Source: Capniomyces stellatus (taxonomy: Eukaryota > Kickxellomycota > Harpellomycetes > Harpellales > Legeriomycetaceae). Taken from it: 64,000 nt of DNA. The position numbers and the translations under genes were made by a program. The stretch lies in contig LUVW01000042.1 in NCBI GenBank assembly GCA_001661515.1, forward strand, positions 1-64,000, given 5' to 3'. Shown piece by piece: positions 1 to 64,000 of this stretch. Each line of letters begins with the position of its first letter. The first letter of the stretch is position 1. The notes below the pieces were generated by a model, which worked only from the letters and a program-made list of their open reading frames with translations, was not told where the DNA came from and ran no database searches.

Positions 1-520
1 AATTATCATATCCTAACAGCCAGATGTTCTTTATCCACAACGAGTTCATGTTTGACAATCTAACTCTCAGGATGATGCTTTATTCTCTCTTTTGCTTGTA
101 GTCTGTGTTTTTAGTATAAGTGGATATGCGACTTTGCGGGTTTATATCGGCAGTGTACCACACCTCAATCGCTATATTACTAATCCACATGCCTTGAGTT
201 TCACCAATCCGGATCAATATACTTTCAACCATTGGTGCAGCTGATTACACGGACACAAATGTCATTTTGGACATAAGTATATCCCCAAACGTATCATCAA
301 ATATTACTTTAAATGCGGGCACAGCCATAACACCAGACACAAGCATATCACCTTTTTAAATAGGCTTGTTTGGCATCGCTATTGCTGCATCGGGGTTTAG
401 TAGCAATGATACTGACTGGATTCCATTATGGCCCGTTTGACTCTGGCCTGATACACGTACGCTGGCCAAAGTTTATAATCAATCAGCACTATCCAATTTG
501 CCCTTGTTTACATTTCCAGT

Positions 521-572
521 GCTATCTAATGTTGCTATCTAATGTTGCTATCTAATGTTGCTATTCAATGTT
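521..572. repeat. 13-bp tandem repeat, 4 copies
   Basis: Four head-to-tail copies of the unit gctatctaatgtt are seen. The last copy carries a small change (gctattcaatgtt). Confidence 0.9.
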
Positions 573-618
573 ATTCCCCTGTGCTACTTTTTCTGTACAC
601 CCAATATGCCAAATGTCG

Positions 619-714
619 AACACACATTTGAACACATATTTGAACACACATTTGAGCACACATTTGAACACACATTTGAACACACATTTGAACACACATT
701 TGAACACACGCTTG
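619..714. repeat. 12-bp minisatellite, 8 copies
   Basis: Eight consecutive 12-bp units of aacacacatttg are present, with single changes in copies 2, 4 and 8. Because 12 is a multiple of three, every frame through it stays open. This explains spurious Asn-Thr-His or Cys-Val rich open frames on both strands here. Confidence 0.95.
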
Positions 715-3700
715 GTTGATTTGCTGAATACAGCTTTTCCGTTTACATTGTGTAATTCGGTGTTGTTTTTCTGAATGGCATTGATGTTGTGTTGAAATGG
801 CAGAACTAGTCTCATTTGTCCGCTTTTTCAATTTATTTCTTTAGCACAATTGCTTGATTTGTTCAGCGTAATCAATCAGCAATTTTATATCAGCAATTTT
901 ATATCAGTGCCTTTATTACCACCACTTTTTTGTTCTCTTGTCACAAAACACGACAAAACACGACAAAATACCTGTTGTATCTTTTTTCTTGAAACCAAAG
1001 CTATTGCGTCCTGGTCTACTCATTTCCAGTCATTCTCTTTAGGGCAGTCAGTCCAACTCGCCTGAGTCCAACACTTGATGTATTTGCCGCCATTTCCAAC
1101 TCTGCCGTTACTAACGACACACAGCCGCTTTGCACTGCATATACGTCACGCTCATCGCTAAGCCTACCCTGCATCACCATTATTGCAGCCATTATCACCA
1201 CCACTGCCACTGTATGTGATCCTAAAATCACCCTGTTTCAACGTAGGTGTGTCTTGTTGAAGCTGTAAGTGTGGTCTATATTCGATTGCAACACTGATGC
1301 TTGCAGCCATCAAAGTAAAGACTCACTCGAGTGATTGGTGTGTTTGCTGATTTGTTTTTAGCTATGTTTTTGTCTGACTGTGTCTATTGCATTATTTTGG
1401 CAGCACCGAGCATTCAACTCGTTTTGGCGAAATATATTTTGTTCTCAGAGACCAGAAATTGACTTGTGTAAATGTAGGAAAATTATGCTCAGATGGATCT
1501 TCATTCAATGCCAATATACCATCTATTACAAAACACACATTGTGCTGATTCAAGTTGCACAGCTTTTACCTATTGTCTTTTTATTGCTACTGGCTATACT
1601 TTTAACCCTTCAAAGAGAATCTGAATGTTTACACAGACGTTTTAGTCTTGTGTTATGTTTGCTTTGTGGACTTGTATCGATGGCTTTTACGCTTTAAGTT
1701 TGATCTTGTTTACAAATATAATCACCCGCTACTGTTTTTGAACCTTGTACCTTTATGTATCTGCGTTAGCTCTCGTATAATCAGTATAACTAGTATCATT
1801 TTGATTGCTTATTTAATTTGTACTCATTTTCCCAGATCGCTGTCTAATTGAAATGCAATGCACTGATCTTTTTCGTTTTTTTATCCTATGATTTCATCTA
1901 TCTATTATTATATTTCCTATTTAATTTCATCGTCTGTTATCTGTTATCTTGACTGGCGATATAAACTTGACTGAAGATAATTCAGGCAAGATTACTATCG
2001 TTTATAGACCTTTATCAAATTTTAACGTTTATTTATTTCCTTTAGGCCTAATTACTTACAAACATAATTATTATTATTTGCTGAATTGTTAGAACTGCCA
2101 TGTTATTACTCTATCTTCGATCAATGCTCTCAGTTATGTTATTTTAATATTTATTGTTTTAGTGAATTGTTTTAATTGCGTTGTTTTACTTTGTTTTTTT
2201 TTCAGTTTCAATTGGGGTTGTACTACGTCTTTTGTGAGCTTTTTAAATTAATTCAAGATCGATTTTCATTATTTTGTAATTCATATTTTTTTTTCAATCA
2301 AGTTAACACTTGCTATCAATATAGATGTGCTCGCAAGTTTATCCCAATTTGACCACAATTTATGATCTCTGTTATATTCTTCATTATCCTTTATTTACCA
2401 TTCAACTTTGCAAGGCATTTGTAGTTGTAACAATTGGACCAAACTACTTCAATTCGGCGTGAATGCAGTATCAATTTTGTAATTTTGTAGCATTATTAAC
2501 GTTGTATTTGGCGCCGTTTTCCAAGTTAACCCTTTCATGAAGCATTGATCGAATTTTATTTGAAATGGTGCAAGTGCTGTAAGTTTGTTTTCATTTTGTT
2601 AATAAAACATTCCTTTTTCTTAAGCCATTAAAGCACTGAAATCAATATCATTAAGATCAGTTTTTTTTCCATCAGCTTTCTTGGATGCTTGACAATTTGG
2701 ATCTGGTGCTTTCTAAACTATTATAGACTCAGCTACGAAGTTAACTGAAGATAATGTTTATGTCTGCACAGGTTTTTATAATCAGAGCGAGTTTGTTTAT
2801 TGTACATTCGACCAGCTCCCAACAGCATAGTATTTTATGTTAATTTTGTACACAATATACATGGGCATCTAAAGGCTGGTGTATGTGTTGAAGAATAAAA
2901 TTCATGCTGATCCAATACAGGCTGGCAAAAGATAAAATTAAGCAAAAAGCCTAAGCTGTGCATGCCAAATCATGAACTTAAGAAAGGCACAAGGATTAAG
3001 CCTCCATACTCAACTCTTCAACATTACTGTTATTTAAGATAAAGTAGTATTTTAATGTCAACGCAAAGTACCATATCGAAGCATTTCGTCTTTTATGCAA
3101 TGAGATAATATATAAATGACTTGGATCGGATATACACTGAAATCAATCATGCTTTAGTCAAAGAATATACTTTGGACAAGATATGTGTTTAAGTTAAGAG
3201 GCATTGTATGGTTGCATTGATCAGGCAAACTAATCATAGCACTGAATTATCCGAGTCAACAAAGTATGTTACTGATATTACATATAGTACCCTTTATGTC
3301 AGCAAGAGTATAGTACCGGCAGTATAGTTTGTATAGTTGTGATACACAGCTTGATTCTACAAAAGATAATAATTCCAATTAGTTAATAAGCCGATTGATT
3401 TTAACTAGGCGATTTACTAGATTAAATTTTGTAATATTTTGCATTAAATATTTTTTGCATTTTATTATATAATTTTTCAAAGGTTACTTATAACCTTAAT
3501 TATCAAAAAAAAAATCATTAAATGGTAATCGGAAAAAAAAGTTTAAATTTTATACAAAATGTAATTAGTTTGCTATTGCTTGATTTCATAACAATTTGGC
3601 TTGACAACGCGCCAAAGCTGTTTTATTAGACTGTGGGTTTAAACAATAATAACTTTGACCTATACACACACTTTGTTATCACTAGAAAGGTCTGATTCTT

Positions 3701-3799
3701 CATTTTATGTTTAGAAACGCCAACGCTAATCTGGTCCGGCATTTTTCTACAATTTCTTTAATTAGGGGTAATAAAACTTTGGAAAGTATAGAAATAAAC

Positions 3800-5572
3800 A
3801 TGGCAAAGTCAAAAGGTAAAAGCGGTGGGCCAGGTTTCTATGCAATACGAAGAGGAAGAAATATAGGAATATATACAGAATGGTAATACATGGGCATTTT
3901 TATTGAATTTACGAAGCCCCTTTCTTTAATTGTTTTAATTATTAAATCTATATTTTGTTGAATTCATCTTAATCGAGCCAAAAGCACTTTTTATAAATTT
4001 CATAATAGACTTTAGAATTGCAAAGGGGTTTAAAAAGTTAAAAACCAAAATGCAGAATAATTCAAGACTTTAATTTACCAACAACTGTATGTATATATAA
4101 ATTGAATACAGGGAGTTGTGTAAGCAGCAAGTAGTCGGTTATTCAAATGCACAATACAAAAAATTTCCAACCGAGATTGAGGCTAGTAATTATTTGGCAT
4201 ATCTTCCTGAAATTGAAGCTAGATCAAAACCTGCAACTAATGTAATAAGAGAGCCAAGTGAGATCCCAGCCAATGTCAAAGATAGTAATAGGCAAAACGA
4301 AACGCAATTGTACGGAGGAAGAAAGTTTGGGAGCAGTAAAAAAAGCGATGGCTATTCGAGTAATAGGAATAAGAGCGATAGCAGCGGTTACTCGCGGTCT
4401 AATCGAGATGTCATAACTCAAGAACATAGCTCGAGGAATTATAGGAATGATCGTTCACCAGGGTTTGACTATAACGATTCTGAAAGCAGAAGTGCTGATC
4501 GTACACGTTATGAGGAAAGGGGTAGGTATGAAGAAATGGATAGGTATGAGGAAAGAGGTAGATATGAGGAAAGGGGTAGATATGAGATGCAGAGTGCAGA
4601 TGATCTACATGCTCAAAACAGGAGTTGTGCTAGAGCTCCAATAGCCGAAGAGGGAGAACTTCAAGTAAGAGTGAAAACGGAATTTGAACAAGAACATCAT
4701 AGGGAGGGTGGGGGTGATATTGGCTATGGTTTACGTGAATCAAACAAAAATACAGAATATCACGAGATGCAGGATGATAAACTAGGAATAACGCAAATAG
4801 ACGAGACTAAGCCGCTTGTTATATATACAGACGGTGCTTGTCGAGGCAATGGAAAGTCGGGTAGTCAGGCGGGGGTGGGGGTCTACTTTGGACACAATGA
4901 CTTGCGAAATGTGAGCGAGAGGCTTGCTGGGCCTCAGACCAATAACCGTGCGGAGCTGATGGTAAGGATGTTTTAGAAAAAGCAATTGTCTTTCTTTTTT
5001 ATTTTTTTATTTACAGGATATCAACACGAAGGTATACCGGTGGTTGGAGGTGAGTGTGTTTAGACAATTGAAACTTGGTTGTTGTAAAAATAGGCGGTTA
5101 TTAGAGCTCTGGAAATGGCGGAACTGTACGAAAGAAAGAAGGAGATCACAGAGATTCCAAGAAAGATAATAATAAAGACCGACAGTAGATATACAATGAA
5201 CAGCATGACAAAATGGATTCATAAATGGGTGACAAACGGCTGGAAAACTGTTGGTGGTGGAAATGTGGATAATAAAGATCTAGTTGTACGATTAAATGAG
5301 CTTATTGTATCGAGGGCCGGGTTTGTGACATTTGTAAGTAAATACAATCTATAAGTAATTCGACTCACTGAAAATTTGAATATGTTTACCACTTTTTTTC
5401 CAATTTCGAGTAGAAAAAAAGGGATTTTTTATTGTTGGCTCTGGATTCAACTGTGTTTAACCACTTGATTGTTTTCTAAAAACGAATCTAGGAGTACGTT
5501 GCGGGTCACAGCCAGATCCCAGGAAATGAAATGGCAGATGAACTGGCTGTTAAAGGATCCCGTCTTCCCTAA
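3800..5572 (+). CDS. rnh1: Ribonuclease H1, hybrid-binding domain plus RNase H domain
   Basis: RNase H1 cleaves the RNA strand of RNA-DNA hybrids in nucleus or mitochondria. Exons by frame and splice sites are 3800-3882, 4112-4961, 5094-5333 and 5492-5572, giving 417 residues. The N-terminal hybrid-binding domain (viroplasmin fold) is split by intron 1: FYAIRRGRNIGIYTEW joins ELCKQQVVGYSNAQYKKFPT. A long hydrophilic linker follows, with a repeated RYEERG unit (4500-4590). The C-terminal catalytic domain has all four DEDD acidic residues: YTDGACRGNG, NNRAEL, KTDSRYT and GNEMADELA. The start is the first Met of the hybrid-binding domain. Intron 2 hides a possible 33-nt in-frame exon (separate entry). 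The gene is convergent with OXA1, about 340 bp away. The family call is certain; exon ends are very likely. Confidence 0.95.
5017..5049 (+). other. Candidate 33-nt in-frame cassette exon in RNase H1 intron 2
   Basis: These 33 bases sit inside the intron between exons 2 and 3. A pyrimidine-rich acceptor ending ttacag precedes them and a consensus donor gtgagt follows. They contain no stop in the phase-0 frame and would add DINTKVYRWLE after NNRAELM. The expected family reading (NNRAELM joined directly to AVIRALE) skips them. Using them would split the 132-nt intron into introns of 55 and 44 nt. The exon may be alternative, cryptic or never used. Confidence 0.35.
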
Positions 5573-5915
5573 ATACCGCAACACGGTTGGCATAATTGGA
5601 GGCACCAATTTCTTTTGGAACTAATAGATCTAGTGCATATAATATACCACTTACTATTACTACCATTACCGTGGTTGTTTTTATTACTAGTTTTTACCAC
5701 CATAGCCATTATTTTGGTATAATCCACATCGGGCTTGTTGGGTAAAGTGGATTTAGCCTTGTATATAATAAGTGTTCATTAATAGATGGGTGCGATGATT
5801 TGTTTTTAATTGTAACCTGATGTGAATAAATTAGAAGAGAAAAAGTCAACGGTCAAACAAGCTAAATCTATGAGTTATTTTTCCAAGCAACTTGTGCGTA
5901 TTGTTTTGATCAAAG
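5573..5915. other. Convergent 3' region between RNase H1 and OXA1
   Basis: This is AT-rich sequence shared by the 3' ends of two convergent genes. No open frame or RNA gene was recognised. Confidence 0.7.
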
Positions 5916-7740
5916 CTAGTTTTTTTTATCATTTTCAGGTACATGAAAGGCTAAAGCCTTTCTTAACGGCTTATACTGAAAGACAGCATTTTGGATGATG
6001 CTGTACAGCGCTGAAGAAATCCAGTAAATATTTAGTGCCTATACACACAAACATAAAAAGTAAAAAAAAAAGTAAAATGTAAGGTGTTTGTTGGTTAAGG
6101 TTTAATAAGAGCTGTGAGTTGTAGGAGCCTGCATCCAAGATTATAAACAAAAGAGCGAGTATAAAAAAGAGATTTAAGATAAAGAAACGAATAAATAGAA
6201 ACAGAAAAAGTGTAATATAGTGTGCTTACAACTGGGGCGCTAATGGCGATTGGGATCATTGCCACACAAACTCCTCTAAACACATTCACTATAATTTTTT
6301 GGAATTTGGTTTGTTCGCCCGACGTTTGCCGCATATACCTCTGACTCAGCTGTGTAAAAATCATAAAGTACATAGTATGTTTTTAGGAATATATCAAATT
6401 GGCAGTCTGAAGAATATTCGTTTAGTTTGGGAGTTCAGAATTCGCAAATGTAAAAGCTTAGCTTTTAGATGACTGCATCGATATGTAGATTTGTACTTTA
6501 ATTTCAAGTTACCTGTAAATTTGCCAAATACAAAGAGGATACGAGAACTGGTAGAATGTAAGTTGGGTCTGTGGCCAAAAGATCTGTAAACCAGAGGGTG
6601 CCACCATTGGAAAACTCGGCAAGTATCGACTGGGAGGCAGTGGTAGATACGTTTCCAAATATCAGAGACGAATTTCCTGTCATACCTCTAATTGTTAGCG
6701 ACAGCACAATCCAAAGCGGAATCTGTACCAAAGGAAGTACCATTGTAAAAGCTGGATGGCAGCTGTTTTTCAAGTATAGTTCGTTGGCCTTTTTTTTATA
6801 CTATGGATAGTTATGCAATGGGATCCAGTTAATAAAGGTTGAGCAATGATAAAAAAAAGCAGAGATCTGGTATTCCAACGCACTTTTACAAGTACGAGTA
6901 TGAGTTCTAGCAACCCATTGAAATGCCACACAAAAACACCATGCCAGAATGGCAGAGAGTAAAAGTCTGGGTTAGTGGCGTGGCCAGTTTGTATGGTTGG
7001 AAGCTTACTTTTTGGCGGTACAGTTTTTTGAATTGCATTTCGCTCATTTTTTTGTTTTTAGCTTCGATTTCAACAAAGCTTTTTATAGCGCTTGCCCAGC
7101 TTTTTAACAGTGGCTGTAGCTTCTTGACCCTTGATGTTGCCCTTTGCTGATATATCGAAATAGGAAGCGTGGTGAAGCTCCGCAGAACAACCGCTGAAGA
7201 AAAAATCGCAGCCCACCAAGGCAAGCCAGTTACATCAATGCCGATTATTGAGAATCCCTCATGCAGCTTTTCTAGCAAGGCCTGGGTAAGCTGAAAAACG
7301 AATGGGGCCGAATTGTTCAGCATTTCGCCTTGATCTGGGGTTAATAAGTTGGATTTTAAAGCGTCATAGGTTTCTTCTGATCCTCCGTTTTCCATTCCTG
7401 ATATGCTGCTGTCTAACAAACCATTGTTCTCTTCTGCATTTGTGTCTGATATTTTGCTATTTTCATTTGTTTTAGAGGAGTAGCTTCTAAACTGACTAAA
7501 GCTACTCATTTGGGCCACTTTGTTTGTTGTACATTCTCTACTTTGAAATTGTTGTGGACCAAGACATCTTTTTGTCAAGCCAGGCCTTAGTTTAATTCCT
7601 ACTCTGTCGTTTATGCTGGTATGCGCGAAAAAAGAAGCTGCATGTGTAGTTTTTGTTTTATTTTGAACCCATTTCGAAAATATGCTTTGTACGTTTCGTT
7701 TAATCAAGATTGATTTGGTTTTGTTGCAAGTTGGAATCAT
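5916..7740 (-). CDS. oxa1: Mitochondrial inner-membrane insertase OXA1 (YidC/Oxa1/Alb3 family)
   Basis: OXA1 inserts mitochondrially made and some imported proteins into the inner membrane. Exons on the minus strand are 7740-7009, 6788-6513, 6349-6230 and 6038-5916, all joined in phase 0, giving 416 residues. The first ~130 residues are basic, Ser/Asn-rich and without hydrophobic segments, as expected for a matrix presequence. Family marks follow: the first membrane helix (GLPWWAAIFSSAVVLRS), the matrix loop with KKLYRQK, the hydrophobic segment MVLPLVQIPLWIVLSL, the helix VCVAMIPIAISAPV, and a last helix in exon 4 (YWISSALYSIIQNAVF) followed by a short basic tail. Exon 4 was found by looking for the missing final helix behind an acceptor ending gtatag. 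The length is normal for the family. Confidence 0.93.
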
Positions 7741-8830
7741 TTAGATTTAGTGCTGATTTCGTAATGCATAAAGACCAAGGAAACGCGATCGGCGAGTAAG
7801 GCTAGGTAAGCTATCTCTTGTTTTTATTTCTTACTATTATTGTTTTTATCAGTGTGACTATATACTAATCAATGATTGTCTTTTAACGCATGGTTTAATA
7901 AAGTAAGAAAAAACGCTTTTATTTATTAACAATTTATTTACTTGATTTGAAAAATTGTGCGTAAAGGCGAAAGATTAAGTAAAGTGTAGTAAGGATAATA
8001 AAAAATAAAAAAGGCTCGCAAAACTTTGGAAGGTAGACAAGCAAAGTTATTGGATCGATCAAATAAAGTTTTCTTGGTAATAATGGCGTTAGCTTTTCAG
8101 CGAGATTGCTAGAGAGCTAAAATACAACGTTGTAATATTGAAGCTAAATGGAGTGTTTCAGGCAAATCAATAGATCAAGTTAAACAGAGACGACAAAAAA
8201 ACCCACAGAACGGTTTTAAGTAAGGCCAAGATACTGTGGAGGGAAAAGAGGGTATGGGAAATGGAAACTACAACAACAATGCTGGCTGAATTACGTAATT
8301 AGATTTGTCTAATTCAAAAAAGTTGCTTGAAACGAGTAAGATAAAATGAGGCGTTTGAAAGGAAAAAAAAGGTCTAGATGTGTAAATATAGTTTAATCTG
8401 AAGTTGATTTGAAGGAAAGGCCAAGAAAAACAAACAGGATAAAAATTAATAACAAGGTAAAAAAAACAAGTTGAAAGTTTAATATCCTGGACCAAAAACA
8501 AACTGAAAACAAAAAAAATACAGCAAAAAAGAATCACGCTGCATATTTCTTCAACATTTAACAGAAAAGAGCTAAAATAAGTATTAAGAATAAAAAAGAA
8601 ATAAAAAAAATCAAGGCGGTATTCAACAAGAGCATTAAAAGACAGTTACAAATTCATTAAATAACAGTTCATATTTTTGTTTTGTTTTTTAAAAAAAACT
8701 AATTAAAGTAGAAGCATCATCATTGTTTTTATCATCAACCTTGTTTTTAGAAAAAAGAAAGTTGCAGATTAATATAGCCTCGTTTGCAACGATTTCAAAA
8801 CAGTAGATTGATTTGTTATAGTGTTCAATC
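7741..8830. other. Divergent intergenic region between OXA1 and the Gly-rich gene
   Basis: About 1.1 kb of A-rich sequence separates two divergently read genes, so promoters for both are expected here. No coding or RNA gene was recognised. The last ~550 bases before 8831 are strongly A-rich on the plus strand, as seen upstream of several genes in this window. Confidence 0.65.
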
Positions 8831-10875
8831 ATGTCCAATTACTACCCAAGAGACGATTACAACGACAGCCATAATAGGGAGGCGGGCAACGGCAGCACGA
8901 ACAATTATGGCCAAGGCGATGCTTATCACCAAAATTATCAGAACCAAGAGTATGACAACAACGGGACCAGAGCTGTTTTTTCAGAATCACAGGAACCTGG
9001 AACAAGAGCAGGAGGAGGCTTTCCAGATTCTGGCCAAGGCTACAGCATTCCTGGAGGGTTCCAAAGCTCAACAAATAACCAAGAGCACGGATATGGCGGA
9101 GGTTACAACCAGCCCCCAAAGAATTCAGGCGGAGGTTACCAAAACCAACAGGGAGGGTTTCCAAGCCACAATTCAAACAATTACGGAGGCAGTAACGATG
9201 GGTACTCGCAACGTCCACAGCAAGGAAACAACAATGGACCAGCATTTAATCCACAAATGAACCCACAAGGATATGGGGCAAACCAAAGCCAAAGCCCACA
9301 ACCAAGCCAACAGGGTCAAGGATATAATAGTGGGCCTGGCCAAAGACCTCAAAACCCTCAAGGTGGGTATGGAAACAGCCCAGGGCCAGGAATGGGAGGA
9401 GGAAGACCAGGCTCAGATAATAGACCCCAGAACCAGCAGCAAGGATATGGAAACAGTCCAGGGCCAGATAATAGACCTCAAAACCCTCAAGGTGGGTACG
9501 GAAACAGCCCAGGGCCAGGATATGGAAACAGCCCAGGGCCAGGGATGGGAGGAGGACCACGCCCACCAAACCAGCAACAAGGATACGGAAACAATCCAGG
9601 GCCAGGGATGGGAGGAGGATCAGGACCAGGAATGGGAATGGGAGGAGGACCAGGGCCAAACAATAGACCCCAGAACCCTCAAGGTGGGTACGGAAACAGC
9701 CCAGGGCCAGGATATGGAAACAGTCCAGGGCCAGGAATGGGAGGACCAGGAATGGGAATGGGAGGAGGGCCACGCCCACCAAACCAGCAACAAGGATATG
9801 GAAACAGCCCAGGGCCAGGATCGGGCTCTGGTCCTAGGCCACCTACTGGCAGCAGTGGTCCACGGCCATCAAACTTTGCGCAAAGTCAAGGAAATGGACC
9901 TAGACCTAACCAAGGACAAGGTTCATCGTATTCCGGGTCAGGAAATAGTGGAGGCGGTGGTGGAGGGCTAGGCGGAGCACCAGGAGGACTGAATTTAGGA
10001 ATGTTGGCTGGTTTGGCAGCTGGGTTAAGCCCAATGTTGGGAGGTGGAGGAAGTGGTGGAGGCAGCCATGCCGGTGGAGGTGGAATGGATATAGGCAAAA
10101 TCATGGGGCTGCTAGGCGGCTTCGGTGGTGGCTCAAAACCACAGGGCGGAAGCAGTGGAGGAGGAGGAGGTGGTGGAGGGTTTGATATAATGAGCCTTGC
10201 CTCTTCATTCTTAGGCGGTAAGCCTAGTAGCGGTGGTGGCGGCGGCGGCGGTGCAAGTAGCAGCATGATAACAGGCGTGAGTATCTATCTATCTAAGTTT
10301 GGTTGTTATAAAGCACTAGCTTGTTGAAATTTAAGGCTTTACGAGCACAAATGACTTTGTGATTAAACTGTGACTTTTTTTATTTTTTATTTTATTTTTT
10401 TCGGTTTAGTTGCTTGGAAATCTTATGGGCGGGTCAAAGAGAGACATAAACTCGGTTTCGACTGCCTTGAACTACAACGAAGCAGTCGAGGCGCACAGGG
10501 TTGTTTATGTAAGTTTGAACATAATATATATATGTATATATATGTATATATTTAACACATACGCGACCTGAATCTAAAAAGTATATACAACGTGCACTTC
10601 TTTTGTTGACTACGATTTAGGGATCGGACTTTATTGCCAACTTTGAGCCAGAGTATTTGGGTGGGGCTGTTGCGGTAGAGGCTTTGCAGAAAGTTCAGCA
10701 CATGCCTCAAGACAAAGTATCAGACGAAATGGTAATTGCTGCAGTGGCCAATGAGTCACTTGAGCTGCACAGTAGGTATCAAAGCCAAGGCGGCAGGTGC
10801 AGTTCAGACTCCATTTCGGGCGCTGCAGTCCAAACAGCCACAGAGATTCTTAGCGAGTCTTTGAGTAGATATTGA
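8831..10875 (+). CDS. Gly/Pro/Gln/Asn-rich protein with C-terminal DUF7721-like ('beta-flanking') module
   Basis: Exons 8831-10276, 10410-10508 and 10621-10875 join in phase 0 to give 599 residues. Residues 1-~330 are low complexity, dominated by repeated QGYGNSPGP, NRPQNPQGG and GPGMGGG blocks, a prion-like composition. Residues ~370-480 are Gly-rich with short Met/Leu stretches (MDIGKIMGLLGG, FDIMSLASSFLGG). The C-terminal ~120 residues are mainly helical: LNYNEAVEAHRVVYG, GGAVAVEALQKVQHM, DEMVIAAVANESLELHSRY and AAVQTATEILSESL. That order resembles the fungal family I know as beta-flanking protein (DUF7721), whose function is unknown to me. The downstream intronless gene at 12919 has the same module order, so the two are probably paralogs. 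A cytoplasmic or condensate role is speculation. Confidence 0.8.
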
Positions 10876-11205
10876 TTTAACTGTTTGTACCACAACTTCA
10901 GCTCGCTTTGTCTCATCCAACTTCAACTATATTTTCATTTTTGTTTTTGTTTCTGTTTCCTTTTTTCTAATTTCCATTTGTTTGGTATCACATCGATATC
11001 TTTATTAATCATTTATATTAAAATGGGTCTATTTTGTTTTTTTATTGCTTAATTCACAAACATTCACAAATTTCAACTCATCATTATTTTTCTCTATGGA
11101 CTTGACTTTTTCGTTTTTGAATAATACTTTTTTATATGATTTTATTGATCTATGTTGCGTTAATGAATGAAGGAAGCTTCAATGGCCGAGATTGTGTTAA
11201 GGGCA

Positions 11206-11310
11206 AAGATTTTGTAGTGTGGATTTCTGGCTTAAAATATCGCATACATGTAGTTGTGTTAATTGCCAAGTTTAAACCAAGAAGATTCGTTTTTTTATGC
11301 CGAATCTTTT
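11206..11310 (+). repeat. Dispersed element family A, copy 1
   Basis: The start reads tttgtagtgtggatttctgg followed by cttaaaatatc. It ends in a potential hairpin with arms agattcg (from 11283) and cgaatct (from 11301). A diverged copy lies 300 bp downstream. A related start (tttggatttcaggcttgaaa) occurs at 33556 and 62526. Confidence 0.55.
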
Positions 11311-11507
11311 TTTCTTTTCTTTTCACAATTGACTTTGATATTGTAATAATAATAAAACTAAACTAAACTATATAATAATGGTAATGGATAGCTGTAATGA
11401 TCAGGTCAACCAAGCTCCTGAATAAAATTCCGATAATACCCACAGCGGGGAAGAATCCACGGTTATATACTAACTACTAACAACTATACTTGGTAGTTTT
11501 GCCACTT

Positions 11508-11680
11508 AAAATTTTTGTAGTGTGAATTTCCGGCTTAAAATATCACCTGCATATATTTCTGTTAACTGCTAGTCTTATTCTGATCTCTCTTGAGATCGTC
11601 CGTATCTTAATGTTGCTGTATCTTTATTACTAAGTAAAAACTAGAAAGATTCACTCCTTTGAGTCGAATCTCATATTCTT
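11508..11680 (+). repeat. Dispersed element family A, copy 2
   Basis: The start reads ttttgtagtgtgaatttccg followed by gcttaaaatatc. The sequence then diverges from copy 1 and is longer. It ends in the same kind of hairpin: agattc at 11647-11652 and gaatct at 11666-11671. Taac and aat repeats follow directly. The segment gagtcgaatctc vaguely resembles a pol III B box. Confidence 0.5.
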
Positions 11681-11868
11681 ATAACTAACTAACTAACTAA
11701 ATAAATAAAATAACTAAATAATTAATAATAATAATAATGAATACATCCAATCGGACCTCTAAATACTGTTGATAAAACCACAAGGGGACAAAACTCAACT
11801 GTACCTAGCTGTTTGATTATATTATTCACTATTACTTTTGGTCGTATTATATATGCGACAATTTATGG

Positions 11869-11941
11869 GCCCGGCTAGCTCAATTGGTAGAGCGTGAGAC
11901 TTTTAATCTCAAGGTTGTGGGTTCGATCCCCACGTTGGGCG
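11869..11941 (+). tRNA. tRNA-Lys (anticodon UUU), intronless
   Basis: The 73 bases fold as a complete tRNA. The acceptor stem GCCCGGC pairs with GTTGGGC, closing with G-T pairs. The D arm is GCTC...GAGC. The anticodon stem TGAGA/TCTCA encloses loop CTTTTAA with anticodon TTT at 11902-11904. The T arm is GTGGG TTCGATC CCCAC, and the discriminator base is G. A and B boxes are internal and intact. CCA is not encoded, as normal for a nuclear gene. The gene lies alone between the two DUF7721-like genes. Confidence 0.97.
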
Positions 11942-12918
11942 CTAAGTAATTATTTTTTTGGTGTTTATTATTTCAGAGTTTGGAGGAGATGAATTCCCAA
12001 AATAATTTTGAATAAAAGTATATGTTTTTATATATATATATTGATATTAGCGAGTGTTTATTTTTGCTAAAAGAAAGGTGGTGGATGCTCGCATTGATAT
12101 GTATGTAGATCTGGGGTTGGTGGGATACACGAAGTATAAATTCAATACATTAGAGACAAATCGTGAATAAAAGGGCAAAAGATAAACAACACACATAAGC
12201 ACTTTTGTACTTGGGCTTTTTGTCAAAGCAAGTTACAAAGAGGTGTGTGTGAATGGAGAAGGAATTTGCAAATAATCGAAACAGGAAAAGTAATCTGGCT
12301 GATTGTGCATGTCATTTGAACAATGAAAGTAATAAAGTTGAAATTAAAAAGACAAGTTGAATTTCAATAATATTGAAAAAGCAAGTTAAATTCGATTGAT
12401 TTATTGGTTGGTTTGCGTGAGCCTTTTATTTATGTGGATCAAAACAAAAAAAGCAATTCAACGTAAAGCAATTAGAAAAACAAGTATAAAAAAAAACAAT
12501 TTGGGTAATGTTAATATTAAATTTTATGATTGAATGGAGTTTAAAACAATGCAATGCGCATTAAAAGAGGTTAGCTGACTAAAGGCGATAAAAGAGTGGT
12601 GAGGAGGAGTGATTTTTTTTTTTTGGTTGAAGTGATACAAAGAATAGAAAGAGCTAATTACTTGTACATTTAGTAAATGTGAATACAAAGCGTGGATATA
12701 ATAATGCAACAACAAGATAAATAAAGTAATGCTATATTTGTAGGTAAGGGGGGGGGGGAAGGAGGTGATAAAAGCTAAAAATGTAGAGTTGATTTCATAT
12801 TTTTAAAAGTATAAAAGTAGGGCAAAAAGATTAAAAACAATTTGGGTAATAGCAGTGTAGTTAGTAGAAACTTTATCAATTACAACTAAAATAAAAGAAA
12901 AGAAAAGGATATAGAAAA
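11942..12918. other. Intergenic region after tRNA-Lys, including its T-run terminator
   Basis: A run of seven T at 11953-11959, 11 bases after the tRNA, is a standard pol III terminator. The remaining ~950 bases are AT-rich with poly-A stretches and a short G run near 12750. They lead into an A-rich 5' region of the gene at 12919. No other gene was recognised. Confidence 0.75.
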
Positions 12919-13425
12919 ATGGATTTTGGTAGTTTGGCAAAAATGGCAGAGGGAGCACTTGGGTCAGCAAGTAAAGGAGGGTCAGGAGGAGGAGGGGGAG
13001 GAATGGACATATCGAATATAGCATCTATGGCATCAGGGATGATGGGAGGGGGAGGAAGTGGAGGGGGAGGAATGGATAAAATGGTGATTGAACAAGTGAT
13101 GAAAATGGCGACAAGCCAAGGATCAGCACCAAGCGACGAAGAGATCAAAGGGGCGCACGACCAAGCATACGGGGGTGGGGGAGGAGGGCTACAGGCAATG
13201 TCACAAAAAGCAATGGGAATGGCGGCAGGATACCAAATTATGCAAACAGTAGGAGGGGGTGGAGGTAGTGGAGGTGGCGGAGGGATGGACAAGATTATTT
13301 CTATGGCGATCAAGGAAGCAATGAAGTTGTTTAGCAACAGTGGAAAGTCTGGTGAGCAAGGAGGAGGAGAAAAGGATGTTATGGCGTCAGCTGTACAGAC
13401 TGTAATGAAAATGATGGGAAAATAA
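12919..13425 (+). CDS. Small Gly/Met-rich DUF7721-like ('beta-flanking') protein
   Basis: A single exon encodes 168 residues. It starts with MDFGSLAKMAEGALGSASKG, has a Gly-rich segment with MDISNIASMASGMMGG, then MVIEQVMKMATSQGSAP. The helical module follows: DEEIKGAHDQAYGG, AMSQKAMGMAAGYQIMQTV, a Gly linker, MDKIISMAIKEAMKLF and DVMASAVQTVMKMMGK. This layout matches the beta-flanking (DUF7721) family as I remember it; no biochemical role is known to me. It is a short form of the upstream 8831-10875 protein, sharing the C-terminal module order but lacking the long Pro/Gln-rich N-terminus and both introns. It is convergent with the large PHD gene, only ~250 bp away. There is no signal peptide. 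Confidence 0.82.
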   Translation: MDFGSLAKMAEGALGSASKGGSGGGGGGMDISNIASMASGMMGGGGSGGGGMDKMVIEQVMKMATSQGSAPSDEEIKGAHDQAYGGGGGGLQAMSQKAMGMAAGYQIMQTVGGGGGSGGGGGMDKIISMAIKEAMKLFSNSGKSGEQGGGEKDVMASAVQTVMKMMGK

Positions 13426-13676
13426 AAAGAAAACAGTCGTGTGAATCTTATCAATTGATTTAGTTTTTTTTTTTTTTATTTCAATGGATTTTTTTATATT
13501 AATTACAGAATAAAATTATAAAAAACAAGACAAAAAAATAGGAAAAAAAAAGATGAAAAAGTAGAAAAAAATTGAGTATCAGTGAATGATGTAATGTGTA
13601 TGTATATATTGTGAATTTGATCAAGTAGGTGTGTATGATTTAAGGAAAATGTGGTAGGGTTAGTTAGGGGTTATGG

Positions 13677-16600
13677 TTAAGAGAAATAGGAGCAGGTATT
13701 GTTTTTGGTAGAGTTTATGTCTAAACAGATAGTATCCAGTTCCAGCCCTAACCCAGAATTGGCGTCGTTGATGTCGTTGTTAGTGTTGTCGTTGTTGTTG
13801 TTAGTGTTGATGTTGGTGTCGGTGTTTGGGTGTGCAGCGTTGAGTATTGATGAGGGTATTGATGTGGATGGTTTGATTAGAGGATGGGGACAAGGTGTGG
13901 TAAAGGATGGATTTGGTGTTGATATTGATTTTGTGAGGGTGTTGAGTTTTTGGTTGTTGGATGGTTCAATGGAAGGTTCGATGGGTGCATCAATGGGTGT
14001 ATCAATGGGTGCATCGATGAATGGTTCAATGAATGGTTCAATGGATGGTTCGGTGGATGGTTCAATGGAAGGTTCGGTGTGTGTATCAATGTTAATTGAA
14101 GAATAATCAGCACTGGAGTTGAATGAAATGTTCAACTTTCTGCAAGTACTGGCCAGCTGGCAGTAGTTTTGATAGTTGGGCAAGTTATCGTAGAGCAAAT
14201 CAACGAGGTTGTGGTTGGTTAGGTTTAGAAATGCGAATGGTTTGTTGTTTGCTTTTTTGCAGAACAAATCGAGTTTTTTGGAGACGATGTTGTTGTTGAT
14301 GAGATGGGGTAGGAGTTGTAGGTATGATTTGATTGATGAGGAGAAGAAGGATGTGGATTGGGGAATTGATTGGCAGATGGAATGGTTGATGAGAGATTTG
14401 TTGGGCAAGCTACTTTTAGTGTTGGTATTGGTGTTGGTTAGAACGTAGACTTTTGTTGACCAGGATGCACAGTAGTTGATTTGGGTAGAGGGATTGTCAT
14501 GGACTTTGATGAAATTTTGGGAGTTTTGGTTGGGATCGAGTTGGGCGGTTAGACTCATAACAAACTGGGTGTTGCATAGTTTGATGTGGTATTCGCAGTG
14601 GAACCCAATTGGTATGGCCCATTTGGGAAAGTCGTTGGTGACGGGAACGAATGTTTGTTGAGAATCTAAGCTAGTAGTGGGAACTTCAACACAATTGTCA
14701 ATTGGGGATGTTGGAGTTGGGATTGTTGGAGTTGGAATTGTTGGGATTGAGTCTGTTGGAATTGTTGGGATTGTTGGTAGTTCGCCAAGTGAATATACGA
14801 GTAGCTGACCGATTTTGTAAAAGTGGTTGGGTTGGTGGGCAGTGGTAGAGGGGATGTTGGTTGATTGGTTGTGGGAAGAGATGTGGATTGACGTGTTTGT
14901 GAAAAACGGGTTATACCCAGCCAACGCTGCAGAACCAGCGGTATGTTGTGTGGGTTGGGGAAAGTACTCGGAAAACTTTTGGACATGTTGGTAGCAAAGC
15001 GCACGTTTCCAAGAAAACGACAAGGATGGAAGTTCGTTGGAAGCTGAAAGAATCTGTTTGAGTAGACATGGAAGGTGGAAGCTGAATTTAGACTTGTTTT
15101 CTGTAGCTGGAGTTGGTTCGGTATTGGTTGGATCAGTATTGGTTGGATCAGAGTTGGTTAGTTCGGTATTGATTGGGGATGTGGGTAGTAAGCAAGGAGT
15201 TGGGGCACAGCACTTGATTGTGGCAGTGTTTTGGAGGCAGTAAAAGCAAACATTAGAATCTTTTGATTCGTTGGATTGATTGGATTGTAAGCTGGAAATC
15301 AGAGGTTGGGCATTGTCAAAGTGGAGTGAGAAACAAGGAGTAAAGCTGTTGAGAACAAGCCCAGAGGAAGTTTTAGATGGTAAAGAAGGATCAAGTAGGG
15401 ATGTACTGAGATAGTTGTTGTTGGGTAGAGATGTTGGGGGTTGAGAGGGGTGGTTGGGAGAGGAGAGGAGTAAGTTTAGGTTAGTGGGTAGTTGAGATAG
15501 GGATTGGTTGGGACCCCATGCAAATGCTAGGCATTGTGAGTGAACAAAGCGGGTGAGTTTAGACGAGTTTGTTTGTAGGGGGATTAACGAACCAAGAGAA
15601 AATAGGGAGGATCCGATTTGAACTAGATTTCCGTCGCCAACCAGCAAACAAAGCTCGCATTTTCTGTAATCTTGGATTTGGATATGGTTGTTGGTATCGT
15701 TGAATAGCTGAGATGTAAGTTGATGTTCAAGATGTTTTGGATTATTCAATGGTTCTGGATCAATATCGGTTTTATTGTAGAGTTGGTTGTGTTGAAATCG
15801 TTTGTCTGAATTTGTAAGGTGAAGAAGCAAGGAGGCTTCATTTTCATTTTCAATGTCTTCTGTTTCTTTATTTTTGTTGATAGAGTTGTTGATAGAGTTG
15901 TTGATTGAAGATTGGATGATCAGATCGTTGCATAGATCATCGGTCAAATAAGTGGATTGATCGACTGGACTGATTTTGGTTAGACAGAATGGCAGTTTGA
16001 GTTTTCTTTCGACTTTAATGCCACCACTATTGATGTTGATTGTATTGGCATTATCACTACTAGTAATAGTAGTAGTACTAGTAGTATTAATAGTATTGTC
16101 GGTGGTGGTATTAATGGGCAAGGTAGAATCGGAAGAGTCAGTGTTGGTTGTGAGATTGATGGGGAATAGGCGACATTCGGGGCAAGCGTAAGGAACGTTT
16201 TTGACGGTAGTTAACCAGGTGTAAAGGTCATTGTTAGAGGCCAAAACAGAGTCACAGCGGACATGCAGCCAGGCGGCACAACCGTCGCAGCGGATCATGG
16301 GGCAAAGAGCCAAAGAGTCAGAAAACGAAACAGAGCAAACAGGACAAGCATGGCCTTTTTCAAAGCGTTTTGAGCAGTTGTTGCATAGCAAGTAGTCATA
16401 ATGAAACGAGTACTTTTCGGTGTTTGCGGGATCGTCAGGTGGTAATTGGTGGGTTGGAGCAGCAGGAGTAGCAGGAGTAGTGGGAGCGGGTTGGGGGTGT
16501 TTTGTGGGTCGTTTCAGGCCAACAAAGTCAGCAGACTTGGCGGTTTCGAGGCAGCAATTGCATTCTTGGCAAAGGAGGCAGTCATCGCAAACAAACAGGT

Positions 16601-19460
16601 TCTGGGCAGTTGCCTTGTCCAGTGCGTGGGGCTGCTTGGAACATCTTGCGTGTGTTGGCAAGTGGCAGTTGTTGCACTTGAGCAGAACATCGTCAGTGTC
16701 GTCTACTATGTTACTATTACACTTTTTGCAGCAACTGCAGCGGTCACAGTAGTACTGTAATTCCATCCCCCCTGCAACCAAACTTTTATAATCTAAACCA
16801 GCACAGTAGCTGTGGGTCTTTAACCCGCACCCACAACAGCTCAACATACCACCCACACTCTCAATTATACTATTATCAACACTGTTACCATCACTATTAC
16901 CATCACTACATCCACACACGCTGCACAGACCAAGAACTACAGATTCGGTCCCAACCTCTCCGCAAATCACCTTTGTTCCCCCAAAAAACCCCGTCTGCGT
17001 CCTGCCAACCACCTGCCACAGCTGCGGCTTTGCTGCTGTTCTTCGTGCCTGCCCTCTTTGTTCCGTTCGTGTTTTTGCAAACTGGTTGAGTGCCTCTTGA
17101 ATCAGCCTTCTTAGTCTGTACCGCCCACGGTACTGGTTTGCCTTTCTGTCTGGCCCCTTTTCATGCACTGCTTGCTTGAACATCTCTAGTTCCTTGCTTA
17201 TTTCCTCCACATTTATTTCTCGCTTTTCTTCCTTTTTAACCACTTCTTTTTTTACCACTTCTTTTTTTACCACTTCTTTTTTTACCACTTCTTTTTTTAC
17301 CACTTCTTTTTTACCTCCTTTATCCTTTATCTTCAAGTTTAAATTTAAATTTAAAATCGAATTCAACTTTGTCTTGTTTTCTCCATATAATCTGTTCCTC
17401 ACTCCTCCATCCAACAATCTACCACCAACTCCATTCACTTTTACGCCAGCACCTTTATTCCCGCCTCCTGTTTTTATTATTTCTTTTGATTTTACTTTTG
17501 AGTTTGCATTTGCATTTACTCTTGGCTTTGCTCTTGGTCTAGCTTTTGTTTTACTTTCTGTTTTTGTATCAGTGCTCTTAATTTTATCATCATACTCATT
17601 TCCAAACTCTATCTCTTTTCTTTCCCTCTCCCTCTCCCTCTCCCCTCTCCTTTCGCTATCTTCATTACCACTCTCTTCATTGTCACTCTTCTCTATACCG
17701 GTTTCACTTTCAAATTCTGCATACTCCTCATACTCATCAGTCCCATCTACATGCGGTTCTTTGACATATTTTCGTTTTCTGCCTCCTTTACTGCCTCCAT
17801 TCGCTCCATTCGCTCCATTGATTCCATCGTTTCCTGTTACTATTACTGTTGTGGCTTTGATCTTTTGTTTGTACTTTCCTCTGCTCTTGGCTCTACTGTT
17901 GCTTTCCAGCTTACTACTAACTGGCCTGTCTTCGTTTATCCCTTCATATTTCGGTTTAAGCGAACTTGCTGTTATTGCCACTGCCGCCACTGCTGCTGCC
18001 CTTCTTTGCTTGACAATCCCAATTCCTATATTGCTATATTCATTATCGCTCTTTTGACTCTCAATTTGTACCTCTTTACTCTGTTCCTGTTCTTGTTCCT
18101 TTTTTTGTTTTTGATCTCGCTCTAAACTATTCTCGGTTCTTGCGTTGCTGTAATCTTCACTCTCAATCTGTCCATCTACATCCATTCCATCGTTACTACT
18201 CTCAATACTGTTACACTCGTTATCCTCTTTAGAAGTCTCTTTTGTTTTTTCTCTGTCTTCTATATTCGACCCTTCTTCCTTTACTTTTTTACTCAAGCTT
18301 ACTATCCTTTCTTTCAAATCTTCCTTTTCCTTTACGTGTTCTTCTCCGCTTTCTTTTAGCTTGACAAGTTTCTCCCTGTTGTTGCTACTTATGATCCCAC
18401 CTTTAATATCATTCCCAAATCCTCCTCCATTCAATCCCATTCCAAATCCCTGATTAACGTTCATGTTCATATTTAGGTTCATATTTAGATTCATATTTAG
18501 ATTCATGTTCATGTTCATATTCATATTCATGTTTGTGTTCATGCTTGTGTTCATGTTCATACTTTGTTCTAGGTTTTGGTTCAGATTGAGCTTTATATCC
18601 ATCCGCGGCTTCTTTATTCCGTTGCTCGAGTTGATTTTTATATTTGTAAACGTTCGCTCCTTTTGGATTTTTGCCATCAATTCCCTCCTTAGCACATCTA
18701 GTGTAATCGAAAACACTCCTTGTTTAAAGTGCTCTTCCGCACTGCTCATTCTCGAGTATTCTTGCGATAGCTTATACAGTTCCGTATAGTTTCTATTGCC
18801 ACTGTTTATCAATACCCTGCACGCTGTCCATCCATTCACCGCTACTCTACCAACAACTGCCCCGTTTGCCCCACCACCACTACCATTACTACCACCAACA
18901 CCAATACCACTATTCGTTTCTATCGATATTCTCTCTACATCTCTACTCCGCTCCTCCGCTTTGCCTTCTTCAATCCTTTCTTCATCACACACACTCTCAA
19001 TTCCGTTTTCTTTTTGGCTTTCTCTACCTTCATTGTTTTCTTCTCCCTCCCCCCTTTCCCCCATCGCCTTTTCGTTTTCCTTTTTTAGCTGCTGTGATTG
19101 AAATCGAATCAGCTTACAAACCGCTGTTGCCCACGCTGATGGTGTATCATACTTTCCCTCCAACATATTCCCTTTTCCTCCATCATTCTCAACATTGCTT
19201 ACTTTTTCCACCATTTTCTTGTTACTCTCATCGTATCTAATCGATTCTTTATATCCGTATTTCACCTCATTTGCTATCAGTGTCCCTTTTTCCGTCACTT
19301 GTGCAAAGTACTCTCCATTTGGCGTACACAGTACTGTTGATCCAACCTGAATCAAATCTCCTTCCACCAAATCCAATATCGTCACCTTTCCTTGCCCCTG
19401 CCATTTCTTTTTATCTGCTCTATTTACCTCCCTTTTGTACCTTTTATTTGCTGAATTCAT
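13677..19460 (-). CDS. MLL/Trithorax-like chromatin protein: RAMA-like, PHD cluster, extended PHD, FYRN-FYRC, no SET
   Basis: One exon encodes 1,927 residues. Residues ~26-118 plus 207-217 resemble a RAMA domain (ILDLVEGDLIQVGSTVLC, YDTPSAWATAVCKLI, then VNGWTACRVLI), split by an acidic/Gly insert. Basic AT-hook-like patches follow (GRKRKYVKEP, KARPRAKPRV). Residues ~840-1095 hold three Cys/His PHD fingers (LCSVCGC, CNNCHLPTHARC, IRCDGCAAWLHVRC). Residues ~1265-1490 look like an extended PHD (KCELCLL, FVHSQCLAF, VCFYCLQN, FHLPCLL, ALCYQH). Then comes an FYRN-like region from ~1546 (FYKIGQLLVYSLGEL, WAIPIGFHCEYHIKL) and an FYRC-like region to ~1770 (FLNLTNHNLVDLLYDNLP, NYCQLAS). In MLL/Trx proteins the same order leads to a SET domain; here an Asn/Pro/Thr-rich tail of ~150 residues ends the protein. 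A role as histone-mark reader or COMPASS-associated scaffold is inferred. PHD calls are firm, FYR calls likely, RAMA tentative. Confidence 0.82.
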   Translation of the reverse strand: MNSANKRYKREVNRADKKKWQGQGKVTILDLVEGDLIQVGSTVLCTPNGEYFAQVTEKGTLIANEVKYGYKESIRYDESNKKMVEKVSNVENDGGKGNMLEGKYDTPSAWATAVCKLIRFQSQQLKKENEKAMGERGEGEENNEGRESQKENGIESVCDEERIEEGKAEERSRDVERISIETNSGIGVGGSNGSGGGANGAVVGRVAVNGWTACRVLINSGNRNYTELYKLSQEYSRMSSAEEHFKQGVFSITLDVLRRELMAKIQKERTFTNIKINSSNGIKKPRMDIKLNLNQNLEQSMNMNTSMNTNMNMNMNMNMNLNMNLNMNLNMNMNVNQGFGMGLNGGGFGNDIKGGIISSNNREKLVKLKESGEEHVKEKEDLKERIVSLSKKVKEEGSNIEDREKTKETSKEDNECNSIESSNDGMDVDGQIESEDYSNARTENSLERDQKQKKEQEQEQSKEVQIESQKSDNEYSNIGIGIVKQRRAAAVAAVAITASSLKPKYEGINEDRPVSSKLESNSRAKSRGKYKQKIKATTVIVTGNDGINGANGANGGSKGGRKRKYVKEPHVDGTDEYEEYAEFESETGIEKSDNEESGNEDSERRGERERERERKEIEFGNEYDDKIKSTDTKTESKTKARPRAKPRVNANANSKVKSKEIIKTGGGNKGAGVKVNGVGGRLLDGGVRNRLYGENKTKLNSILNLNLNLKIKDKGGKKEVVKKEVVKKEVVKKEVVKKEVVKKEEKREINVEEISKELEMFKQAVHEKGPDRKANQYRGRYRLRRLIQEALNQFAKTRTEQRGQARRTAAKPQLWQVVGRTQTGFFGGTKVICGEVGTESVVLGLCSVCGCSDGNSDGNSVDNSIIESVGGMLSCCGCGLKTHSYCAGLDYKSLVAGGMELQYYCDRCSCCKKCNSNIVDDTDDVLLKCNNCHLPTHARCSKQPHALDKATAQNLFVCDDCLLCQECNCCLETAKSADFVGLKRPTKHPQPAPTTPATPAAPTHQLPPDDPANTEKYSFHYDYLLCNNCSKRFEKGHACPVCSVSFSDSLALCPMIRCDGCAAWLHVRCDSVLASNNDLYTWLTTVKNVPYACPECRLFPINLTTNTDSSDSTLPINTTTDNTINTTSTTTITSSDNANTININSGGIKVERKLKLPFCLTKISPVDQSTYLTDDLCNDLIIQSSINNSINNSINKNKETEDIENENEASLLLHLTNSDKRFQHNQLYNKTDIDPEPLNNPKHLEHQLTSQLFNDTNNHIQIQDYRKCELCLLVGDGNLVQIGSSLFSLGSLIPLQTNSSKLTRFVHSQCLAFAWGPNQSLSQLPTNLNLLLSSPNHPSQPPTSLPNNNYLSTSLLDPSLPSKTSSGLVLNSFTPCFSLHFDNAQPLISSLQSNQSNESKDSNVCFYCLQNTATIKCCAPTPCLLPTSPINTELTNSDPTNTDPTNTEPTPATENKSKFSFHLPCLLKQILSASNELPSLSFSWKRALCYQHVQKFSEYFPQPTQHTAGSAALAGYNPFFTNTSIHISSHNQSTNIPSTTAHQPNHFYKIGQLLVYSLGELPTIPTIPTDSIPTIPTPTIPTPTSPIDNCVEVPTTSLDSQQTFVPVTNDFPKWAIPIGFHCEYHIKLCNTQFVMSLTAQLDPNQNSQNFIKVHDNPSTQINYCASWSTKVYVLTNTNTNTKSSLPNKSLINHSICQSIPQSTSFFSSSIKSYLQLLPHLINNNIVSKKLDLFCKKANNKPFAFLNLTNHNLVDLLYDNLPNYQNYCQLASTCRKLNISFNSSADYSSINIDTHTEPSIEPSTEPSIEPFIEPFIDAPIDTPIDAPIEPSIEPSNNQKLNTLTKSISTPNPSFTTPCPHPLIKPSTSIPSSILNAAHPNTDTNINTNNNNDNTNNDINDANSGLGLELDTICLDINSTKNNTCSYFS
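13969..14088 (-). repeat. In-frame 12-bp repeats encoding EPSI/DAPI units
   Basis: About ten 12-bp units lie in the C-terminal tail of the PHD/FYR protein. They encode tetrapeptides such as EPSI, EPFI, DAPI and DTPI. All unit lengths are multiples of three, so the frame is kept. Confidence 0.85.
17239..17312 (-). repeat. In-frame 15-bp repeats encoding KKEVV units
   Basis: Five near-identical 15-bp units encode consecutive KKEVV pentapeptides in the middle, highly charged region of the PHD/FYR protein. The near-identity suggests recent expansion. Confidence 0.9.
18450..18561 (-). repeat. In-frame hexamer repeats encoding Met-Asn / Leu-Asn dipeptides
   Basis: The segment encodes an alternating NMNMNMNLNMNLNM type stretch of more than 30 residues, after the N-terminal region of the PHD/FYR protein. 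The DNA is a 6-bp repeat with a few changes. Confidence 0.88.
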
Positions 19461-20187
19461 TATGCTGCTATTTTATATCCCCCCCTTCACCTTTGATTTC
19501 TGCAAATATCTTGTTTACTATTTTATTTGCCTCTGCTATTGTTGCTGTTACTTGCTTTATTCAATTCGCAAACTCCGTTTTCTTTCCTTTTTTTCTTTTA
19601 TAATCTAAATTTCATTCCCTCTATCTCCTTTTAGATTAAGTTTGCTCCTTTCTAGATTTCAAATGCAACCAGTGGTAATATTTTGATAAATTCCAGTACC
19701 CTCTTGTTTCACTACTTGTTCTGTTTTTTTAATTTTTTTTCCTGCTTTTATGCCGTTTGCTATATTGTACTCTTTTGCAGTATTGGTATCTGTATTGTTT
19801 ATTTTATTACCACTCAATGTAAAATCTATTGTCCTAATCAAATCCTAATCAAGGCCTACTTGCTAAAACAGATCTATATTAAGATAGGGAAGGTGAGGGG
19901 GTAAAAGTAAAAGTGAAAAAATAGAATAAATGTCGATTATTTTATTTTTTTTTACACTTTTTTTTTGATTATTTTCTGAATTTAAAGCAGGAAAAAAAAA
20001 TAGTGTTCTACTGATTCCCATTTTCAATAGAAAATAAAAGTTATTGAAATCATTTTGATTAATGTCTCAAACAAACCAAACATTTGGCAACCTCCTTGCA
20101 TCCAAACACAGAAAAGACCGTTTATGACTTGGACGCTTCTGCCTCAAGCACTCATCCCACTTGCCGCCCCTTTACCCACATCTCCCT

Positions 20188-20223
<36 letters not shown>

Positions 20224-21847
20224 TTTCAACAGAACCATACTTTTGGCTTTTGTATACCAAGTAAAGTTTTCAAGTGAGAAAGAGTAATGATAACTTTTGC
20301 CTCCTTATACACTTTACTTTTTTTTCCAATATAATACATAGCATTGTTATTGATACATCTCAACAAGCTTTGTAATTTCTGATTGACCTCCTTCCCAACT
20401 CTGCCCACCCAAACAAAACCCAAAACCCAAAACTCACAGCACAGCACAATATTTATCTTTTACTTTTACTCATCCACACTTTACACTATCCAGTTGATTA
20501 TATCACATTTGCTAAAACAAAATCCATAACTTTATATCGATTATTAGACCAAGTTGATTCATCATTCCATAGTCTTTTTTTTTTCTTCAATCATTTTATT
20601 GATCACGTCTTGAACTATTAATTTATTTGTTAACCACATTAGCTTTGTTTTTTTTTTTAACTGTAAGGGTATAACCAATAAAGGCAAGAACTAATTTCTC
20701 AAAAATCAACAACAATAATTTTTTTTTTCTCCCTCGCTTTTTTTGATTTAATTATTTTGGCATTAAATATTCTTTAAATCGCTTTATTTTACCTCACCTC
20801 CTGTCAGCTTTTTTTACTTCTATTCAAACTCTTTGAGCTTTGATTGGTTTGCAATAAATTAAATTATCTCTGTTTCCATTTAGAATATCGATTTTTTTTC
20901 CAAGTTGTTTTTTGACTTTTAACCAATCTACCGTTTACCCATTTTGTCTTGATTATTATTCATTTATTTGTTTAATAAAACTTTTGGCCTTTGCACAAAT
21001 GGCTAATTTTATGCAAGGTGGTCGCGGTTTTGATGATGATGGTGATGGCGATGGTTTTGATGGTGTGTAGTGTGTGTTGGTACTTGGACGATCTCACTGT
21101 AAACATTACATTTACATTATCCTTTGTCTTAATATACAACCATGTATCACTCGCACTCCAAGTTTTCACCAAAAGACATCCCACACTATACTGAATCCCA
21201 AACTCTAGTTCTTCAGTTATTATCATTATATTTGTTTTATTTCCAACTGAACCAATAATCAAACTAGATTTTCACATTGCAAAATGAAAAGATGTAAACA
21301 CAAACTCTTGCTTGGCACTCTTATAGCTGCACCGACGGTATATTGTATATATTTGATGCTATTTTTAAAAGTCCAAGTCTATGCTTGCAGTCCATAATAC
21401 ATTGTTTACTAACCCTTTGCAAAATAGAGTCAGAAAAGACGTTGTTACTTTTAGCATCAAGAAGAGGATGTAGAGCCAACAGCTATTCTAATTTGTTCAT
21501 TATTTTTCCACCAAGCTTAATTACCATTTTTCTTTTCACTTTTATCCCGATTTCATGATTCGAATTGATTGGACCACAATTATCATTCACAAAAGCAAAA
21601 AAAAAAAAGTCACTTAAAAGCGTAAAAAAAATAAATCAATTAGTTTCAAAAATTCAAATTGGATGCGATTTGAAAAGTTTACTAATTGTTGAAAAAAAAT
21701 ATTAAAAATTTTTTTTTTTACTATTTTGGAATTGAAAAAGGTCTAGTAGCAAATTTTCAATTGTAGATTTCAGCAACCAACATACTATACATAAAAGTAA
21801 AACCAGAATATAGACAAACAAGCGTTAGAGTAAAAAATATAAAAAGT
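19461..21847. other. Divergent intergenic region with a long poly(C) run
   Basis: About 2.4 kb separates two divergently read genes and should hold both promoters. No gene can be supported. A Met frame at 20062 (MSQTNQTFGNLLASKHRKDR) stops after 22 codons before a poly(C) run. Another at 21000 (MANFMQGGRGFDDDGD) stops after 23 codons. A 96-codon minus-strand frame at 20972-21262 has no recognisable motif. Homopolymer T and A runs are common. Confidence 0.6.
20192..20223. repeat. Poly(C) homopolymer of 32 bases
   Basis: Thirty-two consecutive C residues follow cccttta and precede tttcaac. This is striking in an AT-rich context. The exact length is uncertain because sequencing of such runs is error-prone. 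Confidence 0.9.
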
Positions 21848-23268
21848 ATGATTGCAGCAAATGAAGAAACTGTTATGATCGATGCTAGTAGTTTGCCTGC
21901 TGTGGCGGCATCATCAAAGATCAACGATGTACAAATGACAACAAAGGAAAATGAACGTCCAAACTTCAAACCAATTGACCCCAGCAAACTCAATGTAAGC
22001 ACTACCACATGTTCTGCTGCTACCAAGAGAGCATATATATATATGATTGAAGCCGATAACATTTTGTAATGTACTTGGATTCAAGATTTCAATCAAGTTT
22101 ATATTTAATTTTCTAAATTCTGCTTTAAGATTCTCAATAAATCTGCAATGAAAGAGCCATATACAACAAGAAAAAAACAAACAAAATAAGTGTATGGGTG
22201 TTTAATTGTATTGTAGAATGGAAAGGTCCAAGTCCGTAAAGTAAGAATTCCACCAAACAGATTCACACCATTAAAGGAAAACTGGATGAAAGTGTACACA
22301 CCTATAGTCGAGCACTTGAAGCTCCAAATCAGAATGGATCCTAGAGCCAAGCTTGTTGAAATTAGGGTAAGTAATAAGGGTTAAATGTTGGCACAGGGCA
22401 CACGATTGTGTATTTTGCTGAGAATGCAAAAGGGATGTGTTGCAGAGTTATGAACTTGTTTATCACACTTGCGTTTGAATGATCCCAAAGCTGTGTTGGA
22501 GGGAAATATTATTTTATTTTTTAAAAAACAGACATTTGCAAAATGTTTGTTATGGATGGCACCTTTAAGCATACTTAAACATGGGGTTGTTTCTTTTATT
22601 TCAATCAACTAGACTTGTAAAGAAACAGACGAGGCTAGTTCAATCCAGAAGGCAGCTGATTTTGTGCGTGCTTTTGCTCTTGGTTTTGATGTTGACGATG
22701 CTTCAGCGCTTTTACGTCTTGACGAGCTTTTTATTGAGTCATTCGAGATTAAAGATGGTAAGTATAGTATCATATATAAAGCAGTCATTGCTACACAAAA
22801 TGTGGAAGGAGTTCAAAGATAAGGAATGCCAGCGATTTCTTTGTTTTCTTTGATTATTTTATATTTTTCCCAAAAAATTCAGGGGTTTGTCGTTTAAAAA
22901 GACAACATTAGATTGAAGATGTAGTAGCAGGTTTTTTTTTTAAATCAACGCGAGTGAGGTTTATATGGTTGCATGCTAACTACCATTTCTCTACCATGCT
23001 TTTTTAAATAGTGAAAACATTACAAGGCGATCATTTGGCTCGTGCTATTGGACGTATAGCAGGAAAAGATGGAAAAACCAAATTCGTTATCGAGAATGCC
23101 TCGAAAACCAGAATTGTGTTGGCTGATACCAAAATCCACATCCTTGGCTCATTCAAGAACATCAAAATCGCCAGAGATGCCATTTCAAACTTGATTCTTG
23201 GTAGCCCTCCAGGAAAGGTGTACGCTAACCTGCGAACCATTGCTTCTCGTTTGAAAGAGAGGTTTTAG
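21848..23268 (+). CDS. pno1: PNO1/DIM2, KH-domain ribosome biogenesis factor
   Basis: PNO1 (Dim2) binds pre-18S rRNA near the 3' cleavage site and is needed for 40S subunit maturation. Exons 21848-21994, 22217-22366, 22613-22757 and 23012-23268 give 232 residues. Family landmarks run in order: [70 protein letters not shown], then the conserved KH region [32 protein letters not shown] and [15 protein letters not shown]. The short acidic N-terminus ([15 protein letters not shown]) precedes the conserved core. Exon phases (0, 0, 1) are consistent. The gene is a little shorter than yeast homologs, which have longer N-termini. It is divergent from the large PHD gene. Confidence 0.97.
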
Positions 23269-24046
23269 ATTTTGATCATGGTTCTTGATCATGGTTCTTG
23301 ATCTTGATCATGATTTATTTATGGTTTTAGTTTTAGATTTAGGTTGGTTTAAGTTTAGGTTTGCCAAAACAACTATTTTAAAAGTTATCTTATAGCTGCT
23401 TATTTACTCTTACCCACACTATCACTATATTTCTTCTACTTGATAGCTTTGTCTTTGTTTTTTATGACCTTTTTTCTTTTTATACATATACATTTCTTTT
23501 TCTTGGTCTTGTCTTGTCTTGTCTTGTCTTGTCTAGTTATTGATATAAATACGCTTTCTACGTTGTCTATTATTAAGCGAGAGTCCAAGATGTAGGCGTT
23601 GCTATTGCTACTATTATAACGGTCGTTATTTGTTTAATAGCAAATTTGGTGAGCAATTCTTGCTTGGCTTTAAAATCACTATAAGTAAACCTGCACATTA
23701 ATTCAAATAAATACTAAATAAATGAGCGGAAATAATATACATCAATTGGAAACAGCACTAGTTCATCCCCTTTTGCGATTTTTGTTTTTTTTTTTCATTG
23801 AAATTTCCTTTTGCGATTATTGACTTTGAAAAAAAGAATACTTTTCTTTGTATCTAATCGAGCTGTAAACAAGCTAGAACACCAAACCCGTCGGATCAAC
23901 TCAGAATAACTTTTCCTTGCTTGGTTTCGGTAAATCATTGTTAGTAATTTGGGATCTAAAAAGCAATATTTTAATTCGACAAAGGCAAACACACTTACAC
24001 TTTCAACAACACCAACAGATAAACAGGATTTTAGAAAAAATATAAT
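23269..24046. other. Intergenic region between PNO1 and the rhomboid gene
   Basis: No gene was seen. Just after the PNO1 stop a 13-bp unit (gatcatggttctt) is repeated twice. A cttgt pentamer run sits near 23505-23535. Confidence 0.7.
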
Positions 24047-25206
24047 ATGTTGCTATCTCGGTTTCCATCAATCACTTCGAAAATCAGCATTACTCGATTT
24101 CTTTCGACTTCAAAAGTAGCAATTCGAAATGTACAAACAGCTGCCAAGAAAATAGAGATAAAGAGTCTAGCAAAGAATGAGTTTAGAATAAATGGACTGA
24201 ACAGTCCAAAGATTGGTTCAAAGATGAATCCAAAGTTTGACCTTAAAGAATTAGGCAAAAGATTTTACGCGAGATGGCAAGAGCATAGCAAAGTAGATTA
24301 CGGTGTGGGAAAAAGAGGCTGGGGTGGCGGGCGAGGTGGTGGGTACAGGAATTCAGGCCGATTTAGCTTCTTTAATTTTAGCCCAGAAGGCACGGTTTAT
24401 GGGATCATAGGTGTAAACGTTGCTGTTTTTGGTGTTTGGTCATACGCGAAATCCAAACAGAGCAGTTTTCAAGACAGCAGACTTTTCAACTTTATGGTCA
24501 ACAATTTCACCTTTTCAGTTGATGGGTTTAAAAGCGGAAGGTTTTGGACTGCTATTACGTCTGAATTCAGCCATTTTAACCTTATCCATCTGGCGTTCAA
24601 CATGTTTGCTCTGTATTCAATTGGTCCCGATGTAAGTCAATATATATTTTTTGTTTTAGAATTGCCAGTTTAAAACGCATACTTTTATTTCAATAATAGG
24701 AAACAGCTCTTTAGTTTGTGATTTCAACAGAAAAACAGAGTCAATATGAAACCTTTTTTCTTTCTGTTTCTCCTTTTACTGAATTTGTTTTATTTGGCTG
24801 TCCAATCTAGATTGCTCGACTGCTAGGTGGTAGAAGATTTTTGGGGCTGTACTTGATGGCGTGTCTTGGTGCTTCAGCCACACACTATGTATACCACACC
24901 ATGATACTGCCTAGCATCAAGCGAATGCCAGACGGCCAAGTGTACAAGACTATTTCCCTTGGTTCATCAGGCGCTGTTACAGCAGTGATTACTTTGTTTG
25001 CCTGCCTCTTCCCGCACACAAAGTTTTTGATATTTTTTGTAGTTCCATGTCCTGCTTGGTTGGCATCTTTAGGGTTTGTAGGATATGATATTTACAGATC
25101 AGCTTCTGGAAACCACGGTGTGATTGATAGTTCAGCACATGTCGGTGGTGCCGCATTTGGGTTGGCATACTATTGGAAGGTCCTCCGTCCTCTTATCAGA
25201 AGATAG
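24047..25206 (+). CDS. Mitochondrial rhomboid protease (Pcp1/PARL type)
   Basis: This is an intramembrane serine protease; family members in the mitochondrial inner membrane process dynamin-like GTPase and other substrates. Exons 24047-24631 and 24811-25206 join in phase 0, giving 326 residues. The first ~40 residues are basic and Ser-rich with no acidic residues (MLLSRFPSITSKISITRFLS), typical of a mitochondrial presequence. Catalytic features are HFNLIHLAFNMFAL (helix with conserved His and Asn), GSSGA (nucleophile Ser) and SSAHVGGAAFG (catalytic His). Hydrophobic segments between these fit a six- or seven-helix rhomboid core. A Gly/Arg-rich stretch (~residues 85-105) before the core may be a flexible linker. 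Confidence 0.93.
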
Positions 25207-27349
25207 TCCATGTCACGAGCACATTGAGCAACTTACCAGTGTTTTACTACGCATTTTGGTTGACCTTTTATTTAGAAGACATGCATTTTTAAACAAATAT
25301 AGACATATTTCCTGTATCCTTTAACAGTCTAGATTCGGCTAATCTTTTTTGCTTTATCATAAACTTGTTGTGATTGACGTTTTTAGACAAAGTTTTTATT
25401 GACTTGAATCGCAATATTTTTGCTCTTATCGAGAAAAGTCAAGCTATTGCTGATATTCTAACAGATAGCACCTAAATACCTTGCCTCCCTTCCTCTCCAG
25501 TATAACTCAAACACATTTTTGTTCAAAGTAGAGACATGTTTAGCCATCATATATTGTGTAAAGCGAGAAATGGAAAGTCCAAATATCACTTCTGTCAACC
25601 CTAAACCTAGTTTAAATAAAATGGCATAAAATAAACAGAAGCGCAAGACTTGCAAACCCTGGCAACTATTTTTTTTCCTCTTGTTTTTGTTTTTTAGAGT
25701 TTGAAAACTCAACAGATTGTATGAACCGAGGTGATTAATAAAAGTTCTGTTTTTTCACCAATTTCGGCACCAATTTCAGTTTTTTTTAGATTAAAAAACA
25801 AATTTAAAGTCACAGAACCTAAATTAAAATAGAGCTATCAGAGTTTTGGGCCGTTTTTTTTTAAAAAGGGTAAAAAGGTAAACCTAAAAAAATGTAAAAA
25901 AAAAAAGTTTTGGAGGAAATTTATAAATAAAAACAAAACAGACAAATTAGCAAGAGTCTTCTGAATTGGCCCGTAAATAACTGGAGCAAAAAAATGGAAA
26001 GAATGGAAAGTATCAGAATTAAATTCAGAGAAAATTTTAATTTTCAGGAAATGCGCAATAGGGTTTTTTTATCGAGTAAATCTCCAGTGTCGAAAATCTG
26101 AATTGGGTATAATTCGCAAACGCTGTTATATAATTGACAACCAAAAGTTTTGGTTTATACGCTGGAATTGTTTATTTTCAAATCTGGCCCTGGGAGTTTG
26201 CTGTGTTCTATTTTTGAATCAAGTGTCAGCAACAAAAATAATTAGCAGCTTGGGGTGGTGAAGAAACTGAGAAAATAAATAAATGGGAAAGAAGTTTAGG
26301 CAGACATCGTTAAAACAAACCCAAAGTTACTACAGGTTTTTTTTTTGTTGTGGAATTACAAATCCTTGCGAGTCGATTTCGAATCAGAGTTGGGCTTTGT
26401 TTTGTTTGTAAAAAAAAAGGAAATCAGGTTGATGGCAGGTAAAATTACCAACGATGGTATTGATGGCGAATAAAGTAAGGAGGCAAAAGCGGAGAACCAC
26501 GTATCAGGTTGTTTACAGTGTAGAATGGACACCCTTCTGCTAAAAATGAAAAAGTTAATAAAGCTTTTTAGCCCTAAAAGAGTTTTTCTATTTTTTTCTT
26601 CAAAAGAATGATTGACGTTGAGCAAATGTATTTTGAACCAGAAATTGACATTTATTTACACAAAATTTCCTTTTATTACTTTTCAGAAACAACAAGGAAA
26701 GGAGTGTAGGGGGGAAGGGGAGGAGGATGAGATTAGGTTCAGATTGAGCTGGGGGAAAAAAAGTAAAAAAAATTTAATTGAAAACTGGATTAAACGAAAA
26801 AGAAAAAGAAAAAGATAATGAAAATAAACTGGTCAGGCAAAAATTTGTAGAATTTTGGTGAACCCGACTTTGAATCGAAAAAGCAACAATGGTGGGCCAA
26901 TGAAATAGGCGAACTAGAAACGAGGAACGAAATTGACACCTTGAAACCACGTTAAATTTGAGCTAAACAAGTAGAAAAAAAGTGAATAATAAAGTAAACA
27001 AGAAAAATGGAGATTTTAGTTACTCAATGCAAAGTGACTAATTTAACCAGGTCGTTAGTAAAAAGTATCTGGAAAATGCCAAAGTAAAAAATAAAAAAGA
27101 AGGAAAGAATAAATTGTTGCTTCGAAGCGGAAATGATACTTTTTGAGTATAAAAACGTTCAAGGTTTAGTGACTCTGTTTTATCAAGGTTTTCGAATTAT
27201 TCACTTTTAGTTAAAATCCACTCTGCTCAAAGCCAGAACCAAAGCTAAACTAGAACCAAAGCTAAACTAGAACCAAAGCTAAATAGCAAACAGCGGTCAG
27301 ATAAATTGAATAAAATAGGAAATAAAATCCAGCTTTGTTCAAGTAGTTT
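25207..27349. other. 2.1-kb AT-rich intergenic region
   Basis: No coding or RNA gene was recognised. Many poly-A stretches occur on the plus strand and stops are frequent in all frames. Three tandem ~16-bp copies of agaaccaaagctaaact lie near 27235-27280, just upstream of the PIF1 gene. Confidence 0.6.
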
Positions 27350-29700
27350 ATGCCAACAAAATATTTAAATACCCTTCAAAGATATCTGAGAGGGGAAAAA
27401 AAGAACAGTGTAGTTTGGGCAATTGGCATACAAGAGTGGGGAATAAGAGAAATGTTTACGCAGAATTCAAGCAAGGTTCAGCAGAAACTTCCGTTTAGTT
27501 CAAAAATAAAGCAGAATGGAGATGAGCAACGCGGGGTGTACAGCGAGAACGTGAATTCTGGAGCGTACAGCCAAGGCCAAAGCCAAGGAAGCGGACCAAA
27601 GTTAAATGCCTACACATACAATGGTACATCGAAAGCAGGGCAGACGATAGATTTAGATTCTTATAAATATTCAGGGACAGGGTCAAACAACGAATTGAAG
27701 AGGAAGAATATGAATGAAAGTACAGACTCAAATTCAGGAAATAGCAAGAGGCCAGCGAGCTCAACGAAGCCACCAGCGTTTGGGCGGACCAGCAGCTCTT
27801 CGTTGCCGCGAGGAACAATAAATAGGAAACCGGAAAGTTCAACAAGGAGTATTAGTAGTAGCAAGCCAAATTCCAAGACGTTTACCGACCTGAATTTGCC
27901 GAAACAGCTGTCAAAAGAGCAAATTGATGCGATGGAATATGTAGTTAAGCAAAAGAAAAACGTGTTTATTACAGGCTCAGCAGGTAAATAGACGAAATGT
28001 TTTTGCAGTTATATCACTTTAGGGGTTTTAGGAGAATTCAGAAATAAGAGAATATAAATGGCAGGAAGTAAGGTGGATTTGAAATTGTCAAATTAAAATG
28101 AATTAAGAAGAGTGATGATAAAAAATAAATGATGTGGAAACTAGGTACGGGTAAATCAGTGTTGTTGGCAAACATTGTTTCAAAGTTGCTAGAAAGGGAA
28201 AAGTTTTCCAGTGACCGGGTGGCAGTAACGGCACCGACTGGGATAGCAGCATTTCAACTACGGGGACAGACACTGCATAGCTGGGCAGGTGTAGGAATTG
28301 GCAGAGATTCGGTGCAGAAGTTGGAAAGTCAGATAATGAAGCGGCGAGATGCGCGTGATCGTTGGTTGAGTGTTAATGTTCTGGTTATCGATGAAGGTAA
28401 CAAGACGAAAAGGATTAAAAAAGAGAAAAATAAAGAGGTTTTATATAGGTGGATACAAGTGAATTTGATTGGGGTTGAGGATGGCTAGCTGACGAAATGG
28501 TTGGTATTTACTGAGTAGTATCGATGCTGGATGTGTCTTTGTTTGATAAGCTTGAAGAGTTGGCAAGAAGCATTAGAAAAAGTTCAAAGCCATTTGGAGG
28601 AATCCAGGTAAAAGATTTATTTTATATTTCCTTTTTTTACATTGTTGTTAAATGGGTTTAAGTTTTGAATGATTAGCTGACGATGTTGATTGGATTGTTT
28701 TGTAGATTGTGTTGACTGGGGATTTTTACCAGTTGCCGCCAGTCGACAAGAAAGAAGATATGCAAAGAAGTGGGTTTGTGTTTGAGTCAGAAAAGTGGAA
28801 GACGATAATTTCAAAAGAAATAGCGCTGACAAGAGTGTTTAGGCAAAAGGATATGGGTAAATGGGCATTTATATGATAAAATAGTGCGCGGATAGTACAT
28901 AGTGGTATTGAGGTGTTTTGCAAGAGTTTGGAAATTAACAAAAGTTGGGATTGCTTATTGGTTGTTTAGAGTTTGTGGACATGCTGAACGAAATAAGGCT
29001 AGGTAATCTAAGGCCAGAAACAGCACAGAGACTGAGTTCGCTGTCAAGAGAGCCAAAGTACCCAGATGATGGAATCAGAGCGACCGAGTTGTACTCGTTG
29101 CGAACACAGGTGGAAAACGCAAACTCGCGGAGTCTGGCTTTGCTTCCTGGGCCAGTGAGGGTGTACCACTCGGCGAATTTGACTGAGGGCGTGTCGGTAA
29201 CTAGCGAAGAGACGCTGAACAAGCTGGACAATTCATGCAGAGCAACAAGAAAAGTCGAGTTGAAGCTGAATGCACAGGTGATGTTGGTCAACAATATGGC
29301 TGATAAAAATCTGGTCAACGGAAGTCGAGGTGTTGTTGTTGGGTTTGACGATACCAATGGCGAAGGGTATCCGATTTGCCGGTTTGTCAACGGTGTCGAG
29401 TTTACTGTTACGCCTGAGGAGTATGAAATCGAAATTTCAAAGAAAAAGTATAATCGAATTCAACTGCCTCTTATTTTGGCCTGGGCCTTGTCCATACACA
29501 AAAGCCAGGGCCAAACCATTGATCGTGTCAAGGTTGATATTGGCAACGTTTTTGAAAAGGGTCAAGCTTATGTTGCTCTAAGTCGTGCCACTTCTCTCAA
29601 TGGTCTCCAGATATTGAATTTCCATCCCTCTAAAATCTTTGCCCACCCTAAAGTCCGCGAGTATTATGCCTCTTTAGCTTCCAGTTCCCTTAGAAAATAA
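27350..29700 (+). CDS. pif1: PIF1-family 5'-3' DNA helicase
   Basis: PIF1 helicases unwind G-quadruplexes and act at telomeres, replication barriers and mitochondrial DNA. Exons 27350-27983, 28145-28396, 28519-28607, 28706-28856 and 28970-29700 give up to 618 residues. Intron 1 interrupts the Walker A motif (GSAG/TGKS). Intron 2 follows the Walker B DE, restored as IDEVSMLD. Later motifs are [18 protein letters not shown], the PIF1 signature around [44 protein letters not shown] and [16 protein letters not shown]. The first ~190 residues are Ser/Asn/Lys-rich and poorly conserved. The true start could be a later Met such as MFTQNSS at about 27452, so mitochondrial or nuclear targeting cannot be settled. 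The helicase core is complete. Confidence 0.93.
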
Positions 29701-30040
29701 TCTCTTTCTTTTGTCTCAATTACTCCTTTTGTTTATCGATTTACTGTTTTTTTTTATATGAAAACCCCAATACCAACAATCAAAATCAACAATTAAAAAA
29801 CTATAAGCCAGCTACATTTTATAATCGCAGATTCTAGTTTTCAAAACATGGATTTAATTTAAACTTTTTTTTTTTTTTTTTAGAATTTAGGCTTTTCAAA
29901 CTTTTGGTTTGTATCTTTACTACTCTATTCACCATTTTTAACCAACTCTGCTTTTCGCTTTTTTTGGTAGTAATTTCAATAAAAACTTCCCTAACCACCA
30001 AACAACTTATTGCTCCATATAAACACGATAAGTAAATAAA
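29701..30040. other. Short intergenic region between PIF1 and thiamine pyrophosphokinase
   Basis: This is AT-rich 3' and promoter sequence with a T run near 29865-29881. No gene was seen. Confidence 0.7.
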
Positions 30041-31644
30041 ATGGATTCCAACCCGAAACATACTCATTTTGCGAGCTCTTATTTATTCCAAGACGAATTT
30101 AAAAGCGACAACACTGCGAATTCACACAACAAAACGGCTCTAGTTATTTTAAACCTGTCACTAAAAAGCACCGATTTGGACTTATTTAGAAGAGTTTGGA
30201 ACAAAGGTATCAATCTCACAACCCCAATACCCTTTAACTCCCTTTAAGTTCCCATTTACCCCTCACTCATTAACGCAACCGATAATACACCCAATGGTGT
30301 AAATAGTATAATATCTTTTATTTACATGTTTTCTGTTTCTGTTGCTTTTTTAAATGCGTGATTGAATTTGCAGCTTCGGTTAAGATATGCGTTGATGGTG
30401 CTGGAAATCGACTCTATGCCTTTGGTGTCCAAAATTCGTGCTTATCAGAGTAAGTCAAATACACGTATTCACATACCGTATTTGCATGTTTTTTTTTGTT
30501 GAATCCATACAACTAATCTCTAATAATACCAATGCTTTATAATCCAATAAATGACTGGGATAATCGAATTGATCATAGGTTTATTCCTGACGCTATAGTT
30601 GGTGATTTTGATTCAATACAAGATACCGCGCTAGAGTACTACAAACAAAAGGTAAGGATATATCCAGCTATTAATGACATATATGAATTATAGCTTTAGA
30701 ACCCAGAATTGGAATACAACCATCAGTTATCAGCAAAACAAACAGGGCGGTGTCAAACATTCCCAAAACTAAAAATCAGTAACAGTTAACAGCCCATACA
30801 TACACATACATACATAAATATATAAACTTAGGGTTCGAAAGTACAAAAATACACCGACCAAAACTCTACAGACTTTCAAAAGTCACTGCTTTTTCTGTCA
30901 GAAATCGAAAAAGCTGCACTCAGTACCAACACCAACATTGAAGAAATGGGTGTTGAAATCGATGTTGATGTAAATAGCGCAATCAATGTCAATTACAAAG
31001 ACCTTGACACTTTGGAAAGTGCTAAACATACTGTCATAGTATTTGGCGGGTTTGGTGGACGGCTTGACCATACCATGCATAGTCTGAAAGTTCTACTCAA
31101 TCATTGCCACCATAGGCGGATATTGATTGTTTCTGAAGAAAACCTTTCGTTTGCCTTGCCAAAGGTAAAAACTTCAATATACATCGTCTCTTTATCGCGT
31201 ACATTTCTATAAATAATTTTTAAATTCTACCTCAAATAACGTGCTGGTATGTTTTATTGGGACATCGTTACATCAATGCACGAAATAACCATTTTTCTTA
31301 TATTTGCTCATAGGGGAAAAACACCCTATTTCTGAATAAAAGCGTCGATGGTCCTACATGTGGGATATTGCCACTTGATGGCGAATGTTTGATCACTACA
31401 AAAGGCCTTCGATGGAATATGGGTAGGTAGCCAGATACAAAGCCTGAACTTTTACTACTTCTTTGATGGTTTTATAGACCGATAAACTAAACTGAATGAT
31501 ATTTTTTTTATTATAGATGGTGACGTCTCATCAGTCACTGGTCTAATGAGCACATCAAACATTATTGACGATAATGTTGTTCAAGTTGAGAGCTCTAGAG
31601 ACGTTATTTGGACCAATGAGTTTAAAATGTCTGCTGCCGATTAG
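30041..31644 (+). CDS. thi80: Thiamine pyrophosphokinase
   Basis: The enzyme transfers pyrophosphate from ATP to thiamine, giving thiamine diphosphate. Exons 30041-30206, 30374-30449, 30579-30651, 30832-31164, 31314-31422 and 31517-31644 give 294 residues. Family motifs: VKICVDGAGNRLYAF (sugar-nucleotide-like N-terminal fold), PDAIVGDFDSIQ (metal-binding GDxDS), KYTDQNSTDFQKSLLFL (the tDf motif), VFGGFGGRLDHTMHSL, then the C-terminal beta domain with GPTCGILPL, TTKGLRWNM and VSSVTGLMSTSNI. An acidic insert of ~35 residues between the tDf motif and the GGxGGRLDH motif is longer than I expect. All splice junctions keep the frame. The gene is convergent with NAS2. Confidence 0.95.
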
Positions 31645-32189
31645 TATTTACATTTACTTTGATCATCCTTGCATTTTTATATAGACAAATAAAACCGTTA
31701 GATTCTTTAACCAACTTTATTTGCCAATACCTTTTATTCAACTTATTATATATTTATTGAGATAGATTTTATTTTTCTAAAAGTAAAGAAATACCAAAAC
31801 TAAAGACCCGAACAATCTTATCCACTGCCAGAGATTCATAAAAGTTAGCAGTGCCTTTTTTTTTTTTGAATTGCTACATCATGTTTAGGTATAGAGATTG
31901 AAACAAGCCTGTATTCCAGATACAATAATAATGGCATATCACATCACAACCAGAACACAATCGAGTTTGCACTCGCTAAACACACGCACATATATTTAAA
32001 TAACGTAAAAGTGCATGTTTAAACCAACTGGTGATCAGAATGGTGTATACGCTGTAAGGCTACAGCAGAATTATCTGGCATCTACCAAGAAGTTAAAAAA
32101 TATTAGGATATAGTTCTGATTCAAATTGGCCAATATGCAAAAACAAGCAAATACAGTTCTGTTTGCCTAAATGGCGTAATATAAACAAG
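31645..32189. other. Convergent 3' region between thiamine pyrophosphokinase and NAS2
   Basis: This is AT-rich 3' flanking sequence of two convergent genes. No further gene was recognised. Confidence 0.7.
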
Positions 32190-33415
32190 TTACCCTATCA
32201 AACTGGCACCTCCCCACTGTGAATTGGGTGTCAACTCTAGAAATAACGTTTTGGCTTTTCCTTCTTCGATTCTCACAATTTCAAGCTTCACCTGATTCTA
32301 TCAAGCAATAATCAAACAAAGCAGTGTTGCAAGCCTGTTTAACCATGGCAGTCTGCACTTTTTTTTTCAATTTATTAAAAGTAAAGAAAACTCGGATTTT
32401 ATCTTTACATCTTTATTTTCCTTGGCTTCAGGTGCTAGCTGTGAAAGACCCTTGTGGTTAGTACAGTTTATTGATCCAAAGTGTACAATTTTGTCACCAG
32501 TGACTAGACCCTAGTTGTAATACCAGTAAACAAAGACAATACATAGATTAGACACTGCTAGTGGTAACGTCTTAACAAAACTTGTTCAGCAGAAATCAAA
32601 TATATGTTTAAACCAACCGCTTTCTCTGCAGGGGACCCTGGCGCCACTGAACCAACTCTACAAAAAGGAGCGTCTAGCAACAGCAAATAAAACGCGATTA
32701 AACTACCGAGTCGATATACACCATCTGTACAACCATGGGAAAAAAAAACGGGGTATAATACGTGGACTTACAGTTTACTGTCTGAGGTTTCCTATCAAGC
32801 GTGACATTATGGACTTTTTCGAGTCCTTTTTCAATCTTTTCCATAACCAAAGCCAGATCATTCCTCTTGGCTAAAGTTTAATAATCGATACGCATTTAGT
32901 ATAAACAATGGTCAAAAGTAATTGATGATAATAAAGTGTTCTTTTACTGCTGTGCACTTTGTCTCAATATACACAGAGTGGTAGCAACAAACAAAAATAC
33001 ACCATGCCGCTAACACAAACCTTTCAAGCTTACCTATGATCTCGGATCGGAGTTTTCTCGCTGAAACAATATCAACATCGGCTCTTGGAAATCCCTCGCT
33101 ATCGATTAGAGATTCGCTGGTGTTTACACCAATCTAAATTAATGCCATTTTCGTGCATGTAAGTCAGATTTAACCACAAAGCATCACATTTTATTTCCAC
33201 AGCTAAACGTTGGCTGTTTAAAGCAACAGTTACTTTAAACAATAACGATATTCGAATGTAACGTGTTTTCAACTATTCGCTTTTCTTTTCCTTTTCTTTT
33301 TTTTTTTTTTTACCTCTGTTAGCTTTTTTTCTAATTCCACCAAAGACTTGTCAATCTCGTCTTTTTCTCGAATAAGTGCATTCGTTTCTGCCACTGCCCC
33401 ATTAGTTACAGCCAT
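32190..33415 (-). CDS. nas2: 26S proteasome assembly chaperone NAS2/PSMD9 (p27), PDZ protein
   Basis: NAS2 binds the Rpt5 tail during assembly of the proteasome base. Each exon is below about 105 bp, so the gene is easy to miss. Minus-strand exons are 33415-33314, 33133-33034, 32870-32772, 32673-32618, 32510-32409 and 32291-32190, giving 186 residues with consistent phases. Markers: an N-terminal coiled coil (NALIREKDEIDKSLVELEKK), the signature SEGFPRADVDIVSARKLRSE, KRNDLALVMEKIEKGLEKVH, then the PDZ domain with PFCRVGSVAPGSPAEKA, GLVTGDKIVHFGSIN and the end LFLELTPNSQWGGASLIG. The donor after exon 4 is weak (gttggt). The upstream flank, starting at the start codon itself, belongs to a segment duplicated at 62.4 kb. 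Confidence 0.95.
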
Positions 33416-33550
33416 TACTATTACTATTGCTTTAAGTCAACTTTCAATATTAGAGTTCCAGAACTATCGTTTGACGTTTTTAAACTTGTATTTCAAATAA
33501 AAAGTCGCAGCAAGTTCAACAAAAAAAAATCGCAACAATTTTCAGCTTTC

Positions 33551-33640
33551 ATGGCAATTTTGGTTTGGATTTCAGGCTTGAAAACATTCAAAATGGCTCA
33601 GTTAATAGTGAACAGCCGTTTTGTTTTTGCGCCGAAATGG
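33551..33640 (+). repeat. Dispersed element family A, diverged copy in duplication copy 1
   Basis: The start reads ttttggtttggatttcaggc followed by ttgaaaa. This aligns with the start of the elements at 11206 and 11508. Further along, gccgttttgtttttgcgccg parallels the hairpin region of the 11.2-kb copy. The match is short and imperfect. An open frame of 69 codons here is probably an accident of the element. Confidence 0.4.
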
Positions 33641-33700
33641 AAAAAGTATTTGCATATCGTTCTGTTGGCCAATCCACAGCACAGCGCAGTATTGTCTAAT

Positions 33701-33766
33701 ATTGTTCAATATTGTATGTTTTGTTATGCTGATTCTATTTCCAATAAACCATATAAATAAATAATG
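33701..33766 (-). repeat. Dispersed element family B, copy in duplication copy 1
   Basis: The reverse complement contains atatggtttattggaaatag followed by aatcagcataacaaaacata. This matches copies at 41521, 47086 and, weakly, 55421. Confidence 0.75.
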
Positions 33767-34445
33767 AGTAATATTAATAAACAAGCAAATATTAGTAAAT
33801 AAAAAGTAAACAGCACTTTTTCTCTTATTTTTCAGAAATGGGGACATCGATTGAATAGCTGTTTGGTCGACGTTATGCTTTTGAATAGACTAAACTAGTA
33901 TTGAACTAGTGTTAAACATAGGATATCCAGGTCTAGTCTACTTTACTAGCCCAAAATGATCAAGCCTCAAGCTAAACAAAAGTGAATCAGCCCGAATGGA
34001 GCCGACAATGGAGCTTTAGAGCTCAACTTTGCTGATACAAAGCTTTTGTTCGTGAGTAGAAAGAAGCTGTTTTTTTATGTGGCATCTTCATTCTGAACAT
34101 AAAATGAGCAGCAGATCAAGTGAGCTGGACTAAAATGGGTGTATATATGCTACTATTTATCTTGAAAAAAAGACATCACAGGCACAGATGTAGGCATTGG
34201 TGTTAGTTTTAGTGTTCGGCATGGCATGGCATGGCATTTTGGATGCTGAAAAAAGCGGTTGGGATCTAGAAAATGGGTTGCTTTGATTTAAACTGACAGC
34301 CATAAACACCAGCTACCACGTGCCATTTTTCTCTCATCACTTTTCATTTCTTGAAAATAGAATCAAAGCTAACCTCTATACATCGTGAATAGAATAAACA
34401 CAAACTTGCTTTTATCAACCAGAACACGCAGATACAGAAACAAAC

Positions 34446-34646
34446 ATGTGGAAACTCACAGTCGTATGTCTAGCAGTGCTATCGGCAACTCTGGCCACAA
34501 CAGCAAACACGCTCGGCGTTGAAGGAGTCAATGGAAGCAGGCCCAGCCACTATGGAGGTTATGAGGATGGCGAGAGCAAGGATGAGAGCAATGATGATAG
34601 TGAGGCTATGAGGATGGATATAGAGGTCGCCACAACCACCATCTAA
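34446..34646 (+). CDS. Small acidic secreted protein (66 aa), duplicated copy 1
   Basis: The 66-residue frame begins with a clear signal peptide (MWKLTVVCLAVLSATLATTA), so it probably enters the secretory pathway. The mature part is ~45 residues, rich in Gly, Asp, Glu and Ser (HYGGYEDGESKDESNDDSEA). It has no Cys and ends in EVATTTI. The start has A at -3 and follows an A-rich leader. An identical protein is encoded at 63592-63792 within the duplicated segment. I do not recognise the family. It lies at the head of a run of three small secreted-protein genes. No intron is needed, although an exon continuing past 34646 cannot be excluded. Confidence 0.6.
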   Translation: MWKLTVVCLAVLSATLATTANTLGVEGVNGSRPSHYGGYEDGESKDESNDDSEAMRMDIEVATTTI

Positions 34647-35915
34647 AAAGCTTCACCTAAACCTAACGAAACTGTCCTCATTACTTTTGTTTTCGGGACT
34701 GTATTCCAATTTGATAAATTTACCCCAAGAGGTTGAGAATAACAAGTGCACCAAGATTCCTAGTTCAGAATAATTGTATTTAAATAACAGACGATTTGAA
34801 AGAGGACACTCCGTTGTTTGTGTAGGACCAAACTTTAAAGGAGACTACCGGGTTAAAACCAAGTATATGTAATATTCTGGAATGTATGACGAAAACGACT
34901 TTTTCTGGAAGAGTAATCAAGTCAGCCAAGTGGGTGAACGTGGACAAAGTTGTTCAGTGGAGTGTTTACTGGTTTGTCTATTGAGGAGGCCACTAGATTG
35001 TTGTATACATTTTTTTTTTACCAGTTTACCATAGCTTATACTAAACTAAATTTTGGTCCAAACATGTAAAAGTGAAATAAACCGTTGAATGTCTTGGTTT
35101 CGATAACCACAATCCCGAATTATATAACAGGACCTAATTGATCTATTTTAAATTAGTTTCCGGTAAGTTCCTTATATTGAATCCCAATTGAAATTTTTGA
35201 ACTTATTTTGATCAAGCTTTGGTCAGCAATTGGTTTGATGTTTTTGTTGGGGTTGCCATCGTGATTTATAATACAGTTTCTCTATTTATCACATCCAGAA
35301 ATGGTGCATCCAACAAGATGCTCGACATAAAGTCATTTGACAAGCTGCAGTGTGTTTTTAGAGTAGTCGTTTTTTTATAGAAAATCACAATAACTTGAAC
35401 AATTGGTTGAACTTATGCACGTTTCCTGTTTGTCCGAATATAACATAACCACCAACGATCGCTAGTTGCTCCCAATACATAAAAAGATGATATTTTATGT
35501 TCAGAGTGTAATTAAATGCCACTTTTTTGCTTTTGCTGATCCATTTTTGAGTTTGAATCCTTAGTGTAGCTGGACAAGCCTTTGAACTGACGACACGGAT
35601 TGTGTAAGTTTATAGTATTGGTGGCTCAAAAGGATCGGCAATTAAGGATTACGGTTTCAAAAGCCACAAAGTAATGTGTAGTAACAGTGTAAATTAATAC
35701 CAGCACACTCTTAAAACATAGCACTGTTTCTTGTAACGAGGCGAGTGGTTTCTATTTCCAAAATGGTATATAAATGGAGAGCTGTTCGGGCATTTTTCCA
35801 AATTATCACCAGCTCCTATTTTTTTCCAAAAAATATAAACTGATTGTAGCAAGCCAGCCAATAATATCAAAGGTATAATAGTTCAAAACTCACACACCCA
35901 ACACCCCAACAAAAA
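34647..35915. other. Intergenic region between secreted-protein genes
   Basis: No gene was recognised. The first ~200 bases belong to the duplicated segment. The rest is AT-rich with stops in all frames. Confidence 0.6.
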
Positions 35916-36497
35916 ATGTTTAACCCAAAATTGTTTATCTTGTCGAGCGCCAGTCTCGTGTTTCTTCTATCTAGCAGCATCAGCTCTGCGCCAGCCCCAG
36001 GTGGAGGAAAAAGCACAGGCAAACCAAATGAAAAACTGCCAGGAAACCAGGGCGGTAGCAGTGGCTTGAGTGGAGGGAGCGCTGGATCCAAATACGCCAG
36101 TTCAGGCTTTGGTGGGTCGTCAAACTACAAACAGAATAGTAAAAATGCTGGAGACTATATCAGTATGGATTACTCAAAGGCAGGTTCATCAAATAGCCGT
36201 AATTCGCCACACTCCAAAGATTCTTCATCAAACCCATCATCCTCCAAAGGCTCTTCTTCTAACCCATCATCATCTAAAAATGATGTGTACAAGTACGACC
36301 GTATCAAAAGGAGTGATTTTGATGATATTTATAGTGTTAATGATGTTAGTGATATTAGTGATATTGGTGATATTAGTGATATTAGTGATGTTGGTGACCA
36401 AGAGTCTTCGACTAGACAAAAAGATACCATCAACACAGGCGATTTTCTTAATTCAAACATACCGTCTGAGCCTATGGTTAAAAATTACAACCATTAG
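35916..36497 (+). CDS. Secreted Ser/Gly-rich protein with Kex2-like site (193 aa)
   Basis: The single exon starts with a signal peptide (MFNPKLFILSSASLVFLLSS, cleaved near SSISS/APAPGGG). A Gly/Ser/Lys-rich segment follows (residues ~30-120, with repeated SSNPSSSKGS). A dibasic site in DRIKRSDFDD at ~130 would suit Kex2 cleavage. The C-terminal part is acidic, with a repeated VSDISDIGDISD pattern, and ends NIPSEPMVKNYNH. No enzyme motif and no Cys are seen. The APAPGGG start of the mature protein and the PSEP near the end recall the neighbour at 37491 (TPFPGG and final PSEP), suggesting a local family. It could be a wall-associated or host-interaction protein or a peptide precursor. Function is unknown. 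Confidence 0.68.
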   Translation: MFNPKLFILSSASLVFLLSSSISSAPAPGGGKSTGKPNEKLPGNQGGSSGLSGGSAGSKYASSGFGGSSNYKQNSKNAGDYISMDYSKAGSSNSRNSPHSKDSSSNPSSSKGSSSNPSSSKNDVYKYDRIKRSDFDDIYSVNDVSDISDIGDISDISDVGDQESSTRQKDTINTGDFLNSNIPSEPMVKNYNH

Positions 36498-37490
36498 TTG
36501 AGAAATCCAAACACCCTGTAAGTGAACGTATTTGATATATATACTAGTAGTTCTTGACACCGCTACTACTCTTGTGGATTCAATTTTAACAAATATCTGT
36601 TGTATTTTTTTTTTGAGGCTTTTTAGAGTTAACGGAAAAATATAATCGATTCAGTACATCCAACAGCCTGTTTTTTCATAACACAGCTCTCGGCGTGCAA
36701 GGGATAATATCCCACAGCCAATACTATTCATTACTATTATACCCCATTTCAAAGTTAATATTTTTATTTTTGTTTGTTAGGCTTGTTAGGCTTGTTAGGC
36801 TTGTTGGGTTGGGGGGTTATTTGTCGTATGATCCATGTAGCTTGGCTTAAAAATAAAAACCACAAACAAAATTGGGGCACTGTATTCCGTATTTAGCATT
36901 TAAAAGGCAAAGGCATTTGGGCCCAACTTATCCATAGTTCACGCTAGCCCTGGGAATCTTTATGTCCCAATTACTGTATTTTGAATGTTTGAACCAATGG
37001 TATTGTTTAAAATGTAGCCAGCGATTAAACAAGACCTTCGCCTTAAATGTATTTTTTTTTAATTTTGGGTAAAAATAATGATATCGCTAGTTTTGGGGAA
37101 AGAAATTTTTTGTCCCGGTTTTAATGACGAGGGTGCAGCGGTTGATACTGTTCTGGATTTCTATTATCAATCTCGTGGGTCAAAAAAAAAAGTAAAATAA
37201 CAGGAATTGTGTTGACTGGGGTGCTACCTGTGTATGGCGTTATGCATTGAAGATGAAATGTGCAAGTTTGTAGCAAAGGAAGATATGCTCCAAGTGTGTA
37301 TTTATAGCAAAAGCATAGCTGTAATAAACGAATGTAGTTGTATATTTGTGCTAGTACTTGAGAAGTCAAAAATTATTTAAACTCCGCAAAAAGCGAGAAT
37401 ATTTGAAATTTAAACAAAGTTAAAACTTACTCTTAACTTCAAACAAAATACGCTAATTACCAACAGTAAAAACCAAAAGCAAAAGGCAAA
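36498..37490. other. Intergenic region between the second and third secreted-protein genes
   Basis: AT-rich sequence with no recognised gene. A gttaggctt unit is repeated about four times near 36776-36805. Confidence 0.65.
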
Positions 37491-37802
37491 ATGGTTAGCC
37501 CAAAGTCAGTTTTATATGCTTCAGTATGTGTATTGCTCTTCAGTAGCACATGTGTCAACTCTACACCATTTCCAGGAGGTATATTTTCCAAAGTTCCAAA
37601 AAAAACCCATCCAACGGAACAGGCCAAAATACCGCTAACAACCAGCAGTCTACCTTATCCGTCAAATGGGGTTCCAAACCCAAATTACAACCCAGGGTAT
37701 AAGTATATTGAAGTTCGAGACAGTGATGATGACAATTCAAGAGGCAGCAACGCCCCCCAAAGTTCAACAACATGGTACATAGACTTGCCTTCAGAACCAT
37801 AA
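37491..37802 (+). CDS. Small secreted protein (103 aa) ending in PSEP
   Basis: The frame starts MVSPKSVLYASVCVLLFSST, a signal peptide with predicted cleavage near CVNS/TPFPGG. The mature part is Pro/Thr/Ser/Asn-rich (NPNYNPGYKYIEVRDSDDDN) and ends in TWYIDLPSEP. A Pro-Gly-Gly motif right after the signal peptide and a terminal SEP are shared with the protein at 35916. No Cys remains in the mature part and no known domain is seen. An A-rich leader precedes the ATG, as for the two upstream secreted genes. It is a hypothetical extracellular protein; function is unknown. Confidence 0.65.
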   Translation: MVSPKSVLYASVCVLLFSSTCVNSTPFPGGIFSKVPKKTHPTEQAKIPLTTSSLPYPSNGVPNPNYNPGYKYIEVRDSDDDNSRGSNAPQSSTTWYIDLPSEP

Positions 37803-38231
37803 TCAAGTGCAACTTCAGGGAAGCATGAGAAATACAAGAGAGTAGTCGGTTTAATCTAGCAAATAAAAACCAGCGATCTCTACTCAATAAGCGTTCACAG
37901 CTTCATTGGAGGACAATTATAGTGCCAGATTATTGGAAATTAGGAGTTTATACTGCCATTTATCGTTATTATTATTTATTTATTACTTCACGTAGAATAG
38001 TTTTTCAATTTTCTTACTGGAATACTGTTTTGCTTATTTTTCCTTTAGCTTTAAATATCAAAATTAGGGGGAAAAAATTGACAAAAGGTCTTCGATCATC
38101 AATAAAATCCAACTCTAAACCCACAAATTCCGAAACAAAAAGTTGGAAAAAAGAAAAAAAAAAAAGAAAACGTGCTGCCATTCTAAACTAACAAGGGTCA
38201 AGACTAAGAAATAAAATATATAGATAAAGGT
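37803..38231. other. 3' region before the tRNA ligase gene
   Basis: AT-rich convergent 3' sequence. Short frames here show no family signal. Confidence 0.65.
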
Positions 38232-40868
38232 CTAGAACAGGCCCTTGAGCTTGGTTGCAAACTTTGCACAGATTGGCAGGGCAACACGCCACTTTATTGG
38301 ATCAGAGTTGTAGTTTGCAGGGTATCTATCAGTGGGTTTCTTAAACATGCTTTGTATAAAATCGTTGGTTTCTTTGGCCTTTCTCTTTTTGCTAAAGGCA
38401 ACTGTGACGTGTGGGATTCTGTTGCTACACGCGAGCTGCAGTAGAGAACTGCGTTCTATGTTGGTAGAGTCAGTAATTTGTGTAGCTATGTGGTTGGAGA
38501 GATGAGTCTTGACCAAAATGGGGTCAAGATTCAAGTCTTTGAGCTTATTGCAGTCGTTCACAAATGTCATCGAAGACACTCGAACAGCCAGAAAGTCGCT
38601 TGTGGCCATAACATAGTCAATGGTGCAGGTTACGGCAAGCGGGTTTAAGGGATCAGCTGCATGGAGTTTGCTTGTAATCTCGGCATACGAGTCAAAAAGC
38701 TGTTTATTTTTGCTGTTTGGTGTCTTGGCCGAGTCCTGGTGAACCAAGGTTACATGGCTGTCAGGGATTTGGAAGTCTGGATTCTGGCTCTCCAGGCTGT
38801 CCAGCATCAGAAGAATCTTTTCGCGCGCAAACGGCAGTGTGTTGTTATAGGCCTCGACGTCAGATTTGCCGCCAGCACTTTTTCTCGAGTCTAAAATCTG
38901 TGTGTTTGAGCTAATGATCGACTCGCGAATAATTGACAGAATGTCACCGTCTAAAGATAAACCGTAGTACCTAGGCTTGGACTTGGTCTTGGGTTTTGTA
39001 GCTGAAGAGGTAACGTTCTTCACCACCGTTGGCTTGTAGCTGAATGCAGACTCTAGCGCCCTGCTTATTTGGTTCTTGTCCGGAATAACGATTTTTTCGG
39101 GGAACAGTCTGTTTAGCTCCTTGATAGCGGTGTTTAGATTGGTTTTAGAGTCGGCCAAGGGATCCATGTGTATGATTTCGTCAATCAGGCCATCGCTGGG
39201 CGACCCCTCAATTAGTGGACGGAAGTCCTTGATAAACTTGGCCAGAACATGCTTGAAGTTTGGAGTCCTTGATGGAGTCAGCGATTGGTGGCCCTCACCT
39301 CTAGAAAACACCCGGTCTACAGCCTTGTTGAGCAGCTTATCCTTGTCAATTCTGCTACAGTCCCAATACAGAGCAACAACCTTGCAGCTCGGATCAACAG
39401 TCTTGATGAATTCGCACAGTGTTTTTCGCAGGTCTGGAACATGGTTGTTTCGATCAGCTATCACAAAGCTATTTTCATACAGCGCGGCGAGTATAGAGTT
39501 GTGAAACACTTCGCGAGGGTTTTTCTTGGCGGTTATGTTATCGTTCTGGACATGACCAAAACCAAACAGCTCCGAAAGCGCTAGAGACACCGTTGTTTTC
39601 CCACACGCTATAGTGGCCACCGTCATAATTACAACCTTGCTGCTGCTATTATCCTCGCTTATTTCACCACTTTCAACAGACTTGTTGTACTCTAGAAACC
39701 TGTTTCTCGCATCGATGATACCAATGTTGTTCAGGTAGTCTTCAAACTTCTCTGGGTGGCTTTCGATCTGGCTAATAAACCACGCCGCATACTTTGTTGA
39801 TAGCGGGTATTTGGTTTTAAATGGCGTTTTTTTTAGTATTCTTTTTGATATCTCTCGCCACTCTCTGTACATCAGATACGGCTCGTCGTACTTGATTTTA
39901 AACATGAATTTCTTTTGCGTATCTGTCCTATCACACCTAACCACAAATCCTTCAATCGAGCGTCCGTCCAGTACCGTTGACTCTCTTACTTCATCCGCCA
40001 TCTTTCTCATATCATCTAGCTGGTCAAAGCTGTAACATTTTGTTCGAAAAAACCCAAACTCATCCGCAACTGCCTGAACTGCCTCACTTGGCCAGGTATA
40101 CAGCTCAACAGTGTTTCTATTTACACCATGGATATACAAACCACTATCCTCGGGCTTATACTCCAAAATATGCTCTTCGAATGTGTCGTCACACAGCTCA
40201 AACAAGGCCGTTATTCCATAAGTGTTTAGAAATTTGGCAAAGTCCTTTTCGCTTTTGTTGACTTTTTGCAGGTGCCTCAGCACCCACTCTTTTCCTTTGT
40301 CAGCATGCATCGACGACAGCGAGTTTTTGCTAGTCAACAGTAGCTCATCCTTCGTTGGCGCTGAAATAAGAATAATGCAACCATTCTCTTTAACTGTCAA
40401 CTCGTACGGCCCTCTAGTATTCTCAACAATGTCCTCCCACTACAAACCCATTGATTGTAAATTTGTTAGTAACTATATAGTTGTTTTCTTATGTTATTTT
40501 TTTTTCGTGGTCTATTGTTATGTTAATATGAAAAGGTAACAGATTTAGCTTACAGTTGTGTTTTTTACATCTCCAATATTGTAGAATTTATCATAGCCTC
40601 TTATAACTATCGACGCGGTGTTATCTTCTGAATTTGCTGTAAATAAACCGCGCGCCAAAGTTGGAAATGGACATGGTTTTTTGTAGTACAGGTGCTCAGT
40701 AAATTTCCAATTTGTGACTTCAATGTCCTGTATCTTTACAAGTTTTTTATGGACTACTGCCAACTTTCTGCTTTTATTGGTGAGCGTGTTTAATTCGGCA
40801 ACCAAAGCATCTATTTCTGTTCTTTCTTTGCTGCTTATTTTTAAAACCGGAATATCTTCGATCCTCAT
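38232..40868 (-). CDS. trl1: Fungal tRNA ligase Trl1 (ligase-kinase-cyclic phosphodiesterase)
   Basis: Trl1 joins tRNA halves after intron removal and, in yeast, HAC1 mRNA in the unfolded protein response. Exons 40868-40554 and 40439-38232 join in phase 0 to give 840 residues. The N-terminal adenylyltransferase shows WKFTEHLYYKKPCPFPTLAR, ARGLFT and the nucleotide-binding lysine in ELTVKENGCIILIS (Lys ~122). The central polynucleotide kinase has the P-loop TIACGKTTVSLAL (~381). The C-terminal 2',3'-cyclic phosphodiesterase has both HxT motifs, HVTLVHQDS (~666) and HVTVAFSKK (~781). The start is the first Met after an upstream in-frame stop. All three activities look intact. This domain order is typical of fungi. 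Confidence 0.96.
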
Positions 40869-41520
40869 TCTCAACGCTCTAAACAACCGGGGTTACTATG
40901 ATTATTATATTAGTATCTCTTGCTAACGATCGATCCGTCTGATAGTTTCGAGAAGTTAACAAGTCTAGTGTAGATATCCTTCACACTGGCGATATAAATG
41001 ATTGTGGGTCAAATTTTGGAGTTTAAAATGGACTTATTTGTACAGTAAATGTTTTGATTCTAATTCACAAAAAAAAAAAAAACGAGACTGTAGCTTCCAA
41101 ATTTTATTTAAAAATCCCAATTCATTTTTGCGTCGGTTTGATCAAATCAAAACAAGCGGATTTTCTGTTAAAAACTGCGCATCTTGTTACTTTTCCAGCA
41201 AAGATATTCTTCAGTATTCTTTTCAAATTTTTACTAGGTGCTACGGGAAGGAGGAAGGGGGGAAGAGAAAGACGTAGTTGGCGGTATTGATTGTGTTATA
41301 ACACCAATCGATGTTTAAGATGGATCTAGCGGCTCAGGCAGCTTGAATATCACTTGGAACAACTGCGGCAAACATAAGCAGATAAAGCTTTACAAGCTTA
41401 CGAGCTTATGCTCTTACCATACTTGGTTTTTTTTATAGCGCAGTAGCAAACTTCAGTAGGCTTTCTTTGTTCACTTGCTTGTTTGGCCAAGTAATTAAGT
41501 GGGTACACCTTGATTTACTT

Positions 41521-41576
41521 TATTTTATTTTATTTATATGGTTTATTGGCAACAGAATCAACACAACAAAAACATT
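41521..41576 (+). repeat. Dispersed element family B copy
   Basis: The core atatggtttattggcaacag followed by aatcaacacaacaaaa is shared with 47086-47136 and with the reverse strand at 33701 and 62671. Confidence 0.75.
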
Positions 41577-42998
41577 GTACACCTTGATTGTACCTGGCTT
41601 TTAGCCTTAGATGTATTTTATTTTTGGTGCAATGTTGTTGTATGCTGTTGTGGTATTGAGCAAAAGGCTAATAATACACTGACTCAACCCAGTTGCGCCA
41701 AAGCGGTAAAAATAAATTATACTGAAGACAAATTCAACTCAACTCAACTCGAGTTTTTTTTAAAACAAGCATGGAATGCACCGAGTTTATGCACTAATGA
41801 TGGTATTCGAACACGAAAGAACCTGAAAGATTTTTTGAGACTAGGAACATAATTTTGACTACTTATGCAGTCTTGGCTAATAGGTTCAGTTCTTGCTCAC
41901 ATGGTTTAAGGGTTTAGCAAATAGTTGCAGTTAACATTTGGCAACATGACAAAAAGGCCGCTAATAAAATCAAGCTGATTCAATCTTATTACTAATAGCA
42001 TTGTTTGGGTTAGACTCAAGTTGGTAATTTTTTTTACTAACCAGGCTTTTCCAAATAAAAATGGGAAGGGGAATTGGGTTCGAGTGGGTAAAATGATGAG
42101 GGGAGGAGAGGATATTGTTGTTTTGGCAAGAGCAATAGTATGTGTTTTTTTTCAACGACTTTTAGAGATTTCGAGCCTGATTCATTCATAGCTCTTATCG
42201 ATTGAACCATGGGGTTGTTTAAAACGTAGACAAATTTGAGTTCAGTTAAAAGTTACTAGCAAAATGGGCATAAAGAGTTGAGAATAAATGCACCGCATTT
42301 AAAACACTCTTCCCGGGCTGTTACGCAGAAATTAGAAGAGTGGATGACATTGTTGTAGTCAATTAATTGTTAGGAAGCTCTTTAAACGTAAATGGAAAAA
42401 AAAGGACAAAATTTGATTACTAAGCTTAACTTCCTTAATTTGAATTAAAATATATTAGAGAGCCATTCGTTGTTAAATACTTCAGGTAAGTTTATTGGCC
42501 TGAACAAGGGAAATTCTGGTTAGGAGAAGTTTATCATTGGAATCTGACATATCAACTAAATAAATATTTATTGGCTTCGTAAAGTTATAAAACAGAAGGA
42601 ACTGAAAGAAAGGCAGAGCTACAAAGAGAAAAGGACTCGGGTATCAAAAAAAACGAGAAATGAAAAAATAGGGGGTGGAGAGGAATTTAAGCCGATAGAA
42701 AAATAATTATAGAGAAAAATGGTACAAGAAAATAATGCATTAGAAAAAGAAAAAGGAGAAAACAAGACTACAGAATGGAGTGTAATTTAAAGGATAAATT
42801 AGTTTTGGATATCAGGTGTGAATATAAAGCAAAAGTCGGTTGTACTGCAATAGCTGTTTTAGCATTAATTGTACACCTTAACAGCGCTATACACAGTATA
42901 CAAAAGTAAAATAGAATAAATAAATATCTTGTCGTAACAAAGGTTACTCTAATTACACACTCATAGATTGCTTGAAAACTTTGAATCAACTATAAAGC

Positions 42999-43053
42999 AC
43001 ACACACACACACATTCACGCACAAACACGCACAAACACACACAAACACACACT
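42999..43053. repeat. CA-rich microsatellite
   Basis: A ca dinucleotide run passes into repeated 10-bp units of the form acaaacacgc or acaaacacac. Confidence 0.85.
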
Positions 43054-43460
43054 TGTAAAGTATTTAAACCCAGATTAGGTGAAAATAACAATATAATCCA
43101 AAAAGATAGCTAAAAGGTGGATTAATTGGACAATTGGAGACGAAATCAAAGCTGTAATCACAAAAGTAGAAAACAGGGAGGGAAACAACCGAAAATCAGC
43201 GGTGTACCGGAATTTGAAAGATACTAAACAAAGGTATTGAAGGGAGGCTATAAAGAAGGGAGCCAAAAGATCGAGTATAAATCCAGAGAGTAGGACAAAA
43301 TAAAACAGCAATATCAATAGTAGAAGCAAAAGTAGTAGCAGAGGGGGAATTATAAAAGTTGGTAGTAAGATAATATTTAAACCAAATTCTTTCAAGACCA
43401 AACTCATTGGATTAATCAACAAGGGGAAAAGGGAGCACATTAGTAAAACAATAGGAAACG

Positions 43461-46400
43461 ATGGGGCAGGCTAGCAGCACAATTAAAGAAGAGTATGATG
43501 AGAATTCGGTAAGGAGAGAGCAAGCATATTCGCAGGAAGGCCTGAATGGGCGAAAAGATAGTATGGATAGCGATACGCCAAATGCCAAGGTGCAAAAAAC
43601 AGTAGACAATAATGGGATTGAGAGTAAACACAGCACAAGCTCTAGTTCGATCAGCAGGACACTGGATTACAACCCAATGCTGGAACATAACAACACGCAT
43701 TACAATGTTTCAGGCTCATCTTCGCATAGCGTGCTAAAAACAGAGGAGAATGGGGAAACAATAATCAACAACAGCCGGAAGAAAAGGAAGCGAGCGGCTC
43801 GGCAGGAAACGTCTGTGCAGTTTTACAACTCGAAAAGCAGAGAATTAGGATCAGAGAGCTGTGAAAGTATGGAAAATAACAACGAAGCGAAAGAAGGGCA
43901 CCACGAGGTGCAGGAATACAGGGCTGAGCAAAATGAAGCTGAGAGTAGTGCTGATGTAAAGAGGGACGCGATGGATACAGTAGATGTAGGGTTAGAGATT
44001 AAATGTAGCGATAAAGAACCAGAGAGTTTAGCAACAGAGGCACAAGAAAAGGATGTGAGTAACGAGAAGGAGGATGAAGAGGCGGTTGCCGATGAAGCTA
44101 ACGAGGAGCAAACACAGCGAACAGAAACAATAGATGCATCTAGTCTGATGGAACCGGTGGTGCCGATGGAAGAGAATGGAGGTATTGGGGAAGTGCAAGA
44201 GCGAGTAGTTATAGAAAACGCAGAAGCAGAGGTGGCAGGGGTGAGCCCAAATAATTTATTGGCAGTGGCAGTTGCTAGATCGGTGATTAGAGCAACACGG
44301 CTGGAATTCAGCAGAAATCACCAAAGACAACAAGATGAATTGCGGCTACAAGCCCAAGTCCAAGCCCAAGCCCAAAGTCAAACACAAACACAAAGCCAAG
44401 AACAAAATCAAACACAAAATCAGAGCCAATCGGATAGCGAGGCTATACAGACACAAAACCAAAATCAGAACCAAAATCAAGAAGAACAAAGGCAAGGGCA
44501 AGGGCAAGGGCAAGAACAAGGGCAAGAACAAGAACAAGGGCAAGGACAAAGTGAAGCGAATAGACCCATAAATGGGGAAAATATATGGCCGATTTTACAA
44601 GGTAGTATAGTCCAGGAGCTGGAAATGGGGATTGGGCGGTTTATTCTAGAAATTTTAAACTCGAACGTTAATTTAGTAAATCCAACAGAACGAGAACAGC
44701 CTTTACAAGCAGAGATGCCCGCTACAACGGCACAGTCTGGAGAAGCGAATAGAGAACAGGGACCAGCAACTGATCATGATTCAAGTCAACCGTCCCAAGC
44801 CCAGAATGTGCTTCCAGCTAGCCAGAGCTCAGACATATTCCCAACACTAAACCGACCACGCAGCCAAACAGAAAACCAGACAGAAGAGTTTTCTGCTGCA
44901 CAACCAAGTTCTTTTAGCCGGCCAGGCGTAATGCCAGACACGGCATACAATGGCAATGTTGAGGGGCTGGTAGGGTTTAACAATGAGCAAACTGAAGGCG
45001 AGAATGTCGGGTATATTGATATTCCAGGAAACTACCAGTTCAGAGTGTTTCCGATTCTCCCAGAATCTGCTAGATCGCCAGCACAAGTAGAAGTACAAGC
45101 GGAGGCAGAATCTGCCCAGCCAACCAACCACAACACAAATATTTCGGAGTCACAGATAGATACAGATAGCCACATGGCACCAGAGCCAAACACAGTGGGA
45201 GGTGTTGAGAGCGGTGGTAACAGAGTAGGTGCTGAAGTTGGCGTTGCTGCCGGCAGTAGTGGAGTGGGTTTATCAGAGAGAAATGGCGAATCGACTGACA
45301 ACGATCACCCAGAAATAATAGAGGGTGGATCTAGTGTAGAGGGTGGGTCTAGTGTAGAGGGCAGCAGGTCTGCAGACAGCACAGAGACACCAACAACACT
45401 GCCAGACCATAATTCAGACTCTAATCCCAACAATATTTCAGACTCAAATATTGCTCAGAATACACTGGACCAAGATCAGATCATGCAAACCACACAGCGA
45501 GAGGCTTTGCGAAGAATGTTGCACAATCAAAACGCAGGCCAGCAGCAGATTCCGGTCATCATAGTTGGTGTTCAGTCCAGAACAGCTGCTGAAATAAGCA
45601 ATATGTCTGCTTTTAGGCCCCAGGCTGCTGCAAACCCGCAAGCACAGCCTGGAATTGACAGTGATGACCACCACCGCCAGCCCGGCAGAATCCGGTCGAT
45701 GTTGGGTGGCTTGTATAATAGAATTTCGCGGTTTATGCCAAGCTTTGTTTCTGACACTAATCAGCATGAACCACCAGCCAATCCTGAGTCTGAACTGCCA
45801 TCTCTTTCTGAAACGTTGAGCAGCGCCCTGAATTTGCCGCCACCTAGCAACGACCCTGGCTTTGGTTCAGGTGCACAGCCCATGGGCTCTTCTAGTGAAC
45901 AACAACAACAGCCAAACAATGGGCTTGTAGTATACGTGTTTGCTACTTCCTTTGCGCTTTCTCACCCTCTACTGCTCTCGTTCCTTGCATCCTCTTTGTT
46001 TCCAGGCTTGATGGACAGCACCAACGATGCCTTTTTGGCAAACTCAAATGGTGGACAGCTCTATGACGACTTTATGGCTTTTGCCGAGCTGCTGGGTCAA
46101 GTGCGTCCTCTTACTGCATCCATGGCTGATGTTGAGTCTCAGCTGCCTGTTTATGAGTACTCATTGGAGCCTATTAAACGCAGGCTGACCAGGTTTGTTA
46201 GTGAGCCTGAAATAAACTCCAAAACCCAAACCACCGACCCCGCAAAGGCTGCTCAGACTACTACTGTAGATGGGCCAGACAATCTGGATTCTTATTCGCT
46301 CTCTGCTGAAATCAAGGTTCAGCTACCAGGCGATGTTTCTGATCAGCCTGGCTCTGAAGCTCCCGAAAATAGCGCCTGCTTAAACAACAACGACAGCAGT

Positions 46401-46646
46401 GATGGTGACGAAGAAGAAGTGATAGTTGGTGTAGGCAGACTGATGAGTTGCAAAGAGGCTGACCCAATCCCACTTTTGTCCGCCGAAAAGTGCTTGGTCT
46501 GTTTAGAAGAGTTTAAGATTGGCGAAATGCTGCGCGTTTTGAGCTGTAGACACGGCTTCCACTCTGACTGCGTTGCTTCTTGGATCACTAAGGGAGCCAA
46601 TAGATGTCCGGTATGCCGTGCTGAAGCTGTAAAAACCTCTACCTGA
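43461..46646 (+). CDS. RING-H2 E3 ubiquitin ligase with predicted N-myristoylation, Gln-rich
   Basis: A single exon encodes 1,061 residues. The N-terminus MGQASSTIK fits the N-myristoylation consensus (Gly2, Ser6), suggesting membrane attachment. A basic cluster follows (RKKRKRAARQ, ~residue 95-110). Residues ~285-375 are Gln-dipeptide rich (QAQAQAQSQTQTQSQ, GQGQGQEQGQEQEQGQ). The middle is Ser/Glu/Asn-rich and probably disordered. Near 820-850 a short hydrophobic stretch (VVYVFATSFALSHPLLLSFL) may contact a membrane or partner. The C-terminus holds a complete RING-H2: CLVCLEEFKIGEMLRVLSC, RHGFHSDCVASW and RCPVC, in C3H2C3 order. RING-H2 proteins act as E3 ligases; the substrate is unknown. 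No precise ortholog is recognised. Confidence 0.9.
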   Translation: MGQASSTIKEEYDENSVRREQAYSQEGLNGRKDSMDSDTPNAKVQKTVDNNGIESKHSTSSSSISRTLDYNPMLEHNNTHYNVSGSSSHSVLKTEENGETIINNSRKKRKRAARQETSVQFYNSKSRELGSESCESMENNNEAKEGHHEVQEYRAEQNEAESSADVKRDAMDTVDVGLEIKCSDKEPESLATEAQEKDVSNEKEDEEAVADEANEEQTQRTETIDASSLMEPVVPMEENGGIGEVQERVVIENAEAEVAGVSPNNLLAVAVARSVIRATRLEFSRNHQRQQDELRLQAQVQAQAQSQTQTQSQEQNQTQNQSQSDSEAIQTQNQNQNQNQEEQRQGQGQGQEQGQEQEQGQGQSEANRPINGENIWPILQGSIVQELEMGIGRFILEILNSNVNLVNPTEREQPLQAEMPATTAQSGEANREQGPATDHDSSQPSQAQNVLPASQSSDIFPTLNRPRSQTENQTEEFSAAQPSSFSRPGVMPDTAYNGNVEGLVGFNNEQTEGENVGYIDIPGNYQFRVFPILPESARSPAQVEVQAEAESAQPTNHNTNISESQIDTDSHMAPEPNTVGGVESGGNRVGAEVGVAAGSSGVGLSERNGESTDNDHPEIIEGGSSVEGGSSVEGSRSADSTETPTTLPDHNSDSNPNNISDSNIAQNTLDQDQIMQTTQREALRRMLHNQNAGQQQIPVIIVGVQSRTAAEISNMSAFRPQAAANPQAQPGIDSDDHHRQPGRIRSMLGGLYNRISRFMPSFVSDTNQHEPPANPESELPSLSETLSSALNLPPPSNDPGFGSGAQPMGSSSEQQQQPNNGLVVYVFATSFALSHPLLLSFLASSLFPGLMDSTNDAFLANSNGGQLYDDFMAFAELLGQVRPLTASMADVESQLPVYEYSLEPIKRRLTRFVSEPEINSKTQTTDPAKAAQTTTVDGPDNLDSYSLSAEIKVQLPGDVSDQPGSEAPENSACLNNNDSSDGDEEEVIVGVGRLMSCKEADPIPLLSAEKCLVCLEEFKIGEMLRVLSCRHGFHSDCVASWITKGANRCPVCRAEAVKTST

Positions 46647-46779
46647 TTATAGAGTTTCGATCGCTTAAAAAATTATTTCTTTTTTTTTCATTATTTTATT
46701 CAGTTTATTATCTTGTTTTTATTCATTTTTTTTTGTCTATACAAATAATAATAATTGTAATCACGATCACGATCAACAT

Positions 46780-46996
46780 TGAGCTCCTGGGAGAGGAGTT
46801 AAAACAACCAACCGCCAAGATTCTCAAGAATCCTGACACCCTTGGCGCCAAGACGATGCTGGCAACAGCGTCGTTTTTGGAGGCCATCCACAAACCCCGT
46901 TACTTGATCCTGTCCAGGCTTAAAGTAGCACCAATCTTCCTGAACCAATGCCCATCGGGTACGGACGATCTAATTGGTCGAAGGGGTGTTGGATAA
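46780..46996 (+). pseudogene. Possible coding relic, unusually GC-rich
   Basis: About 215 bases have clearly higher GC than their flanks and stay open in one plus-strand frame (ELLGEELKQPTAKILKNPD, TMLATASFLEAIHKPRYL). There is no plausible start, and the AT-rich sequence upstream reads through as Ile/Thr repeats. The reverse strand also gives protein-like text interrupted by a stop. I do not recognise the family. It could be a gene fragment, an exon of an unmodelled gene or a captured piece next to the inverted-repeat element. Confidence 0.3.
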
Positions 46997-47032
46997 TAGA
47001 GTCATTTGACATGTCAAAATAGTACAGTGTTC

Positions 47033-47159
47033 TATAGTATTTTTATGGTGTTGTTTGAGTTTGTAAATTAAGCCGAGCTTATTTTATTTATGTGGTTTAT
47101 TGGAAATAGAATCAACACAACAAAACATACAATTTTAAACAATACCATAAAATACTATA
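47033..47159. mobile_element. MITE-like 127-bp element with ~23-bp terminal inverted repeats
   Basis: The left end begins tatagtatttttatggtg followed by ttgttt. The right end, reverse-complemented, begins tatagtattttatggtattg, so the arms differ by one indel and one or two substitutions. The inside carries a family-B element core (47086-47136). No transposase is present. The octamer aagccgag occurs inside (47070) and again just after the right arm (~47165). No clear target-site duplication was found. Confidence 0.5.
47086..47136 (+). repeat. Dispersed element family B copy inside the inverted-repeat element
   Basis: The core tgtggtttattggaaatag followed by aatcaacacaacaaaacata matches 41521 (plus strand) and 33701 and 62671 (minus strand). 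Confidence 0.75.
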
Positions 47160-47228
47160 AAATAAGCCGAGTTTTATTATTAACCTTAAGAAATAAACAA
47201 AAAAGTAATAAAAAGAAATTAAGAGCGT

Positions 47229-48194
47229 TTAAGGAGTTGGTGTAGTCAGATATTCCTTTGTTAGCCCAGTGGCAGCACTGATAAAGCCTATGTACTTGTA
47301 TACATTAGTATAGACACCGACTATATTTTCGTTTCCACACTTTTCAACAAAATCCATTGTAGCAATCCAAGTTCCAAAACTTGTGATTCCAGCCAGGTAC
47401 TCGACGCCGTTTCTGATTATGACAATGGGACCACCGCTATCACCGCTGCAAGTATCGCTGCCTGGCTTGTTTCCAGTGCAGATCTGGGAGCCTTTGTCGT
47501 TTCCTTGAAATGCGCTGTATTTTTTGTTGCACTCTTGTTTTGTGATTGTGTTGATTGTTACTTCTTTCAGTCTTGGCGACATTGTTGTTCCGTCTTTCTT
47601 TGTTGCTCCCCATCCAAGCGCGAGTAGCTGGGTGTTATCTTCAATGGGTTTATTGTTGATTTTTGCTGGTCGTGTTGTTACTTTGGTTTTCAACTTTAGC
47701 AAGGCGATGTCGTTCTAACGTTTTTTTTTTTTTTTTTTTTTTTTTTTTGTTAAATTAAAATTTTAGATTAGTACAATGAACAATAATGCTTGTATATTTG
47801 GAGTACAATGATTTTGATTTATATTGGATCTGATTCAACTTACATCTAGACTTTTGCTGTTGTACTTTGCATGTATCAGTCCTCTAACCACCTCGATCCC
47901 ACCGCCCATATCAAACTCGTTCTTTCCCACGGTCACTTTAAAGTCGTTCAAGTAACCACCAAACACACAGTGTGCTGCTGTCATCACCCACTCATCGCTA
48001 ATCAGCGTTGCTCCGCAAAATATGCTTCGGCGGAAATCGATCAGGTACGATGCATACGGATGTGCGTTTTCTTGGGACTCTGTTCCGCCAATTATCCGTG
48101 TGTTGTTTTTCAGACTTGCGGCTTTGCTTAGCATTACCGTTGACACCAACAACATAGCATAATTAGCCATTTTATTTACATTAGCGTACCTCAT
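47229..48194 (-). CDS. Secreted trypsin-like serine protease (S1A)
   Basis: Exons 48194-47844 and 47714-47229 join in phase 0 to give 278 residues. A signal peptide (MANYAMLLVSTVMLSKAASL, from the second Met) is followed by a short propeptide and the activation site NNTR/IIGG. The catalytic triad is complete: TAAHC (His), NDIALLKL (Asp, first codons of exon 2) and GDSGGP (Ser). The Asp six residues before the catalytic Ser (SDTCSGDSGGP) predicts cleavage after Lys/Arg. Paired Cys residues support an extracellular enzyme. The length is typical. The single intron of 129 bp contains a 28-base homopolymer. Trypsins occur in some insect- or plant-associated fungi, so a nutritional or host-related role is inferred. 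Alternative start: Met at 48170. Confidence 0.95.
47721..47748. repeat. 28-base poly(T) run in the trypsin intron
   Basis: Twenty-eight consecutive T on the plus strand (poly-A in the transcript) lie just upstream of the exon-2 acceptor. Confidence 0.9.
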
Positions 48195-49405
48195 TCTTGT
48201 TTAATTATTAATATATTAACGAATCTATTTACCAATATATTTCTATTTCTAATTATATCACTGTAATCCAGTCCTTCAACTTTGATCCAACACTATATTA
48301 TAAAGTATCACTGTAAAGTACAATTAAGATATTTACGAGTTGTCAGAAGGATCCCAGCACACTGTATTTATACAAACTTGCTAGTAGAATTCTACAAGCC
48401 TACTCCTACACACTCAATTATTTTTACTTTGCTCGTTAATTAGACTAACTTAAATACCATCCATACCATCCCTCGCAATATTTAAATGGTACATTTATCT
48501 TGCTTGATTTAACCATTATTTATTTATTTATTTTTTTCCCGCAACTAATTCAGTTATTTGAATACTTCCACATAAGCATTTATTTTCCGAACCAAAATGT
48601 TCTACATAAACACCAGCAACTATACTAAAGGTGTATATAATAGCAGTACTTTGGATTTGATTTCATGAACTCGCGTTTGTTTTTTTTTGCGAATAACGTG
48701 TGTTTAGCATATACAGAATGAATGTAGCTTGTTTCATAAACTTTTTTGTTTTTCGTTTCCAAGCTTGGGTAAAGTGCTTTTATTCCGCACTTATCACATC
48801 CTGCTACAAGCAATCCGCCTACCCTGTTTTTTTATAGCAGTTGCAGCTGTCTAAAACACATACAATATAGTAATGATACTGATCGCATTGGCATCGCTTA
48901 TGTTGGACTGTTTAGGTTTCAGTTTATTAAAGCAAAGATTATTTGCCCAAATTACGATCGCTCGTTTCTCACACAAATATAATTTTGATCTACAATTCCG
49001 TCATGCTTATAAAAACTGTTGTGGTTATTTTATATGCACAAATTAAATATTAATTTAAGTGGAATTCGTTTTGAACATTAACTTTACTAATTCTTCAACT
49101 ATCTAAAAATGTCAATGTAATTAAACGAATGCGTAACTGCGTAAAGCTGGTGTAAAAACAAATTGGCAAGTCGAATAAAGTGTTTAAATGATACAAGTCT
49201 GGTTATACTAGATATTTTAAAAACAAGAAATAAACAGAACGAATAAACAATGAAGAGCTAGGAAATAACGTATAAATTAAATAAATAAAAAATGTGAAAG
49301 AAAAAAAAAATGCAAATAAACTCTGGTATATGTATAGGATACGTGTATGATTTTTATAAAACACAAGTGGCAGCAATGCAAAGAAGGATAATATAGCGCA
49401 GAGCT
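48195..49405. other. Intergenic region between trypsin and USP genes
   Basis: This is trypsin promoter and USP 3' flank. No gene was recognised; a 62-codon minus-strand frame at 48625 has no motif. Confidence 0.65.
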
Positions 49406-52400
49406 TTACATTTGATCACGGACAAAAAACAACAGATATGCAGCGGGAGAAACAACGTCCTGCTCGTTTATCTGGTTAACGCGAGTGTCGTTAAAGTAGT
49501 TCCACTCTCTTCTATGACCGTTATAAACACTTGCAGTGTAATGTCCGCCATTGAGCCCACCCATGTGGTTGGCAACCGCATACAAATGGTAGTTTGCGCT
49601 TTTTCCTTCCGACTTCATGTAGCCCGTGCAGTACTCGCTCATGTCCAGCCCCCTTGTCGGATAAGTCACCATGCTTTCCAGCTTGTCTCGGAACGGTCCT
49701 TCAAAACTAAATCTCTTCAAGTGCAGCACCAGCACAAGAGGCAGCTTGCTGACCTTCAGCTGTTTTGTTGCTGAACGAAGCTTTTTGCAGTGCGGACACT
49801 TCCACTCGTTTTCCTTATCCAACGTTTCTGGTTCAACAAACTTGGTCAAGCACTGGGTTATGTCAAAGCGCAAGTTTGAATGCCCCCTGTTGCCAGACTT
49901 TAGCGAAAAGTTCATTTTACTAGGTAGTCTACCCGCTGACAAGTTCTTGTTTGCACCAGCGGCATTTGGGGTTTCTGGGATAGGTATTGGGAGTGACAGC
50001 TCGGTAAATGGCGAGTATGTCGTTGATCTAAACCCACAGGTTGAGCATTGCAGCCGAGACTGCAGTTGTCCTTGGAATATCGATACTATGATAGACCAGT
50101 TCAACTTTATGTGTTCATTCCACCTCTTTTCTGACTGCTGCCAGTCCGGCAAAGCCTCAAACAGCCTTTCCTGCTCCTCAGTCTCAACAACAGCAGTCCC
50201 ACTAGCTGTGTTCAAACTCTCGTGCAACCCGCCCAAAAAACTGGATTCAAACTCCTGCGCATCATGTTGGTCATTTCCTTCAAACATCGGGAGACATTTC
50301 TGAACAGAGTTAAGCAGCGTCACGGGTGACAAGTAGGTGTTCTGGCCACTCCACATCTGGTCGATTGTCTGAGCAAACTCATTTGTCAGCATTTCACAGC
50401 GTCTGCGCTCTTGGATCATTTTGCTTCTCGCCGACGTTGCCAGTGTAGCAGCCTTGGCTCTTATTTTTGCTACAGACAGCTCTCGGCTGGCATTGGTGTC
50501 CCTTCTCCAAGCGCCAGTCAAGAAGAATCTTGCTAGCGGAACTGTTCCTGACAAACACTGCAGCACCGAGTTCATGTAGCACGTGTTTCCAAAGTTTTTA
50601 AGTCCAGTCAATGCTATATTTGCAGCCATCCTTTGCGGGACCACTATTTCTGCTGCTGGCTGATTCTGCCGTTGCACTCGTTGATCCCGCTGTTCTTTCT
50701 GTTGGTGCTGCTCGCGTTGTTCTCGCTGTTGGTACTGTTCCCGCTGTTCGTGTGTTTGTGGTTGCACCTGGTTGCGCTGCTGTGCTTGGATCTGGCTATG
50801 GTTCAGTTCATATCGCTCATTTGCGTGTTTTTGACCCGCTGTTGTTTCGGGCCGTAAGTAAATTGGTTGAGGCGCTGTTGGGGGGCCTATGTCGCCAATC
50901 TCGTGGAATTTTGTCGATGGCTCGTTGCTAGACGACCGATAAACCTGCCCCCTATTAATTCTGTTGTATTGGCTCGAACTCGCTATTGAAGTCGGCGCCA
51001 ATAAGCCATTGCTGGCTGGTGAGCTTATTGGAGTTGGCGATGCTACTGGTACCGGTGGCGCTACTATTCTGTTTGCTGACACTTGAACTGAAGACAGATC
51101 TGTATATTGCGGTCGTGCGGGTATTGGTGGTCTTGCAGGCTTCACTGCTGGACCAGGTTTGCTGCTGTAACTGTCAGTAGACTCGTCCATTTCCTTGCTC
51201 AGATCGTCTATCAGTCCCGCTGGCTTCTTTGGAATTGAGGGTAACGTTTTCCTGACTTTCACGAGTGGCTCAGCTATTTGTGTGTCAATTGCTGCATTCA
51301 ACTCCTCTGCGTTTGTCTCGGGTACTTTTTCAAGCCTAGTAGCAATGCCACCCCCAAACGTGTAGTTTTCTATACTTTCAGCAGCCGACACTAGGCCGCC
51401 GTGATTTGTTATTGGCCCTGTCAGGTCTGGTAGATGAGTTGCTGCATACTGCGAGCCCACTACGCCTTCATACTTGGTATCGCCAGTTTGTGTAAACCCT
51501 AAAAGCGGGTTATCAAAGATTGTCTTTCTTCGGACCAACCTACCCTGTCTGCGCGGCTCGCTATCTACAGGTCTGCTTGCATCACGCAGAGCTTCTTCTC
51601 CTACTCTCGGCTCATTCGCATCCCCGCCTTCAGCCTTGCTAGTCATTTGAGCACCCTCCACTGAAGACACTGCGTTTATATCAACTCTAACATTCACTCC
51701 AGAATCAGAAGCGTGCCTAGCCCCAACTCCAGTTGTTCCTGGTGTGTCCGCCAACATTGGCATGTACGATGGTGAGCTATAGCTACCAATTCCGCTGGAT
51801 CCGCTGCCATAGCTATATTCATTGCCATACCTTCCCAGCTCACCAATTTCTCCGCCCTCAACTCTTCTTGATGTGGCTTCGGGCTTTCTAAAGAACCCAT
51901 AGAGCGATCTGTTAACCCCGCTACCACTAGTCTGGCTGCGGTAGTTTACAGCTTCACCATCACTGCTTTTGCCCACCTGGTATGCTCCCAACTCCAATTT
52001 GTCCAGCCTATTAATGCCGCTTTCTCTTTGCTTAACCATTGACTCGGACTCAATCTTGATTTTGGCCAGTGGTTCCAGCTTTGCTTTCATTCCAAATACG
52101 TCGCTTCCAATACACGCAGAGACCCCACTAACATGCACCCACCACGACATCCCCCCTAACAACAGCCTCGGCTTCTTTATATCTCCAAACCTCAGTTCGC
52201 GGTGGTATATTGCTAGCAGCAAAATCCGCAGTGACTGGTTATTGAATGATGATTCAAGCATGTCATCGCTAACATTCTCTGGCTTGTTCGTGCTTTCGTC
52301 CATATAAACAACTGCCTTGTATCTTGACCTCTGGCTATACTTGGCTTGCTCTTCCATCGAGTATATCCCCAAAAGATTGTACAGATCCGACGACGTTGTG

Positions 52401-54143
52401 CTATTCATTTTTTTTTTTTTTTTGTAAACAATAAAACCAATAATCCCATCATTCCATTAGTATAAATCGATTAATATTGACTGGTTTTTATAATAATTTA
52501 ATCGGTCACAAATAACCCCCCCCCCCCAAAAAAAAAACACCCAGCATAATCAACCAGCCATGCTATTAAATTATACACACTTCTTCAAAACTTACCTGCT
52601 AGAAAGCCATACAGGGTCGATATTAACCACATCTCTGTGCTTGATTCTACATCTTTTGTAGTCTTCTGGCCTTCGAACATCTAAAATCAACACTCTGTTC
52701 AACTCATCCCCACTCGAAGTTTGTATTTCCATGTACAAATCCTTCGCCGAGATCGTGGCTTGATCGGCCAGCTCACGTCCTTCCTCCACTGGCTGTGAAC
52801 TTATTTTCTTGAATCTTTCATCCATTCCTGCTATTGCCAGTCTCTTCTCGTCCAGGTATACATCTATATTCTCTTCATTTCCTGCCACCTTGGCTCTGCT
52901 TTCTGGGCTCATCACGCTTTCAGTATTCCCCACGTCCATTGATATCGATGGGTATCGTTTGATAAAATCATCCCTCAGGCTATCTACGTTTGCCTGTCGC
53001 TTAGCCTCCTTTTCTTTCCGCTGCTTCTCTCTCTCTACCCTCTCCTTTTCTGCCATTTGGTCTTGTGCAACTATCTTTTCTTTCAGCGCTTGCATTTTAT
53101 CGAGTGTGGATACAACAAGCTATCAATACATTTTATTTTACCTGTTAGCATGTGTTGTTGACTTGTTTTTTACCAGCTTTATTACAACAATCTTATTACA
53201 CTAATCTTATTTCACCACTTCAAAATTATCAACATAAATTTACCTTTTTCAGCCCAATGTACTCTTGGCTTTTGCCATACTCTTTAAAGTCAGGTTGCTT
53301 TGGAATCACATCTGTTACTATGTTGCACAGCCTCATGTAGTTTACATATGCCTCTTTATACTCCTTTTTGTCTTCCTCCAATCTTCCTTTGTCAAAGCAT
53401 GTGTTCGCTGTAACTATCCACGACCTTGTCGACACCTTATAGCTCGGGCTTATAACCGCCCGTTTAGCCAGGTCCGAAATCGTTTGTTCCCGATGCACAT
53501 TTGAAATCGCAATATCAGTCTTTTCAGCGCCCATCTGCTTTGCTGCTGATTCCGTCTGGCTGACTTTGTCCTGCTTTGCGCTAGGTTGGTGTGATTCCTC
53601 TTTCTTTTCAAACTCGAGTCCCAGTAATCCATCTTTATAATCAATTGTTTTTTCTTCCTTAACAACATTAGATACTGTTGTTGGTCTAGCGCCATCATCC
53701 TGGTTGCTATCTTGAAAATAATTTGGTTCAGCCTCTCCTACTGATAATTTGTCTAAACTGCGCAAACCATTCATTCGTGGTGTAGATATCTTGAACACGC
53801 CTTTGCCTGCCTGCCCAGTGTACTCATTATGTACTCTAATTACATTAGCATCCGTTGTTTGAATCCCATTTATCAAATCAAGAGTTTTGTCTTTGTTGCT
53901 TTTAAAATCATCTATATTATCCACTCTTGCAGCATTATTTGGTGTCAATTCGTTGTGGTCATGTTCGGCTGCTGGGCTTTTGTCTATCTCTGTGTATTCT
54001 GCTTTTTTCCCAGAGCTGAAAGTTGAGGACGATCCATTTGATGTCGTAGGATTAATCACAAGCGAAGATCTGTCACCAGACAAAGCATTGAAACGCCTTA
54101 TCAGCTCGCTTGCTCTACCCTCTCTATTGTTATTGCTCGCCAT
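49406..54143 (-). CDS. USP8/Doa4-like ubiquitin carboxyl-terminal hydrolase with rhodanese domain
   Basis: The enzyme removes ubiquitin; Doa4 and USP8 act on cargo at endosomes. Exons 54143-53244, 53119-52596 and 52400-49406 give 1,472 residues. Residues ~240-300 form a helical MIT/USP8-dimerisation-like region (WIVTANTCFDKGRLEEDKKE, YVNYMRLCNIVTDV). A coiled coil follows (MAEKERVEREKQRKEKEAKR). The rhodanese domain crosses intron 2 (LNRVLILDVRRPEDYKRC, then SRYKAVVYMDES); a catalytic Cys is not evident, as in Doa4-type inactive rhodaneses. A long disordered linker includes QQREQREQHQQKEQ. The C-terminal USP domain is complete: GLKNFGNTCYMNSVLQCL (Cys ~1082), two CxxC zinc pairs (CSTCG and CPHCKK), GGLNGGHYTASV (His) and WNYFNDTRV (Asp). 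Exon 2's acceptor is the least certain point. Intron 2 has a C12 run followed by an A run. Confidence 0.93.
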
Positions 54144-56570
54144 CTTATTTTCTACTCTATTTCTCTTTTCATTTCCTCCCCACCGGTTTCTTTTGCAGTA
54201 TTTCTTTACTCTACTTTTTGTTTTATTCTACTCTGTTTGGTTTTTAAATGCCTGATTTAGTTTACTATTAAATCTTGGCTGTTTTTTTCTTTTCTCCCTC
54301 TACAAGTCCGCCACCAATACCACAGACTATTCTCGCCGCTCCTTGCGCTTGACTTTACCACACTCTGTTTGTTATTTTACTTTATTGTTTGGTTATCTTA
54401 TCTTGCAGAACTTTTATTTTTGAACTCAATCTCTTGTTAACAAAGCCTGCTTTTCTTCTACAGTAGTTGACGCCTTTTTTTTTGTCGGTACATAGGCTGT
54501 TGGTATAGAGTTAGACCGTACTAATTAGAAAAAGTCGTATTAGTTATATATATTTACTATATTTTGATTTTTTACGCCAATGCGTCCTCCTTTTAGCAGT
54601 GTATATAGAAGTAACCTCCAATGCTTCACCTCCTGAATAATACTAGCACGCCTGGGTATTGTTTGTATTAAAATACAGCGTCCTTTGTGTAAAGATTGCT
54701 GTAATTCAAACTAAATGAATATAATTAAAAGCCTCAACTAAATTGGATTTACTACTTGCAAAGACCAACCCATTCAATTACTTTTCACCAAGTTATAAAC
54801 TCTCTTGGTATTCTATATTAGCTGTATTTTTCTACACAATAGTGTTTAAAGCTCTAATTGTTTGCTTGTGTGTTTTTAAACAAAAACAAAGTATTAGTCA
54901 CTTTGGTTTTCCGGGTTGTTTCAATGGCTTTCACACCAACTTGAGCAATTTCGTCTAAACTAATCTTGGATAATCCTTGAAGTTTTACAAATTTACATTT
55001 TCTCGTTTTTTTTCTATTAATCGATTTTACATCCTTTCCTCCTAAATTAGTGTCTTTGGTTCTTTTTTCCCTTCTACAATTTCTTATTTAATTTGGGCAT
55101 CTACAATTTTTTTTACTTTTAGCAAGTTTTATGTCCCTTTGATCTTGGCTTACAAGAATAAAAGACAAAAAAAAAGAAAAAAAAAGAAAAAAAAGAATGT
55201 GACTCGGATTACTAGCTGCTTTTTTTTTTTGCCAAGCTTATCTGGCTCAAAAGCAAACAAGCTGGACAGAGTAGTAGTGATACTTCTTCACAAACACTTT
55301 TCTGCCTTTTAAAGGTATTCATATGGTGTTTTTACTTATAGAGTGTGACCAGTCTGGTGCCAATAGTCAAGTATCGTTTTACTTTGGTCAGTCGCTTAGC
55401 CAAAAGAAGTTCTCTCTGATTTGATTTATGTGATTTATTGGCAACAGTAGTAAATACATTTTATCCTTTTATTTATTTGGTGCCCGAGAAAATTGAACAA
55501 ATTGTGTTCAAGTAAAACGGACCTTAAATGTATTTGCTGATACCCGTGTACAGCCTTAGAAACGTTCAAAATAATATTCGACCTGTGATGGGCTATAGAG
55601 TGTGTGCAAAAATAAAAGCTACGAATGTGGAGCAACTATTTGCCTACTTGTCCACTTATCCACCCATATATCATCCTACTTATTCGATATCAAGTGTTTA
55701 CTTAACACACCCTTTTTTAATGGTTGGTCTCACAAATAGTGGATGTAATTTGCCTTTGCTCTTGTTTACAAGAAAAAAGTGTCTAGTTAAGTGCACCTTA
55801 AATCCAATTTGTCCGCTCTAGCAAACACCAAGTAAAGTGGTGTGAGTTAAAAAGTCTAAAATGACTTGTAAGTTGGATTTGAAATGTTATATTATTAGCC
55901 AATGGCTAGTAAATTGTTGCGATTTTGGACTTGGTATTTCGTATTACTGGTTACGAATGGGGTTTTCAAAACCTCACCAAATAGAATGGCAATAAAGTCA
56001 CAATTACGCAAAATTTCCAAACAATTCAAGCTTATTTTTTAAATAAAAAGATTCATGGGATCAAAACAAAAAACATTAGCATGTTATTGAATCTCATCCA
56101 GTAATGATTCGTGGATTATCAAGTTCGCTATAAGCTAAAACCGCTTTCGTTTTGTATTAAAAAGACTATAAACAATAAAAAGAAAAGGTAGGTTAGTATT
56201 GGAAATAAACCAAAAGCTAAAAGCAACTTTATTAGTCAGAACCCAAAGTCCAAATAAATTTAAATAGCGCAAACCTTAATTAAAGGCAAGTAAGTCTCGT
56301 GAAACTATGATTCATTACAACTCGCGTTTAAAATACAAACTATTATTGAGTTCGAATATAAACAGCTTTGCTGCTAAATATCACATACAAGACTAGCTTT
56401 ACAAAATTAGTCTTTTTAACAAAATAAATACCAAGAATACTATCAACAGTCAATAAATACCAAGAAGAACGACTGAGAACGACAACGAGAACAACTCGAC
56501 ATACAAATAGAATACTCAGTTTTCGATATTTCACTTTTTGTCCAATACGAATCGGATTAATGTTAAAAAA
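54144..56570. other. 2.4-kb divergent intergenic region
   Basis: It separates the divergent USP and OCRL-like genes. It is AT-rich with many T and A runs. No gene was recognised, and the short frames at 54743 and 55528 lack motifs. A weak family-B match lies at 55421-55450. Confidence 0.6.
55421..55450 (+). repeat. Dispersed element family B, degenerate copy
   Basis: Only the core tttatgtgatttattggcaa followed by cag matches the other copies. Confidence 0.45.
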
Positions 56571-59500
56571 ATGTCCGTGTCAAGGGAAGAGTTTGATTTC
56601 AGCAACATATCGAGGCTTTTTCGGAGCACTGAAACGGTTTTAAAGATAAGTCCAGAATGATAGAAATACAATGATAGAAATACAATGATAGAAATTCAAT
56701 CATAGAAATGCAATGGTAGAACGTCGTTGTAGCCTGTATAAGTCTGGTTGCAGAAATATTATTCATATAATTGCCAATCAAAGCAACCAAAAACCGTTGA
56801 ATACGAGAGCGAGTTTTTTTTAATAAAATTGCTTTGGATTTTGCCTACTTACGTTTTCCCAGGATTCCAGATTGCCAATGGGGGACAAAGACAGAAGGCG
56901 CACTTTGCCTTTGTCGCGGAAAAGAATAAATCAATCAAAAGAGTTTGGTAGGTTTTACATTTACACACAAGAGCGCTTTAGCTTATAACCACGGAATGTT
57001 TATTTGGTTTAACGTTGGACTATACAAGAACTGAACACTGACGATTTCATTTTAAAAAATTTAGTATCTTTGCTATATGGAAAGGACTAAATGATTTTAA
57101 TGGAATTTACGAAATAATACCAATTACAAAGAGATTGATAATCAAGAGTAAGAAGGCGACAGAGCATTTATAATTTGGCTTGGAAAAGTATCTACAATAA
57201 CCGCAATATGTTTTGAGTGAGTCTTTGTTATATTTAAACACCTTGACTATATATATTGCCTGCTATAGGCGCCACTAATAACGAGCGCCTGAAGTACGGA
57301 GTAGAAACATTTGAAGGTAATATTTATGTCTGCTTAAGCCCTTGTCGATACTGAACAAAGATGCTGGATCATAAGTCTCATATACATCACATCACATCAC
57401 ATCACACCACATCACATCATATCACATCACATCACATCACATCACATCACATCTTATCTGATATGAATCTACGTTGCTTTGGCTGCTGTGATTTTTAGCT
57501 GACGACCTGGTAATACTAAGTAGCGATGACATAGAAGCTGTCTGTATGTTTAGCTTGGAAAACCAAGCGGAGATGTTCAGGCAAACCATTTTGGCGTATT
57601 TAACCGACTCGAGTAAGTTACAGATGCTTGGACTGAACTTGTACTCTTAACAAAGTTTCCTCGCCTAACCATGTATGCCTTGTTATTGGCGTTTTAAAAT
57701 ATACTAAAGGGGGTTTCTTTATGGTTTTGCTGTAGATGTGTTGTATGATGACTGGAACGTGGGCAAAGGGTTTGATTGGGTCAATTTTTACGCGGTTAAT
57801 AAGCAGCTGTTTAAAGGTTAGTCAAAAATGAAAACAGATACCTTGTGATTTATTTAAACTATATATAAGGTGTAGTTATATTGTATTCAGTGGCTAGTAT
57901 TGGTTTTTTTGGTGTGGGGACTTGGTGTTTTGGTAACAATAATTTGCATGGAATTTAGATTGCTCGTTGGTTGAGGAGAAAGAAGTTATTGACAGGCTTT
58001 CCGCGATTATAAAAAACGAAGCTGCGTCGCAGGACAGGTGGATTAGGGAGCGTATGCTGATGAGAAAAACCGAGTACCAAGTTAAACATCCGATGAACAT
58101 CATGATAGGGACATGGAATGTAAGCGGCAAAATGGCTCCCAACTCTGTAGCCAATTGGCTGTGCGGACCAAACACCCAAAAGGTAAGTATGAGTTATTGT
58201 TGCTGGTATATCATGTATTTGCAGTTTTTTTGCACAGCTAATTTTAACTACCACTTGTTGGAAGTTTACTTATCCAGTGTTTTGGTGCTATGGTTTTTGG
58301 TCGTAGAAGTTGATTGTTGAAGATACTAAGGAAGATGGTGTTGGTGAAGGTGGTTTCAAGTCAAGGCTAGATAAGCATGATCCAGGAATATTGGTATTGG
58401 GGTAAATTGTTTATATGTTGTATTTATAAGGTTTCAGCACAGTGGTACAGGTGCTAAATTAGTTAAAAACTAAAATTAAGCAGCAAATTACTGACATTCA
58501 AACAACAAATCGAATAAATTGTATAGGTTCCAAGAGTTGGATCTGAGTGCTGGGTCGTATGTGTATTATGATGTTTCTAAGGAAAACGAATGGAGCGAGT
58601 GCATTGAAAGAAGTCTAGGAAGTAGATCGTCCATGTACACTAAAGTGGCTTCCAAACAGCTAGTCGGTATGTTGGTAATGATCTACTGCAAAAACAGCGA
58701 ACTTGGTAGAGTCAAGAATATCCTGACCTATTCCATGGGTCTCGGGCTTCTTGGGTATATGGTAAAACGCTATACTTTTAACAATTGTCTTTAAATACTT
58801 GGTACTGATAAAAGATTCTAGCTTAATACAAGTATAACTTTATAATTATAACAGAACAACTTTTATATCAAAAATATAATGAAACACAAGGAACAGCTAA
58901 AAGGGTGATAGGAAACCCTTTTTTTTTCTTCTGTACTTTGAAATGGGAATTATCGGTATTAAATTGGGGTTTGAGCTATGAGGTTAACATTTATGTTTTT
59001 GGAACTTTTAAAACTGGGATTATTTTTTTAGGGAAATAAAGGCGCAGTCGCGGTAAGGCTGACTGTAGACGAAACTCCGTTTGTGTTTATCAACTCGCAT
59101 CTCACTCATGAAGACTCGAATGTCGAAAGGAGGAACTCGCAGTACCAAGAGTTGATAAAAAAAATAGAGTTTAGAAAGGAGATCACAGTAAAGAACAAGT
59201 TACAAACCAACGCAGACGTTTTGGGCCAAGAGATTGTATACAAGCTGTTTGACTCGTCTTATGTGTTTTGGTTGGGTGACCTGAACTATAGAATTGATTC
59301 TCCTAGCTCCGTCACCAACACTTTAATAAGGAATGGCCAGTTTAAACTTTTGCTGGGCCTTGATCAGGTTAGTATAATGGATGGATTTGATATGTTGGAA
59401 TTAACTTTATTATATTCTAAACTGCGGCTATTCTGGTCGTTCGGCCTGGATCAGTTGGACTTGTACTAAAATTATGACTGATGTGGTATATTTGGTTGGG

Positions 59501-62291
59501 GCAGCTGTATACATCGAGAGAGAAGGGGCTAGCGTTTGATGCATTCAAGGAGGCTGACATTAATTTCCCACCAACGTACAAGTTTATCCCAGGATCATCG
59601 GCCTATGACATGAAAAGAAACCCAGCTTGGTGTGACAGAATTTTGTGGTGGGTAAAGCCAAAAATCAACGGACACGAGTTCAAGTGCATTGAATATGACT
59701 CTGAGATGAGTGTGAATGCAAGCGACCACAAACCCGTTTTTGGAGTGTTTGAAGTTGAGGTAAGCCTTGGTGATTTGATTGCTATTGTGTAAAGAGACAT
59801 TCTTTGTTTGTAAACTTGGTCTTGACCAATCATTTAAAATGATGGACTTTTAAAATAGACTACGGCCATCTCGGAAGAAAAATACCAAAGTGTGCACAGC
59901 CAGATAATCAGGGAGCTTGACTTGCTTGAAAACGAGTATAAACCGGCAGTTGAAATAAGCGAATACGAAGTTAAATTTGGAAAAGTGGATTTTGGCTCCC
60001 AGCACAAGCGCTCCATTAAGTTGACCAACACTTGCCAGGTAAATATTGATGCGCTTTTAAATTTAAAGATGGTTTATGAAGGGAATCACTAATACAGATA
60101 CACGTATATTATCACGTCAACTGTGTATAAACACACACACATTAGTTTACCTTAAATACTTTATGAATGCACTTCATGACATAGACTTCGGATGTGATTT
60201 TGATTATTCTTTATAATTGTTGTTGGACATGGTTATATTCTTATAGGCCGCCATACACTATGAATTTGTACCAAAGTATGGTGACACTGAAATCTGCCAG
60301 AAATGGATGTGGATTAACCCAACTAAAGGTACATTGTTACCAGGATCAAATAAGGATATTGAGGTAGTGCTTTATATCGATAAAGAATCAGTGTGGAGTT
60401 TGGGAAGCGAGTTTTTCATAGAAAAGACACCGTTGAAGTTTAGTAAACTCAGGAAAGAAAGCGATGAAAAAGATTTGAGCATTTTAGCAATCGAAGCGAA
60501 TGGTGAAAAGACAGAAGCGGCTAATGTAGAAAGTATTGGTCAAGGTCATTTTAGCCAAACCAGTAAAAATAATAGCACTAACCACGTTGACAATAACAGA
60601 AGTGATAACTTAGAATGTAGTAATACAGATAATAACAACGCCCAGGATAAAGAAACCAAAAAAGAAAGCTTTGACTTTGAAAGTAGAAGAAAAAGCAGTA
60701 ACCTCACAGCAACTAGTACTGAGCAGGGTGAGGTGGAACAAGATTATGAAGAGAGTATTTTTGAAAAGTTAAAGTATTTGAATGAGATTTTGGTACTAAG
60801 AGTAGTCGATGGTCAGGATTTGTTTGTTACGGTAACGGCAGAGTACAATATTTCGATGATTGGACTTCCGCTAAAGCAGCTGAGTAAGCTGGAAAAAAAC
60901 AAGTCGGTTAGCGAATCTATTGAGATGGGATCCAAGCTAAACATAAACAATACAAGTTATGATATAAGCAAAAACAAAGATATAAGCGATATGTTTGATG
61001 AAATGGGCATGGTCCCAATTAAAAACAAAGGCGGTAGCCACGAAACCACAAAGAATCAAAAAGACATTCATACTGATGTTCCGTCGCCGATAGCAAATTT
61101 GTTTGACTTTTTATCAGAGTTTGACAGCACAGTAGTAAGTACAATCTAAAGCACGCCATTAAAAAGAATAGGATTTTTTTATTAGTAATTAAAGGGGGAG
61201 AGGAGACAATACCAAAAAAAAATTAAAAAAAACTGAACCTGGTTGAAAGAAAGGTGTATTCTAATAAAAAAATTTGTAACTACAATAGGAAACTTGGTTT
61301 GATAAGCCAGTAGAAAGAAAAAAAGTGGCTAAAATAAGAAAGTTCTTGGATAAAGGATATGTTCTCAAAGACCTGATTGAAGAGTCAAATGGGGTTGAAT
61401 TGCCTAAACATAGTTTGCCAAGCTTACAAACTACCAACGTAAAACCAGCGGAAATACCTGAACAAACTTTGTACGACGATTTACTAGATGCAGAAATAGG
61501 CAGTGATGAAGAACAGGAACAGGAGCATGTACCGGAACAAGTGAAGGAGCATGGGCAGGAGCATGAACAAGATCAGGTGAAAAAACAAGAACAAACAGAA
61601 AGCCGGGTAGAGAGTGTTGCTAACAAAGGGGAAGGGATAGTGATAGTGCAATCTATAGTTGAATCTAGTGAAGATAGCCAATCCCCAAAACTTACAAGGC
61701 TCGACGCACCAGCCGCGGCGCATGTTTTGATAGAAATTTTAGACTCGCTTCCTGAACCCATTATTCCAGCAGATCTTTTAGAAGACTGCAAAAAAGCAGG
61801 AAATGGGTGGACAAACGAGGAATCGATCAAGGTACTTGTGCATTTTTTTTGTGATTAATGAGTAATATTTTGTTGCAACATTGTAGCAAGCATACTAACA
61901 AACTATAAATATGTTATTTGGCAGCTGACGGAAAGTTTGGGAAAAAATAGCCGTGATATCGTATTATGCACTTGCAAGATGTTTAGCAAGGCTGTGGATA
62001 AGATTGAAGGAGACAAGACGAATTTAGTCAACAAAATAGGTAAACTTGCTTGAAAAAAAAAAAAGCTAATTAAGTTGGTTATAGCTATTCGATGCGAATA
62101 AGAACAAAACTTGATAAAGCTTGACTGGGACTAAATAATACATTTAAATGACCATGATTATAGCTCGGGCGTTGAGTTTTGCCATGTTTAGATACAACAT
62201 CGTTGAGAAAAGTACACCGAGTGGCGCTGAGATAAACGGCGAGACTGTTGACTGCTTAGCACATTTTGTAAAACACCTGATCCAATCCTGA
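56571..62291 (+). CDS. OCRL/INPP5B-type inositol polyphosphate 5-phosphatase (PH-like, 5-phosphatase, ASH, RhoGAP-like)
   Basis: The enzyme removes the 5-phosphate of PI(4,5)P2 on endosomal and Golgi membranes. About 16 exons give ~1,191 residues: 56571-56645 and 56754-56947 (both uncertain), 57065-57147, 57269-57316, 57499-57612, 57736-57816, 57959-58182, 58307-58401, 58527-58761, 59032-59367, 59505-59759, 59859-60038, 60247-61134, 61307-61831, 61925-62039, 62164-62291. The N-terminal PH-like region ends near residue 200. The phosphatase core is complete: IMIGTWNVSGK, LGFQELDLSA, GNKGAVAV, INSHLTHED, FWLGDLNYRID, FPPTYKF, PAWCDRILWW and ASDHKPVFGVFE. The ASH domain begins VKFGKVDFGS and has a Ser/Asn/Glu-rich insert (60480-60740). 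The RhoGAP-like end includes LDSLPEPIIPADLL and ARALSFAMFRYNIVE, with an acidic Gln-rich insert. The first exon's donor would read ataagt instead of gtaagt. Confidence 0.92.
56656..56725 (+). repeat. 14-bp minisatellite in the first intron of the OCRL-like gene
   Basis: Five units of aatgatagaaatac are present, with changes accumulating toward the 3' copies. They start 11 bases after the presumed end of exon 1 (56645). Confidence 0.88.
57385..57453 (+). repeat. catca pentamer microsatellite in an intron of the OCRL-like gene
   Basis: About fourteen tandem catca/cacat pentamers with two imperfect units lie within the intron between 57316 and 57499. Confidence 0.92.
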
Positions 62292-62864
62292 TTGGAGATC
62301 AAACTTGGGACTTGGAACAAGTTTAGATTGACTTGTTCAGTTTTTTAAACATTACTATTACTATTACTACTACTACTATTACTATTACTATTACTATTGC
62401 TTTAAGTCAACTTTCAATATTAGAGTTCCAGAACTATCGTTTGACGTTTTTAAACTTGTATTTCAAATAAAAAGTCGCAGCAAGTTCAACAAAAAAAAAT
62501 CGCAACAATTTTCAGCTTTCATGGCAATTTTGGTTTGGATTTCAGGCTTGAAAACATTCAAAATGGCTCAGTTAATAGTGAACAGCCGTTTTGTTTTTGC
62601 GCCGAAATGGAAAAAGTATTTGCATATCGCTCTGTTGACCAATCCACAGCACAGCGCAGTATTGTATAATATTGTTCAATATTGTATGTTTTGTTATGCT
62701 GACTCTATTTCCAATAAACCATATAAATAAATAATGAGTAATATTAATAAACAAGCAAATATTAGTAAATAAAAAGTAAACAGCACTTTTTCTCTTATTT
62801 TTCAGAAATGGGGACATCGATTGAATAGCTGTTTGGCCGACGTTATGCTTTGTAATAGACTAAA

Positions 62865-63061
62865 CTAGTATTGAACTAGTGTTAAGCTAGTATTGAACTA
62901 GTGTTAAGCTAGTATTGAACTAGTGTTAAGCTAGTATTGAACTAGTGTTAAGCTAGTATTGAACTAGTGTTAAGCTAGTATTGAACTAGTGTTAAGCTAG
63001 TATTGAACTAGTGTTAAGCTAGTATTGAACTAGTGTTAAGCTAGTATTGAACTAGTGTTAA
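62865..63061 (+). repeat. 22-bp minisatellite, 9 copies (1 copy in the sister duplicate)
   Basis: Nine near-perfect head-to-tail copies of a 22-bp unit beginning ctagtattgaactagtgtta. Each unit holds the hexamer actagt plus tagcta or tagtat half-sites, and the unit contains internal inverted symmetry. Copy 1 of the duplication has a single unit at about 33895-33916. Confidence 0.95.
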
Positions 63062-63591
63062 ACATAGGATATCCAGGTCTAGTCTACTTTACTAGCCCAA
63101 AATGATCAAGCCTTAAGCTAAACAAAAGTGAATCAGCCCGAATGGAGCCGACAATGGAGCTTTAGAGCTCAACTTTGCTGATACAAAGCTTTTGTTCGTG
63201 AGTAGAAAGAAGCTGTTTTTTTATGTGGCATCTTCATTCTGAACATAAAATGAGCAGCAGATCAAGTGAGCTGGACTAAAATGGGTGTATATATGCTACT
63301 ATTTATCTTGAAAAAAAGACATCACAGGCACAGATGTAGGCATTGGTGTTAGTTTTAGTGTTCGGCATGGCATGGCATGGCATTTTGGATGCTGAAAAAA
63401 GCGGTTGGGATCTAGAAAATGGGTTGCTTTGATTTAAACTGACAGCCATAAACACCAGCTACCACGTGCCATTTTTCTCTCATCACTTTTCATTTCTTGA
63501 AAATAGAATCAAAGCCAACCTCTATACATCGTGAATAGAATAAACACAAACTTGCTTTTATCAACCAGAACACGCAGATACAGAAACAAAC

Positions 63592-63792
63592 ATGTGGAAA
63601 CTCACAGTCGTATGTCTAGCAGTGCTATCGGCAACTCTGGCCACAACAGCAAACACGCTCGGCGTTGAAGGAGTCAATGGAAGCAGGCCCAGCCACTATG
63701 GAGGTTATGAGGATGGCGAGAGCAAGGATGAGAGCAATGATGATAGTGAGGCTATGAGGATGGATATAGAGGTCGCCACAACCACCATCTAA
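63592..63792 (+). CDS. Small acidic secreted protein (66 aa), duplicated copy 2
   Basis: The encoded protein is identical to that at 34446-34646: signal peptide MWKLTVVCLAVLSATLATTA, acidic mature part with GGYEDGESKDESNDDSEA, ending EVATTTI. The coding sequence appears unchanged between copies, while a few flanking bases differ. That suggests a recent duplication, or constraint on the protein. About 530 bases upstream, the 22-bp repeat array is expanded and could affect expression. Function is unknown. Confidence 0.62.
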   Translation: MWKLTVVCLAVLSATLATTANTLGVEGVNGSRPSHYGGYEDGESKDESNDDSEAMRMDIEVATTTI

Positions 63793-64000
63793 AAAGCTTC
63801 ACCTAAACCTAACGAAACTGTCCTCATTACTTTTGTTTTCGGGACTGTATTCCAATTTGATAAATTTACCCCAAGAGGTTGAGAATAACAAGTGCACCAA
63901 CATTCCTAGTTCAGAATAATTGTATTTAAATAACAGACGATTTGAAAGAGGACACTCCGTTGTTTGTGTAGGACCAAACTTTAAAGGAGACTACCGGGTT

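Follow-up and report, generated by a model that had tools for sequence, protein, structure and literature searches.

Open reading frame and domain organization

The window, that is, the whole stretch of 64,000 nucleotides analysed here, carries on its minus strand a single open reading frame of 1,927 codons (13677..19460), which is intact and which the first-pass annotation, made from the sequence alone, had described as a single-exon gene (Table 1). An in-frame stop lies four codons 5′ of the first ATG, the probability that 1,927 codons stay open by chance is about 3e-52 as estimated from the base composition, and the remaining five frames of the interval contain 44–150 stops each. Low-complexity tracts are numerous in the encoded 1,927-aa protein. 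The next open frame past the gene is convergent and ends 251 bases downstream. Elsewhere in the window, two Gly-rich open frames on the plus strand (8831–10327 and 12919–13425) resemble each other by eye through their GGGG/MDI repeats, with the second one giving a sub-threshold DUF7721 match (22.4 bits; cut-off, 27), and a fungal tRNA ligase gene is also present.

Table 1 Features of the 1,927-codon gene, listed from the N-terminus to the C-terminus of its product.
Feature	Residues (aa)	Position in window	Strand	Basis
Whole gene, single open frame	1–1927	13677..19460	-	ORF analysis
RAMA-like domain, split by a charged/Gly-rich insert at about aa 126–200 (bounds by eye)	17–235	18756..19412	-	Pfam, NCBIfam
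Low-complexity charged linker (bounds by eye)	280–830	16971..18623	-	Sequence and tandem repeats
PHD1	846–908	16737..16925	-	Pfam, C4HC3 pattern
PHD2, directly abutting PHD1	911–961	16578..16730	-	Pfam, C4HC3 pattern
PHD3, MLL1 PHD3-like	1039–1096	16173..16346	-	PDB match, Pfam, C4HC3 pattern
Extended PHD with long loops and 12 ordered zinc ligands	1268–1492	14985..15659	-	Ligand pattern
FYRN/FYRC-like region, weak support	1546–1740	14241..14825	-	Custom profiles
Pro/Thr/Asn-rich tail, at the position of SET in MLL proteins	1790–1927	13680..14093	-	Sequence, profile searches

RAMA-like domain at the N-terminus

The first-pass annotation had overlooked a RAMA-like domain at the N-terminus, which alters the likely function of the protein. 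With the whole protein as the query, the Pfam RAMA profile matched aa 17–68 at 21.6 bits (E 2.1e-4), and with aa 1–290 as the query the same residues scored 28 bits (E 2.3e-6), under the curated cut-off of 35.2; after removal of the charged insert, the score rose to 35.6 bits. Independently of Pfam, the C-terminal part of the NCBIfam model for CcrM was placed on aa 17–67 (15.9 bits, E 0.0047). The putative RAMA match is thus significant by E-value, yet below the cut-off in the unaltered sequence. The second half of the domain carries, in the PSAWAT stretch at aa 104–119, YDTPSAWATAVCKLI, which phmmer pairs with FNSPSAWATHCKKLV of MPND 112–127 in an alignment that is non-significant overall (E 2). 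When the genome (24.5 Mb, 59 contigs) was searched for the RAMA family, even the present gene was missed, and the search is therefore uninformative on further RAMA genes.

Among the matches listed in the literature on RAMA, a body of text that took in few subscription journals, we found no eukaryotic protein that joins RAMA to PHD. A BioEssays paper of 2016 reportedly named RAMA in eukaryotes, and such architectures may already be listed there. The domain has been predicted to act as a eukaryotic sensor of N6-methyladenine (6mA), and it is coupled to an MPN domain in MPND and to a methyltransferase in CcrM, an adenine methyltransferase of bacteria (PMC9963953), whereas in the fungal protein it is coupled to PHD readers. 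What the three have in common is RAMA by profile, the PSAWAT stretch being shared with MPND and non-significant alone.

RAMA of MPND binds DNA and histones; as to 6mA, one report found a preference and another found none (PMC9963953). The latter finding lends itself to a reading of the fungal domain as a DNA clamp of a general kind, indifferent to 6mA, in a nucleosome-binding co-regulator of active promoters. Indeed, one study found that 6mA made no difference to the binding of MPND to double-stranded DNA and nucleosomes, which was tuned by flanking acidic stretches (PMC9963953), and a charged insert is also found in the RAMA-like domain here. We regard this reading as rather doubtful, since a 6mA preference had been reported in earlier work that the same paper cites, and since the probable 6mA writers encoded in the genome, as described below, would give a 6mA-sensing module a use.

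PHD cluster and extended PHD

The cluster of PHD fingers named in the first-pass annotation was borne out. Although the whole protein reached only 13.7 bits (E 0.066) with the Pfam PHD profile, aa 835–1105 alone scored 31.7 bits (cut-off, 24), with matches on three stretches. C4HC3 zinc patterns were found at aa 846–914, 911–970, and 1039–1096, corresponding to PHD1, PHD2, and PHD3, with two matches non-overlapping; by comparison, 4,991 of 5,000 shuffled sequences contained no match and the other 9 contained one. Among PDB structures, PHD3 matched PHD3 of MLL1 best (E 2.6e-4). PHD1 and PHD2 alone gave E 0.22 for DPF2 (ubi-d4) and E 6.8 for MLL3; as they are by themselves no closer to MLL than to DPF2, their MLL character rests on the domain order. 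A genome search with the PHD part (E ≤ 1) found no second copy, the sole match being the gene itself.

The four residues that form the H3K4me3 cage in PHD3 of MLL1, at positions 1576, 1581, 1585, and 1594 (PMC8022399), namely Y1576, Y1581, M1585, and W1594, align with F1046, A1051, M1055, and W1064, so that compatible residues occur at three of the four positions and Y1581 is lost; in addition, Q1587 is replaced by R1057. As judged by eye, C964/C967 and C1026/C1029 could form a C4 finger that extends PHD3, as in KMT2 proteins (PMC9813062). According to the same source, clustered PHDs of KMT2 localise to promoters and enhancers rich in H3K4me3, and in vitro they bind modified and unmodified H3 equally.

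For the extended PHD, which had likewise been proposed in the first pass, 12 zinc ligands occur in the proper order, an arrangement found in none of 20,000 shuffles with spacing ranges that were set post hoc, the sequence having already been seen. In MLL1, the extended PHD is PHD4. The Pfam zf-HC5HC2H profile gave 10 bits (E 1.1) on this region, and PDB sequences gave no match to it. The genome search with zf-HC5HC2H listed five other places, the extended PHD of the present gene being absent from them.

FYRN/FYRC-like region

The FYRN and FYRC domains proposed in the first-pass annotation were not borne out. Neither Pfam family matched the region at E ≤ 10, and the present gene was absent from the matches listed when the whole genome was searched with FYRN and FYRC. 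A profile built from 42 FYR sequences scored 3.3 bits on the unaltered region, equalled by 71 of 5,000 shuffles, and 5.9 bits after removal of a Pro/Thr-rich insert, equalled by 8 of 5,000. A four-sequence profile scored 0.7 bits on the unaltered region, less than the value of 2.0 that marks the 95th percentile among the reported shuffles, and 3.8 and 1.7 bits on two insert-free versions. Models by AlphaFold from single sequences had pLDDT values of 33.7 for the FYR region, which is uninformative, and 37.1, both too poor for a fold search. By eye, the stretch of extended PHD and FYRN seems to resemble human MLL1, which we take as a lead only, outside the counted evidence. Because the region sits behind the extended PHD, FYRN/FYRC in this protein is nevertheless plausible. 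The FYR part has no second copy in the genome (E ≤ 10), the sole match being the gene itself. Stealth_CR2 (E 0.063) and, within the Pro/Thr-rich part, SIN3 (E 0.08) also matched the FYR piece, both at the level expected by chance.

The same genome-wide searches listed two clean FYR loci, on contigs C11 and C24. The former (L011; FYR at 1318–1743) is a TBRG1-like gene (E 3e-32 to 2wzo), which over its FYR region shares 86% identity with Zancudomyces culisetae, followed by Spiromyces, Mycoemilia, and Smittium. Many of its relatives in other early fungi carry the further Pfam domains PF24237 and PF24245 and go by the name of INO80 subunit E/F in some sources. The latter (L020/L012) has FYRN and FYRC on separate exons, followed by an acidic low-complexity open frame, and its contig is free of SET matches.

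SET, Set1, and the position outside KMT2 enzymes

A profile search found neither SET nor a bromodomain in the 1,927-aa protein. The genome contains 11 SET matches, none of which lies on the contig of the gene (C37), and the best of them is an ordinary separate Set1 with RRM, N-SET, and SET; the search for a separate SET protein suggested in the first pass was thus successful. A hidden SET exon was ruled out, both by the missing SET match on C37 and by the adjacent convergent frame. CXXC was likewise absent from the protein, and none was found in the genome at E ≤ 10 in a search run without a true positive control. A genome search for Dpy-30, also without a positive control, led nowhere.

Judged from its domain content, the protein is not a KMT2/MLL (Trx) enzyme and stands outside that class because SET was tested and is absent. 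It shows the PHD triplet with an MLL1-type PHD3 and the extended PHD ahead of the possible FYR region, and it is without SET and CXXC. The MLL/Trithorax-like order without SET, as first annotated, therefore stands for the PHD cluster, the extended PHD, and the likeness of PHD3 to PHD3 of MLL1, and falls short at FYRN/FYRC. That annotation had further suggested a scaffold for, or an antagonist of, COMPASS, and a partner or antagonist role remains reasonable because a separate ordinary Set1 exists. We hold the antagonist as a minor rival. A catalytically empty MLL paralogue competing with Set1/COMPASS for chromatin would agree with a reader order similar to that of MLL and with the absence of SET, but its origin by copying would call for a gene having both FYR and SET. 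No such MLL-type gene was seen, since the sole contig shared by FYR loci and the 11 SET matches is C11, where the two lie about 248 kb apart, and the closest precedent, Drosophila Lpt/Cmi, acts as a partner of Trr (PMC9813062); such competition seems highly improbable.

Probable adenine-methylation writers in the genome

The search for MT-A70 gave three matches on two loci, on contigs C25 (L017) and C34 (L018), with no others found. The C25 product scored 186 bits against the MT-A70 chain whose structure was determined with MTA9 (7f4r/7f4s), a chain that we take to be Tetrahymena MTA1/AMT1, versus 101 bits against METTL3, and FDVIVMDPPW, containing the catalytic DPPW motif, lies just upstream in the presumed preceding exon. 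The C34 product matched MTA9/AMT7 best (42 bits, E 6.8e-10), and its DPQL, aligned with NALW of MTA9, is as expected for the role of an inactive partner. Neither locus is nearest to METTL3, METTL14, or METTL4, both being nearest to the DNA-type pair. The presence of an AMT1-type C25 gene and an MTA9/AMT7-like C34 gene thus suggests that the two products are likely the writer pair for 6mA in DNA. With regard to other methylated bases, the genome search gave one weak match to a cytosine-C5 DNA methylase (L021, C1:1536343–1536852; 28.6 bits).

These genes also bear on the host, which the first pass had discussed in the frame of ascomycete yeasts. An ascomycete host was ruled out by the AMT1-type gene, the AMT1 pathway being said to be lost in Dikarya (PMC12695648), and by the likeness of the C11 FYR gene to Zancudomyces, a genus of Harpellales, Kickxellomycotina. 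The host is instead Kickxellomycotina-like.

A possible link between 6mA and H3K4me3

Co-occurrence of 6mA and H3K4me3 nucleosomes is described in the literature; in species encoding AMT1, 6mA is placed downstream of start sites, between H3K4me3 nucleosomes, and knockdown of mta1 in Rhizopus was accompanied by an altered distribution of H3K4me3 (PMC13297926). According to the available text of PMC12695648, Naegleria has, like most eukaryotes, a p1 protein without PHD, and 'intermediate proteins' would hence be needed; the same text states that 'identifying potential readers is key'. As far as the available part of the 2026 review goes, fungi have so far yielded no canonical 6mA reader (PMC13297926).

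From this layout, the intermediates called for, and the observation on mta1 in Rhizopus, we infer that the 1,927-aa protein may be a scaffold that bridges 6mA DNA and H3K4-methylated tails and retains the separate Set1/COMPASS there, to which we assign a probability of roughly 0.42. At the level of sequence, this reading draws on the open frame, the RAMA match, PHD1–3, the ligands of the extended PHD, the absence of SET, and the genes for the AMT1-type enzyme, its AMT7/MTA9-like partner, and Set1. Presumably, RAMA would contact linker DNA that is rich in 6mA and lies downstream of the start sites of active genes, PHD3 would read H3K4me3 on the next nucleosome, and the half comprising the extended PHD and FYR would dock a partner. 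The direction would run from 6mA to H3K4me3. The protein would then correspond to the reader half of MLL1 in which the CpG sensor CXXC has been replaced by an adenine-methylation module, with catalysis residing elsewhere. Points that speak against this reading are the unproven conservation of the gene, the score of RAMA under its cut-off in the unaltered sequence, the likeness of PHD1 and PHD2 to DPF2 as much as to MLL, the study in which MPND showed no preference for 6mA, the lost cage residue, the equal binding of modified and unmodified H3 by KMT2 PHD clusters in vitro, and the weak FYR match. A more far-reaching version, in which the protein is a dedicated eukaryotic 6mA reader and the missing go-between of 6mA and H3K4me3, that is, an MLL-type scaffold in which RAMA has taken the place of the CpG-methylation sensor and catalysis is by Set1, is possible but somewhat doubtful.

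The direction may also be the reverse, the PHDs reading H3K4me3 and recruiting AMT1, together with its partner, to linker DNA, with RAMA either clamping the DNA or reading hemimethylated ApT and the protein being the fungal counterpart of the PHD-bearing p1 of ichthyosporeans. The genome encodes an AMT1-type enzyme and a partner, the ichthyosporean p1 carries PHD (PMC12695648), and RAMA occurs in the adenine methyltransferase CcrM (PMC9963953), the model of which matched here. In Acanthamoeba, however, H3K4me3 is dispensable for 6mA (PMC12695648). This finding also counts against the preferred reading, as does the possibility that co-occurrence of the two just follows transcription (PMC12695648). 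We consider the reverse direction unlikely.

If the preferred bridging of 6mA DNA and H3K4-methylated tails holds, the gene would be a candidate both for the link between 6mA and H3K4me3 and for a fungal 6mA reader, points left open in the available texts of PMC12695648 and PMC13297926. Since RAMA, the PHD cluster, and the extended PHD/FYR half are separable parts of this candidate, the question of 6mA and H3K4me3 becomes accessible to pull-down and deletion.

Comparison with known systems

MLL1 has the order CXXC (recognizing non-methylated CpG), PHD1–3, bromodomain, PHD4, FYRN, FYRC, and SET (PMC8022399). The fungal protein has in common with KMT2A/MLL1 and Drosophila Trx the order of abutting PHD1 and PHD2, PHD3, extended PHD, and possible FYR; it differs from them in having RAMA in place of CXXC, in giving no bromodomain match, in being without SET, and in that its FYR is unproven. 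As to Drosophila Lpt, we know of no RAMA in it. Lpt/Cmi carries its PHD clusters on a protein of its own, with catalysis in Trr (PMC9813062), and the same split is proposed for the fungal protein; it has two clusters, a quartet and a triplet, and its partner is a KMT2C/D orthologue (PMC9813062). In the AMT1 complex of ichthyosporeans, p1 combines PHD with a part of the 6mA pathway that binds DNA (PMC12695648), as the fungal protein would; p1 of Rhizopus is Myb-like (PMC13297926), as compared with RAMA, three PHDs, and an extended PHD here. The authors of PMC9813062 state, in the part available, that they knew PHD triplets only in animal KMT2 proteins, and the fungal gene would place an MLL1-like triplet outside animals. 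In the available text of a survey of fungal SET proteins (PMC9692433), the terms MLL, KMT2, and FYR are absent.

Homologue searches and base composition

Homologues were sought in a database of 5.8 billion proteins, including those of Zancudomyces, Smittium, and Coemansia, among proteins of about 1,060–3,370 aa (0.55–1.75 times the length of the query protein) having short words in common with it. With aa 820–1720 as the query, none was found at E ≤ 0.001 among the 7,971 candidates scored, and with aa 840–1100, none at E ≤ 1 among 394 candidates. Conservation of the gene is therefore unproven, and searches of this scope would overlook an orthologue that is mis-annotated or has diverged. These two queries, the many low-complexity tracts, and the strong divergence of FYR and the extended PHD might point to a gene that is decaying, or that is specific to its lineage and drifting fast, and has little function at present. 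Such decay is hard to credit, given that 1,927 codons have stayed free of stops against the chance estimated above and that the zinc ligands of the PHDs and the extended PHD are retained.

The GC skew at codon position 3 is +0.17 to +0.70 over codons 1–900 and then −0.53 to −0.87 over codons 901–1927, with values of −0.27 to +0.37 in three other genes of the window. This flip at the PHD cassette may reflect the joining of two genes in an old fusion, or else a switch in strand asymmetry near 16.5 kb.
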